This document shows, piece by piece, positions 1 through 64,000 of a stretch of 64,000 nucleotides of DNA; the stretch's first letter is position 1, and every line of letters starts with the position of its first letter. Origin of the DNA: Phyllobacterium sp. 628 (GTDB lineage: Bacteria; Pseudomonadota; Alphaproteobacteria; Rhizobiales; Rhizobiaceae). Position numbers and translations under genes: made by a program. The stretch lies in the NCBI RefSeq assembly GCF_014189505.1, contig NZ_CP050301.1:2487501-2551500 (forward strand). Direction: 5' to 3'. The notes below the pieces were generated by a model that made no database searches, was not told the DNA's origin, and saw only the letters and a program-made list of their open reading frames with translations.

Positions 1-151
1 TCCTATATGTATCGAGAGCGCACGATACGATGCGGCAATGCTGCTGGCTGCGTATTCGTGTTTATGCTCGTTCAATCTGCAAGCTTTCGGCTCTCGACAG
101 ATTTTCCTCATTTTCATTGAGCATCAAAATTCAAACGAAAGAGCTGTGACC

Positions 152-1027
152 ATGTCTCAATCTACAGCATCCCAATCCGGTACATTCAAAATCGGCGGCG
201 ACATCCAGATCAACCGGCTCGGCTTTGGTGCCATGCGCATCACCGGCCGCGGCATCTGGGGCGAACCGGCTGACCGGGCCGAAGCGATCCGCACCTTGCA
301 GCGCCTGCCGGAACTCGGCGTAAACTTCATCGATACGGCAGATTCTTATGGGCCGGATGTATCCGAACAATTGATCCGCGAAGCACTGCATCCCTATGGC
401 AATATTCTCGTGGCGACCAAGGCTGGTCTTACCCGCTCCGGTCCGGACCGTTGGGCGCCCGATGGCCGGCCGGATTATCTGATCCAGCAAGCGCATAAGA
501 GTCTCGACAAACTTGGCGTCAAGCAGATCGGCCTCTGGCAACTGCACCGGATCGATTCAAAAGTGGCGCGTGATGACCAATTCGGTGCGATTAAGTCGCT
601 GCTCGATGACGGCACGATTCGCCACGCGGGCCTGAGCGAAGTGACCGTAGCGGAGATTGAAGCCGCATCGAAGTTCTTCAAAGTAGCCACAGTGCAGAAC
701 CGGTACAATCTCGTCGATCGGGGAAGTGAAGAGGTTTTGGAATATTGTACCAAGCAGGGCATTGGCTTCATCCCTTGGTATCCGCTGGCTGCGGGCGATC
801 TGGCAAAACCTGGTTCTCTGCTCGATACAATTGCGGCGAAACACGAGGCAACGCCAAGTCAGATCGCGCTGGCTTGGGTCCTCAAGCGCAGTCCGGTCAT
901 TTTGCCTATTCCCGGCACGTCCAAGGTCAAGCATCTCGAGGAAAATATCGATGCTGCCAAAATCAAGCTCTCTGACGACGAGTTTGAGGCATTGGACCGC
1001 GAGGGTAAGGCGTATTCCGGACGCTAG
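152..1027 (+). CDS. Aldo/keto reductase family oxidoreductase
   Basis: Predicted cytosolic NAD(P)H-dependent reductase of aldehydes or ketones, 291 aa. The family's Asp-Tyr-Lys-His tetrad is visible in order: FIDTADSYG supplies Asp and Tyr, VATKAGL supplies Lys and WQLHRID supplies His. The C-terminal [14 protein letters not shown] is the usual cofactor-binding segment. The reading frame is open upstream to 38, but ATG 152 gives the normal family N-terminus ([10 protein letters not shown], then [17 protein letters not shown]). The gene stands alone and is followed by a strong terminator. The substrate cannot be deduced. Confidence 0.9.
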
Positions 1028-1040
1028 CTTTTATCTGAGA

Positions 1041-1067
1041 AGGCCCCGTTTGAGCGGGGCCTTTTTA
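1041..1067 (+). terminator. Rho-independent terminator of the aldo/keto reductase gene
   Basis: A perfect 8-bp stem AGGCCCCG/CGGGGCCT (1041-1048 with 1055-1062) has a 6-nt loop and runs into a T tract. It lies 13 nt after the stop codon at 1027 and just before the convergent ABC ATPase gene. Confidence 0.9.
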
Positions 1068-1082
1068 TTTACGGCAATATAG

Positions 1083-1808
1083 TCAGTGCACGCCGAGAAA
1101 TTGCTTGAGTTCCGGTGTCTTTGGATTAGCAAAAACATCTTCCGGCTTGCCGATCTCATGCACACGGCCCTCATGCATGAAGACCACCCGGCTGCAGACA
1201 TCGCGGGCAAATTTCATTTCATGCGTGACCATAAGCAAAGTCATGCCTTCCGACGCCAGTTCGCGCACGACCGCCAGCACTTCGGCCACAAGTTCGGGAT
1301 CAAGCGCCGAAGTGATCTCGTCGCAAAGCAGGGCGATAGGCTGCATGGCCAAGGCCCGGGCAATGGCCACCCGTTGCTGCTGCCCGCCCGACAATTCGTC
1401 GGGAAATGCATCATATTTGTGCGCAAGACCAACGCGCTCGAGCATCTTGCGGGCCATCGCTTCGGCCGCCGCTTTTGGCGTTTTCTTGACCACCATCTGT
1501 GACAGCATGACATTGCCGCCCGCCGTCAGATGCGGGAAAAGATTGAACTGCTGAAAAATCATGCCGACCTTCAGCCGCAATGCTTTGAGATGCAGCTCAT
1601 CCGGCAACAATTGTGCCCCTGCCACGGCGATGGAGCCATCATCGATCATTTCCAGACCATTGATACAGCGCAGCAGCGTGGATTTGCCCGATCCGCTCTT
1701 GCCGATAATGGCGATGACCTCGCCGGGATCGATATCGATGTTGATACCCTTGAGCACTTCGTTTGATCCGAATCTCTTGCGGACTTCAGTGACTTCGATG
1801 AGCGACAT
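1083..1808 (-). CDS. Polar amino-acid ABC transporter, ATP-binding protein (GlnQ/HisP type)
   Basis: ATPase of a PAAT-family importer, 241 aa. Walker A is GKSGSGKST, the Q-loop region is MIFQQFNLFPH, the signature is [15 protein letters not shown] and Walker B is ALLCDEITSALDPE. The start at 1808 (MSLIEVTEV) has an AGAGGAAG ribosome site and overlaps the end of the permease gene by 23 nt. The frame is open to 1862, but the extension (MPCAGRCRN) is not family-like. It is the last gene of a four-gene operon with two permeases and a binding protein. Neighbours do not reveal which amino acid is transported. Confidence 0.93.
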   Translation of the reverse strand: MSLIEVTEVRKRFGSNEVLKGINIDIDPGEVIAIIGKSGSGKSTLLRCINGLEMIDDGSIAVAGAQLLPDELHLKALRLKVGMIFQQFNLFPHLTAGGNVMLSQMVVKKTPKAAAEAMARKMLERVGLAHKYDAFPDELSGGQQQRVAIARALAMQPIALLCDEITSALDPELVAEVLAVVRELASEGMTLLMVTHEMKFARDVCSRVVFMHEGRVHEIGKPEDVFANPKTPELKQFLGVH

Positions 1809-2445
1809 TGAGCTTCCTCTCCAGAATCTGGCTGCATTTCGACAGCGGCCAGCACAGGGCAAAATAGATCAGGGCGACAAGTCCATAGACGGTGAACGGC
1901 TGGAAGGTGGCATTGGTGACGATGGTTCCGGCCTTCGACAGCTCAACGAAACCAATGATCGAGGTGAGGGCGGTGCCCTTGACGATCTGTACGGAAAAGC
2001 CAACCGTCGGTGGCACCGCGATCTTCAGCGCCTGCGGGATGACGACGTAGCGCATTTGCTGAACATAACCCATGCCAAGGCTGGCCGAGGCTTCCCATTG
2101 GCCCTTGGCAACTGATTGTACGCAGCCGCGCCAGATTTCGGCGAGGAACGCGGCAGACCAGAGGATGAGGGCGAAACCGGCGGCAAGCCATGCGGGCACA
2201 TCCACACCAAAGAGGCCAAGGCCAAAGAAGGCCAGAAACAGCTGCATCAGCAAAGGCGTGCCTTGAAACAGTTCGACATAATATTTGGCAATGAACTGAA
2301 AGACGCGCCGCCGTCCGATCCGCATGAACAACAGCAATGTCGCAACCAGCCCGCCGCCGATAAAGGAGACGAGCGAAAGCAGCACCGTCCAACGGGTCGC
2401 AAGCAGCAGATTACGGACAATGTCCCAGAGGGAGAATTCGGTCAT
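1786..2445 (-). CDS. Amino-acid ABC transporter permease (HisM/GlnP type)
   Basis: Integral membrane subunit, 219 aa, with about five hydrophobic segments. The conserved EAA-type loop is QWEASASLGMGYVQQMRYVVIPQAL. Start ATG 2445 overlaps the stop of the upstream permease by 4 nt (ATGA), indicating translational coupling. Together with the second permease it should form the heterodimeric channel of the importer encoded at 1083-3977. Confidence 0.92.
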   Translation of the reverse strand: MTEFSLWDIVRNLLLATRWTVLLSLVSFIGGGLVATLLLFMRIGRRRVFQFIAKYYVELFQGTPLLMQLFLAFFGLGLFGVDVPAWLAAGFALILWSAAFLAEIWRGCVQSVAKGQWEASASLGMGYVQQMRYVVIPQALKIAVPPTVGFSVQIVKGTALTSIIGFVELSKAGTIVTNATFQPFTVYGLVALIYFALCWPLSKCSQILERKLNVAHRSH

Positions 2446-3113
2446 TGGCGCACCCTCCTCGGGAATATCAACTTGCCGGTAAGAACAAGGATTTGCCTTA
2501 GGGCGATAGCCAGAACCAGATAGATTGCTGTTGATATGAAATAGGCCTCGAAAGCCCTGAATGTGCGGGACTGGATGAAATTGGCGGCAAATGTCAGGTC
2601 TTCGGCCGCGATTTGCGATACCACTGAAGAACCGAGCATGACGATGATGACCTGTGATGTCAGCGCCGGCCAGATCCGTTCCAGCGATGGCACAAGCACC
2701 ACATGCCGAAACGTTTCGAAAGGCGACATGGCAAGGCTGGCCCCGGCTTCGAACTGCCCGCGCGGCGTTGCCTGTATCCCCGCCCGGATGATCTCACAGC
2801 TATATGCACCAAGGTTGATGATCATGGCCAGATTGGCGGCCTGTAATTCACTCATCTGCACGCCGAGCGACGGCAGCCCAAAGAAGATGAAAAACAGCTG
2901 GATCAGAAACGGCGTGTTACGGATCAGCTCGACATAGGCGGTGACAGGCGGACGCAGCCATTTCGGACCCAGACTTCGCACCCAGGCACAGGCGATACCC
3001 AGCGCGATGCCGACGACAGCACCGATGGCGATCAGTTGGATGGTGATGAGCAGGCCCTTGACGAAGACCGGCCAATATTGCGCCAGCCAGCTATAATCAA
3101 ACACATATTTCAA
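2442..3113 (-). CDS. Amino-acid ABC transporter permease
   Basis: Integral membrane subunit, 223 aa, typical PAAT permease length. The EAA loop is GQFEAGASLAMSPFETFRHVV, and an ELIRNTPFLIQLFFIFFGLP segment characteristic of the family precedes it. It follows the binding-protein gene after a 69-nt gap that holds a stem-loop, and is coupled to the next permease by ATGA overlap. Confidence 0.92.
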   Translation of the reverse strand: MKYVFDYSWLAQYWPVFVKGLLITIQLIAIGAVVGIALGIACAWVRSLGPKWLRPPVTAYVELIRNTPFLIQLFFIFFGLPSLGVQMSELQAANLAMIINLGAYSCEIIRAGIQATPRGQFEAGASLAMSPFETFRHVVLVPSLERIWPALTSQVIIVMLGSSVVSQIAAEDLTFAANFIQSRTFRAFEAYFISTAIYLVLAIALRQILVLTGKLIFPRRVRQ

Positions 3114-3144
3114 TAGGACACCCCGTCCGCTTGAATGAATGAAA

Positions 3145-3170
3145 CACCATCCCGCCGGGGCAGGATGGTG
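3145..3170 (-). terminator. Intercistronic stem-loop between binding-protein and permease genes
   Basis: A perfect 8-bp inverted repeat CACCATCC/GGATGGTG with a 10-nt loop. On the minus strand it is followed by TTTCATTC. It lies 13 nt after the binding-protein stop. Such hairpins commonly stabilise or partly terminate binding-protein mRNA, so that it is made in excess over the permeases. That role is inference here. Confidence 0.6.
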
Positions 3171-3182
3171 CGCGCGAGGCGC

Positions 3183-3977
3183 TTAGAGGTCGGCAGGAAT
3201 GGCAGCGCCCAGCCATTTCTGCGAAATGGTGTTGAGCGAACCATCTGTCTTGGCCGCCGCGATGATGCCGTTGACCTTTTCCAGAAGCTGCGGCTCGTTC
3301 TTGTTGAGACCGATATAGCAGGGCGAGTTCTTGATCAGGAATTTCAGTTCCGGCCGCTTGGGCGGGTTCTTGGCGAGAATTGCCGCGGCAACCACATTGC
3401 CCGTCGCGACAATTTCCACCTGACCGGACAGGAAGGCTGAGATTGTGCCATTATTGTCTTCGTAGCGCTTGATCACACTGTCGGCAGGCACGATCTTGGT
3501 AAGTTCCAGATCTTCGATGGCACCGCGGGTGACACCGATTGTCTTGCCCGCCAGATCCTCTGCCTTGGACGCAGTCACGCTTGCCGGCGCAAAGACACCA
3601 TTGAAGAACGGGGCATAGGGCTTCGTGAAATCGATGACGGCCTCACGCTCAGCGTTCTTGCCAAGGCTGGAGATTACCAGATCAACCTTGTTGGTCTGGA
3701 GATAGGGAATGCGATTGGCACTGGTCACCGGAACGAGTTCCGTCTTGACGCCCAGCTTATCGCCAATAAGTTTGGCCATGTCGATGTCATACCCCATGGG
3801 GGTCATGTCGCTGCTCACACTGCCAAAAGGCGGGAAATCCTGTGGTACCGCCACGCGAAGCACACCGCGAGCTGTGATTTCGCTCAAAGCATCGGCCGAG
3901 GCTGTTCCCGCAATACATAGTGATCCCAGCATAAGGATCGCGGTGCCAAAACCTGTGAGCAATTGTCTGCGTTTCAT
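3183..3977 (-). CDS. Amino-acid ABC transporter substrate-binding protein
   Basis: Periplasmic binding protein of the PAAT (SBP family 3) class, 264 aa. ATG 3977 (MKRRQLLTG) gives a classic signal peptide ending near GTASADA, whereas the open frame up to 4121 lacks one. Family features are VLRVAVPQDFPPFG at the mature N-terminus, GYDIDMAKLIGDKLG, and DLVISSLGKNAEREAVIDF. It is promoter-proximal in the operon with two permeases and an ATPase. Confidence 0.92.
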   Translation of the reverse strand: MKRRQLLTGFGTAILMLGSLCIAGTASADALSEITARGVLRVAVPQDFPPFGSVSSDMTPMGYDIDMAKLIGDKLGVKTELVPVTSANRIPYLQTNKVDLVISSLGKNAEREAVIDFTKPYAPFFNGVFAPASVTASKAEDLAGKTIGVTRGAIEDLELTKIVPADSVIKRYEDNNGTISAFLSGQVEIVATGNVVAAAILAKNPPKRPELKFLIKNSPCYIGLNKNEPQLLEKVNGIIAAAKTDGSLNTISQKWLGAAIPADL

Positions 3978-4224
3978 CTGTAAGTTTCCCGTTGCAATGA
4001 TTGTCAGACAGCGCGAAGCAAGTCCTGTGCCAAGCGCAAAACCATAAGTTGTGTTTGGGGTGCTGGCTGATGAAAATGACGAAGATGCAGTTTTTATAGG
4101 CAACAAGCCGTAATTGCCCAAGGTTTATGCGAAATTGTATCGCAACGTTTATGCCTGCAAAGCGCGCGATCAATCTTGTAAAGGCCGCAGAGCCAACTAA
4201 GGTGGCGGCAAAAGGAGAAACATC

Positions 4225-4434
4225 ATGAAAATCAGCGCACGCAATCGCCTCAAAGGAACCATCGTTGAGGTTACCAAGGGCGCAACAACTGCCCATGTCC
4301 GTATTGACGTCGGCGGTTCGATTGTCACCGCATCGATTACCAACGAAGCTGTTGACGAGCTTGGGTTGAAGGCTGGCGGCAGCGCTTATGCTGTGGTGAA
4401 GGCATCGGATGTCATGGTTGCGGTCGACGACTGA
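4225..4434 (+). CDS. Molbindin-type TOBE domain protein
   Basis: A 69-aa single TOBE/Mop domain: MKISARNRLKGTIVEV, then a repeat-like strand pattern ending VVKASDVMVAVDD. Members bind molybdate or tungstate as oligomers in the cytoplasm and act in storage or homeostasis. AAAGGAG stands 6 nt before the start. No modABC or molybdoenzyme gene is nearby, so the physiological partner is unknown. Confidence 0.88.
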   Translation: MKISARNRLKGTIVEVTKGATTAHVRIDVGGSIVTASITNEAVDELGLKAGGSAYAVVKASDVMVAVDD

Positions 4435-4599
4435 TTGCTGCAATCTGCCGACAAAATGAAAGGTGCCGCCATGCGCGGCATCATTCGATTTATGTGAAAC
4501 GAACTTCGGAATTCGACAAGCAATCGCGTCTTGTCCTGATAAGCTCACCGGACGTGCAGGCCCAGCCACAGCCATGCGCAGCAAAACAGGGAGTGGTTG

Positions 4600-6375
4600 A
4601 TGGTTCGCATCCGATGGATATCCGCATGCACGCTGGCTGCCTGTTTGGCATTGTCGGGGACAGCGCGAGCACAGGATTTGCCAACACAAGTCTCTGTTGC
4701 GCAGATGACGGCGGGGAACGGGGATACCAAGCTCGTCGCTAATGTGTCGTTCCTGCCATCGGCTGATGCGGCAGAAGCCTATTTGCCGTTCACGGGTACC
4801 ATCAATATCCCTGAAGCAGCCATGGTCACCGAACCGGCAAAGTTCAAAAGCAATGCCGTTCTGGGCAAGGACCCGCAAATATTTCCGGCAGTGTCCCTGT
4901 CTTTCATTACCTATGAGAGCGATCTGGTTCCGGTCCAGCAGGACCTTATACGCATCGGCTCGACCGCCAACGGGCGCAGCTTCTGGGATATGATCGTGCA
5001 GCCGGGAAAGGTCTGGTCGGAACCGGACGATGATGGCTGGTCGCGTGCTTCGTTCCCGTTCCAGCTGGTCAATTCGCTCGAAGGGGAAACCCATACCGGC
5101 ATTGCCCTGTTCCTGTACAAGGAGGGCGAAATTTCCAATCTGCGCTACCAGATCGTGCAGCAGACTGCGCCGTTCTATGTCGAAGACTATTTCACCGCAG
5201 CTGGTTATCTCAGGGTAACATATGATGGTGATGACATCGCGGCTTCCTCTGATGCGCGTGACGCCTATGCGCGGGCACAGGCGGATGCGGAAAAGCTTGG
5301 CACATGGGCTGAGCTGGAAGCCAAAGTCGGCAAGGAAAAGCTCGAGGGCTTTGACAGTACGATCCCACCAAATGAACTCGTGCTTGATGGGTTGATGCTG
5401 GACAATATCTTTTATCTGAAATCCTGTCCGACCCCCATGGGGGAATTGCCCTATTGTAACCGGCAGCGCTTTGGCGTGTGGTCAGTAACCAAGGCAGCAG
5501 CCAATGCCGTTGCCATGCTCCGGATTGCGGAAAAATATGGGCCGCAAATCTTCGACACGAAAATCACAGACTACATAAGCGAGGCCAAGGATGTGCCCGG
5601 CTGGCAGACTGTGACGTTCGGCGACGCGCTGAACATGGCGACCGGGATGGGCTACGGTTCGCCCAATGCTGAACCGGTCAGTATTACCGAACCGCTCGGC
5701 AATGGCGGCTATGCACCTTGGTTCGAGGCACGGACGGAAAAAGACAAGATTGCTACGCTGTTGAAGCAGGCAAAACCCTATGCTTGGGGACCAGGCAAGA
5801 TAGCACGCTACCGCGACGAGGACATGTTTTTGCTGGGCGTTGCGATGACGCGTTTTCTCAAGCAAAAGGAAGGCCCATCGGCCAATGTCTGGGATTTCCT
5901 CGTGAAAGAGGTTTATCAGCCAATCGGCATCCATGTGGCGGCAATCAACAAGACCATTGAGGCCAATCCCACTGATGATCAGCCGCTGATGGCTTTTGGT
6001 TATTATCCAACCATCGGTGATCTGGTGAAAATAGCCAGGCTCTATCAGAACGGCGGCAAGCTCGGTGACACACAAATCCTGAATGCGGAAAAACTCGCTG
6101 ACATATTGCCGTCTGCGCAACCGGTAGGCCTTCCCACAGGATCAGCCGAGCGGCCATTTTATCACAAGGCTTTCTGGCGCGGCCAGTTGCAGTCGGGCAA
6201 TGGCTGTTCGGTAAGCTATCCGGTCATGTCTGGCTGGGGCATGAATTTTGTCTCGCTTATGCCAAAGGGTGTGACCACGATCCGGCTGGCCAAGGATTGG
6301 GATGGCAATGCGGGAGCATCGGATATGAGCAGTCTGGCGGGGACTGCCGACAAGCTGGTGAATTTCTGCCAATAG
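4600..6375 (+). CDS. Secreted serine hydrolase, beta-lactamase/PBP-like fold
   Basis: A 591-aa exported protein. A cleavable signal peptide is evident (MVRIRWISACTLAACLALSG, cleavage near ARAQ). The N-terminal 200 residues are not recognisable. The C-terminal half carries a class C-like serine hydrolase domain with SVTK as the probable SxxK nucleophile motif (after NRQRFGVWSVTK) and YRDED as the likely second motif. ATG 4600 is preferred over TTG 4597 because AGGGAG lies 6-7 nt upstream. The substrate (peptide, ester or lactam) is unknown. No resistance function should be assumed. Confidence 0.8.
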   Translation: MVRIRWISACTLAACLALSGTARAQDLPTQVSVAQMTAGNGDTKLVANVSFLPSADAAEAYLPFTGTINIPEAAMVTEPAKFKSNAVLGKDPQIFPAVSLSFITYESDLVPVQQDLIRIGSTANGRSFWDMIVQPGKVWSEPDDDGWSRASFPFQLVNSLEGETHTGIALFLYKEGEISNLRYQIVQQTAPFYVEDYFTAAGYLRVTYDGDDIAASSDARDAYARAQADAEKLGTWAELEAKVGKEKLEGFDSTIPPNELVLDGLMLDNIFYLKSCPTPMGELPYCNRQRFGVWSVTKAAANAVAMLRIAEKYGPQIFDTKITDYISEAKDVPGWQTVTFGDALNMATGMGYGSPNAEPVSITEPLGNGGYAPWFEARTEKDKIATLLKQAKPYAWGPGKIARYRDEDMFLLGVAMTRFLKQKEGPSANVWDFLVKEVYQPIGIHVAAINKTIEANPTDDQPLMAFGYYPTIGDLVKIARLYQNGGKLGDTQILNAEKLADILPSAQPVGLPTGSAERPFYHKAFWRGQLQSGNGCSVSYPVMSGWGMNFVSLMPKGVTTIRLAKDWDGNAGASDMSSLAGTADKLVNFCQ

Positions 6376-6432
6376 ACCGGCGCCTCGTTGAATTTCACAG
6401 GTGGGTGCAGGTCGGCTGCCTTGCCATTAGTG

Positions 6433-6445
6433 TTGACTCAGTCAA
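6433..6445. promoter_or_regulatory. Candidate operator for the MarR-GNAT gene
   Basis: The perfect dyad TTGACT-C-AGTCAA lies 33 nt before the start at 6479. MarR proteins usually bind such palindromes at their own promoter. The left half also resembles a -35 hexamer, so binding would block the promoter. The assignment is inference. Confidence 0.5.
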
Positions 6446-6478
6446 TACTTAAATCCTTCATGGAAGAAGGATACACCG

Positions 6479-7399
6479 ATGTCGCAACCAATCGCTGAGA
6501 TACGCAGTTTCAACCGTTTCTACACCCACATTATCGGCCTTTTGGACGAACATCTCACCAACAGCCCATTCTCGCTGCCGGAAGCACGTATCCTTTATGA
6601 ACTGGCGCACGAGACGGCAAAAACGGCTGCTGATCTTTCGCGTTTGCTCAACATGGATACAGCGCAAATCAGCCGGATATTGACCCGTTTTCGGGCACGG
6701 CAACTCGTTAAAAGCACAGTCAGCACCGATCATGCCAAACAACGGATTTTGTCGTTGACCGAGGCTGGCCGCGCTGCCTTTGCCGCGTTGGACAAAAGCG
6801 CCGTGAAACAAGCCAAAGAGGTGCTGACGCCGCTTGATCCCGCCACGACGACACGGCTGACGAAATCGATGCGGGAAATAAGGTCAATCCTTGGTGGAGA
6901 ACCGGAGCAATCGCCCAAGACATTCACATTGCGCGATCCTAGAGCCGGCGACCTTGGTTGGGTCGTGCACAGGCAAGCGGTGCTTTACAAACAGGAACAC
7001 GAGCTGGATTGGACATTTGAGGGCCTGATCTCCGGAATTATCGGCAATTTCGTCGCGAATTTCGATCCCAAAAAAGAGCAGGCGTGGATTGCCGACCGTA
7101 ATGGCGAGATAGCGGGATCGGTTTTTCTTATGCGCACTGATGATCCACAGATTGCAAAACTACGCATGCTCTATGTCGAACCAAGTGCACGGGGCCTGGG
7201 CATCGGTTCAGCTTTGGTCAAAGCCTGTATCGAACGTGCCCGCGAACTCGGCTATCTCCAAATGACCCTCTGGACCAACGATTTTCTGATTTCAGCCCGG
7301 CGCATTTATCTTGAGGCCGGGTTCAAGCTTGTCCACGAAGAAAGGCACCATTCCTTCGGACACGATCTTGTCGGTCAGACGTGGATGCTTGATCTCTAG
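6479..7399 (+). CDS. MarR-family regulator fused to GNAT acetyltransferase
   Basis: A 306-aa fusion. Residues 1-140 form a MarR winged helix (LYELAHETAKTAADLSRLLN, then QISRILTRFRARQLVKS and the wing STDHAKQRILSLTEAG). Residues about 150-306 form a GNAT domain with the acetyl-CoA pyrophosphate loop VEPSARGLGIGSALVKACI. This architecture is recurrent in proteobacteria and is usually annotated as a bifunctional regulator/acetyltransferase. Its ligand and acetyl acceptor are unknown. A palindrome sits upstream and a terminator follows. Confidence 0.9.
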   Translation: MSQPIAEIRSFNRFYTHIIGLLDEHLTNSPFSLPEARILYELAHETAKTAADLSRLLNMDTAQISRILTRFRARQLVKSTVSTDHAKQRILSLTEAGRAAFAALDKSAVKQAKEVLTPLDPATTTRLTKSMREIRSILGGEPEQSPKTFTLRDPRAGDLGWVVHRQAVLYKQEHELDWTFEGLISGIIGNFVANFDPKKEQAWIADRNGEIAGSVFLMRTDDPQIAKLRMLYVEPSARGLGIGSALVKACIERARELGYLQMTLWTNDFLISARRIYLEAGFKLVHEERHHSFGHDLVGQTWMLDL

Positions 7400-7407
7400 A
7401 AGAAAGC

Positions 7408-7431
7408 CAGCGCAAGCGCTGACTATTTTTT
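7408..7431 (+). terminator. Terminator between convergent genes
   Basis: CAGCG-CAAG-CGCTG (7408-7421) is followed by a seven-T run ending at 7431. It terminates the MarR-GNAT transcript. Read from the minus strand, the same hairpin lies just after the stop of the convergent gene and runs into TTTCTTCT, so it may act in both directions. Confidence 0.75.
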
Positions 7432-7749
7432 CATGCGGCTCAAAAGCTCGCGTGCCACGCGCAGCACGTCTTTTTCTGCAATACCCACGGTCACATCTTC
7501 GACATCATCGATGGTTTCGCCATCAACAAGCCGGATCGGGTTGTGGCCTCTGGCAACAATCATCGTGCGCACGCGGCGTGGTATCGCTGGAAGCAGATAG
7601 CGTTTGACGCATTCGACCAGCACTTCGCGCTTGTTGGGAGCAAGCTTGCCCAGTTTTTCGCGCAACAGCGCGCCGAACATATTACCATCAGCAAAGCCAA
7701 ATTTACTATCAAGATCAAATGCATGCAGTCGGTATTCAAAGTGAGCCAT
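7423..7749 (-). CDS. Hypothetical protein, 108 aa
   Basis: Not recognised. Soluble, with no signal peptide or membrane segment. It starts MAHFEYRLHAFDLDSKFGF and ends ARELLSRMKK. The frame has coding-like codon use and stops within the shared terminator region. It is convergent with the MarR-GNAT gene. Confidence 0.65.
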   Translation of the reverse strand: MAHFEYRLHAFDLDSKFGFADGNMFGALLREKLGKLAPNKREVLVECVKRYLLPAIPRRVRTMIVARGHNPIRLVDGETIDDVEDVTVGIAEKDVLRVARELLSRMKK

Positions 7750-7959
7750 TGTGCTCTCCCCATAGCCATCTGCCGAGATTGGCAGTTTTTACGGCCTTGC
7801 TAGTCCCAGACATATGGTAACTGGCTCGACGGTTTACCCGTTCTTTTCTGCATCCATCGACACCGGATATTACAATGAGCCGGAAATATTGATAATTCAA
7901 TCAGCGTTTAAGCCTGCTGTTTGTTGTCATGACGAGCCGGGTAGGTTACAGGGAGTAAA

Positions 7960-8055
7960 TCTGCCTTGCCGCACAAAGCGGCGCGCCGCAGCTTAAAGAG
8001 CAAATGCTCTCTATGCCGCCAGCGGATATACAACGACCTAAACAAGGACTACCCC
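7960..8055 (+). other. Structured leader upstream of the DUF6481 gene
   Basis: The 309 bases between 7749 and 8059 contain no convincing gene. The last 100 bases form short consecutive hairpins: GCCGC-ACAAA-GCGGC (7968-7982), AGAGC-AAAT-GCTCT (7997-8010) and CCG-CCAG-CGG (8016-8024). These are followed by AAGGAC, the ribosome site. A structured 5' UTR with possible temperature or cold-shock control is inferred; no known riboswitch class was recognised. Confidence 0.4.
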
Positions 8056-8058
8056 CGA

Positions 8059-8421
8059 TTGAAACACCTCAATGAATTTGCCGATCGCCGCAAAGCTGCG
8101 GCTGAGGCCAAGCAATTGCTTCTCAAAAAGTTTGAAACGGCTCCCAAGCCGACTGATCCGGAAATGCAGGCAAAGCGTGCAGAACGGGAGGCCATCGCGG
8201 CCGCGCGCGAAGCACGCAATGCTGAACGCGCACGGTTGAAGCAGGAAGAACAGGACCGCAAGCTGGCGGAGGCGGCAGCAATTGCCGAGGCGGCCGCTGC
8301 TGAAGCGAACGCACAAAAGGCTGAAGCCAGCAACCGGATTGCCCGTGTCGTTGCTGATGAAGCCGAGCGCAAGGCTGAACGCGACCGGCGTTACGCTGCC
8401 CGGAAAGCCAGGCAGCGTTAA
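8059..8421 (+). CDS. DUF6481 family protein
   Basis: A 120-aa highly charged, alanine/glutamate/arginine-rich protein, almost entirely helical coiled coil: EFADRRKAAAEAKQLLLKKF, then alternating A, E and R to the end RRYAARKARQR. It matches the small DUF6481 family seen in rhizobia and sphingomonads, whose function is unknown. TTG 8059 is chosen because AAGGAC lies 9 nt upstream and it gives the family N-terminus. The open extension to 7966 runs through the structured leader. Confidence 0.75.
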   Translation: MKHLNEFADRRKAAAEAKQLLLKKFETAPKPTDPEMQAKRAEREAIAAAREARNAERARLKQEEQDRKLAEAAAIAEAAAAEANAQKAEASNRIARVVADEAERKAERDRRYAARKARQR

Positions 8422-8431
8422 GCCCGAACAA

Positions 8432-8944
8432 TCAGGCGGTGTAAGCGCCGAGATAATCCAGTTTGCCGATGGGAACACCATTGTGGCGCAGGATGTCGTG
8501 GGCCGTGGTGATATGGAAAAAGAAGTTCGGTAAAGCGAACTTCAACATATAGCCATGCCCATTCAGATGCGCCTTGTTCTCTCCAAAACTAAGCGTGACT
8601 TCCCGGTCATCGCTCCCGTCCAGCACCGTCGCATCCAATCCCTCAAGAAATGCCACAGTGTTGGCGATTCGGGTTTTCAGATCGGCGAAGCTTGCTTCAT
8701 TGTCCGGAAAACTTGGTGTTTTGACGTCAGTCAAACGGCCGATAGTGGCTTTTGACGTGTCGCTGGCGCGTTGAATCTGTCCGGCGAAGGGCAGCATGTC
8801 AGGGGCAAGGCGCGCACTGAAAAGCACGGATGGATCGATCTTCTTTTCTGTCGCATAGGCCTCGGCCTTCGCGATCAGCGATGAAAGAATGGAAAAGCCG
8901 CGGATAAAGACCGGGACTGAAATCTGGTACATTGATATTGGCAT
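8432..8944 (-). CDS. DUF1993 family protein
   Basis: A 170-aa protein matching DUF1993, a DinB-like four-helix family: MPISMYQISVPVFIRGF at the start, LAPDMLPFAGQIQRASD and FFFHITTAHDILRHNGVPIG. Family members are soluble and of unknown biochemical role. Convergent with the DUF6481 gene (11-bp gap). Confidence 0.85.
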   Translation of the reverse strand: MPISMYQISVPVFIRGFSILSSLIAKAEAYATEKKIDPSVLFSARLAPDMLPFAGQIQRASDTSKATIGRLTDVKTPSFPDNEASFADLKTRIANTVAFLEGLDATVLDGSDDREVTLSFGENKAHLNGHGYMLKFALPNFFFHITTAHDILRHNGVPIGKLDYLGAYTA

Positions 8945-9000
8945 GGGCGTTCCTTCTGGCGTTGTAACCGACCTGTTCTGCAGGCTCTGTAACTTACGGT

Positions 9001-10068
9001 CTAGCCAAATATATGCACCTTGCCAGTGACATCAATCCGTACGTGATCGCCCATTGCCGGAAGATTGATCGCAGAACTCCTGATCTGCATCGGTGGGCAC
9101 GCGTTATCTGCACCAAGAACGGACAGAACCACATTGCAGACTGCGCCGCCGAACTCGATATCGGACACTTTCGCATAGCGCGTGTGGGCATCAGAATTTT
9201 GCAGTGCTTCGGCCTGTGCGACAGCGGTCAGTTTGAGTTGTTCCGGGCGCAACATGATGTCGGCGGCTCCACGCCGGTCACCCGTATCGGCGGCCACGCG
9301 GCCAAACGCCGATTGTGACCAGCCATCGCCAAGTTCAGCAGGCAGAATGATCGCATCGCCAAGAAAGGCTGCAGTGACGGGATCAACCGGCTTCAGATAA
9401 AGCTCGCGCGGCGACCCGGCCTGAACCAGTTTGCCTTGGCGCAGCACGGCCACCTGATCGGCAAAGGACAACGCTTCATTCTGATCATGCGTCACCAGAA
9501 TCGTGGTAATTCCGGTTTTCTTCAGAACTGCCGCCACGGCCTTGCGCATGTTCTCCCGCAATCCTGTATCAAGCGCCGAGAAGGGCTCGTCCAGCAGCAT
9601 AAGCCGTGGTTCGCGCGCCAAAGCCCGCGCCAGCGAAACGCGCTGCTGCTGTCCGCCGGAAAGCTGATGCGGACGCCGGTCCAGCATGATCCGATCCAGT
9701 TCTACCGTATCCATGAGTTCAAGAATGCGCTTGTGGCGATCCGGACTGCGCCGTTCGAGGCCAAAGCCGATATTGTCGGCAACACTCAAATGCGGAAACA
9801 AGGAACCATCCTGCGTCACGAACCCGATGCCGCGTCGGTGTGCCGGGATGATCGACGGCCCGTCGGCCAGAAGTTCACCGTCGAGCCGGATCGAACCGCT
9901 GTCTGGTGCTTCAAAACCTGCAATTATGCGCAGGAGCGTGGTCTTGCCTGATCCGGATGGACCGACAATCGCAGTGCGGCTGCCAGATGGAACTGTCAGG
10001 CTGATATCATCAACGGCGCATACCGGCCCGTAACGTTTGCTGGTCCGCTCTATGGCAAGAATAGTCAT
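9001..10068 (-). CDS. fbpC: Ferric iron ABC transporter, ATP-binding protein
   Basis: A 355-aa ATPase of the FbpC/PotA class. Walker A is GPSGSGKTT, the signature is [15 protein letters not shown] and Walker B is [12 protein letters not shown], followed by a C-terminal TOBE-like extension. Start ATG 10068 overlaps the permease stop (ATGA). It energises uptake by the FbpA and FbpB products encoded upstream. The iron assignment rests on the tyrosine-rich binding protein of this operon. Confidence 0.88.
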
Positions 10069-11709
10069 CGTCCAATAATCCGTTTCGATTGAGCATATAG
10101 CAAAAGGGTGAGCGGCAGGGACAATACGACCATCATCAGCGCATAGGGCGCTGCGGCGGCATAATCAATCTCGCTCGTCAGTGCCCAGAACTCTGTTGCC
10201 AGCGTGCGGGTGCCGTTGGGCGCCAGCATCAGGGTTGCCGTCAATTCATTGGTGATGCCAAGCGCAACGAGTGCCACACTTGCCGCAGCACCGGGCGCAG
10301 CAAGCCGCATGGTGATCTGCGAGACGGCCTGCACCGGCGTGCGGCCCAGCGCCATAGCCGCGCGTTCAAGCTCGACCGGTGCCTGCGCGATACTGGATCG
10401 CAGACCCACCAAAGCACGCGGCAGGAACAGCAATGCATAGGCTAGCAGCAGCGTTGCTGCGGTCTGATACAGCGGCAGCACAACGCGGACAGTGATTGTC
10501 ACCAGCGCCAGTGCTACGACAACGCCGGGCAGGGAGCCGACATAATAGTGGCAGGCTTCAAGAATACGCTGGAAACGGCCCGTGGCCCGCACGGACAGCC
10601 ACCCCATGGGGATAACGGCAATTGTTGCGAGCACAGCACCGGCAACGGCCAGTACAAGCGTCGAGCCGAACGCTGTACCGATCACATCCAGTTTCCATAC
10701 GGATGTACCGCCAGCAATCAGCCATCGGCCGAGCGTGACAAAGGGGGACACCAAGCGCCAGCGCCGTTGTGATAAGGGGAATGAGCAGACATGGCAGTGT
10801 GAGCCAGCCCAATCGCTGTTTGGTAGCGGGACGGGCCGAACCGGAGCCAACACGCGCATATCGTTCATTGCCGCGCACGAGGGCTTCCAGTCCCAGCAGA
10901 GCCGCACAGCACAATACCAGCACGCCCGCCAGCATGTTCGCTGCGGCGCCGTTGAAGGTCGACTGGAATTGATCGACGATGGCTGTCGCGAATGTGTCAA
11001 AGCGGATCATGACGAAAAGGCCGTACTCCGCCAGAAGATGCAGGCCGATCAGCAGCGATCCGCCGCAAATGGCAAAGCGCAATTGCGGCAGCAGCACGCG
11101 GAAAAATACCCGCCAGGGTCCAAGACCCAGCGACGATCCGACATCTTCCATCGCCGGATCGACGCGGCGCAGTTGTGCGGCAACTGGCAGGTAGAGAAAC
11201 GGGAAATAAGCCAGGACTGAAACCAGCACGCCGCCAGGCAGACCGTGCAGGGTGGGGACAAGACTGATCCAGGCATAGCTGTGGACGAAAGCTGGAACGG
11301 CCAAAGGCGCAACGGCCAGCCACGCCCAGATGCGTGCGCCGGGCAGATCGGTCCGTTCCGTCAGCCACGCAAGACTGACAGCAAGGATAATCGAAAGTGG
11401 AATTGTCCAGACTTCAAGCAGAACCGTATTGATGAGCAACTCGCCGACACGGGCACGAAACACCAGTTCCACGACGGTATCCCAGCCGGTCTGAATGGTA
11501 ACCCAGATGACAAAGCCAAGGGGCAGAAGACTAATGAGGGCAACAAGCCCGGCCAAAATGAAAACCGGCAGAAATGGCAATCTTCGCGACCGCTTCAAAG
11601 AAACCAACGGCTGCGCTGCAGGAGTGGAATAAGCGCCAAGAGTTGGTGGGTTGAACGACAATTTGCTTTTGCTTTCATACGCATGACCGCGATGGGACAG
11701 AGTGATCAA
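10065..11709 (-). pseudogene. fbpB: Ferric iron ABC transporter permease, frameshifted
   Basis: A double-domain FbpB-type permease split between two frames. The first part (from 11709) has six or more membrane segments and reads to ALALGVP. The second continues from [12 protein letters not shown] to the stop at 10065. The break is at a run of five G on the plus strand (10743-10747). Removing one base restores [10 protein letters not shown] and a 547-aa protein of normal family length (1645 nt = 3x548 + 1). The start is TTG 11709 after AAAGAG, with no in-frame ATG nearby. It could be a true lesion, a phase-variable tract or a sequencing indel. Confidence 0.85.
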
Positions 11710-11738
11710 CGCACTCTTTAGCCGAAGAGAAATAAAAC

Positions 11739-11785
11739 GACACCCCCTGCAGGGCTCAAATGTCCGTGCAGGGGGTGTCTGGCCA
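11739..11785 (-). terminator. Strong stem-loop between fbpA and fbpB
   Basis: A perfect 13-bp inverted repeat GACACCCCCTGCA/TGCAGGGGGTGTC (11739-11751 with 11767-11779) with a 15-nt loop. On the minus strand it is followed by GTTTTATTTC. It lies between the binding-protein stop and the permease start, so it probably acts as a partial terminator that keeps FbpA in excess. Confidence 0.8.
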
Positions 11786-11801
11786 TGTTTTATACCTTTG
11801 A

Positions 11802-12812
11802 TTACAGCAGGCCGGCCGCTGTCATCAGATCTGTAACCTTCTTGCTGTTGAGCTTGGAAGGTTCGACCTTTGGTGCCTGCAGATCGGCAAGCGGCACAAG
11901 AGCAGCATTAGATGCCGCATCCTTGCCAACGGCATATTCAAAGGAATCGCCGTCCTTGAGGATGGCCTGACCATCTTTGCCTGTGACCCATTTCAGGAAT
12001 TTCTGGGCATCTTCCTTGTGCTTGCTGGAAGCCAAAACACCGCCGCCTGAAATGCTGACGAATGCGCCCGGATCCTGATGCTTGAAGTAGTGCAGGGATA
12101 CATTCTTGGTGTTTTCGCCGGTTTTGGCTTTATCACCGAAGTAGTAATAGTGATAAATCACCGCGCCTTCGATTTCACCCGCATTGACGGCCTTCATTGC
12201 AACGCTGTTTCCCTTGTATGGAGTCGCATTTTCCTTGAGCACTTTCAACCACTTGGCTGTTGCTTCTTCACCTTTCAGTTCAAGCAATGCGCTGACGATG
12301 GCCTGAAAATCAGCACCGGCTGGCGCTGCGCCCCAACGGCCCTTCCAGCTGGCATCAGCAAGATCGAGAAGCGACTTTGGGAGCTTGTCTTCGGTCAGCT
12401 TGTTCTTGTCATAGGCAAATACAGTGGAACGGGCGGCAACGCCGGTCCAGCGGCCATGATCCGGGCGGAAATTGGCTGGTACCTGTTCAAGCACGGCTGG
12501 CTCCAGCGGCGCGAACAGCTTGGCATTATCGACCAGGACCATGGCTGGCGAGTTTTCCGTGAGGAACGCATCGGCAGGCGATGCAGCGCCTTCCTGAACG
12601 ATCTGGTTGGCAAGCTCCATGTCCTTGCCATTGCGGATCGTGACCTTGATGCCGGTTTCCTTGGTGAAACCGTCAGCCCATGCCTGGGTCAAGCTTTCGT
12701 GCTGGGCGTTATAGACAACAATGCCATCGGCATTTTGCGCGAGAGCGGGAGCGGCAATCAGTGTAACCGCTAGCGCAGCAATGCTCGCAAATGTCGGGAA
12801 GGTGATTTTCAT
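11802..12812 (-). CDS. fbpA: Ferric iron ABC transporter substrate-binding protein
   Basis: A 336-aa periplasmic protein with a signal peptide cleaved near APALAQ. After [16 protein letters not shown] comes the family core. The tyrosine cluster [12 protein letters not shown] matches the adjacent Tyr ligands that bind Fe3+ in FbpA/AfuA proteins. First gene of fbpABC. A TGA-N9-TCA element in the upstream region may give iron control. Confidence 0.9.
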
Positions 12813-12898
12813 GAAAACCTCTTTGATTTGTATGGCTTGCAGGGCAAATTTCGGTCACGCCAGCAACAGACACCGGAATGATGGAGCCATACAAAACA

Positions 12899-12913
12899 TG
12901 ACATCAGAGGTCA
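12899..12913. promoter_or_regulatory. Candidate iron-responsive (IRO-type) element
   Basis: TGA-CATCAGAGG-TCA fits the TGA-N9-TCA pattern described for alphaproteobacterial iron-responsive operators. It lies about 87 nt upstream of fbpA. The pattern is short and chance occurrence in the 301-base gap 12813-13113 is several percent. Nothing else was recognised in that gap. Confidence 0.35.
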
Positions 12914-13113
12914 ACAATCTTTGATCGGTTTTTGCGGAGTGAAACAAGGATCACGCAAATGTTATACTAAGCTTTGGCTGCTGTGATTTGCTATATCAGT
13001 GAAAGAGGAATCTACTCAAATTGTCCGTTTTTCTGTTACCGCCAAGGCCAATGGCGTTCGCACTATCCGGACAGAAATCTGCCAAAAAACATCATAAAAT
13101 CAGGGAGTGAGTC

Positions 13114-13407
13114 ATGCCTTTTTCCAGCAGAGACCAACGCATCCACTCCACCACGGATTGGAACATCATGCAGAAGGCACATGATCAGGCATCAAAAATG
13201 CTCGATCGCTGCCCGAAAACCCATGCGCGTTGCAATCACCTCGCCAAGATTGTCATCGCTATCTACGAAAGCGGTGTACGCGATATTGACGAACTGGCGG
13301 TTATGGCCGCCAACCGCGAACTAAATGTTCTGGCCGAACACGGGCACTTTCGGCAGCCCTTTCGCTATCAACCTGCGGAAAAACACCCCAATACGCTTCA
13401 CTCCTGA
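13114..13407 (+). CDS. Hypothetical protein, 97 aa
   Basis: Not recognised. Begins MPFSSRDQRIHSTTDW, with a helical middle (LAKIVIAIYESGVRDIDELA) and two Cys (CPKTHARC). GGGAGTGA stands 6 nt before ATG 13114, which supports real translation. It lies between the iron operon and the convergent hydrolase gene. Confidence 0.6.
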   Translation: MPFSSRDQRIHSTTDWNIMQKAHDQASKMLDRCPKTHARCNHLAKIVIAIYESGVRDIDELAVMAANRELNVLAEHGHFRQPFRYQPAEKHPNTLHS

Positions 13408-13454
13408 ACAGTGATCTGAAACAGGCACTGCCTTTGCCGGTCTCTTGCTGCTGG

Positions 13455-14774
13455 TCAGGGTACTTTGGCGCCATGCACAGACAAGGGGCCAGGATAATAC
13501 TTTGTGTCGAACCGGCACGGTTCACCATAGGTCGGCGCTTTCTGCTGGCAGATGCCATCGACTGACACAGGCGTGGGCTTCGTGCCCTTGTCAATCCAAT
13601 CGGTCATTGACTGGAACAGCGCGGCATATTGCGGGGTCGAAAGTTTGCTATGTTCATGTTCGTCAGTGAATGTCTGGACGAGCAGATCGCCGTTGCCGGC
13701 TTTGGTGACCGTATCACGATAAACATTTTCAAATTCGACAGGCGCTGTCGGATCATCCTTGGCATGCATGGTCAGGGTCGGCAGCACAATCTGGCCGGTC
13801 AGATCACTGTCATAGGCGAGCAGACGCACACCCTCAGGATCAGCCGTGAAACGTTCAACGTCCTTGTTCAGGGCCGCATCATCGGTTGAGCCCTTATATT
13901 CCGCCGTCTGGTTGTCAAACGGGTTATGACCATCGAGCCGACGCCAGATCATGTCCTTGAATGTCATCGTGCCCCAGGCAAGATGAGCAGCGAGTGTTCT
14001 TTCGGGCACCGGAACAATGGCCAATATATTGGCGAGGTTTTGTTTCTGTTCAGGCGAACGCTGCTCAACCGGCAAATCGACGCCGGTGCAGGCATTCACC
14101 CGCGCATCCAGTTCCGAGCGCGGCATGTGCACGTCTTTCGGCAATCCCTGCCAAAGCGGATATTGCTGTTCGTCCGGCTTGGGGTTGTTGTGGCAATAAT
14201 ACTGATAGACAACGCGCAAATCAGCACGGGTATCGTAGGCGCGGGTTCCGCCTGCCAGAACGCCGCTTGTCAGAACCACGCCATTATAGACCCGGTCACC
14301 AGCACCGTTGATGGAATAAAGTTCGGCGATTTTGGCAGCAACATTGCCGCCCCAGGATTGACCGTGCAGGAGGGTGAGGCGAGGGCGGCCCAGCTTGTCC
14401 CACGCGATCAGACGAAGGTTTTCCGTGTCCTCGGCGGCCATGCGCACGCCATAGCCTTCACGCCGGTAGCTGGAACCAGCCCAGGCATAGCCTTCACTGA
14501 CCGTAACAGCGAAACGTTCAAGATCCTCGACTGGATCATCAATATTCGGGCGGGAAAGACGTGGTCCGCCATGGGTATGAAGTACAAGAATGCCGTTCCA
14601 GTTTTTGGGGCGGGCAATCCAATAAAAGGCACCATTTTTATCCTGTCCGGAATAACAATCCGTATCTGCGGGCAGTTTTGCCGGACATTGGGCTGACTGC
14701 TGCGCCCCCGACGGGCCGGCAAATAGTCCAAAAGCGCAGGTGACGGTGGCCAACAGGATCAAACGACGCAACAT
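13455..14774 (-). CDS. Secreted alpha/beta hydrolase
   Basis: A 439-aa exported hydrolase. The signal peptide starts MLRRLILLATVTCAFGLFAG and ends near SGAQQ. The nucleophile elbow is GQSWGG, the likely acid lies in MHAKDDP and the likely base in DEHEHSK. Four to six Cys in the mature protein suggest disulfides. ATG 14774 is preferred because GGGAG lies upstream and it exposes the signal peptide; the frame is open to 14888. The size and layout recall tannase/feruloyl-esterase-like enzymes, but the substrate is unknown. Confidence 0.8.
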   Translation of the reverse strand: MLRRLILLATVTCAFGLFAGPSGAQQSAQCPAKLPADTDCYSGQDKNGAFYWIARPKNWNGILVLHTHGGPRLSRPNIDDPVEDLERFAVTVSEGYAWAGSSYRREGYGVRMAAEDTENLRLIAWDKLGRPRLTLLHGQSWGGNVAAKIAELYSINGAGDRVYNGVVLTSGVLAGGTRAYDTRADLRVVYQYYCHNNPKPDEQQYPLWQGLPKDVHMPRSELDARVNACTGVDLPVEQRSPEQKQNLANILAIVPVPERTLAAHLAWGTMTFKDMIWRRLDGHNPFDNQTAEYKGSTDDAALNKDVERFTADPEGVRLLAYDSDLTGQIVLPTLTMHAKDDPTAPVEFENVYRDTVTKAGNGDLLVQTFTDEHEHSKLSTPQYAALFQSMTDWIDKGTKPTPVSVDGICQQKAPTYGEPCRFDTKYYPGPLSVHGAKVP

Positions 14775-14989
14775 CCAGTTTCTCCCTACGGCCAAACTGG
14801 TTTGGATTCGGCCTGTCGGTGGCAGCATTGCCGATAATGCGCGGAATTTCCAGCCGACAATATCATGCCCAGAGGCTGTGATTGACAATCAAGCACAGGC
14901 TGACATACCATTTTCATGCTGCGTAGGGCGCATCGACGCTGGGTCGAAAGGGCAATGCCCACCTTCGTCATGTAACCATAGATGCGCCC

Positions 14990-15634
14990 ATGTCGAACCT
15001 CGAAAACCTCAAAAAACAGGCCAAGCAATATTTGCGCTGGCATCGCGAGCGGTATTTTCCGGTTGCCGCAGAAATCAGGGCTGCTTTGCCACGATTCCAG
15101 CATCTCGATGACAACCAGATACTGGCGGCAAGTTTCAAGCTCAGCGATGCGCAGGAACTGGTGGCCCGCCAAATGGGCTTCGAGGCGTGGCAGACGCTCA
15201 AATCAGAAGCCCATACCATGCATACGCAAGTCAAACCTGCCGCCCGCCCTGTTCTCAGTTCAACCTCGGCGCAACTATTCGTATCTGATATCAAGGCATC
15301 GTGCGATTTCTTCGTCGAAAAGCTTGGTTTCACCGTGGATTTTGTCTATGGCGAGCCGCCATTCTACGGGCAGGTGATCCGCGATAGCGCACGACTTGCC
15401 TTAAGGTTCGTCTGCGAGCCGGTTTTCGCTGGCGATATACGGCAACGGGAACACCTGCTCTCCGCTTCAATTACGGTTGATACGGCTGATGAAATCAAGC
15501 GTCTGTTCCTGGAGTTCCAGGCGACGGGCGTTTCGTTTCATCAGACACTGCGCAAAGAACCATGGGGTGCCCGGAACTTCATTGTTCTGGATCTGGACGG
15601 AAATCTGATCCTGTTTGCCGGGCCTTCGGAATAA
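14990..15634 (+). CDS. Glyoxalase/VOC superfamily protein with N-terminal helical extension
   Basis: A 214-aa protein. Residues 1-65 are helical (NLENLKKQAKQYLRWHRERY, then LVARQMGFEAWQTLKSE), as seen before VOC domains in several alphaproteobacterial proteins. Residues about 85-214 form the VOC domain (AQLFVSDIKASCDFFVEKLG at its start, NFIVLDLDGNLILFAGP at its end). Family members bind metal and act on small electrophiles or bind drugs. The specific activity is unknown. Confidence 0.8.
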   Translation: MSNLENLKKQAKQYLRWHRERYFPVAAEIRAALPRFQHLDDNQILAASFKLSDAQELVARQMGFEAWQTLKSEAHTMHTQVKPAARPVLSSTSAQLFVSDIKASCDFFVEKLGFTVDFVYGEPPFYGQVIRDSARLALRFVCEPVFAGDIRQREHLLSASITVDTADEIKRLFLEFQATGVSFHQTLRKEPWGARNFIVLDLDGNLILFAGPSE

Positions 15635-15659
15635 AAGACCAGGGACTTCAGCAACGGTA

Positions 15660-16433
15660 TTAGCTGGCGAATAGCTCCGGCCGTTTGGCCTGCAATTGCA
15701 GAAGCATTTTACCCATCTTGGAGATGTGATCTTCCATCGTAACTGCGGCGCGCTCAACGCTGCTGTCGGCAATGGCAGCGACAATCGCCTCATGTTCCTT
15801 CAAGGTTTCGATCATGCGCGTTTCGTAATGCAGGAGCAGACGGCGGACGCGGTCAATCTGACTGCGCTCTTTGGCGGCGATTTCGCGCAAGCCAACAAGC
15901 CCGGCCGCATCGCAGATCATGTCGTGCAGTTCTTCATCCAAGGCGTAAAACCGTTCGAAATCCTGAATATCCGCGGCCTTACGCTGATTTTTCAGATTGT
16001 TCTGGAGCTGTGCGACAACAGCAGCAGAACTACGCTCGGCGGCGCGCCGGATCGCTGCGGTTTCAAGTGCGACGCGCACGAACTGGGCAGTCTCGATCTT
16101 GTCGAGGCGCAAGCGTGCGACGAATGTGCCGGTCTGCGGATAAATCTCGACGAGACCTTCATCGGCGAGGCGGGCAATGGCGTCGCTGACAGGCGTGCGC
16201 GACACGCCAAGCTGCAGGGCAACAAGTTCCTTGCGGATGGCTTCACCCGGCGCGAGCTGTGATGAGATGATGGCTTGGCGCAGGATGGAATAGACCTGGT
16301 CTTTGCGGGTGACCGCGACGACTTTCTGCTCTCTAAAACTCTTGCCGCTCGATCCCAATTGCACGTCCAAAGCCCCCAAAACGCCCGGTTCAACGCCTGT
16401 CCGCTTCGTTTGTCTTTCCGGCAAACGAAGCAT
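15660..16433 (-). CDS. GntR-family (FCD) transcriptional regulator
   Basis: A 257-aa FadR-type regulator. The winged helix is QVYSILRQAIISSQLAPGEA, then LQLGVSRTPVSDAIARLADE. The C-terminal helical FCD effector domain carries metal-ligand-like DEELHDMIC and HEAIVAAI. Start 16433 is chosen because AGGAG lies 4 nt upstream; ATG 16454 has no ribosome site. It diverges from the sugar ABC operon and probably controls it, responding to the sugar or a derived acid. Confidence 0.88.
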   Translation of the reverse strand: MLRLPERQTKRTGVEPGVLGALDVQLGSSGKSFREQKVVAVTRKDQVYSILRQAIISSQLAPGEAIRKELVALQLGVSRTPVSDAIARLADEGLVEIYPQTGTFVARLRLDKIETAQFVRVALETAAIRRAAERSSAAVVAQLQNNLKNQRKAADIQDFERFYALDEELHDMICDAAGLVGLREIAAKERSQIDRVRRLLLHYETRMIETLKEHEAIVAAIADSSVERAAVTMEDHISKMGKMLLQLQAKRPELFAS

Positions 16434-16455
16434 TTGACTCCTGTCCAATAACATC

Positions 16456-16468
16456 TAACATGTTACAT
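16456..16468. promoter_or_regulatory. Candidate GntR operator
   Basis: Overlapping dyads TAACATGTTA (16456-16465) and ATGT-T-ACAT (16460-16468) lie in the short divergent region between the GntR regulator and the sugar ABC operon, where a shared operator is expected. The match to FCD-type sites is by symmetry only. Confidence 0.45.
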
Positions 16469-16501
16469 ATTAACTTGAAAGAATGTTTTGGGAGGAACAT
16501 T

Positions 16502-18058
16502 TTGGATAGTCAGCTGCCGATCGTGTCGATGCGCGGCATCGCTAAGTCATTCGCTCATATTGTTGCCCTGCGCAGCATCGATCTCGACATTTATCCGGGC
16601 GAGATTCATGCGATCATGGGCGAGAATGGCGCGGGCAAGTCGACGCTTGTGAAAATCCTTAGTGGCGTCCACCGCCGCAGCGGCGGCGAAATGCTGGTGC
16701 GGGGCCGGGAAGTCGATTTCGCATCGCCCAAGGAGGCTGAACGCAATGGCATCGCCATCATCCATCAGGAACTCAATCTTATTCCAAGCCTGACTGTGTC
16801 CGAGAACATCTTTCTCGGGCGCGAGCCGCTTATTGCCGGATTGTTCATCGACAGAACCAGCATTGAGAAAAAGAGCACCGAACTGCTTGACAGGTTCGGT
16901 ATCGATATTGATCCACGCGCGGATGTTGAAAACCTGCGTGTCGGCGAGCAGCAGCTTGTGGAGATTGCCCGGGCGCTGTCGCTCAAGGCCGATGTTCTGG
17001 TGCTGGACGAACCGACCTCGGCCTTGTCGGAATCCGAAGCGCAAAGGCTGGCGAGTTTCGTCCGGGAATTGGCGCGCAATGGCGTTGCTATTGTTTATAT
17101 CTCGCACCGAATGAATGAAATCTTTGCCTTGGCGGACAAGATCACAGTTCTGCGCGACGGCAGTTTCATCGCCACAAGACGGGCGCAGGATCTGAGCGAG
17201 CGTGATCTGATCCGCATGATGGTCGGCCGCGAACTTGCAGCACCAGAACCCAAACCTGACATCTCGGACCGGCCGGTGGTGTTATCCGCACGCAATCTCG
17301 GCCTCAGGCGTCCCAATTCGCGCGGCAGCATGCACAATGTGGTCGATGATGTGAGTTTCGACCTGCATGCGGGAGAAATTCTCGGCATTGGCGGACTGCT
17401 CGGCTCCGGACGGACGGAAGTGCTGGAGCTGATTTTCGGTGCGGCGAGCGGAGAGCGGACTGGCACAGTGATACGGAGTGGTGCGAGCATCGACGCCCGT
17501 TCGCTGACGCCGCGCCGTTCGGTGGCAAAGGGCATCGCTTTCCTGACCGAAGACCGTAAGGGCACAGGCCTCCTGATGGATGCTGATATCCGGTCCAATG
17601 CTGTGTTGCCGTCCCTGCCATGGATTGCGCCGTTCGGCTGGGTTAATCGCCTGCGCGAAAATCCGGTGGCCGAGCGTGTGATCAAGGCCATGCGCGTGCG
17701 CTGCGACGGACCGCAGCAGCGGATCGATCAACTGAGTGGCGGCAATCAGCAAAAAGTTGTCTTGGGCAAATGGCTGCAAACGCGGCCTAACGTTGTGCTT
17801 CTGGATGAACCAACACGCGGTATCGATGTGGGTGCCAAGGATGAAATCTACGAGCTTCTGAAAAAGTTGGCCCAATCGGGCGTTGCAGTCATCATGGTCA
17901 GTTCGGAATTGCCGGAGCTTCTGGCTTTGTCCAGCCGCATCCTTGTGATGTGCGAGGGCAAGGCCACCGGTATTATCGAAAGTGCCGAGTTTTCCGAAGA
18001 GCGGGTGATGGAACTGGCAACACCTCTGGGCGCGGCACTGTCGAGGCACGCGGCATGA
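16502..18058 (+). CDS. Sugar ABC transporter ATP-binding protein (RbsA/XylG type)
   Basis: A 518-aa double-ATPase. First cassette: GENGAGKST, LRVGEQQLVEIARALS, LVLDEPTSALS. Second cassette: degenerate Walker A GLLGSGRTE, LSGGNQQKVVLGKWL, VVLLDEPTRGIDVG. This asymmetry is normal in the family. TTG 16502 is the best start (GGAGG 6 nt upstream). ATPase of a monosaccharide importer with the next two genes. Confidence 0.92.
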   Translation: MDSQLPIVSMRGIAKSFAHIVALRSIDLDIYPGEIHAIMGENGAGKSTLVKILSGVHRRSGGEMLVRGREVDFASPKEAERNGIAIIHQELNLIPSLTVSENIFLGREPLIAGLFIDRTSIEKKSTELLDRFGIDIDPRADVENLRVGEQQLVEIARALSLKADVLVLDEPTSALSESEAQRLASFVRELARNGVAIVYISHRMNEIFALADKITVLRDGSFIATRRAQDLSERDLIRMMVGRELAAPEPKPDISDRPVVLSARNLGLRRPNSRGSMHNVVDDVSFDLHAGEILGIGGLLGSGRTEVLELIFGAASGERTGTVIRSGASIDARSLTPRRSVAKGIAFLTEDRKGTGLLMDADIRSNAVLPSLPWIAPFGWVNRLRENPVAERVIKAMRVRCDGPQQRIDQLSGGNQQKVVLGKWLQTRPNVVLLDEPTRGIDVGAKDEIYELLKKLAQSGVAVIMVSSELPELLALSSRILVMCEGKATGIIESAEFSEERVMELATPLGAALSRHAA

Positions 18059-19371
18059 CCGAAACAAGCGAGCAGACAATGCCAACACCGCACAACAACC
18101 TCGACCGGTTCAAACGCATATTGAATGCAACCAAACTCTACTGGGGACTGGTACTTTTGTTTGTTGTCGGCGTGCTCTCGTCGCCGCTCTCCTCCAAGGG
18201 GCACAATATCTTTTTGTCCTACGGCAATATTTCCGATGTATTCCGGCAAATCTCCGTGACCGGAATTACCGCTGTCGGCATGACCCTGGTGATCCTTATT
18301 GCCGGTATTGATCTTTCGGTTGGGTCAGTTCTCGCGCTTGGTTCCGTTGTCTGCGCCATGCTTTTGACCAATGAGGGCTGGTCAGCCGCCTATTCCATCG
18401 GTGTCCCCGCCATTTTTGTCCTGGCATTTCTCGTCATTCTTGGAACTGCGCTGTTTCTGGTCAGGGCACGCAGCCACGCTGCCGGCAAGCTGCAGGATGA
18501 CCAGCCACAGTTAATCGGCACGGTTGCATTGATCGCGCTCGTTGCCGCTGCGGCCATTGCCTGGTGGGTCGCATCGGGTTCGCAGATCAAAGCCGGTGTG
18601 TTGCTCGTCCTTCTTGTGGTTCCGGCCGTCGGGTTCCTGCTGGGCATGGTCAATGGCTTGGTCATCGTGGGAGGCCGCTTGCAGCCGTTTATCGTGACCT
18701 TGGCTATGATGGTGGCCGGATTGGGCATTGCGCGGCTGACGGCCGGTCAAAACACCGCCGTCTGGCCCGTCTATACCGGCAGCAATGCAACGGCGGATTT
18801 CGAATTTCTGCGTTCGCTGATCTTTGGCCTGATCCCTGTGCCGGGGTTGATTTTCGCCGGGATCATCATCCTGTTCTGGATCGTGCTCAAATACACGAAA
18901 TTCGGACGTTATATCTATGCCATTGGCGGCAACGAAGAGGCTGCGCGCCTCGCAGGTGTGCCCGTGTGGCGGGTGAAAATCACCGTTTACGCTATTTCAG
19001 GTTATCTCGCGGCGCTGGCCGGCATTCTCTACGTCGCGCAATACCGGCAGGGCAAACCCGATGCAGGAATGGGGCTGGAGCTTGATGCGATCGCCGCAGT
19101 TGTCATTGGCGGAACCAGCCTGATGGGCGGACGCGGCTCGATGATTGGCACATTGGTTGGCGTGCTGATCTTCGGCTTTCTCAGCAATATTCTGCAACTC
19201 AACAATATCGACAGCAATACGCAACTGGTGCTCAAGGGCATCATCATCATTGTCGCCGTGCTGCTGCAGGAGCGCCGCTCCAGCGGATGGCTGTTCTTCC
19301 TCTCCCAGGTCATGACAGCCAGTCCTTCGAAGAAATCCGCGCCTGACAAGCCAGAGAGCCGGCAGAAGTAA
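18055..19371 (+). CDS. Sugar ABC transporter permease (XylH-like)
   Basis: A 438-aa membrane protein with ten or more hydrophobic segments. GMTLVILIAGIDLSVGSVLA and AAVVIGGTSLMGGRGSMIGT are diagnostic of CUT2 permeases. It is longer than RbsC (about 320 aa) and nearer the xylose permease XylH in length. ATG 18055 overlaps the ATPase stop (ATGA). Confidence 0.92.
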   Translation: MTETSEQTMPTPHNNLDRFKRILNATKLYWGLVLLFVVGVLSSPLSSKGHNIFLSYGNISDVFRQISVTGITAVGMTLVILIAGIDLSVGSVLALGSVVCAMLLTNEGWSAAYSIGVPAIFVLAFLVILGTALFLVRARSHAAGKLQDDQPQLIGTVALIALVAAAAIAWWVASGSQIKAGVLLVLLVVPAVGFLLGMVNGLVIVGGRLQPFIVTLAMMVAGLGIARLTAGQNTAVWPVYTGSNATADFEFLRSLIFGLIPVPGLIFAGIIILFWIVLKYTKFGRYIYAIGGNEEAARLAGVPVWRVKITVYAISGYLAALAGILYVAQYRQGKPDAGMGLELDAIAAVVIGGTSLMGGRGSMIGTLVGVLIFGFLSNILQLNNIDSNTQLVLKGIIIIVAVLLQERRSSGWLFFLSQVMTASPSKKSAPDKPESRQK

Positions 19372-19427
19372 CCGGCAAGGGCGCGGGGTGAATCAATGGA
19401 AATGAGAGAAAATCAGGGAGGAAGATC

Positions 19428-20393
19428 ATGACTTTGACGCGCAGACATTTTGCCAAATTGGCATTGGCTACCGCTTTTATCGCGCCGCTGGCGATGCATA
19501 TGTCCGTGGCGCAAGCCAAGGACAAATACGTTATCGGTTTCAGCCAGACCACCACCGTTGAGCCGTGGCGGGTACAGTTCAACAAGGATCTGGCAGCTGA
19601 GGCCAAGAACCATCCGAATGTGGAACTGCTGGTTGCCGACGGTCAGGACAAGACCGAAAAACAGGTGGCAGACGTCGAAAACTTCATCCGGCAGGAAGTT
19701 GATGCCATTTTGATTTCGCCAAAGGAATCCGCCGGACTGACCGGCGTTGTGGAAAAGGCCATGGATGCAGGAATCCCTGTCATCGTGCTCGACCGTAACG
19801 TCGATACCGAAAAATATACCCAGTGGATCGGCGGCGACAATGTCGTCATCGGCGAAGCGGCCGGACAACATGCGGTGGAATTGCTTGGTGGCAAAGGCAA
19901 GGCCAAAGGAACTGTTGTCGAGATATGGGGTGGTCTGGGAACCCAGGCCAGCCATGATCGCAGCAACGGTTTCCATAAATATACCGATGCGGAGAAGGGC
20001 ATCACCTATCTTCTGGACAAGCAATCCGGCGACTGGAAGCAGGACCAAGCGTATAACATCATGGCAACAGCCCTGCGCAATCACGAGGACATTAGTCTCG
20101 TCTACGGTCACAATGACCCGATGGCCTATGGTGCCTATCTCGCTGCCAAGGATGCGGGCCGCGAGAAGAACATCCTGTTCCTCGGCGTCGACGGCCTGCC
20201 GAATGAAGGCGTGCAGTGGGTCAACAAGGGGGAACTCGCCGCCACGTTCCTTTATCCGACACCCGGCGCTGAAGGATTGCGGCAAGCGTTGAAGGTGCTG
20301 GCAGGTGAGAAGGTGGAAAAGAAGATCGTTCTGCCGACCGAGACCATCACCAAGAAAAATGCTCCGGATATTTTGAAGAAGAACGGACTTTAA
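19428..20393 (+). CDS. Sugar ABC transporter substrate-binding protein
   Basis: A 321-aa periplasmic binding protein of the ribose/galactose class. The Tat-like or Sec signal MTLTRRHFAKLALATAF ends near VAQAKD. Mature KYVIGFSQTTTVEPWRVQFN, then PVIVLDRNVDTEKYTQWIGG and VYGHNDPMAYGAYLAAKDAG, match the family. GGGAGG precedes the start by 7 nt. It is last in the operon; binding specificity is not readable. Confidence 0.92.
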   Translation: MTLTRRHFAKLALATAFIAPLAMHMSVAQAKDKYVIGFSQTTTVEPWRVQFNKDLAAEAKNHPNVELLVADGQDKTEKQVADVENFIRQEVDAILISPKESAGLTGVVEKAMDAGIPVIVLDRNVDTEKYTQWIGGDNVVIGEAAGQHAVELLGGKGKAKGTVVEIWGGLGTQASHDRSNGFHKYTDAEKGITYLLDKQSGDWKQDQAYNIMATALRNHEDISLVYGHNDPMAYGAYLAAKDAGREKNILFLGVDGLPNEGVQWVNKGELAATFLYPTPGAEGLRQALKVLAGEKVEKKIVLPTETITKKNAPDILKKNGL

Positions 20394-20418
20394 CAGGCCG
20401 CAGCCCAGTTGAGAGCAG

Positions 20419-20448
20419 TACCCGCTTCCCATGGAGGCGGGTATTGAT
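20419..20448 (+). terminator. Terminator of the sugar ABC operon
   Basis: TACCCGCTT/AGGCGGGTA (20419-20427 with 20435-20443), a 9-bp stem with one wobble and a 7-nt loop, followed by TTGATCTTCATT. The weak T tract lowers confidence. Confidence 0.55.
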
Positions 20449-20539
20449 CTTCATTGGTGAAAAAATTTCAGACTGCCTGTCGGAACTGCATGTCCTCAAT
20501 CGTCTTATACTCAACAGAGGAAGAAAAGAGGAGACTGAT

Positions 20540-20893
20540 ATGTCCTATGTCGATGGTTACATACTCGCAGTGCCGAAGGAAAAGATTGAGGCCTACAAGG
20601 CAATGGCCCGGGCAGCAGGCGATGTCTGGAAAGAATTTGGCGCGCTTGCCTATGTCGAGTGCATTGGCGACGATGTGCCTTATGGCGAACTCACATCGTT
20701 TCCGCGTGCCGTGCAGGCGACGGACGATGAGATCGTTGTGTTCTCGTGGATTGTCTATAATTCCCGCGAAGAGCGCGACGAGATCAACAAGAAGGTGATG
20801 ACCGATCCGCGCATGGCACCGGACAAATGGGATATGCCGTTCGACGGGAAGCGTATGATCTATGGCGGCTTCCGGCCTTTCGTCGAACTTTAG
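20540..20893 (+). CDS. DUF1428 family protein
   Basis: A 117-aa protein matching DUF1428: MSYVDGYILAVPKEKIEAY, VWKEFGALAYVECIGDDVP and MPFDGKRMIYGGF. Dimeric alpha/beta-barrel fold, function unknown. The frame is open upstream to 20444, but ATG 20540 has AGAGGAG 6 nt before it and matches the family start. Confidence 0.9.
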   Translation: MSYVDGYILAVPKEKIEAYKAMARAAGDVWKEFGALAYVECIGDDVPYGELTSFPRAVQATDDEIVVFSWIVYNSREERDEINKKVMTDPRMAPDKWDMPFDGKRMIYGGFRPFVEL

Positions 20894-20963
20894 GCCAGAC
20901 TTTATTACGTGATGCGTATCTGTCACCCGGCCAGTGGCCGGGTTGCGTTCGTTGTTGACTTGT

Positions 20964-21257
20964 CTAGCTACCGATCAGGTTTAAGCCGATAATTACAACG
21001 GCATAGGCCAGACACGGAATGAACCAAAGAAGCGCCCACGCACCCAGCTTTTTAAAAGTGAGCCATGCACCGATCGGGCCGGCGAGGGCGCAGACCGGCC
21101 AGCCGCACATTGTGTAGAAAAATATCAACGCTTCACGGGTGACGCCGCCATCGCTTGCCATAACCGAAAAGCCAACAAAGAGGACAGCAAGTGGAAGCAG
21201 CAGCAGGCAGACAACAGTGCCCAATATCATCAATGCTTTTGTCACCATGCCGCTCAA
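20964..21257 (-). CDS. Small membrane protein, 97 aa
   Basis: Not recognised by family. Three hydrophobic stretches (LMILGTVVCLLLLPLAVLFV, FFYTMCGWPVCALAGPIGAW, ALLWFIPCLAYAVVIIGLNL). ATG 21257 overlaps the stop of the DUF2127 gene (ATGA), so the two are probably co-translated. Confidence 0.65.
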   Translation of the reverse strand: MSGMVTKALMILGTVVCLLLLPLAVLFVGFSVMASDGGVTREALIFFYTMCGWPVCALAGPIGAWLTFKKLGAWALLWFIPCLAYAVVIIGLNLIGS

Positions 21258-21730
21258 CTCAAAGTTTTACGCTGCCGAACCAATCCATATTCGTGCCAGA
21301 TCAATACCATGATGAACAGATCGAAGACAGTCAGCACGAGCAATACGCTGCTCTGGGTATAGGAGTAACGATAGAGTTGATAAGCAATAAACAGCCCGAG
21401 AACGAAGAGTGAGAGCGGATAGGCCCAGAGTTTGTTTTTCAGCAGGGCGATCACCAGCAACGCCTTGATCAGTCTGTGGCTCAGAAGGTAGAACGCGTAG
21501 AAATGCTGACTGCTGACGGAGAAACCCTCCGCCATTTTCATAAGATGAGTGGCAATATAGTCATCCGGGTCATTGACCAGTCGCGTCTGCGTAAATGTGT
21601 CCACGAGCGATCTGATACGTGCGGTGTTGATAAAAACCAGCAGCAGACCGCCAATGCATTCGATCAGCGCATGTGTACCCTTGAATAGAATGCTGATCTG
21701 AAAAATTTGATGAATGCGTGTCTCGTTCAT
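21254..21730 (-). CDS. DUF2127 family membrane protein
   Basis: A 158-aa inner-membrane protein. RIHQIFQISILFKGTHALIE is the DUF2127 N-terminus, and KALLVIALLKNKLWAYPLSL lies in the third segment. About four transmembrane helices. Coupled to the following small membrane protein. Function unknown. Confidence 0.85.
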   Translation of the reverse strand: MNETRIHQIFQISILFKGTHALIECIGGLLLVFINTARIRSLVDTFTQTRLVNDPDDYIATHLMKMAEGFSVSSQHFYAFYLLSHRLIKALLVIALLKNKLWAYPLSLFVLGLFIAYQLYRYSYTQSSVLLVLTVFDLFIMVLIWHEYGLVRQRKTLS

Positions 21731-21752
21731 GCATCTTTCCGCTGCGGCCTGT

Positions 21753-22478
21753 TCACGCGAGGATATTCACCGCCCGGGCCGCGACAAGAGCAATCGTCAA
21801 AAGCGACAGCCCTGATTCCGCAATCATCAACAGTTTTGCACGTGGCGATAGGGGCATTGTGTCGGTGGGAGAAAACGCCGTCGCATTGGTGAAGGACAGG
21901 TAGAGATAGTCGATGAACCCCGGTGACCAATCCTTGAAGTGCTCGTCAGGGATCGACATTTGCGGAAACAGGAAATCACCATAGGGTTTCGAAGACAGCC
22001 CGCGACTGGCCGGACCGCCGCGATCGATGCTCCAGAACCACAGCGTAAACGCGATGACATTGGTGACCCATACATTCACAGCATCGATCAGCAGGGTTTG
22101 CGCCGACCCGGCATGACCGCCGAGCAATGCCTGGACCAGAAAATACAGAGCAACAAAATTCATGACCGTAATCAGTACCGTCAAGGCGAGAGCCGCGCGT
22201 CGAATGAGCCTGCGGGACCGGCTGACAAGATGAAAATGCGCTTCCGTCGTTGCCTGACTGGCCTGTGTCTGCACCCATGCAGTAGCCACCGAGAGCGGCG
22301 CCAGCAAAAGCAGCTCGACGAGAGGGGCAAGCCAACGCGGGCCCCATGAAAAGTCATTGACCAGCAACAATTGCAATGCCGCCACAACGACGACAGAGCC
22401 TCGGGCCATCCAGAAATCCAGCGCGTGGGTGCGTAGCGCCATATGCTTCTGACGATAATCGGCATTCGCTGTTTGCAC
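21753..22478 (-). CDS. Integral membrane protein with pore-like C-terminal segment
   Basis: A 241-aa protein with about six membrane segments. The C-terminus (YLYLSFTNATAFSPTDTMPL, then KLLMIAESGLSLLTIALVAA) resembles the two-helix ion-channel module, with a reentrant loop between two helices, but lacks the canonical K+ selectivity TVGYG. Probably a conserved channel-like protein. It lies 22 bp upstream of the DUF2127 gene, same strand. Confidence 0.65.
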   Translation of the reverse strand: MQTANADYRQKHMALRTHALDFWMARGSVVVVAALQLLLVNDFSWGPRWLAPLVELLLLAPLSVATAWVQTQASQATTEAHFHLVSRSRRLIRRAALALTVLITVMNFVALYFLVQALLGGHAGSAQTLLIDAVNVWVTNVIAFTLWFWSIDRGGPASRGLSSKPYGDFLFPQMSIPDEHFKDWSPGFIDYLYLSFTNATAFSPTDTMPLSPRAKLLMIAESGLSLLTIALVAARAVNILA

Positions 22479-22744
22479 GTTTGTGATCCTTTACGCTGGA
22501 AAACAGCTGGATGATGAAGGGGCTTTAAAAAGGGTAGGCAGGCCAGATGTTCTAAAACAGCGACGAACGCCCAAATCAGGCCAATAATATGGCGTGTGCA
22601 CGAAGGGCCATCATCGTGCAGAGAACGTGATTAGGCCAAATGAAATGCTTGGTTTAAGTCAACCGAGGTCATAGATTACCGCGAGTCAGGGGGATAATCT
22701 TTCTGACTTATGATGATCCCGTCCGAGAGGCGCTTTTAAGACCG

Positions 22745-24025
22745 ATGTTTGAATTATTTGTCGTTGCATTCCTGATTGTTCTCAATGGTGTTTTTGCGCT
22801 TTCCGAACTTGCGGTCGTCTCGGCCAGAAAGGCGCGCCTTGAGATGCTTGCGGATCGCGGCATTGCCGGTGCACACGCCGCAATTGCACTTTCGCAGAAT
22901 CCGGGCAAGTTTCTGTCAACGGTTCAGATTGGCATAACACTTGTCGGCATTATTGCCGGTGCCTTTTCCGGGGCAACCCTTGGCTCCCGCATGAGTGCAG
23001 TTCTCGCTTCCTTTGGCGTTCGGGCAGATATTGCCGAGATTGGCGGGTATATCCTCATTATTGGCATCATCACATATCTCTCGGTTATTATCGGGGAACT
23101 GGTTCCCAAACATTTGGCGCTGAAAAACCCTGAGCGGATTGCCTGCTTTATTGCGCGTCCGATGAATATTCTGTCGCGGGTCGCTGCACCCGCCGTGTGG
23201 CTTCTCGATGCATCGACGCGCGGCGTCTTCAGGCTGCTCGGCATTTCGACAGCCTCGCAAAGTGCAATTACCGACGAGGAAATCCTGACGATCGTTGCGG
23301 AAGCCGGCAGTACAGGGGTGATCGAAGAAGCCGAACGCTCCATGATCTCGGGCGTCATTCGCCTCGGTGATCGCAGTGTTCGCGCCGTTATGACGCCGCG
23401 CACGGAAGTGGAGATGATCGGTGTCGACGAAGACACTGCGTCCATCAAGTTGAAGTTGATCGGGGCAAACCACGCCTGCCTTCCTGCCTTTGATGATGAC
23501 CGCGACAATGTTATCGGGGTTGTCATGTTGAGAGATATGATCGAGCCCATGCTCTCGGGTTCCGCCATTTCGATACGGCAATATGTCCGCAACGCGCCGG
23601 TGATACCTGATACTCTCGATGCATTGGATGCCCTCAAGGCACTTCGGGAAGCCGATGTGCCGATGGCGCTCGTTCATGATGAATATGGTCACTTCGAAGG
23701 TCTATTGACGCCCGCTGATATTCTGGATGCGATTGCTGGTGCTTTCCGTTCCGACGAGGATCAGGCTGAACCCGAAGCCGTTCGCCGCGAGGATGGATCA
23801 TGGCTGCTGGCGGGTTGGATGCCAGCCGACGAAATGGCGGATCTGCTTGATATTTCGATACCGGAAACACGGCATTATGAAACCGTTGCGGGGTTTGTGA
23901 TCCACCATCTTGAAAGAATTCCGCATACGGGCGAAGCCATTGCGTATGAAAACTGGCGTTTTGAAGTGGTTGATCTCGATCATCGCCGCGTGGACAAGGT
24001 TTTGGCGTCGCGCTTGCCTTCATGA
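22745..24025 (+). CDS. CNNM/CorC-family membrane protein with CBS domains
   Basis: A 426-aa protein. The N-terminal DUF21 transporter domain holds FLIVLNGVFALSELAVVSAR, VQIGITLVGIIAGAFSG and VIIGELVPKHLAL. Next come a CBS pair (VMTPRTEVEMIGVDEDT, then MALVHDEYGHFEGLLTPADI) and the C-terminal CorC_HlyC domain. Family members are linked to Mg2+/Co2+ efflux or tolerance. Older annotations as hemolysin are not supported by the domain content. Confidence 0.9.
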   Translation: MFELFVVAFLIVLNGVFALSELAVVSARKARLEMLADRGIAGAHAAIALSQNPGKFLSTVQIGITLVGIIAGAFSGATLGSRMSAVLASFGVRADIAEIGGYILIIGIITYLSVIIGELVPKHLALKNPERIACFIARPMNILSRVAAPAVWLLDASTRGVFRLLGISTASQSAITDEEILTIVAEAGSTGVIEEAERSMISGVIRLGDRSVRAVMTPRTEVEMIGVDEDTASIKLKLIGANHACLPAFDDDRDNVIGVVMLRDMIEPMLSGSAISIRQYVRNAPVIPDTLDALDALKALREADVPMALVHDEYGHFEGLLTPADILDAIAGAFRSDEDQAEPEAVRREDGSWLLAGWMPADEMADLLDISIPETRHYETVAGFVIHHLERIPHTGEAIAYENWRFEVVDLDHRRVDKVLASRLPS

Positions 24026-24057
24026 GATGGCAATAAAACTGCCTCAGGGCCAATTGC

Positions 24058-25017
24058 CTATATGTGCTTGTCGCGAAAGCGGATCATATCCGATGGACTT
24101 GTTCCATAGGCATTGCGGTAGAGTAAAGAGAAGCGGCTCGGGCTGGAAAAACAAAGCTGAAATGCCAGATCAGCCATGCTGGTGACATTGCCGCCTAGAA
24201 TAGCGTCATAGGCCATCGATAGCCGGTATTCGCACAAAAGCTGCATCGGGGTTTTATCCCAATGCTCCTTAAACGCGTGCTGAAGCGCGCGGGGACTACA
24301 TCCGGCAGCATCGGCGATTTGATCCAGCGTAATGGCGGTGCGCATATTCGCGCGCATGAATGCCTCGGCCCGCGTCACCGAGCGTGGTGCTATCCGCTTG
24401 ATCCCGGATTTGCTCGTTGCGCCTGGAGTATCTGGACGCGTCATAACAAGCTTTGCCAGAAGCAGGCGTTCGTACACACCGTTAAAAGCCTCGCGCATCG
24501 AATGCGTGGCTGAGGAAAGATCTTCGCTCACGTGGCACAATGTCTGGTAGAGAGCGGTTGCGCCACCAGCACGAAATTCATAGAGCGGGGCAAAAGCACT
24601 GTCCTGAATATAGGGCCGCCGCATTAACCGTTCGAAATGAACGCGCAACGTCGGTAGAGGGACCCGGTAAATGATCCAGGCGCTGCCGGGATGTATCCGT
24701 GCCTTGATATCCGTATGGTCGATAACTTTCGTCGCAGTGCCAGCTTTAACAATCTGAATTTTACGGCTTTTCGTATCAACAAGCTCAAGTGCCCCCTTGA
24801 GCATAAAAATGAAACTCAATGTGGAAGAGGCACCATTCGAAAGAACTTCAAGGCTTTCGATCGTCTCACCGTGGAGGATCGAGGTTTGCAGCAGCGTAAG
24901 CCCGTGATGCCTGTAGCTGTTGATATTCTGGTTGTGTGTATGAGCGGGCCATTGCCAAGCTTCTCTTTGCTTTCCCGAAAGAGAATTTAAAGTACATTCA
25001 CCAGAATTATCGTACAT
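24058..25017 (-). CDS. AraC-family transcriptional regulator
   Basis: A 319-aa protein with an N-terminal effector domain and a C-terminal double HTH: ITLDQIADAAGCSPRALQHA, then FKEHWDKTPMQLLCEYRL and RFSLLYRNAYGTSPSDMIRF. ATG 25017 with GGAGAG upstream is preferred over the open extension to 25128. It diverges from the outer-membrane protein gene across an AT-rich region with dyads, so local control is likely. Confidence 0.85.
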   Translation of the reverse strand: MYDNSGECTLNSLSGKQREAWQWPAHTHNQNINSYRHHGLTLLQTSILHGETIESLEVLSNGASSTLSFIFMLKGALELVDTKSRKIQIVKAGTATKVIDHTDIKARIHPGSAWIIYRVPLPTLRVHFERLMRRPYIQDSAFAPLYEFRAGGATALYQTLCHVSEDLSSATHSMREAFNGVYERLLLAKLVMTRPDTPGATSKSGIKRIAPRSVTRAEAFMRANMRTAITLDQIADAAGCSPRALQHAFKEHWDKTPMQLLCEYRLSMAYDAILGGNVTSMADLAFQLCFSSPSRFSLLYRNAYGTSPSDMIRFRDKHI

Positions 25018-25385
25018 GCACTCTCCATCATCCCATAAACACTGCGTATCGTTACGATAACGCATGTAATCCAGTGTATTATTAAGAGTAATTAACAGAG
25101 AGATGCGCGTAACTATTGTTATGCACACGATGAACTTAATATAACTAATAAGATCATATTCAATGTATGACGTAAATGAATAATTTTACACCTCAAAATA
25201 TATAATTCACGATATTGTGAATGTAATTGTGAACTATAAATTTCGATTCATATTTCAATACGATTTGTGGTCATTGTGCTACATATAACGATTCTATTTT
25301 CATCAGTAATACTCATATAATTCTATCAATATGATTCTCTTTATGTATTTTTCTAATAGTGATTGTTGATACTAAAGGGTGGGTC
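25018..25385. other. AT-rich divergent intergenic region
   Basis: 368 bases, strikingly richer in A and T than the genes around it, with no coding signal. It should hold the promoters of the AraC regulator and the outer-membrane protein. Besides the dyad at 25205-25222, the GTGAAT half-site recurs as GTGAAC at about 25230. Confidence 0.6.
25205..25222. promoter_or_regulatory. Candidate operator dyad between AraC and OMP genes
   Basis: Perfect inverted repeat ATTCAC-GATATT-GTGAAT, with a further GTGAAC half-site one helical turn downstream. A regulator-binding role is inferred from symmetry and position. Confidence 0.45.
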
Positions 25386-26090
25386 ATGAATAAATCAATT
25401 TTATCAGGATTGTTGTTCCTGTGTCTATTATCGCCCTCCACAGTTTATGCTGCGGATGCTGTTGCAGATACTGCTTCTCCGGAACCACTGCTTGCCGAAC
25501 CTTCGTTTACATGGACAGGTTTCTATGCCGGTGTGAATGCGGGCTATGGTTTTGGCGGTGATGATCGTGTTGGTCTTCGTACCGGCGGTATATTTCGCGG
25601 TAGTATCGGTGACCTGGAAAATAGCGGTTTTCTTGGCGGCGCCCAAATCGGCTACAACTATCAGATCAACAATATAGTTCTGGGTCTCGAAGCCGATTTT
25701 CAAGGCGGCGACATCAACGATGATCTCTCGACGGCATTTTTGGGATCGGAAGTCGATGCCCATTCCAAAATCAACTGGTTCGGCACCGTCCGTCCCCGTC
25801 TTGGTTATGCGTTTGATCGAACCATGATCTATGGCACGGGCGGTTTGGCCTACGGAAATGTCAAATACTCCGTTTCCATTGACGATGTGAATGACATCGA
25901 AAGCAGCAAGACGCGTGCGGGCTGGACTGCCGGGGCAGGGGCTGAGCATGCATTCACAGATCATCTGACCGCCAAACTTGAATATCAGTACATCAATTTG
26001 GGCAGCCGCAAGATCGGTGACGACGTATTGTCGACAGAGGCAACGTCTGACTTCCACAGCGTACGCATCGGTCTGAACTACAAGTTCTGA
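25386..26090 (+). CDS. Outer-membrane beta-barrel protein (Omp25/Omp31-like)
   Basis: A 234-aa porin-family protein. The signal peptide starts MNKSILSGLLFLCLLSPSTV and ends near YAAD. The mature part has the family entry FTWTGFYAGVNAGYGFGG and the C-terminal strand FHSVRIGLNYKF ending in Phe, as required for barrel assembly. Omp25/31 relatives are abundant surface proteins in Brucellaceae and Rhizobiaceae. The start at ATG 25386 gives the signal peptide. Confidence 0.9.
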   Translation: MNKSILSGLLFLCLLSPSTVYAADAVADTASPEPLLAEPSFTWTGFYAGVNAGYGFGGDDRVGLRTGGIFRGSIGDLENSGFLGGAQIGYNYQINNIVLGLEADFQGGDINDDLSTAFLGSEVDAHSKINWFGTVRPRLGYAFDRTMIYGTGGLAYGNVKYSVSIDDVNDIESSKTRAGWTAGAGAEHAFTDHLTAKLEYQYINLGSRKIGDDVLSTEATSDFHSVRIGLNYKF

Positions 26091-26150
26091 ACCAGCCAAT
26101 TCTAGGGACGAAACAACAAACTCGTAACTCTTAACAGAGAGGGATTAGCT

Positions 26151-27335
26151 ATGGCTCTTTTAAACGTTCAACTCTTGAATGGGTCTACCACCACCATAGA
26201 TTCCACCAATGCCAGTTCGGGTGACACCGTAAGCCTTGGTCTGGTTTCAAACGCCACGCTTATCGTTGACGGCGTCAATGTGGATATTACATCTTTTGCA
26301 GGCGTCAGTGGTCTTTCATCGACGACGTTGCAGGTTGTCAATGGCGCCAACCTGACTGTCAGCGCTCAACTTGCTTCTATCGGTGCCGGCTCCACATTCA
26401 ACTACCAGATTGGCGCAGGCAGCTCCCTGACGATCAATGCGGCCGCTATCAGCGTTGAAGTTCTGCAAACAGCAATCGTGGATTTTGCCAACGCTGCAGG
26501 AACGGGGCATTTCACCTATTCGCCGTCCACCGTATTGGCACTGCCCCTCAGCCTGGTTCCAACCATCGTCAATGTACAAAACGGCGATCAGGTTACTGTC
26601 GTCGGCGCAAGCAGCGTCACTAGGGTCAACGACACGATTACATTCAACGGCGTCGGACTTCTGGGGCTCGGAAGCGTTTCCTATGCCATTCCTCCTGGGG
26701 CAACATATTCCTATAACAATACCACTGATACTTTGACATTCCTCACACCATGCTTCCTGCGCGGTACAATGATCGCAACGCCTGCTGGCGAGGTCCCCGT
26801 GGAATATCTGAGGGAAGGTGATCTTGTACTCAGTTTGAACCATGGAGCCGTGGCGGTGAAATGGATCGGCAGCAGGACGCTTGATCCAAAGGCAATGGAC
26901 AAACCCCGCGATGAACTGCCGGTCCGTTTCCAAGCCGGAGCAATCGCGGAGAATACGCCGCATCGCGATCTGTTCGTTTCACCTGACCATTGCATGTTCA
27001 TTGACGGGGCACTTGTGCCCGCCAAGCTCCTGATCAATGGCACGACTGTTACTCAACCTATTATCCTCAACCCGATCGATTATTTCCACGTCGAACTCGA
27101 AGAACATGATGTGATTTGGGCGGAGGGGGCACAGGCCGAGACTTATCTTGATCTTGGCAACAGAAATGTATTCCTCGAACCCGGCGTGCTGCAATTCACA
27201 TCGCAGAATGCCAAGGCAGTAAAAGCTTGTTATCCCTTTGCCTATTGGGGGGCAGCAGTTGACAATGCCCGCGCCTTGCTCGCCGAACGGGAGCCTATTC
27301 TCGGCTATGGCGTAGAGGAAGCGAAAGCGTCGTAA
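26151..27335 (+). CDS. Hint-domain protein with repetitive N-terminal region
   Basis: A 394-aa protein. Residues 1-200 are low-complexity, rich in S, T, V, N and G and short of charges, with a beta-rich repetitive look. A Hint_2-type domain (hedgehog/intein fold) begins at C201: CFLRGTMIATPAGEVPVEYL, WIGSRTLDP, and FVSPDHCMFIDGALVPAKLL as the block with the likely catalytic His. No signal peptide or RTX repeats are seen. Such proteins are common in alphaproteobacteria, but the processing partner and role are unknown. GAGAGGGA lies just before the start. Confidence 0.82.
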   Translation: MALLNVQLLNGSTTTIDSTNASSGDTVSLGLVSNATLIVDGVNVDITSFAGVSGLSSTTLQVVNGANLTVSAQLASIGAGSTFNYQIGAGSSLTINAAAISVEVLQTAIVDFANAAGTGHFTYSPSTVLALPLSLVPTIVNVQNGDQVTVVGASSVTRVNDTITFNGVGLLGLGSVSYAIPPGATYSYNNTTDTLTFLTPCFLRGTMIATPAGEVPVEYLREGDLVLSLNHGAVAVKWIGSRTLDPKAMDKPRDELPVRFQAGAIAENTPHRDLFVSPDHCMFIDGALVPAKLLINGTTVTQPIILNPIDYFHVELEEHDVIWAEGAQAETYLDLGNRNVFLEPGVLQFTSQNAKAVKACYPFAYWGAAVDNARALLAEREPILGYGVEEAKAS

Positions 27336-27353
27336 AAGCCCGCGCAATCAGTC

Positions 27354-27395
27354 ATAGGCCGTGCCGTAAAAACCGGCGCGGCCTATTTGATTTTG
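27354..27395 (+). terminator. Terminator of the Hint-protein gene
   Basis: ATAGGCCGTGCCG/CGGCGCGGCCTAT (27354-27366 with 27374-27386), 13 bp with one T-G wobble and a 7-nt loop, followed by TTGATTTTG. It begins 18 nt after the stop. Confidence 0.8.
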
Positions 27396-27501
27396 TCCCG
27401 CCAAAACTATCGCAAGACAACGTGCAGGACGATGGATTTCCCGTTGCCATGCCGTTCCACCCATAGCTAAGCTCCGGAAACGTGAATTGGAGAGGGTTTC
27501 C

Positions 27502-27636
27502 ATGGCACAGGGAATTGCGGTTGCGGTACTATCCGTATTTCTTATGGTGTTGAAGGCAGTTCCGTGGGCCAAGTCGGCCTCCAATGGCGATTGGGGCACA
27601 CCTCTTGGTGAACAGCTGTCAGAATGTCGCTGTTGA
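27502..27636 (+). CDS. Possible small protein, 44 aa
   Basis: GGAGAGGG stands 6 nt before ATG 27502. The peptide starts MAQGIAVAVLSVFLMVLKAV, a single hydrophobic helix, and ends in a polar tail with two Cys. The ribosome site and signal-anchor look are the only evidence; the opposite frame is also open. Confidence 0.35.
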   Translation: MAQGIAVAVLSVFLMVLKAVPWAKSASNGDWGTPLGEQLSECRC

Positions 27637-27717
27637 AGCTTGTGCGCTTCCGATTGAGTCCTTTAAGTTTGACGGGCACAATCCGGTAATTCGATACAAG
27701 GACCAATCCGTCAAATC

Positions 27718-28118
27718 ATGAAGGAAGCAGATACATTATTTAATCCCGTTGAGGCGGTCCGGCGCTACCACGAGGCCATCAACCAGTTTGATTTCGATGT
27801 CATCAGCGGCTGGTTCGCGCCAGATGCGCTGTATGTTTCAAACGGCATCGGCGAGATCGCCGGTAGAGAATCGATAATGGCGGCCTTTCGGAAATATTTC
27901 TCGGTGTTTTCCGATCAGGTTGCCGAAGATGACCTGATCGAATCCCTATCATCCCATGCCGCCCGTTCGCTTTGGAGGCTCACGGCAACACACTTTGAAA
28001 CAGGTGAGATATCCAGACGCTCCGGTCCGAAACCATCATTTTCAATGAGAATGGAAAGATTATCCGCGTCGATGTTCAGGACAAGGCCGATGGGGTCGCA
28101 GCGTCAGAATTGAGCTAG
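27718..28118 (+). pseudogene. SnoaL/NTF2-like protein, C-terminus frameshifted
   Basis: The N-terminal 100 residues fit an NTF2-like fold: NPVEAVRRYHEAINQFDFDV, WFAPDALYVSNGIGEIAGRE and AAFRKYFSVF. In the direct frame the end is scrambled and stops at 28113. Restoring one missing base near 28021-28026 gives SETIIFNENGKIIRVDVQDK and a natural end at 28118. Function of the intact protein is unknown; the fold serves many small-molecule enzymes. Confidence 0.6.
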
Positions 28119-28173
28119 TGAATCACTTACGCACAATTTTCGAGGAGGGGGCGTTGCATTTCCGCCACAATGT

Positions 28174-28189
28174 GTTGCATGAGTGCAAC
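28174..28189. promoter_or_regulatory. Dyad upstream of ntrY
   Basis: Perfect repeat GTTGCA-TGAG-TGCAAC, 21 nt before the ntrY start. It superficially recalls an NtrC-type site (TGCAC inverted) but does not match the spacing. Possible promoter-proximal operator. Confidence 0.4.
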
Positions 28190-28210
28190 GTGGTTGGGAT
28201 GACATAAGCG

Positions 28211-30487
28211 ATGCTCTTATCAAATTCGGTCAATCTGTTCGGGGGTTCTGTGGGCACCGCGTCAAGCGGCAACACACAGCGCTTTTATTCCCGCATCGGA
28301 ATTGTGACCGTTATTCTGGCATTGCTGACAACAGGCGTCACATTTTTCGTTCTCACAGGAATGACGCCGGTTCACCCAGAAAGTCGGGTCACGTTTTTCT
28401 TGACCGGTATCAATGCGATACTGATTCTCGCACTGATCATATTGATTGGCCGCGAAATTTACCGGATCAGCCAGGCCAGAAATCGAGGCAAGGCTGCGGC
28501 GCGCCTGCATGTGCGTCTGGTTGTGCTGTTCTCGCTCGTGGCGGCGGTTCCGGCAATGCTTGTTGCCATTGTGGCATCGGTAACGCTTGACCTCGGGCTC
28601 GACCGCTGGTTCGAGATGCGGACCACGACAATTGTCAATTCATCCATCAGTCTCGCCAATTCCTATATTCAGGAGAGCGCCCGCAATCTTCAGGGCACAA
28701 CTCTGGAGATGGTGAGCGACGTCGATTCGCAACGCAGCCTGTATAATCTTGATCGCAGCAATTTCACCCGCTTCCTGACGCAACAGGCATTGGGGCGCGG
28801 ATTGATTGCCGCGTCCCTTATCCGGTCAAATGGCGATACGGCCGTGCGCGCCAATATCCCCACGACGATAACCATTCCTGCGGTCGCCAAATCGATCCTC
28901 AACACTGCCGAGGATGGGAAGCCGGTTTTGATACCGCCGGAACAGACCAATCTTTTGAGTGCAGTGATCAAGCTGCAGGAAATACCGGATATGTTCCTCT
29001 ATACGGTACGTCCTGTGGATGGTGACATTCTCAATTCCATGCGCGCGATGGAGGCCAACACGCCGGAGTCACAAAAGCCTGTTGCCAATGGTTTCAGCAC
29101 CCAGATCCTGTTTGCGCTTTTGTATTTCGGCTTGACCTTGACGCTGCTGCTCTCCGCCATCTGGACCGGCATTGCCGTGGCAGACAGGCTGGTGCGCCCC
29201 ATTCGCCTGTTGATCGGCGCTGCGGACGATGTCGCAACCGGCAATCTTGATGTTGCCGTGCCGGTCCGCCGGTCCGACGGCGATGTCGGTTCTTTATCGC
29301 AGACTTTCAATACGATGGTGCGTCAGCTGGGAACACAGCGCCACGATCTTGTCGCGGCGAAGGATCAGATCGATGAACGGCGGCGCTTTTCCGAAGCTGT
29401 GCTGTCCGGCGTGACTGCCGGCGTAATCAGCGTGAACGGCGATGGCGCGATCGGCATTATGAACCGTTCCGCTGAAACCATGTTCGAGCTTGATCCCCTG
29501 ACGGCGGTGGGCAAGAACCTGACGGCGCTTGTTCCGGAAATTGGGCTCGTCTTCGAAGTCGCCCACGCCACGGGCCGATCCGTATACCGCGAGCAGGTTT
29601 CCATGTCGCGCCGCGGCAGTGCGCGCACGTTCAATGTTCAAATCACCGTCGAAGATGCCGACCTGATCGATCACTCCTACGTGGTGACAATCGATGACAT
29701 TACCGATCTGGTCGAGGCACAGCGCTCATCGGCTTGGGCCGATGTGGCACGGCGTATCGCCCACGAAATCAAGAACCCGCTGACACCAATCCAGCTTGCC
29801 GCCGAGCGCATTCGCCGCCGCTATGGCAAGGTGATCACCGAGGATCGTGAGGTCTTTGACCAATGTACGGAAACCATCATCCGGCAGGTTGGCGATATCG
29901 GCCGCATGGTTGACGAGTTTTCATCCTTTGCCCGCATGCCAAAGCCGGAAATCAAGGCGGTGGACCTGCGCGAAGCGCTGCGGGAAGCCTCGTTTCTTGT
30001 GGAAGTCAGCCGCAGCGATATCCGCTTCGAACGCGACTTTGGCAATGTCCCGCTTATCGGACAGTTTGACGTCCGCCTTATCGGTCAAGCCTTTGGAAAC
30101 GTCATCAAGAATGCAGCGGAAGCAATAGAATCCGTTGTTAAAGAAGGATTGGGCGAGGGGCATATCCGCGTCCGGTCTCGGCAGGACGAAGACTCTCTCA
30201 TTGTTGAAATTACCGACAATGGCAAAGGCCTGCCACGCGAACACCGGCAGCGTTTGCTCGAACCCTATATGACCACACGCGAAAAAGGCACCGGCCTTGG
30301 CCTCGCAATTGTCAAAAAGATTGTTGAAGAACATGACGGTCAAATTGAATTGCATGACGCGCCGCAAGATTTCTACGGGGGTCGTGGTGCGATGATCCGC
30401 ATGGTCTTTCCAACAGTACATACCGCTACACAGACAGCCGAAAACAACAACCAATCGGCGAAACAGGTGAATTCAAATGGCATCTGA
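28211..30487 (+). CDS. ntrY: Nitrogen regulation sensor histidine kinase NtrY
   Basis: A 758-aa membrane kinase. N-terminal membrane segments (IVTVILALLTTGVTFFVLTG, NAILILALIILIGREI, and a third near residue 110) are followed by a periplasmic sensor region, a fourth segment, HAMP (ADRLVRPIRLLIGAADDVA), PAS, the H-box AHEIKNPLTPIQLAAERIRR with His518, and the ATPase boxes NVIKNAAEAI and GTGLGLAIVKKIVEEHDG. Partner of NtrX, which it overlaps by 11 nt. NtrYX systems respond to nitrogen and redox conditions. ntrBC, often found directly upstream in the order, is absent here. Confidence 0.95.
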   Translation: MLLSNSVNLFGGSVGTASSGNTQRFYSRIGIVTVILALLTTGVTFFVLTGMTPVHPESRVTFFLTGINAILILALIILIGREIYRISQARNRGKAAARLHVRLVVLFSLVAAVPAMLVAIVASVTLDLGLDRWFEMRTTTIVNSSISLANSYIQESARNLQGTTLEMVSDVDSQRSLYNLDRSNFTRFLTQQALGRGLIAASLIRSNGDTAVRANIPTTITIPAVAKSILNTAEDGKPVLIPPEQTNLLSAVIKLQEIPDMFLYTVRPVDGDILNSMRAMEANTPESQKPVANGFSTQILFALLYFGLTLTLLLSAIWTGIAVADRLVRPIRLLIGAADDVATGNLDVAVPVRRSDGDVGSLSQTFNTMVRQLGTQRHDLVAAKDQIDERRRFSEAVLSGVTAGVISVNGDGAIGIMNRSAETMFELDPLTAVGKNLTALVPEIGLVFEVAHATGRSVYREQVSMSRRGSARTFNVQITVEDADLIDHSYVVTIDDITDLVEAQRSSAWADVARRIAHEIKNPLTPIQLAAERIRRRYGKVITEDREVFDQCTETIIRQVGDIGRMVDEFSSFARMPKPEIKAVDLREALREASFLVEVSRSDIRFERDFGNVPLIGQFDVRLIGQAFGNVIKNAAEAIESVVKEGLGEGHIRVRSRQDEDSLIVEITDNGKGLPREHRQRLLEPYMTTREKGTGLGLAIVKKIVEEHDGQIELHDAPQDFYGGRGAMIRMVFPTVHTATQTAENNNQSAKQVNSNGI

Positions 30488-31838
30488 CATTCTTGTCGTC
30501 GACGATGAAGTCGACATCCGCGAGCTTGTTGCAGGAATATTGAGCGATGAAGGCCACGAAACACGCGTGGCGTCCGACGCGGACAGCGCGCTGGCGGCGA
30601 TCGATGATCGCATTCCACGCCTGATTTTTCTGGATATCTGGATGCAGGGCAGCCGCCTTGACGGTCTTGCCTTGCTGGACGAGATCAAGAGCCGTCATCC
30701 CGATATTCCAGTCGTGATGATTTCCGGCCACGGCAACATCGAAACCGCCGTCTCCGCCATCCGGCGCGGCGCCTATGACTTTATTGAAAAGCCCTTCAAA
30801 GCCGATCGTTTGATCCTGATTGCCGAACGGGCGCTGGAAACGTCGAAACTGCGCCGCGAGGTTTCTGACCTGCGCAAGCGTTCAACCGAAAGCTTCGAAC
30901 TGCTCGGTTCATCGCTTTCGATGAACCATTTGCGCCAGACCATCGAGCGTGTCGCGCCAACCAACAGTCGTATCATGATCACCGGACCATCCGGTGCGGG
31001 TAAGGAACTCACCGCGCGTGCCATCCATGCGCTGTCGGCCCGTTCCAAAGGACCGTTCGTCAATCTGAATGCCGCGACCATCACGCCGGAGCGGATGGAA
31101 GTCGAGCTTTTCGGCACTGAATCCGATGGCGGCGAGCGCAAGGTTGGCGCACTGGAAGAAGCGCATGGCGGCATACTTTATCTCAATGAAATTGCCGATA
31201 TGCCACGCGAAACGCAGAACAAGATCCTGCGTGTTCTGGTCGATCAGCAGTTTGAACGGGTTGGAGGCACCAAGCGGATCAAGGTGGATGTGCGCATCAT
31301 TTCCTCCACCGCCCAGAACCTTGAGGCTATGATTGCCGAAGGCCGTTTCCGTGAAGACCTGTTCCACCGGTTGGCCGTTGTTCCCGTTATCGTGCCGCCC
31401 TTGGCGGACCGGCGCGACGATATCCCGGCACTCGTTGAGTTCTTCATGACGCAGATTGCCGATCAGGCAGGCATCAAACCGCGTAAAATTGGTCCTGATG
31501 CCATGGCGGTGCTGCAATCGCATTCCTGGCCGGGCAATATCCGTCAGTTGCGCAACAACATTGAGCGGCTCATCATTCTGGCGCGTGGCGATGATCCTGA
31601 AGCGGTTATCACTGCGGATCTGCTGCCTGCGGAAATCGGCGATACCTTGCCGAAGGCGCCAACAGAATCCGATCAGCACATCATGGCCTTGCCGCTGCGG
31701 GAGGCACGTGAGCGCTTCGAGAAGGAATATCTCATTGCGCAGATCAACCGCTTTGGCGGCAACATTTCCCGGACTGCGGAATTTGTCGGCATGGAACGCT
31801 CCGCACTACACCGCAAGTTGAAATCCCTCGGCGTTTAA
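30477..31838 (+). CDS. ntrX: Response regulator NtrX
   Basis: A 453-aa sigma54-type regulator. The receiver has phospho-acceptor Asp53 (LIFLDIWMQ). The AAA+ domain has GPSGAGKE as Walker A and GGILYLNEIADM as Walker B. The C-terminal Fis-like HTH is RTAEFVGMERSALHRKL. No GAFTGA loop is present in the ELFGTESDGGERKVGALEEA segment, so it probably does not contact sigma54 directly. Translation is coupled to ntrY. Confidence 0.95.
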   Translation: MASDILVVDDEVDIRELVAGILSDEGHETRVASDADSALAAIDDRIPRLIFLDIWMQGSRLDGLALLDEIKSRHPDIPVVMISGHGNIETAVSAIRRGAYDFIEKPFKADRLILIAERALETSKLRREVSDLRKRSTESFELLGSSLSMNHLRQTIERVAPTNSRIMITGPSGAGKELTARAIHALSARSKGPFVNLNAATITPERMEVELFGTESDGGERKVGALEEAHGGILYLNEIADMPRETQNKILRVLVDQQFERVGGTKRIKVDVRIISSTAQNLEAMIAEGRFREDLFHRLAVVPVIVPPLADRRDDIPALVEFFMTQIADQAGIKPRKIGPDAMAVLQSHSWPGNIRQLRNNIERLIILARGDDPEAVITADLLPAEIGDTLPKAPTESDQHIMALPLREARERFEKEYLIAQINRFGGNISRTAEFVGMERSALHRKLKSLGV

Positions 31839-31850
31839 CCAAGGGAAAGT

Positions 31851-31889
31851 CGCGACCAAATACGTGCTGTGCAGCAGTATTTGGTTGCG
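31851..31889. repeat. Long near-perfect inverted repeat between ntrX and ridA
   Basis: Arms CGCGACCAAATAC and GTATTTGGTTGCG (one mismatch) enclose a second TGCTG/CAGCA pair, making an 18-bp stem with one bulge and almost no loop. No T tract follows, so it is not a typical terminator. It may be an mRNA-stability or processing element for the ntrYX transcript. Confidence 0.6.
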
Positions 31890-31961
31890 GCTCCGCAGGT
31901 TTTGCGGGAAAGTTGCCAGCCTTTGCTCTCCGGCAATGGTCCTTCATCATGGGAGTGAGGA

Positions 31962-32366
31962 ATGCTGCGCCCAATCAATCCATCCGGCCCCCGTATTCCG
32001 GGTCTTTCGCAGGCCATGCTGGTCGAAAGCGGCAAGTTGCTTGTCCTGTCGGGTCATGTGCCTTTCGATTCGGAAGGCAAGGTTGTGCCGGGCGGTATTG
32101 CCGAGCAGCTTGATCAGGTCTTTGCCAATATTGGCGAAACGCTGAAGGCAGCCGGCACTGACTTTAACGGTCTTATCAGCCTGACCTATTATGTCTGCGA
32201 TCTCGACCAGAGTATGCTGCCCGATATCCGCGCTGTGCGGGATCGTTGGGTCAACACGGAGCAGCCGCCAGCCAGCAGCCTGATCGGCGTTGCAGCGCTG
32301 TTTAATCCGGATGTGCTGATCGAAGTGGAAGCGATGGCCGTAATTCCTGAAAGCATGTCAGCCTGA
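31962..32366 (+). CDS. RidA/YjgF family protein
   Basis: A 134-aa protein of the reactive-imine deaminase superfamily: RPINPSGPRIPGLSQAMLVE, LVLSGHVPFDSEGKVVPGGI, LISLTYYVCDLDQ, and VLIEVEAMAVIPE at the end. Family members hydrolyse enamine/imine intermediates. The classical Arg of active RidA lies in a C-terminal position that here reads PASSLIGVAAL without Arg, so it may belong to a non-deaminase RidA subgroup. It overlaps trkA by one base. Confidence 0.85.
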   Translation: MLRPINPSGPRIPGLSQAMLVESGKLLVLSGHVPFDSEGKVVPGGIAEQLDQVFANIGETLKAAGTDFNGLISLTYYVCDLDQSMLPDIRAVRDRWVNTEQPPASSLIGVAALFNPDVLIEVEAMAVIPESMSA

Positions 32367-33742
32367 TGCGGGTCATCATTTGCGGCGCAGGACAGGTTGG
32401 TTACGGTATCGCCGAACGGCTGGCGGCTGAAGGCAATGATATTTCGGTCATCGATACATCGGCCGAACTTATTCAGGTGATACGCGACACACTTGATGTG
32501 CGCGGTTTCGTCGGGCATGGCGCACACCCGGATGTTCTTGCGGCAGCGGGCGCTGAACAGGCAGACATGATCATTGCCGCAACGCTCTACGACGAGGTCA
32601 ATATCGTCGCCTGCGAGGTTGCTCACGCATTGTTCAATGTGCCGACCAAGATTGCACGTATCCGGGCGCAGGCCTATCTGCAGCCGCACTACCAGGACCT
32701 CTTCTCGCGCGATCACATGCCGATCGACGTCATCATTTCGCCCGAACTTGAAGTGGGTGACATGGTGCTGCGGCGCATCGCGCTGCCGGGGGTGAGCGAC
32801 GTCGTGCGCTTTGCCGATGAGAACATTGTGGTCATGGCGATTGAATGCCTGGAAGATTGTCCGGTCATCAACACGCCGCTGATCCAGCTGAGCGAACTCT
32901 TTCCCGATCTGCCGTCGACAGTGATGGCGATTATCCGCAATGACAAACTGTTCATTCCTCGCTCGGCGGACCAACTTTTGGCGGGGGACATTGCCTATGT
33001 CGCGACCACGAAATCACAGGTGCGCCGCACACTGGCTCTGTTCGGCCATGAAGAACCGGAAGCAACACGCATCATCATAGCCGGTGGCGGCAATGTTGGT
33101 CTCTACGTCGCCCAGACCATTGAAACCAAGCAGTTGAAGATCAAGGTCAAACTGATTGAACCCAATCTGGCGCGGGCCAATGTGATCGCCGACGGGCTGC
33201 GGCGGTCCATGGTGCTGAATGGCAGCGCACTTGATCAAAAGCTGCTCTACGAGGCGGAAATTCAGGATGCTGACTTGCTGGTTGCCCTGACCAATGATGA
33301 TCAGGTGAATATGCTGGCCGCTGTTATGGCCAAGCGGCTTGGCTGCAAGTCCAGCCTCGTGCTGATCAACAATCCCGACTATCTGGACCTGAGCAAATCG
33401 CTCGGTATCGATGCTCATATCAGCCCCCGCAGCGTCACCGTTTCGCGTGTGTTGCAGCATGTGCGCCGTGGCCGTATCCGTGCCGTGCACAGCGTGCAGA
33501 AGGGCCGGGCCGAGATCATTGAGGCGGAAGCGCTTGAGACGTCCCCACTCGTCGGCGCGCCGCTGCGTGATCTCGAATTACCCGATGGATTGCGCATCGG
33601 CGCCATTTACCGCAAGGGCGAGGTGATCCGGCCAGATGGCGCAGTCCGCATCAAACCGCAGGACCGTGTGGTGATTTTTGCCACTGCTGAAGCCGTAAAG
33701 CAGGTTGAGCAGATGTTCCGTGTCAGCCTTGAATTCTTCTGA
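32366..33742 (+). CDS. trkA: Trk system potassium uptake protein TrkA
   Basis: A 458-aa peripheral regulator of Trk K+ transporters, with tandem RCK modules. NAD-binding motifs are GAGQVGYGIAERLA at the start and GGGNVGLYVAQTIE near residue 240. Each is followed by a TrkA_C domain. The trkA position after ntrX is conserved in the order. TGATG overlap with the ridA stop suggests co-translation. Confidence 0.95.
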   Translation: MRVIICGAGQVGYGIAERLAAEGNDISVIDTSAELIQVIRDTLDVRGFVGHGAHPDVLAAAGAEQADMIIAATLYDEVNIVACEVAHALFNVPTKIARIRAQAYLQPHYQDLFSRDHMPIDVIISPELEVGDMVLRRIALPGVSDVVRFADENIVVMAIECLEDCPVINTPLIQLSELFPDLPSTVMAIIRNDKLFIPRSADQLLAGDIAYVATTKSQVRRTLALFGHEEPEATRIIIAGGGNVGLYVAQTIETKQLKIKVKLIEPNLARANVIADGLRRSMVLNGSALDQKLLYEAEIQDADLLVALTNDDQVNMLAAVMAKRLGCKSSLVLINNPDYLDLSKSLGIDAHISPRSVTVSRVLQHVRRGRIRAVHSVQKGRAEIIEAEALETSPLVGAPLRDLELPDGLRIGAIYRKGEVIRPDGAVRIKPQDRVVIFATAEAVKQVEQMFRVSLEFF

Positions 33743-33765
33743 TCCGCAGAAAGCCAGATACAATT

Positions 33766-34530
33766 ATGAAAATGCAACTCCTTAGAAATGCGACGCTGAA
33801 ACTCGATTATGCCGGCTCGACCATTCTGATCGATCCGTTTTTTGCGCCCAAGCACAGCCGTCCTTCTTTCACCGGCCGTTCCCCTAATCCAATGACTGAC
33901 CTTCCGGTTTTAACCGACGAAATTCTTGACGGGGTCGAACTTGTGCTAATTTCGCACCTCCATGCGGACCATTTTGACCCTGTAGCGCAGGAACTGACCC
34001 CAAAGAACCTACCGCTGATCTGCCAGCCGGGCGACGAGGACAAGATCCGCGCGTTCGGCTTTACCGACGTGACGCCGCTGACGGATGAACTGACATGGAA
34101 GAACATTCGTTTGACCTGGCGGGACGGTAACCATGGCAGTGGTACTGTGCTCGGCCTCATGGGAAATGCCATGGGGTTCACCATCGAGGCAGAGAACGAA
34201 CCATCGATATACTGGACCGGGGACACGATCCTCTATCCCCCGGTCATCGAGACCATCAAGACAACCCAGCCCGATATAATCGTCACTCACTCCTGTGGCG
34301 CCAAATGGGACGGCGTGCTGATTGTCATGGATGCGGAGCAGACCGCAGAGGTCTGCCGTATTGCTCCACCCAAATCAAAAGTCATCGCCACGCACATGGA
34401 AGCGCTTGACCACGCAACAGTCACCCGCGACGATCTGATAGCCTATGCGCAGACACAGAATATCGACAGGCATAGACTGCTTATTCCTTTTGATGGAGAA
34501 ATCCTCCATCTCACAGCCCCCAGCTTATGA
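33766..34530 (+). CDS. MBL-fold metal-dependent hydrolase (UlaG-like)
   Basis: A 254-aa soluble metallo-beta-lactamase-fold protein. HLHADHFD supplies the HxHxDH metal ligands, NHGSG and TGDTILYPP supply later ligands, and ATHMEALDH lies near the end. UlaG-like proteins act as lactonases or related hydrolases. It is coupled to the adjacent beta-propeller lactonase by ATGA overlap or near-overlap, suggesting joint work on a sugar lactone. Confidence 0.85.
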   Translation: MKMQLLRNATLKLDYAGSTILIDPFFAPKHSRPSFTGRSPNPMTDLPVLTDEILDGVELVLISHLHADHFDPVAQELTPKNLPLICQPGDEDKIRAFGFTDVTPLTDELTWKNIRLTWRDGNHGSGTVLGLMGNAMGFTIEAENEPSIYWTGDTILYPPVIETIKTTQPDIIVTHSCGAKWDGVLIVMDAEQTAEVCRIAPPKSKVIATHMEALDHATVTRDDLIAYAQTQNIDRHRLLIPFDGEILHLTAPSL

Positions 34531-34538
34531 GATCAACA

Positions 34539-35642
34539 ATGTCAAAGACTTACGCTTTTGTCGGCAACCTGAATCGCAACGCCTTGCCGGATAAAGGGAA
34601 GGGAATCAGCGTCTTCGAATTCAATGACAAAACCGGTGACTTGACCCTCGTCAGCGAATATCTGGCGATCGACAATCCGGGCTATATTGCCATCGACCAG
34701 CAGCGCAAACGTCTCTATGCGGCGGTGGAAATACCCGCATGGAATGAAGGCATGGCCATTGCGTTCGATATCGATCCGGAGACGGGTGCGCTGTCCTATA
34801 TCAACATGCAGCCAACCCTTGGGAATACAACCTGCCATCTCGGCTTTGACCAGACAGGCGAGACCATTTTTGCCTCGAACTATACGGTTTCTGATCTCGG
34901 CGCACGTCCGGGCAATGCCGTTGCCGCTTTTGCCATCCGCGCCGATGGCGGGCTGGAGCCAGCTTTTGCCGCTGCTATCCATGAGGGCAAGAACGCAATT
35001 CTGCCAACCGACAAGCGACAGCATGGCCATTGCGCGGTTGTCAGCCCGGATAATCGCACGGTTTTTGTCTGTGACCTCGGGCTGGATCGCATTCTGGCCT
35101 ATAAGGTTCCGGGCAAGGGCGGTAGACTTGAGCTGGCGGCAACGCCGTTCACACAATTGCCGGAGGGAGCTGGGCCACGCCATCTCACATTCCATCCAAA
35201 TGGGACAATTGCCTATGTAATCAACGAATTGAACAGCACTGTTTCAGTTCTGCATTATAACGCGGCAAATTCTGAACTGATACTCGGACAAACGCTGCCG
35301 TCCATTCCCGCTGATTTTGAGGATACAAATACCTGCGCCGAGATCGCCGTCAGTTCAGACGGGCGCTTCCTCTACGGTTCCAATCGCGGACACAACAGCA
35401 TTGTCAGCTATGCCATTGCTGAAGACGGTGGTATTTCGCTGATCGGCTGGACACCGTCACAGGGGCTTGGGCCACGCAACTTTGTCATCGATCCGTCCGG
35501 CAAATTCATGCTCGTTGCCAACCAGAAGGGTGGCGGCATTGCCGTGTTCAAGCGCGATGTCGAAACCGGAGCACTTGAAGACACCGGCAAACGCGTAGAC
35601 CTGCCGACACCCATGCGCATCGTCTTCGGCAAGTTCGAATAA
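34539..35642 (+). CDS. 6-phosphogluconolactonase-type beta-propeller lactonase family protein
   Basis: A 367-aa cytosolic seven-bladed propeller (YbhE/Pgl family): KTYAFVGNLNRNALPDKGKG at the start, HCAVVSPDNRTVFVCDLGLD and AEIAVSSDGRFLYGSNRGHN repeated per blade, and GLGPRNFVIDPSGKFMLVAN late. ATG 34527 (ATGA overlap with the upstream stop) is an alternative start. It may hydrolyse a sugar lactone; no Entner-Doudoroff genes are nearby. Confidence 0.85.
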   Translation: MSKTYAFVGNLNRNALPDKGKGISVFEFNDKTGDLTLVSEYLAIDNPGYIAIDQQRKRLYAAVEIPAWNEGMAIAFDIDPETGALSYINMQPTLGNTTCHLGFDQTGETIFASNYTVSDLGARPGNAVAAFAIRADGGLEPAFAAAIHEGKNAILPTDKRQHGHCAVVSPDNRTVFVCDLGLDRILAYKVPGKGGRLELAATPFTQLPEGAGPRHLTFHPNGTIAYVINELNSTVSVLHYNAANSELILGQTLPSIPADFEDTNTCAEIAVSSDGRFLYGSNRGHNSIVSYAIAEDGGISLIGWTPSQGLGPRNFVIDPSGKFMLVANQKGGGIAVFKRDVETGALEDTGKRVDLPTPMRIVFGKFE

Positions 35643-35654
35643 GGAGTTCCAACG

Positions 35655-36521
35655 ATGTCCCGCATCGCCTATGTGAACGGCCAGTATGTCAGGCACTCCG
35701 ATGCTACCGTGCATATTGAGGACCGTGGCTATCAATTTGCCGATGGCGTCTACGAGGTTTGTGAAATTGCGCGCGGCAATATCATGGATATGACGCGCCA
35801 TTTGGACCGGCTCGGCCGCTCCCTGTCTGAGTTGAAGATCGCTTGGCCGATGAACCGCCAGGCACTTCTGCGCGTCATCGTCGAAGTTGTCAGGCGCAAT
35901 CGCGTCCATAACGGCATGGTCTATCTGCAGGTTACACGCGGCGTTGCCAAGCGTGATCACGTATTTCCCTCGGCCGATACGCCGCCGTCGATTGTCATCA
36001 CCGCCAAACGCACAGATCCGGCCGTATCGGCTGCCCGCGCCGCAAAAGGCATCAGTGTCATTACCGTTCCAGAGAACCGCTGGGAGCGTGTGGACATCAA
36101 ATCTGTCGGGCTTTTACCAAATGTTATGGCCCGCCAGCAGGCCAAAGAGCAGGGCGCTCAGGAAGCCTGGTTTGTCGACCCTGACGGCACTGTTAAAGAG
36201 GGCGCGGCCACAAATGCGTGGATCGTTACCATGGACGGTGTTTTGGTCACGCGGCCAGCAGAAACCGGCATTTTGCGTGGAATTACCCGCACAACCATCT
36301 TCGACGTGGCCAAAAAGCTGGGATTGAAAATCGAAGAACGCGGATTTTCAGTCAATGAGGCCAAGAAAGCGCGCGAGGTATTCATGAGCGCTGCAACAAC
36401 AGTGATCATGCCAATCGTTGCGATTGACGGCGAATCGGTGGCAAATGGACACCCGGGGACGATCACACTTTCGTTGCGGGAAGCGTTTTTTGACATTGCG
36501 GAAAAAACGCCATCCTGTTAA
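35655..36521 (+). CDS. dat: D-amino-acid aminotransferase
   Basis: A 288-aa class IV PLP aminotransferase. YVNGQYVRHSDATVHIEDRG is the family N-terminus, the PLP-binding Lys is in VDIKSVGLLPN, and the EGAATNAWIV segment binds the phosphate. Converts D-Ala plus 2-oxoglutarate to pyruvate plus D-Glu in homologues; branched-chain specificity is a less likely alternative. Position before hfq is conserved in the order. Confidence 0.9.
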   Translation: MSRIAYVNGQYVRHSDATVHIEDRGYQFADGVYEVCEIARGNIMDMTRHLDRLGRSLSELKIAWPMNRQALLRVIVEVVRRNRVHNGMVYLQVTRGVAKRDHVFPSADTPPSIVITAKRTDPAVSAARAAKGISVITVPENRWERVDIKSVGLLPNVMARQQAKEQGAQEAWFVDPDGTVKEGAATNAWIVTMDGVLVTRPAETGILRGITRTTIFDVAKKLGLKIEERGFSVNEAKKAREVFMSAATTVIMPIVAIDGESVANGHPGTITLSLREAFFDIAEKTPSC

Positions 36522-36641
36522 CCGGAGTATGAGGGGACTAACAGAAGCTATTTTTCACCTCCTGCAGGAGTAGAACTTTCTGCTCCCGTTGCCGAATTTT
36601 GTATGAGACACGTTTGCTGATCGCATAAAAGGACAAAAACA

Positions 36642-36887
36642 ATGGCTGAACGATCGCAGAATCTTCAGGATCTTTTTCTGAACTCCGTCAGAAAACAGAA
36701 GATTTCTCTGACAATTTTCCTCATTAACGGCGTCAAACTGACCGGTATTGTCACCTCGTTCGACAATTTCTGCGTGCTGTTGCGCCGCGACGGCCATTCC
36801 CAGCTCGTTTACAAACACGCCATCTCGACTATCATGCCGAGCCAGCCTGTACAGATGTTCGAAGCTGAGGCCGAAGACAGCGACTGA
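36642..36887 (+). CDS. hfq: RNA chaperone Hfq
   Basis: An 81-aa Sm-like protein. [20 protein letters not shown] is the hallmark N-terminus, and the Sm2 motif is [15 protein letters not shown]. The acidic tail AEAEDSD is short, as in alphaproteobacteria. Acts in sRNA-mRNA pairing. AAAGGA lies 8-9 nt upstream. Transcribed with hflX, 8 nt downstream. Confidence 0.97.
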
Positions 36888-36895
36888 GATAACAT

Positions 36896-38311
36896 TTGAC
36901 CAACGAGACAAGGCGTAACAACGCTCAGAATCCTGGCGGTATTGCCGATAACGGTGAGACCGCCAGAGAACCCACGCGCGCAATTGTCATTGTGCCTGTT
37001 CTCCCGACACGTTTTAATGACGGCGGCAAGGGTGACGACCACGGGCGGATGAAGCATCAGCCCGAATTTCAGCGCAGCGACGATGCACGGCTGGAAGAAG
37101 CCGAAGGGCTGGCCCGGGCTATCGATCTTGAGATCGTGCATTCCGATATCGTGCAGGTCTCCAAGCCGCGTCCTGCAACGCTTCTGGGCACCGGCAAGGT
37201 CGAAACCATTCACGAGATCATCGAGGCATCCCACGCAGAACTGGTGATCGTCGATCATTCATTGACACCTGTGCAACAACGCAATCTGGAAAAAGCCTGG
37301 AATGCCAAGGTTCTGGATCGGACCGGACTCATTCTTGAGATTTTCGGGCGGCGGGCCCAGACGAAGGAAGGCGCGCTGCAGGTTGAGCTGGCGCATCTTA
37401 CCTATCAGAAGGGCCGTCTCGTCCGCAGCTGGACCCACCTTGAACGGCAGCGCGGCGGCGGCGGCTTTCTCGGCGGTCCCGGTGAAACACAGATCGAGGC
37501 CGACAGACGCGCCTTGCAGGAAAAAATCCTGCGTATCAAGCGCGAACTGGAAACAGTCGTGCGTACCCGCACATTGCATCGCAGCCAGCGCAAAAAGGTG
37601 CCGCATCCGGTCGTCGCGCTCGTCGGCTATACCAATGCGGGCAAGTCAACGCTGTTCAACCGGCTGACCGGAGCAGGGGTCGTGGCCGAGGACATGCTCT
37701 TTGCGACACTTGATCCGACTTTGCGCCGTATCCGGCTGGAACACGGCGAGACAATCATCCTGTCCGATACGGTTGGTTTCATCTCCAACCTGCCGACGCA
37801 TCTGGTTGCTGCCTTCCGGGCGACGCTGGAAGAGGTTGTTGAAGCCGACCTGATCCTGCATATCCGCGATATTTCGGATCCGGATACCGCTGCGCAATCC
37901 GAAGACGTGCACGCCATCATGACCAGTCTTGGCATTGAACGGGGCGATGCAAAGCGCATTCTCGAAGTTTGGAACAAGGTCGACAAGCTGGATGAAGCAG
38001 GTCGTGAGTCCGCACAGCGCCTGAGCGCAGCTGTTAAAGGCAACGAGCATCCGATCCCGGTTTCTGCGATCACGGGTGAGGGCGTTGAAACCCTGCTCAA
38101 GGAAATCGAAAACCGCATTGCCGGCAAGCTTGAGCATGTCAAAATTACCCTGCGGCCCGACCAGATGCGGCTGATGGACTGGGTCTACCAGCACTCCAGC
38201 AATGTAAAGCGCAAGGATCTGGATGACGGATCGGTGTCATTGACCATGGACATGACCATCGCATCCCACGCCAGCCTCGACGAGAAATTGCTGCGCCGGA
38301 ACAACAGTTAA
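36896..38311 (+). CDS. hflX: GTPase HflX
   Basis: A 471-aa ribosome-associated GTPase. The N-terminal glycine-rich domain ends RGGGGFLGGPGETQIE. The G domain has G1 GYTNAGKSTLF, G2/G3 region DMLFATLDPTLRRI and SDTVGFISNLP, and G4 NKVD. TTG 36896 is the best start, 8 nt after hfq. Rescues or splits stalled ribosomes in homologues. Confidence 0.95.
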   Translation: MTNETRRNNAQNPGGIADNGETAREPTRAIVIVPVLPTRFNDGGKGDDHGRMKHQPEFQRSDDARLEEAEGLARAIDLEIVHSDIVQVSKPRPATLLGTGKVETIHEIIEASHAELVIVDHSLTPVQQRNLEKAWNAKVLDRTGLILEIFGRRAQTKEGALQVELAHLTYQKGRLVRSWTHLERQRGGGGFLGGPGETQIEADRRALQEKILRIKRELETVVRTRTLHRSQRKKVPHPVVALVGYTNAGKSTLFNRLTGAGVVAEDMLFATLDPTLRRIRLEHGETIILSDTVGFISNLPTHLVAAFRATLEEVVEADLILHIRDISDPDTAAQSEDVHAIMTSLGIERGDAKRILEVWNKVDKLDEAGRESAQRLSAAVKGNEHPIPVSAITGEGVETLLKEIENRIAGKLEHVKITLRPDQMRLMDWVYQHSSNVKRKDLDDGSVSLTMDMTIASHASLDEKLLRRNNS

Positions 38312-38333
38312 ACCCGTTATCAATGAGGATGAG

Positions 38334-39047
38334 ATGAATGAAGCTCCGGTAAGAGTATCGGCGGTTTTGTTCGACATGGACGGTGTTCTGGTTGACTCCA
38401 GAGCAGTCATCGAGCGTGCATGGCGTGAGGCTGCTCAGCTCTATGAGCGCAAAATCACCGAGGATGATATTCACCACCACATCCACGGTCAGCCTGGACC
38501 GCATACGATCCGTACGCTGTTCCATGACCTCCCGCGTTCTGACCAGGAAAAAGTCCAGGCACACGTTATCCATGTGGAGAACACCGCAGATTACGCGCCA
38601 ATTCCGGGTGTTGAACAGACGATTGCCCGCCTCCACGCGGCCGGAGTCACGATCGGCCTCGTCACAAGCGGATGGCAATATAAAATCGATCGCGTGCTTG
38701 ATTTGCTGGACGCCCAGTCGTTTTTCTCGGTGATCGTTCACCGCGATGATTTCGTACGCGGAAAGCCCTATCCCGATCCTTACCTTCTGGCAGCGGAGCG
38801 GCTGGGCATTTCCGCCTCAAGGACGGTGGTCTTCGAGGACGCCATCAGTGGCGTCACGTCGGCGGTTGCTGCCGGTGCTTACTGTGTTGGCATTGGTGGC
38901 GAAGAATTGTTACATGCCGGTGCGAAGATTATCATCCCTGACTTCGAGGGTGTGAAAGTGCAGAAAACGGATGAGTCCGGCACCTCCATTATCGCATGCA
39001 AGCCCGGACATCAGCTGTTCATCGATCATTCGTCCGCCCGCATCTGA
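38334..39047 (+). CDS. HAD-superfamily phosphatase
   Basis: A 237-aa HAD hydrolase. Motif I FDMDGVLVDSRAV supplies the nucleophile Asp, motif II is LVTSGWQYKI, Lys in GKPYPDPYLL is motif III, and motif IV is VVFEDAISGVTSAVAAGA. Resembles beta-phosphoglucomutase-like or phosphoglycolate-type phosphatases. GATGAG precedes the start. Confidence 0.9.
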   Translation: MNEAPVRVSAVLFDMDGVLVDSRAVIERAWREAAQLYERKITEDDIHHHIHGQPGPHTIRTLFHDLPRSDQEKVQAHVIHVENTADYAPIPGVEQTIARLHAAGVTIGLVTSGWQYKIDRVLDLLDAQSFFSVIVHRDDFVRGKPYPDPYLLAAERLGISASRTVVFEDAISGVTSAVAAGAYCVGIGGEELLHAGAKIIIPDFEGVKVQKTDESGTSIIACKPGHQLFIDHSSARI

Positions 39048-39066
39048 CCTGCGCGCGGATAGCGCG

Positions 39067-39897
39067 TTATTTGGCAGTCTTTGCTTCCTGCCACAATGCT
39101 TCCATTTCATCGAGCGTAGCGGCATCAAGCGTTTGTTTCTGCTCGCTTAACTTGCGTTCGATGTAGTGGAAACGCGAACGGAATTTCTCATTGGTTCCGC
39201 GCAGGGCACTTTCCGGTTCGAGCTTGAGATGGCGGCCGAGATTGACCATGGCAAAGAGCAGGTCGCCATATTCTTCCTCGGTATTTTCCTGATCACCATT
39301 GGCAATGGCCTGCTTCAGCTCGCCGATCTCCTCCTCGATCTTGTCGAGGATCGGAGCCGCCTCTGACCAGTCAAACCCGACCTTCGCTGCCTTCTGCTGC
39401 AGCTTCAATGCGCGCATCAAGGCGGGAAAACCGTGCGGAATATCATCGAGAAAGCCGGTCGACTCGACAGTGCCGGGATTGACTGTCGCGCGGCGTTCGC
39501 GCCGCTCCGCTTTTTCCTCGGCTTTGATCTTGTCCCACATCCCCTTGGCCATGCCGGCGCCGCGCGCGGATTCATCCCCAAATACATGCGGGTGCCGGCG
39601 GATCATCTTGTGGGTGATGGCCTGAACCACATCGCCGAAATCAAACGCCTGCATCTCTTCAGCCATGCGGGCATGAAAGACCACCTGCAACAGGAGATCG
39701 CCGAGTTCCTCGCGCAAATCATCAATATCGTCGCGTTCGATGGCATCGATCACCTCGAACGCCTCTTCCAGCGTATAGGGCGCAATGGATTTGAAATCCT
39801 GCTCCAGATCCCAGGGACAGCCGGTGACCGGCGTGCGCAGCGCTGTCATGATCTCAAGGAGGCGGGTGATATCGCGTGATGGTTTCATGGAGACCAC
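39067..39897 (-). CDS. mazG: Nucleoside triphosphate pyrophosphohydrolase MazG
   Basis: A 276-aa tandem MazG protein. First domain: TPVTGCPWDLEQDFKSIAPY and EELGDLLLQVVFHARMAEE with the metal-binding Glu/Asp cluster. Second domain: EIGELKQAIANGDQENTEEE and YGDLLFAMVNLGR. Hydrolyses abnormal NTPs. Convergent with the HAD gene. Its place after hfq-hflX is conserved in the order. Confidence 0.95.
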   Translation of the reverse strand: MVSMKPSRDITRLLEIMTALRTPVTGCPWDLEQDFKSIAPYTLEEAFEVIDAIERDDIDDLREELGDLLLQVVFHARMAEEMQAFDFGDVVQAITHKMIRRHPHVFGDESARGAGMAKGMWDKIKAEEKAERRERRATVNPGTVESTGFLDDIPHGFPALMRALKLQQKAAKVGFDWSEAAPILDKIEEEIGELKQAIANGDQENTEEEYGDLLFAMVNLGRHLKLEPESALRGTNEKFRSRFHYIERKLSEQKQTLDAATLDEMEALWQEAKTAK

Positions 39898-39989
39898 ACT
39901 AGGACAGGAGGAGGGCGGCTGATATGACCGAGGGCAGTGGCCGCTGGCTTGTCCACAGGATCGGTCAATGACGTATCGGAATAACGCCT

Positions 39990-40226
39990 CTAGCGGTCAC
40001 CGACCGCATGCAGCGAGATCGGGCCGATGACTTCATAAACGACCCGCACACCATCGACAGTGTCGGGCAAATCTGCCGAAGCAGGTGTCTGGTCTCGAAG
40101 ATTGATTTTGATTGCGTATGAGTCACCGATGCGGATCAGGCCGACGCCAACAACAGCGGCACACGATCCGGCAATTTCCTTGGCTTTCGGCTTGGCACGA
40201 CGTGCCTGCTCGATGGAGATGCTCAT
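39990..40226 (-). CDS. Small protein resembling a protease N-terminal domain, 78 aa
   Basis: Not matched to a named family. VVGVGLIRIGDSYAIKINL, then DTVDGVRVVYEVIGPI, reads like the short alpha/beta region that precedes the catalytic domain in many trypsin-like bacterial proteases. The adjacent protease (40305-41327) has a similar stretch (GIALGIAAGEGKNDYRLAVR). It lies 78 bp downstream on the same strand, so an operon pair is likely. No signal peptide. Confidence 0.65.
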   Translation of the reverse strand: MSISIEQARRAKPKAKEIAGSCAAVVGVGLIRIGDSYAIKINLRDQTPASADLPDTVDGVRVVYEVIGPISLHAVGDR

Positions 40227-40304
40227 GCCTCTAATTTAGTCCATCCGGCGCACAGCTTCTAGTGCAACGCCGGATTAAATGCGGGTGAGGGCGGAAATGG
40301 CCGC

Positions 40305-41327
40305 TTAAACCTCGAATGTGAGGCCCAACTGCTTCAGAACGATGGAAAGATCATTGGCAAAGGTGACGCCCTTGCCATTGCTGCCGCCCTGATCACTGCC
40401 AGCGAACAGCAACGCACAGGCATAGCCTTTCTCGTCCATGATCACCGAACCGCTGTCGCCGCCCGAGCTGAATGGACCGCTCCCCGAAGTCTGGATTTCA
40501 ATCTGGCTGTCGAAGCTGAGCTCACCCATTTCGTAGCTGACGACGACGTCGTCCACTTCAATGGCCGTCACAATGCCTTGGGTCACGCCGGTTGTCCGGC
40601 CGACCTTGAAGACCTTGTCGCCGGGCCGCAGAGGCGTCTTGCGCAGCCCTTTCAGCTTGCCGGCACCGGTCAGGGTAACAGCGTCAAATTCGATGCCCTC
40701 ATCTATGCTTGCCACAGCCGCATCAACCAGATTGTTGGTGCCGGCGGTGACAGGCACAAAGCCGAGCAACGCACCGACCTTGTCCTTGTTCTTTTTACCG
40801 CCATCATAGGAGCCGGGCTGCAGGATCGCATCGCCAACCTTGGCCTTGTTCTCGTTTGCCAGCACATGATTGTTACTGAGAATAACAGTCTTGCCGCTCT
40901 CGACATGATGGGCAAAGCCGCCAAGCGTGCCTGCTGTTATGGAATAATGCCCGATGGAGCAGCCGATCAGCAGCGGTCTTTGCCGCAACTGGTGCCAGGG
41001 CAAGGCTGCAGGCGCAGCCACTGCGCCGCCTTTGAACACGGTGCCGATATAGGTGATGTCGGCCTTGTGGCGGGCAGCTTCTTCGATCTGTTCGCGCAGA
41101 CGCGCATTGTTCTCCAGTGCACGCCGCTGCACACGTACAGCCAGACGGTAATCATTTTTGCCTTCGCCTGCGGCAATCCCAAGGGCAATACCGCCTTCGA
41201 CACCCGTCAGCCGACGCGTCGCGGTTGAACGGACAATGCGGGCTTCCGAGCGTATTTCGCTGACAAGCGGACGTATAATCTCGCTGGCAATCTCGGCTTT
41301 CAGGGAACGTACGGTTTTTAAATCCAC
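40305..41327 (-). CDS. Trypsin-like serine protease
   Basis: A 340-aa protein with no visible signal peptide. The catalytic triad appears as His154 (LSNNHVLAN), Asp202 (NLVDAAVAS) and Ser292 (GGDSGSVI). The N-terminal 100 residues form a separate region. It resembles bacterial Nal1-like/S1 peptidases of unknown substrate. Absence of an export signal suggests cytoplasmic action or non-classical export. Confidence 0.82.
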   Translation of the reverse strand: MDLKTVRSLKAEIASEIIRPLVSEIRSEARIVRSTATRRLTGVEGGIALGIAAGEGKNDYRLAVRVQRRALENNARLREQIEEAARHKADITYIGTVFKGGAVAAPAALPWHQLRQRPLLIGCSIGHYSITAGTLGGFAHHVESGKTVILSNNHVLANENKAKVGDAILQPGSYDGGKKNKDKVGALLGFVPVTAGTNNLVDAAVASIDEGIEFDAVTLTGAGKLKGLRKTPLRPGDKVFKVGRTTGVTQGIVTAIEVDDVVVSYEMGELSFDSQIEIQTSGSGPFSSGGDSGSVIMDEKGYACALLFAGSDQGGSNGKGVTFANDLSIVLKQLGLTFEV

Positions 41328-41505
41328 AGGGTCATCCTTTCTTGCATCGACAAGTCCAGAGCGCGAGTGCGACTCGGAACGAAGCTTAGCGGCGGGGATG
41401 ACGTTTGGCGAGGAATGAGTTTTAGCAGCAACATGGGCAAATCGGGCAGGGGCTTCAATGAGCCCCCGCCCTTACATTTGACTACTCAGGGCCGACGATC
41501 CGGAA

Positions 41506-43374
41506 TTATTGCACGAATTGAATATCACTGGCTGGAGTTGTTTTAGCCGCAGTGGAACGACTGGCGATGATCGTATCCGTGTCTTTTGCAGTATCGGAAA
41601 CATCGACATCCAGTGACCAGATGCGGACAAGCCCGCGATTCATTCTATCGGCAACAATGGGGATGCCTTTGGAATCCGCATCGCTTGGCGCAACAAAGCT
41701 GTCTGTTTCGTCAACAACGATCTCACCATTTTCATCGAAGCGGGATCGCGCATCGAGCGGCGTCAAAGGTTTCTGGCTTACATATCCTAGTGACGCAGCG
41801 ATGAATTCGTTCTGCACAGGAATGGATTCTTTCTTCGCGGAGTAAGTTAATTTCCAGGCCCCCGTGAAACCGGTAGATTCATCATAACCTTCATTCTGGA
41901 TAACATACTGTATAAAAGGGGTAGCGGTGTAATTATTGAGGTCGAAATACATACCTGCAGAAATAAGGAAGTCCAGTTTGAAGTGATGTTCATCGAGTTG
42001 AGCCATGCGGTGTTCATCTTTCTGGACACTGGCGGAAAAATAATCCAGACAAAGATCAATACCAAAGGGCAGGCCATTAATGATGTCGTTCTGGAAAGTT
42101 TTGGAGAGTGATTTCCCATCAGTATCGAACGATTCTGCAACCGCTGAACTTACGGGCTTGATCAATAAGGTTAGATCCTTTGAAGCGTTCAGCGTGCAGC
42201 TTAGTAACGTACTGGAATATTTGGGATCGATTGGATTTGGTGCCAGTTTGTTCCCGGATTTACACTTCCAGACGTGTTCTTCATCAATATAGTCGATGGC
42301 AGAAACCATTCGCTTGGGCCAAATCATATAGGCTGGCCGAGGATTCTTGACATCGTCCAAAGGCAGATTGTGTGTGCATACGAGTTGATTGGTCGCTTCG
42401 TAAATAGTCTTCGCTCCTCCGGCATAAGTACCGTCAGCGGCGGCGGCATCAGCCGTTGGCTTTAGGGTCGCAACTGTACCGGGCAACAGGACGATATTGC
42501 CGTATTTGTTTGCCGGGAACTTCGCTATCAACGCTCTGGCATTGCGCGTGACTGTATTCAGAAAGATATCCGCAGAGACTTGCAACTCGGGCTCATTGAG
42601 GAAATCACCAAAGGGGATGTTCCAGTAGAACTCCGGAGCAGTAAAAAAACTGACGTCGAACTCCTTTGGTGAATGTTTAGTAAAGGCGGTCACCATCGCC
42701 CGATAAAAAAGAGCAAATCTATTGTCCAGAGCCCGCGCCAGATAGGTTTCAATGCCTTCATAAATAGTTTTGGTCTGGTCGACGGGATCAATGACAGTAA
42801 CGGACTTCGGCATGATGGCCGGTGCTATTTTATTGTATGCCGCATATTTCAGGTATTCTTCCTTGTCTTTAAAGGAAATAGTCTTTTTGGAATCCTTCGG
42901 ATCGGTTATTTCATAAGCACCTTGAATATTGATCTTCACGACACTGCGTGTGGAGACCTGCGTAAACGAATTGTATTCAAGATTAAATATTCCAACCTTC
43001 ATTTTGGTCGGGTTGGCCGGTGCGGGTGGTGGCACCTGTTGCGGAATATGGGTTACAGGCACAGTGTCCGGCTGAGGTCCGGTGGGCTGAGTAGGAAGCT
43101 GTACGGTGTCCGTTGTTTTGTACGGCGGCAACGGTATCGATAGCCCTGAACTCGTTGATGTAACTTCATCGGCTGTCGTTGTCTCGGTCATTGTTCCGAA
43201 TGTGGATGCAGACGCATCCGCACTCTCGCTTTCTCCTTCGCTGCATCCGCCCAACATCGCCAATAACGGCAATGCAGGAAGATATGCACAGCTCATGAGG
43301 AGGGCGCGTCGCATCTGCGAAGGTTGATTAATCTTTGAAGACAGATTTCTGCATTTTTCAAAATTGATTTTCAC
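41506..43374 (-). CDS. Large lipoprotein with nitrilase-like (CN-hydrolase) domain
   Basis: A 622-aa predicted lipoprotein; the lipobox is LGGC with Cys44. A Ser/Thr-rich linker and a Pro-rich linker (residues 45-120) precede a domain starting KMKVGIFNLEYNSF. The nitrilase triad is plausible: Glu248 in FTAPEFYWN, Lys354 in IWPKRMVSA and Cys442 in FGIDLCLDYF, with LPGT and LDFLISAGM at the expected strands. Insertions make it far larger than typical family members (about 270-350 aa). GTG start after AGAGG. Codon use and the AT-rich 5' flank suggest recent transfer. Substrate unknown. Confidence 0.7.
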   Translation of the reverse strand: MKINFEKCRNLSSKINQPSQMRRALLMSCAYLPALPLLAMLGGCSEGESESADASASTFGTMTETTTADEVTSTSSGLSIPLPPYKTTDTVQLPTQPTGPQPDTVPVTHIPQQVPPPAPANPTKMKVGIFNLEYNSFTQVSTRSVVKINIQGAYEITDPKDSKKTISFKDKEEYLKYAAYNKIAPAIMPKSVTVIDPVDQTKTIYEGIETYLARALDNRFALFYRAMVTAFTKHSPKEFDVSFFTAPEFYWNIPFGDFLNEPELQVSADIFLNTVTRNARALIAKFPANKYGNIVLLPGTVATLKPTADAAAADGTYAGGAKTIYEATNQLVCTHNLPLDDVKNPRPAYMIWPKRMVSAIDYIDEEHVWKCKSGNKLAPNPIDPKYSSTLLSCTLNASKDLTLLIKPVSSAVAESFDTDGKSLSKTFQNDIINGLPFGIDLCLDYFSASVQKDEHRMAQLDEHHFKLDFLISAGMYFDLNNYTATPFIQYVIQNEGYDESTGFTGAWKLTYSAKKESIPVQNEFIAASLGYVSQKPLTPLDARSRFDENGEIVVDETDSFVAPSDADSKGIPIVADRMNRGLVRIWSLDVDVSDTAKDTDTIIASRSTAAKTTPASDIQFVQ

Positions 43375-43846
43375 CTGTATACCTCTTTAAAATCACTAAA
43401 ATATGATAATTGCTCTTATTGTTGAGCGTCGATATTTGGGAAAAATCTCCCATAATATTAAACGAGCAAACTTCATGCCAAATGCTGACAATGTTGGTAA
43501 AATTCGAAAAGATAATAAAATTCAATAAAAATCAGTAAGTTAAGGTGAATTGATAAATTGAATTGGCAATTAGATTATACGGAAGAGGGCGACCGCGATC
43601 CACTGTGTGCATAATATTTAGACGGATAGTATTGTTTGTGTGAAATTTATGCAATCGCGCCAATGCGTTTGCGGACATATGCTTTCGTTGACAGTTCCGC
43701 GACGAAGTATAACTATTATTGGTATTGCGCACCCTGATCCTTGACAGGGTCACGTCCTATGCACGCCTGTCTTCGACAGCGGTTCGATCTGCGCCAACCC
43801 CACCACATCGCAAAGTTGCTTTACCGATAAAGACGGAGGATTTTCC
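43375..43846. other. AT-rich intergenic region
   Basis: 472 bases, distinctly AT-rich for the first 300, with no gene supported on either strand. It separates the nitrilase-like lipoprotein gene from the decayed GFA gene and marks the edge of an accessory stretch. Confidence 0.5.
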
Positions 43847-44318
43847 ATGGCCGACGCTCAATGCGCCTTCGGCGCACTTAGACTTACCCTGCGAGAGCCA
43901 GCAAAACTGGTTGCCATATGCCATTGTTTGGCCTTTCAGCGGCGAACTGGCACATCGTTCAGCGTCAATGCGTTCTATGCAATTGATGCTGTCGAAGTTT
44001 TGGGATCTGCCAAGGAGTTCATTCGCGTTGCCGAAAGCGGCCGCAATGTCCGCATGTATTTTTGCCCGGACTGTGGGTTCGACGATTTATTGGAAACCGG
44101 ATGCTGCGCCCACAATGATTGGCGTCGCTGTCGGCGCATTGGCTGATCCGAACTTTCCGGCGCCAACTCTATCTATTTTTGAGCACTCCAAACATCCTTG
44201 GGTAAATCTTGCAGACGAGGTCGAGCACTTCCAGGAAGGTCTTATATATAACGCATCGCTCAAGCGGTGTTTGTGCTCATTCAACAGACAGCAATTGCAG
44301 GGGATTGCATCTGCCTGA
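43847..44318 (+). pseudogene. GFA-family (glutathione-dependent formaldehyde-activating enzyme-like) gene, decayed
   Basis: Starts MADAQCAFGALRLTLREPAK after ACGGAGGA. The zinc-site Cys expected in CxCG and CHCxxCQRR are Phe (AQCAFG, CHCLAFQRR), while CPDCG is kept. An extra T at 44078-44079 shifts the frame; the continuation STIYWKPDAAPTMIGVAVGA is in the next frame and ends at 44318. Loss of ligands plus a frameshift argues for a true pseudogene. An IS30 remnant lies directly downstream. Confidence 0.75.
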
Positions 44319-44337
44319 AAACAAAGAGGGTTTAGTA

Positions 44338-44877
44338 TCAGTTGCAGTTGAAAATAGAATGTGCCACGACATCCGGGCGGTGCAGGATATTGACGTCTGG
44401 ACTGAACCTGCGGCCATGACGCCGTCTGGCATGCCTCGGCCGCCGACGGGCACGATGCTCCGGCAGGTGCCGCCAAAGCTTGATCGCATGGCCGTCCGGC
44501 GAATAGGCGAACTTGTAGATCGTCTCGTGGCTCACACAAATCGGATGCTGCTCCAGTTGCAGCCGACCGGCTATCTGTTGCGGCGACCAGCCATGCATGA
44601 TGCGCTCGATCACTGATTGGCGCAGATGTGCGAACCGTGCCAGCTTGCGTAGCTTGGCACGTCGTTCAAGCGCCTTGTCGTTTGCCGTCAGACAATAATA
44701 CCCGTTAAGTTCGGGCATTTGCACGTCGATAAAGGTATTGCGTCTAAGCTCACGGAAAATCGTCGAACGATGACGCCCGAGTTTCTCAGCAATGATGTCG
44801 ACCTTGACGCCTCCATCTCGCCAGCGAGCGATCTTGCGGCGTTCATCCATGTCAATCTGGGAGTAGGTGCGTTCCAC
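44338..44877 (-). pseudogene. IS30-family transposase, truncated remnant
   Basis: A 179-aa N-terminal piece. The HTH region (YSQIDMDERRKIARWRDGGV, then IAEKLGRHRSTIFRELRRNT) and GWSPQQIAGRL are typical IS30. The DDE catalytic part is missing: homology ends at HRPDVVAH (about 44365), after which SIFNCN and a stop follow. GTG start at 44877. Full transposases are about 320-385 aa. No terminal repeats were identified. Confidence 0.85.
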
Positions 44878-45010
44878 GGGTGGTTCCTTGCATTGGATAA
44901 ACCATTGTTATCTATTGCAAGTCGCACTTCATCCTTGAACCCACCCCTGCTACAAATCAAAGTCGCATAAGATAGATTATGGAACTGAATAATATAAGGG
45001 AATGGGCCGA

Positions 45011-45481
45011 TCAGTCCGTAATATCGGCGATTTCGGCCTTTGCGGCCCGCATCAAAGCCTGTGGTTCTGCCGGGAAAACAAAATTGGTGCCGCCTGCTGC
45101 TGCCCAGACAATATCGAACTGCATCAGCGTCTCGTCTGCATAAGCCTTGATATCGATGAGATGCCCCAATGGCGATACGCCGCCAATCGCAAATCCTGTC
45201 TCCTTGCGGATATGTTTGGGGTCAGCCCGGTGCAGCGTTTCTCCTGTAAGCTTTGCAGCCTTGGCAAGATCAAGCTGGCGCGGTCCTGACACCAGAAACA
45301 AATAGAGCTTATCGGTGTCAGTGCCTTGAAAGATCAATGACTTGACGATCTGGGCTACGGTCACACCACATTGGACTGCCGCATCTTCAGCCGTATGGGT
45401 TGAATCGGCCATCTGGCGGATTACGATCTCCAGACCCGCCGCATGGGCAGCCTGACGGACGCGTTCGACACTCTTGCTCAT
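45011..45481 (-). CDS. YbaK/EbsC-family aminoacyl-tRNA deacylase-like protein
   Basis: A 156-aa YbaK-domain protein: TAEDAAVQCGVTVAQIVKSL, FLVSGPRQLDLAKAAKLTG and KETGFAIGGVSPLGHLIDIK. Homologues hydrolyse mischarged Cys- or Ala-tRNA(Pro). Start 45481 overlaps the upstream MBL gene stop (ATGA), so it is the terminal gene of the rlpA-to-ybaK operon. Confidence 0.9.
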   Translation of the reverse strand: MSKSVERVRQAAHAAGLEIVIRQMADSTHTAEDAAVQCGVTVAQIVKSLIFQGTDTDKLYLFLVSGPRQLDLAKAAKLTGETLHRADPKHIRKETGFAIGGVSPLGHLIDIKAYADETLMQFDIVWAAAGGTNFVFPAEPQALMRAAKAEIADITD

Positions 45482-46287
45482 ACATCAACCTCGAATGACA
45501 GGCCGTCATAGGCCGGTTCAACATGATCTGGCGTATCGCGCAGGACAGTTCCATAATCCAGAGGCACATGCATATGGGTCAGAATGGCTCGACGCGGCTT
45601 TAGTTTGCCGATCCATTCCATTGATTCATCGAGAGAAAAATGGCTTGGATGCGGACGGTACTGCAATGCGTCGATAATCAATACATCGAGGCCAAAAAGC
45701 TGGGCTGATGTCGTATCCGGGAACGCACTAACATCGGAACAATAGGCTACATCGCCGATACGGAAGGCCAGTGACAGGATATCGCCGTGCACTTGCGGCA
45801 GCGGCAGGAAGCGGATGAGACCGCCCGCACCTTCGATTTCGAACGCCTCATGATGGATGATTTCATGCGGCCGCAGGATCGGCGGATAGCTGGAACCGGC
45901 CGGTGTTTTGAAACAATATCCAAAGCCCTCAACGAGCCGGCTTTGTGTCATCTGATCGGCATAAATGTCCATGAGACTGCGGCGATCGATGACAAAGGTC
46001 CTCAAATCGTCGAGGCCGTGAATGTGATCCGCATGGGCATGCGTGTAGACAACCGCATCGAGGCGCCCGGAGCCAAAATCAATCATCTGCGAGCGGAAAT
46101 CCGGCCCGGTGTCGATGATCACGGTGGTAACGCCGCCATGTTCGGCAATGCGTTCTACGAGCATCGAAGCACGGCGGCGGCGGTTCTTTGGATTGTCCGG
46201 ATCGCAATTGCCCCAGTCACCATTGACACGCGGCACGCCCGGAGACGATCCGCAACCAAGAATGGTGAAGCGCAAACGATCAGCCAT
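45478..46287 (-). CDS. MBL-fold metallohydrolase (PhnP-like)
   Basis: A 269-aa protein with GCGSSPGVPRVNGDWGNCDP at the start and THAHADHIHGLDDLR carrying the metal ligands. YCSDVSAFPD and LTHMHVPLDY supply the later ones. Similar to PhnP/cyclic phosphodiesterases; the NCDPDNPKNRR segment with Cys is usual. The position after tatD is conserved in the order. Overlaps tatD by 8 nt. Confidence 0.9.
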   Translation of the reverse strand: MADRLRFTILGCGSSPGVPRVNGDWGNCDPDNPKNRRRRASMLVERIAEHGGVTTVIIDTGPDFRSQMIDFGSGRLDAVVYTHAHADHIHGLDDLRTFVIDRRSLMDIYADQMTQSRLVEGFGYCFKTPAGSSYPPILRPHEIIHHEAFEIEGAGGLIRFLPLPQVHGDILSLAFRIGDVAYCSDVSAFPDTTSAQLFGLDVLIIDALQYRPHPSHFSLDESMEWIGKLKPRRAILTHMHVPLDYGTVLRDTPDHVEPAYDGLSFEVDV

Positions 46288-47068
46288 GAGCAGGCCTTGG
46301 CATTTTGGTGAACAGACGGAACACGTTATCAGAGGTTATGGTGCCAATTTCTTCCGCGCTGACGCCAATGGTTTCAGCCAGAACGGCCGCCGTGTGGGTG
46401 ACGAAGCACGGTTCGTTGCGCTTGCCCCGATGCGGCATCGGCGCAAGATATGGCGCGTCCGTTTCGACCAGCAGACGGTCACGCGGCACATTTTTGGCAA
46501 TCTCACGAATCTCAGGAGAATTTTTGAAGGTTAGGATACCCGAAAACGAGATGTAGCCGCCAAGCTCGACACCAACACGCGCCAGTTCAGCCCCGGACGA
46601 AAAGCAATGGAGGATGAAAGGGAAGGTCCCCTTCCCGCTTTCTTCCCGCAGGATCGAAATCATGTCCTCGTCGGCACTGCGGGCATGGATAACCAGCGGC
46701 AGGCCTGTGGCGCGTGCCGCAGCAATATGGGTGCGAAAGCCCTGCTGCTGTGCTTCTTGCGGCGCATAATCATAGTGATAGTCGAGCCCGGCTTCGCCAA
46801 TTGCCACGACTTTCGGGTGTTGTGACAACCGGATCAGGTCGTCGGCGGTGATATCAAGCTCTTCATGCGCACTGTTGGGATGCGTACCGACAGAAGCATA
46901 GACGCTGTCATAGTGTTCGGCGATCGCGATGATCTGGTCAAAGCGGCGGACGCGGGTGCAGATCGTCACCAGCCGTTCAATGCCATTGTCCAGCGCACGC
47001 TGAACAATGGCATCGCGTTCCTCGGCAAAATCCGGAAAATCCAGATGGCAATGGCTGTCAACAAGCAT
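46280..47068 (-). CDS. TatD-family metal-dependent hydrolase
   Basis: A 262-aa TIM-barrel DNase-like protein. The ligand series is DSHCHLDF, GEAGLDYHYD, VIHARSADED, ILHCFSSG and ETDAPYLAPMPHRG. Homologues degrade DNA or RNA 3' ends. Downstream of metG (18-nt gap). Confidence 0.93.
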   Translation of the reverse strand: MLVDSHCHLDFPDFAEERDAIVQRALDNGIERLVTICTRVRRFDQIIAIAEHYDSVYASVGTHPNSAHEELDITADDLIRLSQHPKVVAIGEAGLDYHYDYAPQEAQQQGFRTHIAAARATGLPLVIHARSADEDMISILREESGKGTFPFILHCFSSGAELARVGVELGGYISFSGILTFKNSPEIREIAKNVPRDRLLVETDAPYLAPMPHRGKRNEPCFVTHTAAVLAETIGVSAEEIGTITSDNVFRLFTKMPRPAHG

Positions 47069-47086
47069 TGAATATCCGGTTCCTGA

Positions 47087-48638
47087 TCAGGCTTCTTTGT
47101 CGGTCTCAACATAGCGCGGGAAAATCGGTTGCGGCGCGGGCAAATCCGCGCCGGGCACCAGTTCGCTGCCGCCCAGCAGATTGACAAAGTTGCGCTTGTC
47201 TGCCGGTACCGCGAGAACATCCAACAGCTTTGCTGCTGATCCCGGGATGAACGGCAGGCAAAGAATGCCAATGCGCCGGATAACTTCCGCCGTCACGTAA
47301 AGAACGGTTTCCATCCGGGCCGGATCGGTCTTTTTCAGTGCCCAAGGCTCCTGCGCCGCGAAATAGCGGTTGGCTTCCGCAACGACCGCGAAGATCGCGC
47401 CAAGCGCCAGATGCATCGCCTGCGTGCCGACAGCCTTGCGGGCTGTTTCCAATGCCGCCACCGCCTGATTGAGGATCGCCTTGTCCGCGTCAGTGAAATC
47501 ACCCGGCTGCGGAACTTTCGCTTCACAGTTCTTGTTGATCATCGACAGCGAACGCTGGGCAAGGTTGCCAAGATCATTGGCAAGATCGGCATTGGTGCGG
47601 TTGACAATGGCTTCGTGACTGTAATTGCCATCCTGACCGAACGGCACTTCACGCAGCAGGAAATAACGCACCTGATCGAGACCATAATGGTCGACCAGTG
47701 AGAAAGGATCAATGACATTGCCGACAGACTTCGACATTTTCTCACCGCGGTTGAACACGAGATCCGTGGCCGAAAACCCGCTTTGGCAGTTCAATCCCGG
47801 CGGATAGCAGGAATGCTGGCCAGTAGACGGCGTGAAAGCGAATGATGTCCTTGCCGATAATGTGCACATCGGCCGGCCAGTAGCGCCAGCGCTCGGCATT
47901 CTCGTCCGGATAACCGGCTGCGGTAAGATAATTGGTCAGCGCGTCGACCCAGACATACATGACGTGCTTTTCATCGCCGGGAACAGGAATGCCCCAGTCG
48001 AATGTCGTGCGCGATACGGACAGGTCTTTCAGACCTGATTTGACGAAGGATACGACCTCATTGCGCCGCTCATCGGGGCCGACAAAACCGGGATTATCCG
48101 CATAGAGCTTGAGCAGGCGGTCCTGATAGGCGGACAGGCGAAAGAAATAGCTTTCCTCTTCCAGCCATTCGACCGGCGAGCCCTGCGGACCGTAGCGTAC
48201 GCCATCGGCGCGAACCTCAGTTTCTTCTTCCTGATAATAGGCTTCGTCGCGCACGGAATACCAGCCGTTATAGGATGCCTTGTAGATATCCCCCGCTTCC
48301 ACCATTTTCAGCCAGATGGCCTGCGATGCCTTGTGGTGCCGCTCCTCAGTGGTGCGGATAAAGTCATCATAGGACGCATTCAAAGCATGACCCATGTCAC
48401 GGAAAAGCTTGGCGTTTCTGTCTGCCAGCTCACGCGGCGTAATGCCTTCTTTACGCGCCGTCTGAAGCATCTTGATGCCATGTTCGTCCGTCCCGCTGAG
48501 GAAGAACACATCCTTGCCGTCATGACGGTTGAAACGGGCAATCGCGTCCGTTGCGATCAGCTCGTAAGCGTGACCGATATGCGGACTGCCGTTCGGATAG
48601 GAAATGGCAGTTGTGATGTAAAATGTTTCGCGGCTCAT
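47087..48638 (-). pseudogene. metG: Methionyl-tRNA synthetase, single frameshift
   Basis: All MetRS parts are present but in two frames. The first frame (48638 to 47742) has HIGH as PHIGHAYE and ends GHGSRVQPR. The second carries [20 protein letters not shown] and the anticodon-binding domain to 47087. Deleting one base in 47756-47762 gives [15 protein letters not shown] and a 516-aa protein of normal length (1552 nt = 3x517 + 1). metG is essential in bacteria, so a sequencing indel, or a second copy elsewhere, is more likely than real loss. Confidence 0.9.
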
Positions 48639-48732
48639 ACGTAACCTGATTTGCTTCGGAATTGGTATTTTGGGAAGGCGTCAGGCTGACATAACCCATG
48701 TCCAGCCTGATTGCTATACCGGCAATGGTGTA

Positions 48733-49791
48733 TCAACGGCCAGTAAGGGCGCGATGCATCCTGTCGAGAAAGATAAGAACAGTCTGCTTGCGATCAAGAT
48801 TGAAAGCATCGGAGTCGCGCGCTTCCGTTTGCATCTCCTGCCAGAGATTGGACCACTGATTGGCTTCGCCGACAGCGCCCCTGTCGGCGGCATCCCTCGC
48901 CTTCGCTGCGATACGGGCAAAGATATCCTCGAGGAAAAGATCGAACTGGATCTCGGAATCGCGCCCCGACAAAGCAGTACCCAGCGCGTGGGCTTTCGGC
49001 ACGTCGAAAACTGGCTTGGTCAGGATTACTTCGACCGTTTGCGAGATTTCGAGGCCACCGAATGCCAGCAGCAGGGCTGCCTTGCGCACGCTGCCATCCG
49101 CATGGGCGACAAGCGCCTCGGTATCCGTCACCTGATCCGCGCCGAGACCGATCGTGGCCAGAGCCGACAAAAGATCCCCGCGATCCAGCGCTTCAAAACG
49201 GATGGACTGGCAGCGTGAGCGGATTGTTGGCAGCAGGCGTCCGGATGAATGCGAGATCAGAATAAACAAAGTACGCTGCGGTGGCTCTTCAAGAGTCTTC
49301 AGTAACGCATTGGCAGCATTGCGATTCATGTCGTCAGCAGGATCGACAATGACAATGCGCCAAGCACCATCATGTGCAGTCCGGTTGAGAAAATGCGTCA
49401 CGCGGCGCACTTCATCAACAGTAATCCCGGTCTTGAATTTTCCAGTCTTGGTATCGAGTGGGCGGCTGATATGCAGGATGGCGAGGTGCGTTCCAGTGGC
49501 AATTTGCCGGTATGGCGCGACGGCATAGTCCGGTTCGGCCAGCGCCAGCGGCGCTTCCTGCTGAACGGGATGTTTCAGCATATGTCCGGCAAGATGGAAT
49601 GCCAGTGTGGTCTTGCCGACGCCTTGCGGCCCCTCGAGCAGCAACGCGTGATGCATATGGCCGGATTGATAGGCCTGCGCCAGAAAAGCCCGGATCGCCA
49701 TATGCCCGAACAATGCGGGATTGGCGGAAGGTGCGGGGATGCCGTCAATTGAATCGTGTGTGGCCGGAACGTCGAGAACAGCATCACTCAT
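48733..49791 (-). CDS. holB: DNA polymerase III subunit delta prime
   Basis: A 352-aa clamp-loader subunit. P-loop [10 protein letters not shown], sensor region [20 protein letters not shown], and [20 protein letters not shown] with SRCQSI. Coupled to tmk by ATGA overlap, 94 bp upstream of metG. The order tmk-holB-metG-tatD is typical of the group. Confidence 0.93.
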
Positions 49792-50492
49792 TTTGCCGCT
49801 CCGGTTTTGGATTTCATCTTGATTGCCCGGCTGGCTTTCAGCTGATCAACGAGATTGGCAATATCCGCAGCAATGTCTTCAACAGACCGGTCGGCAGACA
49901 CCACCTTGCAACGCCGTGGTTCTGCCGCAGCAATCGCGAGATAGGCGTCGCGTCGCTTGCGATGGGTTTCAATGGTCTCTTTCTCGAAACGGTCAGCCGT
50001 TTCGGCTCCGCGGCGCGCATTGGCGCGTTGCAGGCCGGTTTCGGCAGGCAGATCGAGAATGATCGTCATGTCCGGCATCAAGCCATTGATTGCAGCGCGT
50101 TCAATCGCGCGCATCAAACCGGGATCGAGGTCACCGGTAACGCCCTGATAGACGCGGCTGGAATCGATATAACGATCGCACAGCACCATGGTGCCGGTGT
50201 TGACCGCCTGCCGCATGACCTGTTCCACATGATCATTGCGGGCAGCGCCAAACAACAGCGCTTCCATCGCCGGACCAAAGGATTCAGCAGCGCCACTCAA
50301 AATCACATGCCGGACGGCCTCCGCGCCGGGTGAACCGCCGGGCTCGCGCGTTACCAGCACATCATCACCCGCAGCGCGCAGATGCTCAGCCAGACGGGTG
50401 ATCTGTGTGGATTTTCCAGCACCCTCGCCGCCTTCAAAGGTAATGAACAGTCCTTGTTGCACGCCGTCAGCCGTCTTTCGATGCAGAGTCAT
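49788..50492 (-). CDS. tmk: Thymidylate kinase
   Basis: A 234-aa dTMP kinase. P-loop [26 protein letters not shown], and [12 protein letters not shown] with the DR[YF]-type motif. Makes dTDP for DNA synthesis. Start 50492 lies 53 bp after the dacF-like gene. Confidence 0.95.
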
Positions 50493-50545
50493 TCGTCAAA
50501 TCTGGTTCTAGCGTTTGAGAATGAAAAGGTCGAGGCGGGAAACTG

Positions 50546-51754
50546 TCAAAGCTTCAAGCGCCGCATCCAGCCGGTCGTCAGTTCCAGCACTGCGTCCAGC
50601 GACCGCTTCTGCAAATCACCAGATTCAACTGCTTCTGCCGTATAGACCGGCGTTTCCTGTGCGAGTGCATCACCGATCCAGATTTTCAACGTACCAACCT
50701 GTTCATCGGCTTTGAGCGGAGCAATCAGCGGCCCCCTATATTCCACATGGGCTTTCAGGCGGTCCTTGTTGGCAGTCGGCACCAGCAGACTGATCTTTTC
50801 ATGCGCTTTCAGGGCAACGGCGGATTTGACGCCGCCAAACACGCTGGCCTCGCCCACAGTCTCGCCTTCGGCAAAGATGCTGATTTCCTCAAAGGCATTA
50901 TACGCCCATTCGAAAACCTTCTTGGCTTCTTCGGCTCGTTCCTTGTCACTGGCAAGGCCGCTCAAGGCGACGATATAACGGCGGCCATTGTGTTCAGCAG
51001 AACCGACAAGGCCATAGCCGGACTGTTCCGTATAGCCCGTACCCATGCCGTCAGCGCCGATGTCCAAACGCAGCAGCGGATTTCGGTTGCGCTGGAAAAT
51101 ATTGTTCCAGGTAAAGCTCTCCTGCGCGTAGGTGCGGTAATATTCCGGATATTCGTGTTTGATGTAGCGGGCCAGTGTGACGAGATCCGTCAATGACACT
51201 TTCTGTTGCGGATCGGGCAACCCGGTCGAATTGCGGAATGTCGAGCTGGTAAGGCCAATCTCCTTGGCCCGCTCATTCATCATGGTGGCGAAATTCGACT
51301 CTGATCCGGCAATGCCTTCCGCCAGAATAATGCAACCGTCATTGGCGGACTGCACGATAACGCCCTGAACGAGATCGCCAACACTGATTGAGGATTTGAG
51401 CTTGGCAAACATGGTCGAACCGCCGGAAGGCGCCCCACCCGTCCGCCAGGCATTCTCGCTGACGACATATTGGGTATCCATCGCAATCTTGCCGGTTTTC
51501 AGCTGGTGAAACACCAGTTCCATGGTCATCAGCTTGGCCAGAGCTGCCGGCTCGATCAATGTATCGGGCGCCTTGGCATAAAGAATTGAACCGGTCTGAT
51601 CTTCAAGCATCAAAGCTTGCTTGGCTTTCGTATCGAACAACGTTTCCTGCGCGTGTGCCGCAGCCGAAAATGCAAAAACGGCAACGATGCCTGCGGCAAG
51701 CATACGGAACGGCAGTTTCAAAGAATTCCTATGGTGCGGAAAATCAATTGCCAT
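50546..51754 (-). CDS. DacF-like D,D-carboxypeptidase homologue lacking catalytic residues
   Basis: A 402-aa PBP5/DacF-type protein with signal peptide (RMLAAGIVAVFAFSAAAHA) and the expected layout. The canonical SxxK reads ALAK here: Ala71 replaces the nucleophile Ser in EPAALAKLMT, Lys74 is kept. SxN is kept (VQSANDG, Ser136). KTG is GTG (Gly238 in GADGMGTGYT). The C-terminal PBP5_C domain is present. Both substitutions predict no D,D-carboxypeptidase or beta-lactam acylation. ATG 51754 overlaps the rlpA stop; the frame is open to 51844. Structural or regulatory role in the cell wall is inferred. Confidence 0.88.
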   Translation of the reverse strand: MAIDFPHHRNSLKLPFRMLAAGIVAVFAFSAAAHAQETLFDTKAKQALMLEDQTGSILYAKAPDTLIEPAALAKLMTMELVFHQLKTGKIAMDTQYVVSENAWRTGGAPSGGSTMFAKLKSSISVGDLVQGVIVQSANDGCIILAEGIAGSESNFATMMNERAKEIGLTSSTFRNSTGLPDPQQKVSLTDLVTLARYIKHEYPEYYRTYAQESFTWNNIFQRNRNPLLRLDIGADGMGTGYTEQSGYGLVGSAEHNGRRYIVALSGLASDKERAEEAKKVFEWAYNAFEEISIFAEGETVGEASVFGGVKSAVALKAHEKISLLVPTANKDRLKAHVEYRGPLIAPLKADEQVGTLKIWIGDALAQETPVYTAEAVESGDLQKRSLDAVLELTTGWMRRLKL

Positions 51755-53081
51755 CATCGCGAACGACAAAGGCATCACCTGCCCCCGCCTTCCAGGCGGC
51801 TTGCAGCAGCGCGTCAGTGGTCTTTGTTGTTTTGGCACGGGCAATCAACGCGACGCGCATACCTTCGGGGCTGTTGACTTCGGAAAGATCGACCTTACCC
51901 AATGGCGTCAAAGCGGCCATCACACGGGCAGCCGTGCTCTTGTCCTTGAAGAGGCCGACATCGACATATTCACCGGCCGGTGCCGTGACATTGTCCAATT
52001 TATTCTGAACCTTCCACGCATCGGACAACGACACGGGTGAAATCAGGCTGTTCATGGCATCGGCCGTAGCATTGGCACTGGCTATGCGCTCGTCAGCATA
52101 GGAGCTGGCAAATGGTGTTACGCGCTTGGTGGTGCCCTTATACGACCCGAGCAGCATCGCCGGCTTGTCATCAATATAGGGGCCGACCATCGGCAGGACC
52201 GGATCTGCGCCGTAGTTGAATGGCGCTGCAGAGCCCTGCATTTCAGCCGGTGCCTGTTGCATCTGCTGTTGTGACTGCCGTGGCATTGGCGCACCGAGAT
52301 TGGCAGCCTGATCGTTGAACGATACCGGCTGAACATCCAGACTGGCAACCTGAACGCCCGCAACACGCGGCTGCCGCATACCCGGTATGGCGACGGTATT
52401 ACGCTGCGTCGGCGTTGACCCGTTCATGGCAATCATCACGCCGGATGCAGGCTGCCCCCAAGGATCGGGCGCACCGGGGCCACGATAGGAGGCCAGAAGA
52501 AACGCGTCGTCACGGCCTTCCAGCGGGGCCCGCCCGACATACTCGACCTTCACATCGGCCGTACCGGTATGCTGATAATCCAGCATGGTCGCGGCCTTCT
52601 GCGACAGGTCGATGACGCGATTGCTGTGATAAGGCCCGCGATCATTGACACGCACGATGACCGAACTGCCATTGGCAAGATTGGTGACGCGCGCATAGCT
52701 CGGCAAAGGCATGGTCGGATGCGCTGCCGACAGGTGGTTCATGTCATAGACTTCGCCATTGGCGGTCAAGCGGCCGTGAAAGGCCGAACCGTACCAGGAT
52801 GCGAGACCCTGACGTTTATAGCCGGGTTCTTCTTTGGGGTAATACCACTTGCCGCGAACCTGATAGGGTCGACCCAACTGATCCCGGCCGCCGCCGCGCG
52901 GCATATTGCGAAAATCCGTGACAACACGCGGACTGGCTTTGACGCCATATTCCGATTCAGCGAAATATTCCTTGCCGTGGGAGCGCTTGCCAACTTTTAC
53001 CTTGGGCGAGGATGCGCAGGCAGCCATCAAGGCGCCCATCGCTACAACTCCGGCAATTCGAAAAGCTTTGGCCTTTGACAA
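51744..53081 (-). CDS. rlpA: Septal ring lytic transglycosylase RlpA-like lipoprotein with SPOR domain
   Basis: A 445-aa protein. Lipobox with Cys22 (GALMAACASS). The double-psi beta-barrel RlpA core is GLASWYGSAFHGRLTANGEV, then VNDRGPYHSNRVIDLS. A Gln/Pro-rich linker (residues about 210-300) leads to the C-terminal SPOR domain (YVDVGLFKDKSTAARVMAAL). Binds denuded glycan strands at the septum. Heads the operon with the DacF-like gene. Confidence 0.9.
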   Translation of the reverse strand: MSKAKAFRIAGVVAMGALMAACASSPKVKVGKRSHGKEYFAESEYGVKASPRVVTDFRNMPRGGGRDQLGRPYQVRGKWYYPKEEPGYKRQGLASWYGSAFHGRLTANGEVYDMNHLSAAHPTMPLPSYARVTNLANGSSVIVRVNDRGPYHSNRVIDLSQKAATMLDYQHTGTADVKVEYVGRAPLEGRDDAFLLASYRGPGAPDPWGQPASGVMIAMNGSTPTQRNTVAIPGMRQPRVAGVQVASLDVQPVSFNDQAANLGAPMPRQSQQQMQQAPAEMQGSAAPFNYGADPVLPMVGPYIDDKPAMLLGSYKGTTKRVTPFASSYADERIASANATADAMNSLISPVSLSDAWKVQNKLDNVTAPAGEYVDVGLFKDKSTAARVMAALTPLGKVDLSEVNSPEGMRVALIARAKTTKTTDALLQAAWKAGAGDAFVVRDDGN

Positions 53082-53423
53082 TGCAAATTACCGGCTGAAC
53101 GCCGTCCCCACACGTTTACACATCGATACTCAACAAGAACGCGGCACAATTCCAGAACCCATCATGGAGTATTGCACCAGTTCTATAACTGTCACCGATA
53201 GGTTGACAGCACCTTAACAGAATAGGTTGATATTGCTGAGTTCAGGTGACTTTGGTTAACAGGACATTTTCCTGCAATCACATTTTATGTGCTGCGGATT
53301 CAAAGACTGTATTGGCCGGCATTGAGCCCGGTCCGGTCTATCCTTATCTCTCATCTGAAAGTCACCGGCGACGATCATCTCAATCTGTTCCTCCAACCCC
53401 GGAAACCGGTAAGGACGTAGCAA
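53082..53423. other. Divergent intergenic region upstream of rlpA
   Basis: 342 bases between the rlpA start and the small lipoprotein gene. It must carry the promoters for both directions. No gene, repeat or known RNA was recognised in it. Confidence 0.4.
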
Positions 53424-53585
53424 ATGCCAAGGCACCTCCCGGCAGTCATTTTGACCCTTTTGCTCATGACAAGCTGCGCCGCTTCAGGTCATATCAGCCC
53501 GCTGGTTTATTGCGATAACCCTTCCGACATCAACGGAAGAGTTTTTACCAATTGTACCCAGCCTATCGGCAAGGAATCGCCTTAA
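53424..53585 (+). CDS. Small lipoprotein, 53 aa
   Basis: Read directly: MPRHLPAVILTLLLMTSCAA is a lipoprotein signal with LMTSC as lipobox (Cys18), followed by SGHISPLVYCDNPSDI and a Cys-containing tail ending KESP. AAGGA stands 9 nt before ATG 53424. Predicted to be lipid-anchored. Function unknown. Confidence 0.6.
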   Translation: MPRHLPAVILTLLLMTSCAASGHISPLVYCDNPSDINGRVFTNCTQPIGKESP

Positions 53586-53808
53586 ACATAAGCTTGCAGT
53601 TGATTGGCAAGGTGGCGATCTTGCGCCGATGCGGCTTCGCGGGAAAAACCATCGCGTATCCGGACCCTCAACAATCCCCTGTTCATCGGATGTGGCAGTC
53701 CGTAATAATGCGGTCCGCTGATTATTCGTCCTGACTCTGCCCTTATTTCAAATCATACCGTTCCCTTGCTTCATTCAATTACGCAAACCTTGATGGCTAT
53801 CGCTTCAA

Positions 53809-54327
53809 ATGAACATTGAAACTCTCGTTACCGATGCAATTTCGTTCACGCGCCAGCATTCCGAATGGGCGCCCTATATTACGTTCCTCGTGGCATTCTC
53901 GGAGTCCATGGCCTTCATTTCGCTGTTGGTACCCGGCTGGGGTATCCTGATCGGCATAGGCGCCATTGTCGGTGTGAGCGGACTTGATTTCATTCCGATC
54001 TGGATCGGTGCCTCGCTGGGTGCAGCCGCAGGCGATTGGCTTTCCTATTCCATTGGTTTCCGTCTCAAGGGGCGGGCAACACAAATCTGGCCGCTGTCGC
54101 GTAATCCTGAAATGGTAGCCAAGGGTCAAGATTTTTGCGACCACTGGGGCGCTTGGGCGGTGTTTATCGGCAGATTTTTTGGACCATTGCGGGCTGTCGT
54201 ACCACTTCTCGCCGGGATCTTTGCAATGCCCTCGATCAAGTTCCAGCTGGCGAACATTTCCTCTGCATTCCTTTGGGCCTTTGTGCTGCTTGCACCCGGT
54301 GCGCTCGCCCTGCGGCAATATCTTTAG
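53809..54327 (+). CDS. DedA-family membrane protein
   Basis: A 172-aa protein with the DedA/SNARE-associated domain: YITFLVAFSESMAFISLLVP, GASLGAAAGDWLSYSIGF and FIGRFFGPLRAVVPLLAGIF with the conserved Arg residues. About four membrane segments. Homologues flip undecaprenyl phosphate or phospholipids. Confidence 0.9.
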   Translation: MNIETLVTDAISFTRQHSEWAPYITFLVAFSESMAFISLLVPGWGILIGIGAIVGVSGLDFIPIWIGASLGAAAGDWLSYSIGFRLKGRATQIWPLSRNPEMVAKGQDFCDHWGAWAVFIGRFFGPLRAVVPLLAGIFAMPSIKFQLANISSAFLWAFVLLAPGALALRQYL

Positions 54328-54416
54328 ACATCGGCCGGGCCGGATTCGTATTCCGTGATCCAATTCTTGACAGGATCGTGATTGGAACAACGCCGCGAAT
54401 GCAGTATTGGGACTCT

Positions 54417-54761
54417 ATGAAGCTTGCACAAATCATTGCCTGGCTATTGTTCGCGGCCATCCTTTTCGTCACCGTCGATCCCATCAATCTGCGGCCTGAC
54501 AGCGGTTTGCCTGTGAATGTCGAGCGTTTTCTTGCATTTGCCGTCATGGGATTTGTCTTTGCAATCGCCTATCCCCGGCACTGGATTTTGATCCTGACAT
54601 TGGTCATTGGCGCGGCTTTTGCCTTCGAACTTGCGCAGATGCTGGCACCGACAAGACATGCCAGATTGCTTGATGCCGTGGTGAAAGCCGCAGGCGGCTT
54701 TGCCGGAGTAATCTCGGCCGCCATCATTCACATCTTGATAGGCCATCGACAAACCAAGTAA
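54417..54761 (+). CDS. VanZ-like family membrane protein
   Basis: A 114-aa protein with three to four hydrophobic segments. VERFLAFAVMGFVFAIAYPR and AFELAQMLAPTRHARLLDAV match the VanZ-like signature with its Glu and Asp/His residues. The upstream frame is open to 54135 only because it overlaps DedA. The role is unknown; the relation to teicoplanin resistance in VanZ proper should not be assumed. Confidence 0.75.
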   Translation: MKLAQIIAWLLFAAILFVTVDPINLRPDSGLPVNVERFLAFAVMGFVFAIAYPRHWILILTLVIGAAFAFELAQMLAPTRHARLLDAVVKAAGGFAGVISAAIIHILIGHRQTK

Positions 54762-54918
54762 GTTTACTGCTAACTCCTTGATTTTGAACAAACGATCGTT
54801 ACCCCGCCCGCTGGCGCCGGCAACAATGGTTCAGCATGGTTGATTGCGTGACCGAGTAGAAATACAAAAGCCGTGCAGGTGGCGCGCTGTTTTGCGAAAC
54901 TGGCGGGGAGCAATCGAT

Positions 54919-55987
54919 ATGAAAGATCTTTTCGGCGGAATACACGACATGTTCCGTACTACCTTTTTGCTTATTATCGGCTTCTGGCTAACGGAGTCAG
55001 TTCTGTGCAGCCTGATATGGAGCATGCTCGGTCTCAACCCGATGGATTTCCTTCTCGTGAAGGTTGTTTTGACCTGTGCTTCGATTTTTTTGACCGCAAT
55101 AATCACCTATCTCATAGTGATCTTGCGCAACATAAATCTCGTCGTTCAGATATTTATCTGTTTCCTGGTGTCTATTGGCGCTTCAACAATGACAACCGCG
55201 CTCGACTACTACCTTTTTACCCGCTTCAATCCCCCCTATTTCCATTCAGTACGATCTGGCGAATTTCAGCTACACGCTGTTTTACGGTCTGTCATTGTTC
55301 TTTGGCTGGTCCTGCTTTTTTGTCGCCTATCTCTATAATCTGGAAATACGTGCGCACGAGCGGCGGCTGGCGGCATCGCGCGAAGAGGCGTTGAATGCGA
55401 AAATGCAAGCGCTGCACTATCAGATCAATCCGCATTTCCTTTTCAATACCCTGAATTCCGTTGTCGGACTGATCGAAGAAGGCTCGCCTGCCAGTGCAAG
55501 CCGAATGATTATGTCGCTTTCATCATTTCTGCGTACAACACTGGAGCTTGATCCCCTGCGCGACCTTCCGCTCGCCGATGAACTGGCACTCCAGGCTGAA
55601 TATCTCAAGATTGAGAACGAGCGGTTTTCAGATCGCATGAAAGTCACATTGCATGTTCCGCACGAGCTTGAGAATGCTCTGGTTCCCAGTCTTATTCTGC
55701 AGCCACTGGTCGAAAACGCGGTGAAACATGGTCTGGGTTTTTCCGGGAATTTAGAGATCACCATTAGCGCCTCCCAGGAGGGACAATCCCTCAAACTGTT
55801 GGTCGAGAACAGCTCCAGAACCATCGGCAAACGTGGCGGAACTGAAAGACAGGGCCTCGGGATCGGCCTATTGAACGTTGCTCACCGGATTCAGACCCGC
55901 TTTCCGCAGGCGGGTACATTGGTGGCCGGACCCGTGTCGCCATCACGGTTTCGCGCGTTGCTGACAATGCCTTTGCGGCTTGCATAG
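54919..55987 (+). pseudogene. LytS-type sensor histidine kinase, frameshifted
   Basis: A kinase with about four membrane segments (FRTTFLLIIGFWLTESVLCS, FLLVKVVLTCASIFLTAII and others), then the His_kinase box HYQINPHFLFNTLNSVVGLI and ATPase motif LILQPLVENAVKHGL with GLGIGLLNV. A six-C run (55231-55236) breaks the frame; removing one C joins FTRFNPPISIQYDLANFSYT to the kinase and gives 355 aa (1069 nt = 3x356 + 1). GGGGAG precedes the start. No LytTR response regulator lies within the window. Confidence 0.8.
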
Positions 55988-55998
55988 GAATGGTGCAA

Positions 55999-56199
55999 AT
56001 GAGCGATCAGTTGCTGGCGGATGATCTTGAGATGTTCGCACTCGAAGACGCGGCCGTTTCTCTTGGCGTCAGCCATTTGCTGAACATAGCTGCAGCGGCA
56101 ATCCGGGCGCAGGATAAAGAAATCACCAATTTAAAACGCGAACGGGATGCCTTGCGTGCGGAATACGAAATCCTGCGCAATAAAGGTCATAGGCCATAA
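55999..56199 (+). CDS. Small coiled-coil protein, 66 aa
   Basis: MSDQLLADDLEMFALEDAAV at the start; the second half (AQDKEITNLKRERDALRAEY) is a charged coiled coil. Follows the kinase by 11 nt, so probably the same transcript. ATG 55999 fits AGGA upstream better than ATG 55990. Function unknown. Confidence 0.55.
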   Translation: MSDQLLADDLEMFALEDAAVSLGVSHLLNIAAAAIRAQDKEITNLKRERDALRAEYEILRNKGHRP

Positions 56200-56297
56200 G
56201 AGCGATTACTGCGCTTTACCAAGATGGCAAATTTCCACCTCAGTTTCGCATCATGTTGGCATAATCTTCTGCTCAGCTTCCTTTGATATCAACCGGG

Positions 56298-56361
56298 CGT
56301 TGTCTCCTTCGGACAACGCGAGGCCCGGCGATATTCCCCCCATCACCCATGGCCGGGCCTC
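56298..56361. repeat. Two adjacent stem-loops, possible small RNA
   Basis: CGTTGTC/GACAACG (56298-56304 with 56312-56318, 7-nt loop) is directly followed by GAGGCCCGGC/GCCGGGCCTC (56320-56329 with 56352-56361, 22-nt loop). Neither has a T tract. They fill the gap between the coiled-coil gene and the convergent small gene. No known RNA class was recognised; a structured RNA or 3' stability element is inferred. Confidence 0.4.
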
Positions 56362-56411
56362 ACTCTCCCCGATACCATGAAATGCGTGCCAAGCGCTGAA
56401 GCAGGCAGAGC

Positions 56412-56606
56412 TTATGCGTCTCCTTCGTCTTCATCCTCATCGTCGGACTCAACGACTTCCCACATAAAGGCATGCAGGCGCTCTTCGATGCTTTTCTTGG
56501 AAGCACCGGCCTTTTCCATCTCACGTTTGATCCTAAAGAACTGATCCTTGTCGGCAGGCGTGAGGTATTTGGTGGCGTTCTCTAACGAGGATAATTGGCT
56601 GGACAT
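56412..56606 (-). CDS. Small acidic-tailed hypothetical protein, 64 aa
   Basis: MSSQLSSLENATKYLTPADK, then a helical middle with KREMEKAGASKKSIEERLHA, and an acidic tail SDDEDEDEGDA. Coding-like and standing alone on the minus strand between the stem-loops and tRNA-Ser. Function unknown. Confidence 0.65.
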   Translation of the reverse strand: MSSQLSSLENATKYLTPADKDQFFRIKREMEKAGASKKSIEERLHAFMWEVVESDDEDEDEGDA

Positions 56607-56705
56607 GCGCGCTTAATACGCTCTCAGGCAGAACAATGGAAGTGGCGACGATATTCACCCGCAAACTTTCAAAGGCTTGTGGCCATTAAGCTCAGAAAAA
56701 GGAAA

Positions 56706-56796
56706 TGGCGGAGGGGGTGGGATTCTGAACCCACGGTAGGCTCTCACCTACGCCGGTTTTCAAGACCGGTGCCTTAAACCGCTCGGCCACCCCTCC
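56706..56796 (-). tRNA. tRNA-Ser(TGA)
   Basis: On the minus strand GGAGGGG opens the acceptor stem and pairs with CCCCTCC near the 3' end, followed by discriminator G and an encoded CCA. The anticodon loop reads CTTGAAA, anticodon TGA. The long variable arm GTAGGTGAGAGCCTAC is typical of serine tRNAs. Span of 91 nt including CCA. Confidence 0.97.
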
Positions 56797-57068
56797 ATCG
56801 CAGGCGCTGCAAGTTTCAGCAAACCGGTTCATTTGCTGCAAGCGCCCGAGGTATTCGGACGCCTTTATAACTATTCGCATTGCGCCGTCAACCAGCTGTG
56901 TCGATGATGTTCTGTAGCGTGTTGGAATCGCCGGAAAACGGCAGCTGCCGGACCGGCGTGAAGCGCGGCCTATCCAGCAACTGCACCTCGGATCAAATGG
57001 TTACGGACCCCGCCTTGCGATAACCAGTATTCGGACTTGACAGTCCCTACCCCTTGAATTGTTTTGCC

Positions 57069-57242
57069 TTAATTTCTGATGAGCGTCACAAGAGTGGCAA
57101 ATTGTTTCCAAAGGCGATGCTGCGACAACGGCTCATGGCCGAACGCTTCGTAAAACCGGTCTTCGGCGTAGCGCGAATCTCTGTCGGGTGCGGGGTGGCG
57201 TTTCATGAGTTTGATAATCTGGAGAATGAATATATCGTGCAT
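57069..57242 (-). CDS. Small hypothetical protein, 57 aa
   Basis: Read directly on the minus strand: MHDIFILQIIKLMKRHPAPD, then RDSRYAEDRFYEAFGHEPLS and QHRLWKQFATLVTLIRN. AGGAAGGAAA lies 6 nt before ATG 57242. Charged residues and aromatic pattern look like a real protein rather than chance. It diverges from the LysR gene (88 bp apart), so it is a candidate LysR target. Not recognised. Confidence 0.6.
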   Translation of the reverse strand: MHDIFILQIIKLMKRHPAPDRDSRYAEDRFYEAFGHEPLSQHRLWKQFATLVTLIRN

Positions 57243-57330
57243 GGTGATGTTTCCTTCCTGGAACCATCCCTTTAATTACACACAAAAAATCATGTTCTGA
57301 ATCTGCAAGAATGCGTTACGTCTTTCACAA

Positions 57331-58215
57331 ATGAAAAACATCACCTGGGATGCCTATCAGATATTTCTGAGCGTTGCGCGGCACGGCGGACTGACAGCGG
57401 CTGCTACGGCAACTGGTCTGAGCGGTGCCACCATTGGCCGGCGCATGCTGGATTTTGAACGGGAGATGGAATGTTCGCTCTTCATCCGCAGCCAGTCCGG
57501 TTATGCGCTGACTGAAGACGGCAATGCGCTTTATGAGCGGCTCAAGGAAATGGAAGGCGCCGCCCGCAAGATTGATAGCTGGCGGCAGGATTATCGCGGG
57601 TCGGTGCTGGTTCGGATCTCTGCCGGCACCTGGATCGCTTCTTTTTTGAGTGAAAACTTTTCCTCCATCTGCAATGCAACCGATAAGTTTCGCATCGATC
57701 TTTTCATATCCGAACAGCGGGCAAGTCTGTCTCACCGAACGAGCGATATCGGCATTCGGGCATTTGAACCAGAGGAAACAAATCTGGCTTCAATCAAGGT
57801 TCCGGATGTGGCTTATGCCGCCTATCGCGCCAGAAATAGCGATCCGGCAACACACGGACGCTGGGTTGCGTTGAGAGAAGAAGATGCGATTTCCGCCTAT
57901 TTGCGTTGGCCCCATGTTCATGGAGCGGTCACGGCTACAGTCAATCGTCCCTGGGCGCTGAGAGACCTTATAGCCGCAGGTGCAGGAATGGGTGTCCTGC
58001 CATGCTTCGTCGGTGATCGTGACCCCCGTCTGCAACGCGCCGGTGAAGAAATCAGCGAACTGCGTCATCGCCAATGGATTGTCATGAACAATGAAGACAG
58101 GCACAGACCCGAGATCAGGACGGTTGTTAATCGCATGACAGATTTTCTCAAGGGAAATGCCGGCCTTTTAGGCGGTCAAAAACCTTGGGCAGAGGCCGCC
58201 GGTGGCGCTGGATGA
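57331..58215 (+). CDS. LysR-family transcriptional regulator
   Basis: A 294-aa LTTR. The N-terminal HTH is ITWDAYQIFLSVARHGGLTA, ATGLSGATIGRRMLDFEREM, then the LysR effector domain. The sequence resembles the subgroup with a helix start AYQIFLSVARHGGL. Divergent from the 57-aa gene. A perfect hairpin overlaps its stop codon. Confidence 0.88.
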   Translation: MKNITWDAYQIFLSVARHGGLTAAATATGLSGATIGRRMLDFEREMECSLFIRSQSGYALTEDGNALYERLKEMEGAARKIDSWRQDYRGSVLVRISAGTWIASFLSENFSSICNATDKFRIDLFISEQRASLSHRTSDIGIRAFEPEETNLASIKVPDVAYAAYRARNSDPATHGRWVALREEDAISAYLRWPHVHGAVTATVNRPWALRDLIAAGAGMGVLPCFVGDRDPRLQRAGEEISELRHRQWIVMNNEDRHRPEIRTVVNRMTDFLKGNAGLLGGQKPWAEAAGGAG

Positions 58216-58230
58216 AGGTCAGCGCCACCG
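58200..58230 (+). terminator. Hairpin overlapping the lysR stop
   Basis: Perfect 11-bp repeat CGGTGGCGCTG/CAGCGCCACCG (58200-58210 with 58220-58230) with a 9-nt loop that contains the stop codon. No T tract. A transcription end or 3' protective role is possible. Confidence 0.45.
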
Positions 58231-58582
58231 ACGAAGCAAGCCCTGGTCAGGAGCCTGCCTGTTGGAATTCTGTTGTTTCCACCCGCGTAGCAAAGACGAT
58301 GCCCGCATTGGCAAAATAAGGGAAAATGTGCGGTTACCTGACGCACTGCCACCCGATGATCTGAAACGAATATGGCATCGAACAACGCCCCAACCCGGAT
58401 ATTGGCGGGTCGCCTGTTCTAGGGATTTGCCATGACGTTCCCGAACGTGGTTCCGGCATTGGTTGGATCCACCCCGTTTTAAATTCTCCCAGCATAATTA
58501 TCACCGACTCTGCGGCGTTACCCAGAGAATTACCCAGTATTTACAGTGTGTCAGCCCCGTAATTTCACGCGTTTTCGCGATC

Positions 58583-58600
58583 TGTCGCAGATTTGCGACA
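58583..58600. promoter_or_regulatory. Perfect dyad 3' of the GAF-Fis regulator
   Basis: TGTCGCA-GATT-TGCGACA, seven perfect pairs, 28 bp beyond the regulator's stop. In the 413-base stretch 58216-58628 no gene is supported; this dyad is the clearest signal. The symmetry suits a dimeric Fis-type HTH, so the neighbouring regulator is the first candidate to bind it. Confidence 0.5.
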
Positions 58601-58628
58601 AATAGAGGCAAAATAATCAAAAAATGGA

Positions 58629-59606
58629 TCAGGAAAGGCCGAGCCGTTTCAGTTTCCGGTGCAAAGTGGCGCGGCTAATGCCCATCTCAGTCGCTGCGGC
58701 CGATACATTCCCGCCGGTACGCGCCAATGCCCGTTGAATAGCACCACGCTCCGCCGTGGCGAAATCACGTGCGGCAGACTGATGTTGGCCGAGGAGATCT
58801 GCTGCCGGCAAGGATGCACTGAGCGATTCATCGGTCAATCCAAGAATCTGGCGCGCTGAACGTGACGCGCCGATAACCAGATCATCTTCATCAACCGCGA
58901 TCAGCGCATTCATCGCCCGCTCACTCATGCCGCCGTCGCCCGGAGGCGCCAGAAGAATACGGGCTTTGGGAAACGCCAGGCGAAAATTTTCCGCCTCGAC
59001 ACGCCGCGCCGCATCGGTAACGGCAATGGAGATCAATCTGACAAAATCATCGGTGAGATCATGCCGGGCGGATGAGACGTCAATGACTGCAACCAGCCGG
59101 CCACGATGATCAAATATTGGTGCAGTTGTGCAGGATAGCGCCGTGTTTTTACTGCGAAAATGCTGATCGCGATGAATGGTCAGCCCGCGTTGTTCAGCAA
59201 TCGCTGTGCCAATACCATTTGTTCCCTCGCATTCCTCGCTCCAGACGGAGCCCGTCCACAAGCCCATTCTGTAAAAGGTTTCGTCATCGCCGACATAGCC
59301 ACGTCGATCCACCGGCACACTGTTCTTGTCGGCCAACAGAATGCAGCAGCCAGCGCCGCCGACGGCTGCGTAAAGCCGGTCAAGACTGGATTGCGCCGTC
59401 ATGATCAGCGAACCCAGCCGTTCACGCGCCTGATTCAGTTCATAATCCGTGACAACATTGGGACCCTTGCCTTCAACCGGATTGAGGCCATAGAGGCGCA
59501 TCGACCGCCGCCAGGATGCGATCAGAGCCGATTGCGCGGCGGCGTTACCAGAAGAAAGCGCTGATTCAATCTGTTCAGCGTGCAAACCGCCTTGCAGCGT
59601 TACCAT
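58629..59606 (-). CDS. GAF-Fis transcriptional regulator lacking an AAA+ domain
   Basis: A 325-aa AcoR-like regulator. N-terminal SWRRSMRLYGLNPVEG, GAF domain (LDRLYAAVGGAGCCILLADK to APIFDHRGRLVAVIDVSSAR), and C-terminal Fis HTH (GAIQRALARTGGNVSAAATE, then MGISRATLHRKLKRLGLS). The sigma54-activating AAA+ domain normally between them (about 230 aa) is absent, so it probably works as a sigma54-independent regulator. The target is not obvious. Confidence 0.88.
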   Translation of the reverse strand: MVTLQGGLHAEQIESALSSGNAAAQSALIASWRRSMRLYGLNPVEGKGPNVVTDYELNQARERLGSLIMTAQSSLDRLYAAVGGAGCCILLADKNSVPVDRRGYVGDDETFYRMGLWTGSVWSEECEGTNGIGTAIAEQRGLTIHRDQHFRSKNTALSCTTAPIFDHRGRLVAVIDVSSARHDLTDDFVRLISIAVTDAARRVEAENFRLAFPKARILLAPPGDGGMSERAMNALIAVDEDDLVIGASRSARQILGLTDESLSASLPAADLLGQHQSAARDFATAERGAIQRALARTGGNVSAAATEMGISRATLHRKLKRLGLS

Positions 59607-59786
59607 GGTCCCCTCCGAGGCCGAGTACGGTCCAGACTATGGGCGAGCTATCCCCACGGTCAAGTCCACACTTTCGGCTAATATATGAAGGTCATTCGGG
59701 CAATGTCCTGCAAAAAACGACATGGGTTACGTCAATAAATAGTCATAACCGGTCATTGGCGCTTTGGATCGGTCCAAATACGGGTT

Positions 59787-61040
59787 TCAGCTGGCCACTG
59801 CATGCAAGATTTTTGCACTGCTTTGTTCATGAGCGCCGATATAATCGCGGGTCAACGGAACAATATCGTTCTTTTTCGTCAGTTGCAGCTGGAAAACCAC
59901 GAGGTCTTCATAACGGAATGCTGACTCTGCTGCTGCGAGATAGAATTCCCACATCCGGCAAAACCGCTCGTCGTAGAGCTCTGCTGCGTCCTGCCAATGG
60001 GCCATGAACCGCTCGCGCCATGCGGAAAGGGTCGAAGCATAATGCAGACGCAGGATTTCCACGTCATTGACCATCAAACCGGCTTTCTCCACTTCCGGCA
60101 GGATTTCGGACAATGAAGGAATGTAGCCGCCCGGGAAAATATATTTGTCGAGCCACGGAGTGGTGAAGCCGGGCGTGGCGGAGCAGCCAATGGTATGGAG
60201 AACCATCACGCCATTTTCATCAAGCAGGTCTGCGCATTTGTTGAAAAACTGCCCATACGATGCGGCACCGACATGTTCGAACATACCGACAGAAACGATA
60301 CGGTCGAAAGTTCCCTTGAGACTGCGATAATCCTGCAAGGCGAAATTCACGCGGCCCGCATAATTCTTGGTTCCAACCCGGTTCTGGGCAAATTCCAGCT
60401 GCTCTTCTGAAAGAGTAATACCCAGCACCTGCCCTGCGGAGGCTTCGGCTGCCAAATGCAATGCCAGACCGCCCCAGCCGCAACCGATATCAAGGACGCG
60501 GCTTTCCGGCTCAACCAGAAGCTTTGCAGCCAAATGGCGTTTCTTTGCCAGCTGCGCATCTTCGAGGCTTTGCTCCGGATGTTCGAAATAGGCACAGGAA
60601 TATTGCCGGTCGGCATCCAGAAACAGGCCATAGAGCCGGCCATCCAGATCATAGTGATGCGCGACATTGCGCTTGGAGCGGGCAGGAAGATTACGCTGTC
60701 TGAATCCGCGAAAACGCGCGCGCACCGCATCGATAATCCGCGTGGGCAGTGGATGGGTGGTGTTTTGCGCCTCGCGCAGGACCAGACACAGGAAATCGTA
60801 GATCGTACCCTCGTCAACGATGAAACGCTTGTCCATGTAAAGCTCGCCGAGCTGCATGTCCGCATCCCGAAGGAATGCCCATTGCGCGCGCGTATCGGTA
60901 AAGCGAACCGTCACGGGCTCGCCGGTTCCATCACCGAACACAAGCCGTGCACCGCTTGCCGTCAGAATGGTCAACGAACCTTTGGTCACGATACGGGAGA
61001 AAGCGGCGCGAAGGATTTTGTCCGCAAAGGATACAAGCAT
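59787..61040 (-). CDS. cfa: Cyclopropane-fatty-acyl-phospholipid synthase
   Basis: A 417-aa SAM-dependent methyltransferase. The SAM motif I is VLDIGCGWGGLALHLAAEA; the preceding RSKRNVAHHYDLDGRLYGLF and CAYFEHPEQSLEDAQ are hallmark. Adds a methylene to unsaturated acyl chains of membrane phospholipids, a late-phase and acid-stress response. It lies downstream of the sigma/anti-sigma operon, same strand, 113 bp away. Confidence 0.92.
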   Translation of the reverse strand: MLVSFADKILRAAFSRIVTKGSLTILTASGARLVFGDGTGEPVTVRFTDTRAQWAFLRDADMQLGELYMDKRFIVDEGTIYDFLCLVLREAQNTTHPLPTRIIDAVRARFRGFRQRNLPARSKRNVAHHYDLDGRLYGLFLDADRQYSCAYFEHPEQSLEDAQLAKKRHLAAKLLVEPESRVLDIGCGWGGLALHLAAEASAGQVLGITLSEEQLEFAQNRVGTKNYAGRVNFALQDYRSLKGTFDRIVSVGMFEHVGAASYGQFFNKCADLLDENGVMVLHTIGCSATPGFTTPWLDKYIFPGGYIPSLSEILPEVEKAGLMVNDVEILRLHYASTLSAWRERFMAHWQDAAELYDERFCRMWEFYLAAAESAFRYEDLVVFQLQLTKKNDIVPLTRDYIGAHEQSSAKILHAVAS

Positions 61041-61153
61041 GCAGACACTCCTGATGCAAACTGTGTGGCGCTTCTAGCACTCAATCATGATTGCAGGATT
61101 ACGTGAGTATGATGCGAAACTGAAATGGCGGACCACTGGAGCACGCTGTTGCA

Positions 61154-61957
61154 TTACACGGTAATCGAACGGCGCAGCTCTTCGCTCATCGCCTTGATGT
61201 CTTCAAGCGGCTCCTTGCCGATCAGCATGAAGGCATGTGTGGGCGATGACCAATAGACGACATTCATACCATGACGTTGTTCTATCTCCGGAGCCTTTGC
61301 GCCTTTCGGCGATTGGACGATGCACAGGGCCATCGGCGCCTGATTGGCGTCGAGATAGGTGATTTGCGCCAGCGCCTTGCCCTCATAGGCCAGCATCCAG
61401 GCGCGTTTAAGCGTTGCACCCGGCAGTTGCACCTGATCCGGAGTCAATGTCAGGCCAAGTTTTGACCCGACCGTACGCAACTGACTGGTCTGTAGCGCGA
61501 CATCAACGGGGCCGGTTCCGAGCGTATCCGCCGTATAAAGCGACATGTATTGCGCCACAGCAGAACGCCAGTCACTTCCATCAGGCTCATCCCGCAGGCT
61601 GGCTTGAACGCCGAGAAATGTGCGGTCCGCGGCGATTCCCACGGCGATGAAACCAACGCAAGCGGCCAGGAAACTGCGACGGCTCCAGCCACGCGCCTGT
61701 TCTTTAACCGGCAGGGGTGGCAGAACATCAGCAAGCATCGTTTCAAGTTCAGCCTTGGGTGCCTTGTGCAGCAATGGCTCGAATGCGTCACGGAATGGCA
61801 GGTTGCTGGAGGCAAGAAAGCTCATGCGCTCGGCAACGGCTTCATCCGTCTCAACGAGGTGCTCAAGCTGACTGCGCTTGTCCGGATCGAGCTCTCCATC
61901 CAGAAACGCCACCAGTATCTCGTCGCTGGGCACGGTATCGCGGCTGGGTTCGGTCAT
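61154..61957 (-). CDS. Anti-sigma factor, membrane anchored
   Basis: A 267-aa protein. The N-terminal anti-sigma region is DEILVAFLDGELDPDKRSQL. The membrane segment RRSFLAACVGFIAVGIAADR lies near residue 100 and the C-terminal part faces the periplasm. No zinc HxxxCxxC motif. ATG 61957 overlaps the sigma-factor stop (TAATG), the classic pairing of sigma and anti-sigma. Confidence 0.85.
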   Translation of the reverse strand: MTEPSRDTVPSDEILVAFLDGELDPDKRSQLEHLVETDEAVAERMSFLASSNLPFRDAFEPLLHKAPKAELETMLADVLPPLPVKEQARGWSRRSFLAACVGFIAVGIAADRTFLGVQASLRDEPDGSDWRSAVAQYMSLYTADTLGTGPVDVALQTSQLRTVGSKLGLTLTPDQVQLPGATLKRAWMLAYEGKALAQITYLDANQAPMALCIVQSPKGAKAPEIEQRHGMNVVYWSSPTHAFMLIGKEPLEDIKAMSEELRRSITV

Positions 61958-62472
61958 TATCCCTTGCCCTCCAATGCATTCACTCCGGCCGATGCGGCCA
62001 GTTTTGCCCGCGCCGCTGCCAGACGGCTCATCACGGTGCCGATTGGTATTTCCAGAAGGTCGGCAACTTCGCGATAGGAAAGTTCTTCGACATAGGCGAG
62101 AAAAACCACTGTTCTCTGTGCTTCCGGCAATGCCTGAACCTGCCGCAGCACCTGATTGGCAAATATATGGGTTTCCGTATCCCTTGCCCCATCAAAGACC
62201 AATGACTCATCCGCATCGACAAAGCCCTGCCCCATGCGCACACGCCGCGAGCGAACTTCATTGAGCCAGATCGAATGCAGGATGGAAAAGAGCCACCGGT
62301 CGAGCCGTGTGCCAGGCACAAATTGGCTTGCACGCTCCAGCGCCCGCACACAGGTCGCCTGAACCAGATCATCCGCTACGTCACGCTGATGCGATAATAC
62401 CACCGCATAGCGCCAGAGCCGCGTAAGGTACTGGCTAAGCCCTGCCCTGATTTCCTGTTCGTTTGCGATCAT
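61957..62472 (-). CDS. ECF-type RNA polymerase sigma factor
   Basis: A 171-aa sigma70 ECF protein. Region 2 is VADDLVQATCVRALERASQF with FSILHSIWLNEVRSRR; region 4 is LPEAQRTVVFLAYVEELSYR, then LLEIPIGTVMSRLAAAR. ATG 62472 has CGGAGGCG directly upstream, preferred over the frame open to 62589. Controlled by the anti-sigma encoded next. Confidence 0.92.
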   Translation of the reverse strand: MIANEQEIRAGLSQYLTRLWRYAVVLSHQRDVADDLVQATCVRALERASQFVPGTRLDRWLFSILHSIWLNEVRSRRVRMGQGFVDADESLVFDGARDTETHIFANQVLRQVQALPEAQRTVVFLAYVEELSYREVADLLEIPIGTVMSRLAAARAKLAASAGVNALEGKG

Positions 62473-62482
62473 CGCCTCCGTC

Positions 62483-62505
62483 CCGGACCGGGAAACACGG
62501 TCCGG
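62483..62505 (-). promoter_or_regulatory. Stem-loop next to the sigma-factor ribosome site
   Basis: Perfect 8-bp stem CCGGACCG/CGGTCCGG (62483-62490 with 62498-62505) with a 7-nt loop, ending 3 nt from the GGAGG of the sigma gene. It could tune translation start. Inference from position. Confidence 0.45.
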
Positions 62506-62625
62506 TGACTTTGTATTTCGTGTCACACAACTATAAGCAGAAACGACCAAATATGCGACAGACATAATAAATCCGTTCTGAATTGCCATGATTATCGTTG
62601 CCCCTGCTCAGGGTCGCGGGTTCCT

Positions 62626-63180
62626 TCAGATTTTCGAAGGCGTTTCAATAGCTTCCGCCAGATCGCGATATTCCTCGCAATTGGTTCCGCAGATACCTTT
62701 GATCATCCCAAGCTGTTCCTTGGCCAGATCAATCTGACCTTTGATCACGTAGGCTTCACCGAGATATTCGCGAACCTTGGCGTATTGCGGATCAAGCTGA
62801 ACCGATTTCATGTAATAACCAATGCCTTCATCGGTACGTCCGAGCTTGCGGGTAAAATAGCCGCGATAATTCAGTGCGATGGCGGTGTTGGGATTTTTCA
62901 ACGTATCAAGCACAGCAAGGGCTTCTTCATAGCGCCAGCTTTTGCCAAGCGCATAGGCATAAGTTGTCAGGTCAGAGTCCGGAAGCAAACTTCCCTCCTG
63001 CTTGACGCATTTCTTTGTCTTGGGATTCCAGACCTCGCCCTTCGGGCAAGTCGGCGTTGTGCTTGTATCTTCGCCTGCCGCATAGACCGGGCTGGAGAAC
63101 GTTGCGATTGCAAGGCATGCGCCGAGCATGAGTGCTGGATAGATCCCGGCACCGGATAGCATTTTGCCTGTGTTCATCAT
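62626..63180 (-). CDS. Exported TPR-repeat protein
   Basis: A 184-aa protein. Signal peptide (IYPALMLGACLAIATFSSPV ending near YAAG), a short Cys-containing segment (CPKGEVWNPKTKKCVK), then tetratricopeptide repeats (LTTYAYALGKSWRYEEALAV, LNYRGYFTRKLGRTDEGIGY, KVREYLGEAYVIKGQIDLAK). ATG 63180 follows AGGAG. Lies just upstream of the sigma gene on the same strand; a protein-interaction role in the envelope is likely. Confidence 0.85.
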   Translation of the reverse strand: MMNTGKMLSGAGIYPALMLGACLAIATFSSPVYAAGEDTSTTPTCPKGEVWNPKTKKCVKQEGSLLPDSDLTTYAYALGKSWRYEEALAVLDTLKNPNTAIALNYRGYFTRKLGRTDEGIGYYMKSVQLDPQYAKVREYLGEAYVIKGQIDLAKEQLGMIKGICGTNCEEYRDLAEAIETPSKI

Positions 63181-63406
63181 GGTGTTCGCTCCTGCAAGAA
63201 TGGGTTTGCGAAGAGAGAACACCCCAGATGCAGAACTTATTCGGTACAGCCAGCATTTTTGTTGCTGGGAATAAAATTTCAAAAGAATCGGTGTTTTCAC
63301 ATCAAAGTTGGCTGTTTCAGCACAGCCGGTACTTAAAATTGTTACCAGTGCTTTCTATATGCGACGTGCGCGTTCAAATTTGCCGAACTCGTAACAGGAG
63401 AAATTT

Positions 63407-64000
63407 ATGTCTGGTACCGTTTCCCGCGTCATTCGCATCGTCGTCTTGATCACCTTGGCCCTGGCTGTCACTCTGAGCGCTTTCGATATTGCTGATGCCC
63501 GGCGGGCCGGTGGTGGCGGATTTGGCAGCCGTGGCTCGCGCACGTTCGATGCGCCCGCAACCACACGCACGGCTCCATCAACAGCCGCGCCCATTGAGCG
63601 TTCCATGACACCGCAGGCGAGCCAGCCATCGGCCATGCAGCCACAGATGAACGCACAGCGTCCCGGCCTGTTCGGCGGCTTCGGCCGTTCAATGATCGGC
63701 GGTCTGCTGGTCGGTGGCCTCATCGGCACATTGCTGGGTAGCGGATTTGGCGGCGGCTTCGGCTTCCTCGCCATGCTGTTGCAGATTGGCCTTGTGATCG
63801 GCGCCGTCATGCTGGCAATGCGCTTTTTTGCCCGGCGTCAACAGTCGCCCCTGGCGACGGCATCCGGCCCATCTTCGAGCCAGGGTTTTGGCCGGCAGGC
63901 GGACCAGTCAACATCGTCATCCTTCCGTATTCCAACAATTGGATCGGGCGGAGGTTCGGGCTTTGGCTCAGGTCCGGCAGCCGCGCCGCGCCCGGCACAA
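63407..64000 (+). CDS. Tim44-like domain protein, 5' part
   Basis: ATG 63407 follows ACAGGAG by 6 nt; 198 codons are open to the window edge with no stop. Residues 1-25 are a signal or anchor (RIVVLITLALAVTLSAFDIA), followed by a Gly/Ser/Arg-rich segment, a second glycine-rich hydrophobic stretch (IGGLLVGGLIGTLLGSGFGG) and a Ser/Gly/Pro-rich tail. This is the usual front of alphaproteobacterial Tim44-domain proteins; the Tim44 domain itself lies beyond the window. Confidence 0.75.
   Translation, partial: MSGTVSRVIRIVVLITLALAVTLSAFDIADARRAGGGGFGSRGSRTFDAPATTRTAPSTAAPIERSMTPQASQPSAMQPQMNAQRPGLFGGFGRSMIGGLLVGGLIGTLLGSGFGGGFGFLAMLLQIGLVIGAVMLAMRFFARRQQSPLATASGPSSSQGFGRQADQSTSSSFRIPTIGSGGGSGFGSGPAAAPRPAQ

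Follow-up and report, generated by a model that had tools for sequence, protein, structure and literature searches.

A DacF-type protein encoded beside rlpA in Phyllobacterium is predicted to be a pseudoenzyme kept by selection

Introduction

Is a carboxypeptidase homologue that has lost residues of two catalytic motifs a gene in decay, or a protein kept for something other than catalysis? The question is raised by the dac gene of Phyllobacterium sp. 628, which lies in the 64,000-nucleotide stretch analyzed here (the window; contig NZ_CP050301.1, positions 2,487,501 to 2,551,500). A sequence-only reading of the window had described the product as a PBP5/DacF-type protein in which the nucleophile of SxxK and the lysine of KTG are both replaced, had proposed a retained pseudoenzyme rather than decay, and had linked it to a septal RlpA.

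Results

Two catalytic residues are replaced in an intact frame

The intact frame and its assignment to the PBP5/DacF type were borne out by the open reading frames and by Pfam, both Peptidase_S11 (8.5e-62, 209 bits; cut-off, 27.6) and PBP5_C (1.2e-20, 74 bits; cut-off, 21.2) scoring above their cut-offs (Table 1). The highest hydrophobic moment in the whole protein lies in its C-terminal tail, near residues 383 to 401. As for the signal peptide that had been proposed, the N-terminus is signal-peptide-like as judged by eye alone. The solved relatives nearest to dac are 4k91, 3it9, and 5tr7, and in phmmer alignments with solved PBP5-type chains, Ala71 falls on the nucleophile of PASLTK and Gly238 on the K of KTG. 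Codon reading agrees with the alignment, verifying both replacements, and it also confirmed that Lys74, Ser136, and Asn138 are still present. By homology and its SxN motif, the protein belongs with the S11 D-Ala-D-Ala carboxypeptidases, but the nucleophile serine and the KTG lysine, or a basic substitute for the latter, are missing. NCBIfam equivalog models were discarded as evidence, since a canonical second copy falls under their cut-offs just as dac does, which makes the low score uninformative.

Table 1. Positions of dac, its active-site codons, and other features in the window
Feature	Position	Strand	Description and basis
metG	47087..48638	-	Frameshift-split near 47763-47815; two overlapping frames match S. 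meliloti MetG
holB	48733..49791	-	Pfam; 4-nt overlap with tmk
tmk (thymidylate kinase)	49788..50492	-	Downstream of dac; Pfam; 53-nt gap to dac
dac	50546..51754	-	Predicted DacF/PBP5-type pseudo-carboxypeptidase, 402 aa from ATG; ORF list, Pfam
dac protein parts			N-terminus signal-peptide-like (by eye); S11 domain, 38-262; PBP5_C, 288-377
dac codon 238 (GGT)	51041..51043	-	Gly replacing KTG Lys, then Thr-Gly; codon reading and alignment
dac codons 136-138	51341..51349	-	SxN motif as S-A-N, kept; codon reading
dac codon 109 (CCT)	51428..51430	-	Pro109; site picked post hoc
dac codon 74 (AAG)	51533..51535	-	SxxK Lys kept; codon reading
dac codon 71 (GCT)	51542..51544	-	Ala replacing SxxK nucleophile Ser; codon reading and alignment
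rlpA	51744..53081	-	Upstream neighbor of dac; DPBB_1 domain (Pfam); D113/H121 present; 11-nt overlap with dac
tRNA-Ser(tga)	56706..56796	-	Sole tRNA found in the window

Both replacements are fixed in Phyllobacterium

Ala71, Lys74, the S-x-N motif, and Gly238 are common to all 20 Phyllobacterium genomes compared, including that of the window. Alanine 71 is encoded by GCG in 14 of them, by GCT in 3, and by GCA in 3, and glycine 238 by GGT (10), GGC (5), GGA (3), or GGG (2); with three alanine codons and all four glycine codons in use, the codons vary under constant residues. A sequencing error or a strain-level mutation could be suspected, since the frameshift in metG suggests that this assembly may hold errors, but this is refuted by the presence of both residues in all 20 congeneric genomes and keeps practically no probability. 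The split of metG is itself probably an assembly indel (assembly completeness, 94%; 4 contigs); a genome search found no full-length metG elsewhere in the genome.

Nei-Gojobori medians over pairs with a dS of 0.05 to 1.5 gave, for Phyllobacterium, a dN/dS of 0.083 for dac (71/190 pairs), 0.078 for tmk (79/190), and 0.124 for rlpA (106/190), figures that are rough given a median dS of 1.24 between pairs. Fixation of Ala and Gly across the genus with a dN/dS below 1, the signs of selection named in the sequence-only reading, are thus both present, dac standing near tmk at about 0.08. Canonical dac genes gave 0.159 in Hoeflea (15/15 pairs), 0.105 in Nitratireductor (6/10), and 0.206 when three canonical genera were combined (35/36), and genes without the KTG lysine gave 0.118 in Mesorhizobium (66/66) and 0.112 in genus g75 (10/10).

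Of 151 family genomes searched with the S. meliloti query, 142 had a match at 1e-90 and 9 had none; the dac frame was uninterrupted in all 142. With the window's protein as the query, many family rows had one internal stop, which we take as the natural stop overrun by alignments near residues 398 to 400; the S. meliloti query gave none in 142. Near relatives with Ser and Lys, which would speak against the claim, were absent from Phyllobacterium but present in other genera at 50 to 61% identity (for example, in 7 of 10 loci outside the genus), so that the pseudoenzyme claim is valid for Phyllobacterium and not for the whole family. In this genus, the loss of catalytic residues, their fixation across species, an intact frame, and purifying selection are found together, and sequence comparison makes it very probable that the dac product is a pseudoenzyme under selection.

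Lysine-less orthologues are spread across Hyphomicrobiales

The motif was read in 267 orthologous loci, a number that includes overlapping fetches of one genome and excludes 14 loci with only distant paralogues (<36% identity); 123 were canonical, and 144 were not. Among the best 80 of 579 confirmed loci, 32 were canonical and 48 lacked the lysine, the latter including loci of Phyllobacterium, Tianweitania, Mesorhizobium, Aminobacter, Aquamicrobium, Paramesorhizobium, Brucella, Ochrobactrum, Falsochrobactrum, Paenochrobactrum, Rhizobium, Pararhizobium, and one Nitratireductor; some Mesorhizobium loci in this best 80 were canonical. The lysine is also missing from the proteins of Sinorhizobium meliloti (L-A-N and ATG) and Shinella (F-A-N and VTG), and the S. 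meliloti gene, located between rlpA and tmk, carries the annotation D-alanyl-D-alanine carboxypeptidase. A class-wide sample of 142 genomes yielded 126 with a match, and all of the 69 better-matching loci that were read proved canonical, 68 of them outside Hyphomicrobiales; rlpA and tmk were both in place in 60 of these 69 loci and tmk in 68, one locus having neither on the stretch read.

Two matches at 1e-70 were found in 27 family genomes. In the 12 of these 27 that were read, every second copy was canonical and every operon copy was not. These second DacF-like genes outside the operon are loci L282 to L293; five of the 12 operon copies have ETG, where the charge of the catalytic lysine is reversed, and another has EIG. 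Deeper motif erosion was seen in four distant or small-genome relatives, namely, L200 (FLG with Ala71), L206 (MVG, with the SxxK lysine lost), L210 (VLA with Asn71), and L263 (AAA with Thr71); in the distant, lysine-less L206, Asn138 is gone together with Lys74. No dac match at 1e-70 was obtained for 27 of 394 family genomes; among the 20 listed, several are small, five of normal size belong to one genus, g105, and codes g7, g69, and g100 occur along with others. The operon protein may have been lost outright from these genomes or be very divergent in them.

S11 paralogues are canonical in four other genes of the window's genome and in ten loci of the genus (one being the window's own again), and in each of the 64 lysine-less genomes, no fewer than three S11 genes were counted in all. 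The mean copy number of 4.17 in lysine-less versus 3.85 in canonical genomes (P = 0.04, ignoring kinship) is weak evidence for compensation by paralogues. A link to LD-transpeptidases was rejected, YkuD copies averaging 13.8 in 64 lysine-less genomes and 14.6 in 53 canonical ones (P = 0.30).

The lysine appears to have been lost repeatedly and before the serines

Dropping contained sequences reduced 285 sequences to 254, and clustering at 93% identity within each state left 217 representatives, 110 lysine-less and 107 canonical, off-operon second copies included. On a quick maximum-likelihood tree of the neighbors rlpA, tmk, and holB (201 loci, dac left out), the lysine was lost 17 times and never regained at any gain cost tried; the same tree gave 6 changes at Ser71 and 20 to 27 at Ser136. 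Single-gene trees gave 19 lysine changes for rlpA, 19 for tmk, and 15 for holB. An AU test with 50 rows rejected a single lysine-less clade, the group being defined by the trait and the tree being a quick one. The dac tree, with motif columns removed, showed 14 lysine-less groups and needed only 7 unordered changes. We gave the neighbors' tree more weight, since dead copies evolve more quickly and could be drawn together in a tree; the count of losses thus depends on trusting that tree, and several internal branches are weakly supported in both. Together with the 142 intact frames and the fixed residues with varying codons, the roughly 17 recurrent losses uphold the earlier view that dac is a retained pseudoenzyme rather than a decaying gene.

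The two substitutions had also been called independent. Both are present, but they were not simultaneous, since the sister-like genus g75 already lacks the lysine yet has the serine. By the neighbors' tree, one lysine loss is common to Phyllobacterium and a clade including g75, Brucella, and Falsochrobactrum, and Phyllobacterium lost the nucleophile later; g75 is its sole companion on the dac tree. The state with both Ala and Gly was reached separately in Tianweitania (L140 and L186) and in another genus (L160 and L300).

Both Ser71 and Ser136 are kept in all 107 lysine-bearing representatives, which indicates that the lysine was lost first; among the 110 lysine-less ones, Ser71 is absent from 20 and Ser136 from 68. 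Position 238 in the latter is occupied by G (43), A (37), V (13), E (6), or else S, L, F, M, N, T, or Q, and in none of the 110 by Arg or His. In PBP5, a Lys-to-Arg change in KTG abolishes carboxypeptidase activity but not penicillin binding, an effect that the lysine-first order would fit.

The retention of Ser71 by 90 of the 110 lysine-less representatives could point to a protein that is still an enzyme, with altered chemistry (for instance, one that uses Lys74 and a reshaped cleft) or acting on another substrate. We consider this most unlikely because Phyllobacterium has no nucleophile at position 71, because the residues at 238 are disparate across the order instead of forming one new motif, and because each of the three motif variants of E. 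coli PBP7, S67A, S124A, and K231A, is described in the available text of PMC11586513 as unable to bind Bocillin FL, with localization at midcell kept. These PBP7 residues were matched by motif to positions 71, 136, and 238 of dac, and by this analogy we infer that changes at the motif residues kill dac activity.

Change is concentrated at some active-site positions and absent from others

After removal of 22 rows of <45% identity, steps on the neighbors' tree were counted for 98 lysine-less proteins and 81 canonical ones. The lysine-less set accumulated 30 steps at position 238, 30 at Ser136, 21 at Thr239, and 16 at Tyr247 (only to Phe), versus 0 at each in the canonical set. Lys74, Asn138, and Asp139 took no step in either set, and Arg273 took at most one in each. 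The near-constancy of these four residues in the 98 lysine-less proteins would suit a decoy or shield, that is, a dead protein that binds D-Ala-D-Ala stems, guards them from active carboxypeptidases, and so tunes the pentapeptide pool without RlpA, and E. coli PBP6a has been reported as seemingly inactive in cells and perhaps protecting pentapeptides (PMC4916385, available text). The variation of Ser136 and Thr239 is not what conserved binding of one ligand would lead us to expect, however, and we regard the decoy as unlikely.

One site changed in the opposite sense. Pro109 took 4 steps in the lysine-less set versus 39 in the canonical set and is present in 101 of 108 lysine-less versus 18 of 91 canonical orthologues, with 15 of the 17 loss lineages having it in every member or almost every one; among 9 independent pairs, 5.8 went the same way and 0.0 the other (median P = 0.03), for a site selected post hoc from about 350. 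Arg286 was rejected as a signature: it is lost from 87 of 108 lysine-less versus 5 of 93 canonical proteins (independent pairs, 5.7 versus 0.3; median P = 0.06) but also from 15 of 69 canonical proteins of the class-wide sample.

Once scaled to its neighbors, the rate of change of dac is about 1.7-fold higher in lineages without the lysine than in canonical ones, both domains being affected. Such an acceleration is what partial relaxation would produce and is evidence against retention for a second job. The faster change, like the 11-nt overlap of dac and rlpA, would agree with a relaxed remnant in which catalysis is gone and the open reading frame is kept mostly to preserve the operon or to couple translation. 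Such a remnant is nonetheless very unlikely, given a genus dN/dS close to that of tmk, a frame uninterrupted in all 142 matched genomes, new residues fixed in the genus, a Pro109 more conserved in lysine-less copies, and 53 nt between dac and tmk.

RlpA is a near-constant neighbor

The gene order of the rlpA-dac-tmk-holB operon agrees with Pfam, and rlpA and tmk flank dac in most loci of the order: on the same strand, rlpA lies upstream and tmk downstream in 248 of the 267 orthologous loci, and rlpA is upstream in 253. The D113/H121 pair of the window's RlpA, which we take to be its catalytic residues, is retained in 244 of the 253 loci having rlpA, across every class, and a co-decay of RlpA with dac was rejected. 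Its near-constant place beside dac and its conserved D/H pair make RlpA the obvious candidate partner. A search of the last 150 residues of the window's RlpA listed no SPOR domain at E values up to 10, with filters that remove most weak matches; the septal address given to RlpA is thus unsupported by its sequence.

Discussion

An ordered, chemistry-specific, and repeated loss in one operon slot, combined with constraint elsewhere in the protein, fits a redundant activity that was shed from a protein with a second job, and the other S11 proteins, being canonical in the genus, could cover the catalysis. The best reading of our data is therefore a repeated shedding of redundant carboxypeptidase activity while a non-catalytic role stays. 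Leaving the partner aside, we consider it likely, judging from sequence comparisons, that dac encodes a retained, exported pseudoenzyme whose carboxypeptidase activity is gone and which is kept for a non-catalytic job.

In mechanistic terms, the ancestral alphaproteobacterial operon protein may have had two roles, one in trimming pentapeptides and the other as an anchored envelope partner, most probably of RlpA, the lytic transglycosylase encoded in the same operon. Trimming would have been covered by other S11 paralogues, the catalytic role being shed repeatedly and the partner role kept, and the anchored fold, with a cleft that keeps Lys74, Asn138, and Arg273 in the 98 lysine-less proteins compared, would place RlpA or control its activity, or else would retain stem peptides left uncleaved. 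We put forward RlpA as the partner tentatively, with somewhat less than even confidence. The chances seem evenly balanced that the rlpA-linked "carboxypeptidase" of Hyphomicrobiales forms a class of dedicated non-catalytic envelope factors with about 17 origins, the same ordered path (the KTG lysine, then the SxN serine or the nucleophile), and a convergent Pro109.

Published genetics bear on this proposal. In Agrobacterium tumefaciens, insertions in "DD-carboxypeptidase (Atu1499)" and "RlpA (Atu1500)," which have adjacent tags, were both detrimental without the muropeptide transporter, according to the available text of PMC9790009; the only bounds on the motif state of Atu1499 come from Sinorhizobium, Shinella, and Rhizobium, and polar effects of insertions on tmk and holB could mimic a dac phenotype. 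A "DD-carboxypeptidase dac" was needed when group 3 LD-transpeptidases were missing (PMC11527210, whose available text gives no locus tag for it). If the protein is dead, phenotypes recorded under the carboxypeptidase name would point to a structural or regulatory role beside RlpA in these unipolar-growing bacteria, and the "DD-carboxypeptidase" genetic interactions of polar-growing rhizobia would be non-enzymatic. Work in E. coli counts against a non-catalytic job, since inactive PBP5 and PBP6b did not restore cell shape but worsened it, and its authors conclude that activity matters (PMC4916385, available text); inactive PBP7 likewise did not shorten envC mutant cells, whereas the active form did (PMC11586513, available text). 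With their canonical counterparts in sister lineages and second copies, the roughly 17 natural losses offer a ready comparative experiment on the non-catalytic function of PBP5-type proteins.

Non-catalytic wall proteins are a known kind, and precedents exist. Among the open-access papers listed, judged by titles and the beginnings of abstracts, we found no fitting description of an inactive or pseudo-carboxypeptidase of this kind, whether in general or around rlpA and dac in these bacteria, nor one of a naturally and repeatedly inactivated PBP5-type protein, although such an absence weighs little. With the carboxypeptidases of the PBP5/DacA-DacC-DacD type (Peptidase_S11 plus PBP5_C), dac shares its sequence family, domain order, and C-terminal tail, but it lacks their nucleophile serine and KTG lysine. 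DacC (3it9), which we take to be PBP6a, differs from dac in having all three motifs intact. PBP6a is an S11 protein that, in the available text of PMC4916385, seems inactive in cells and may protect pentapeptides but has DD-carboxypeptidase activity in vitro, five times below that of PBP5.

Degenerate LytM regulators such as DipM, and EnvC named in the same paper, use a degenerate hydrolase domain to regulate other hydrolases (PMC10336132, available text). They belong to another protein family than dac, and a regulatory contact is shown for DipM but only inferred for dac, for which the one sign of such a role is operon linkage, with rlpA upstream in 253 of the 267 loci. Finally, inactive variants of Bacillus subtilis PBP 2B and E. 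coli PBP7 retain a structural or localization role (available texts of PMC5656894 and PMC11586513). Those variants are laboratory mutants of active enzymes, whereas the predicted inactivation of dac is natural, fixed, and repeated.
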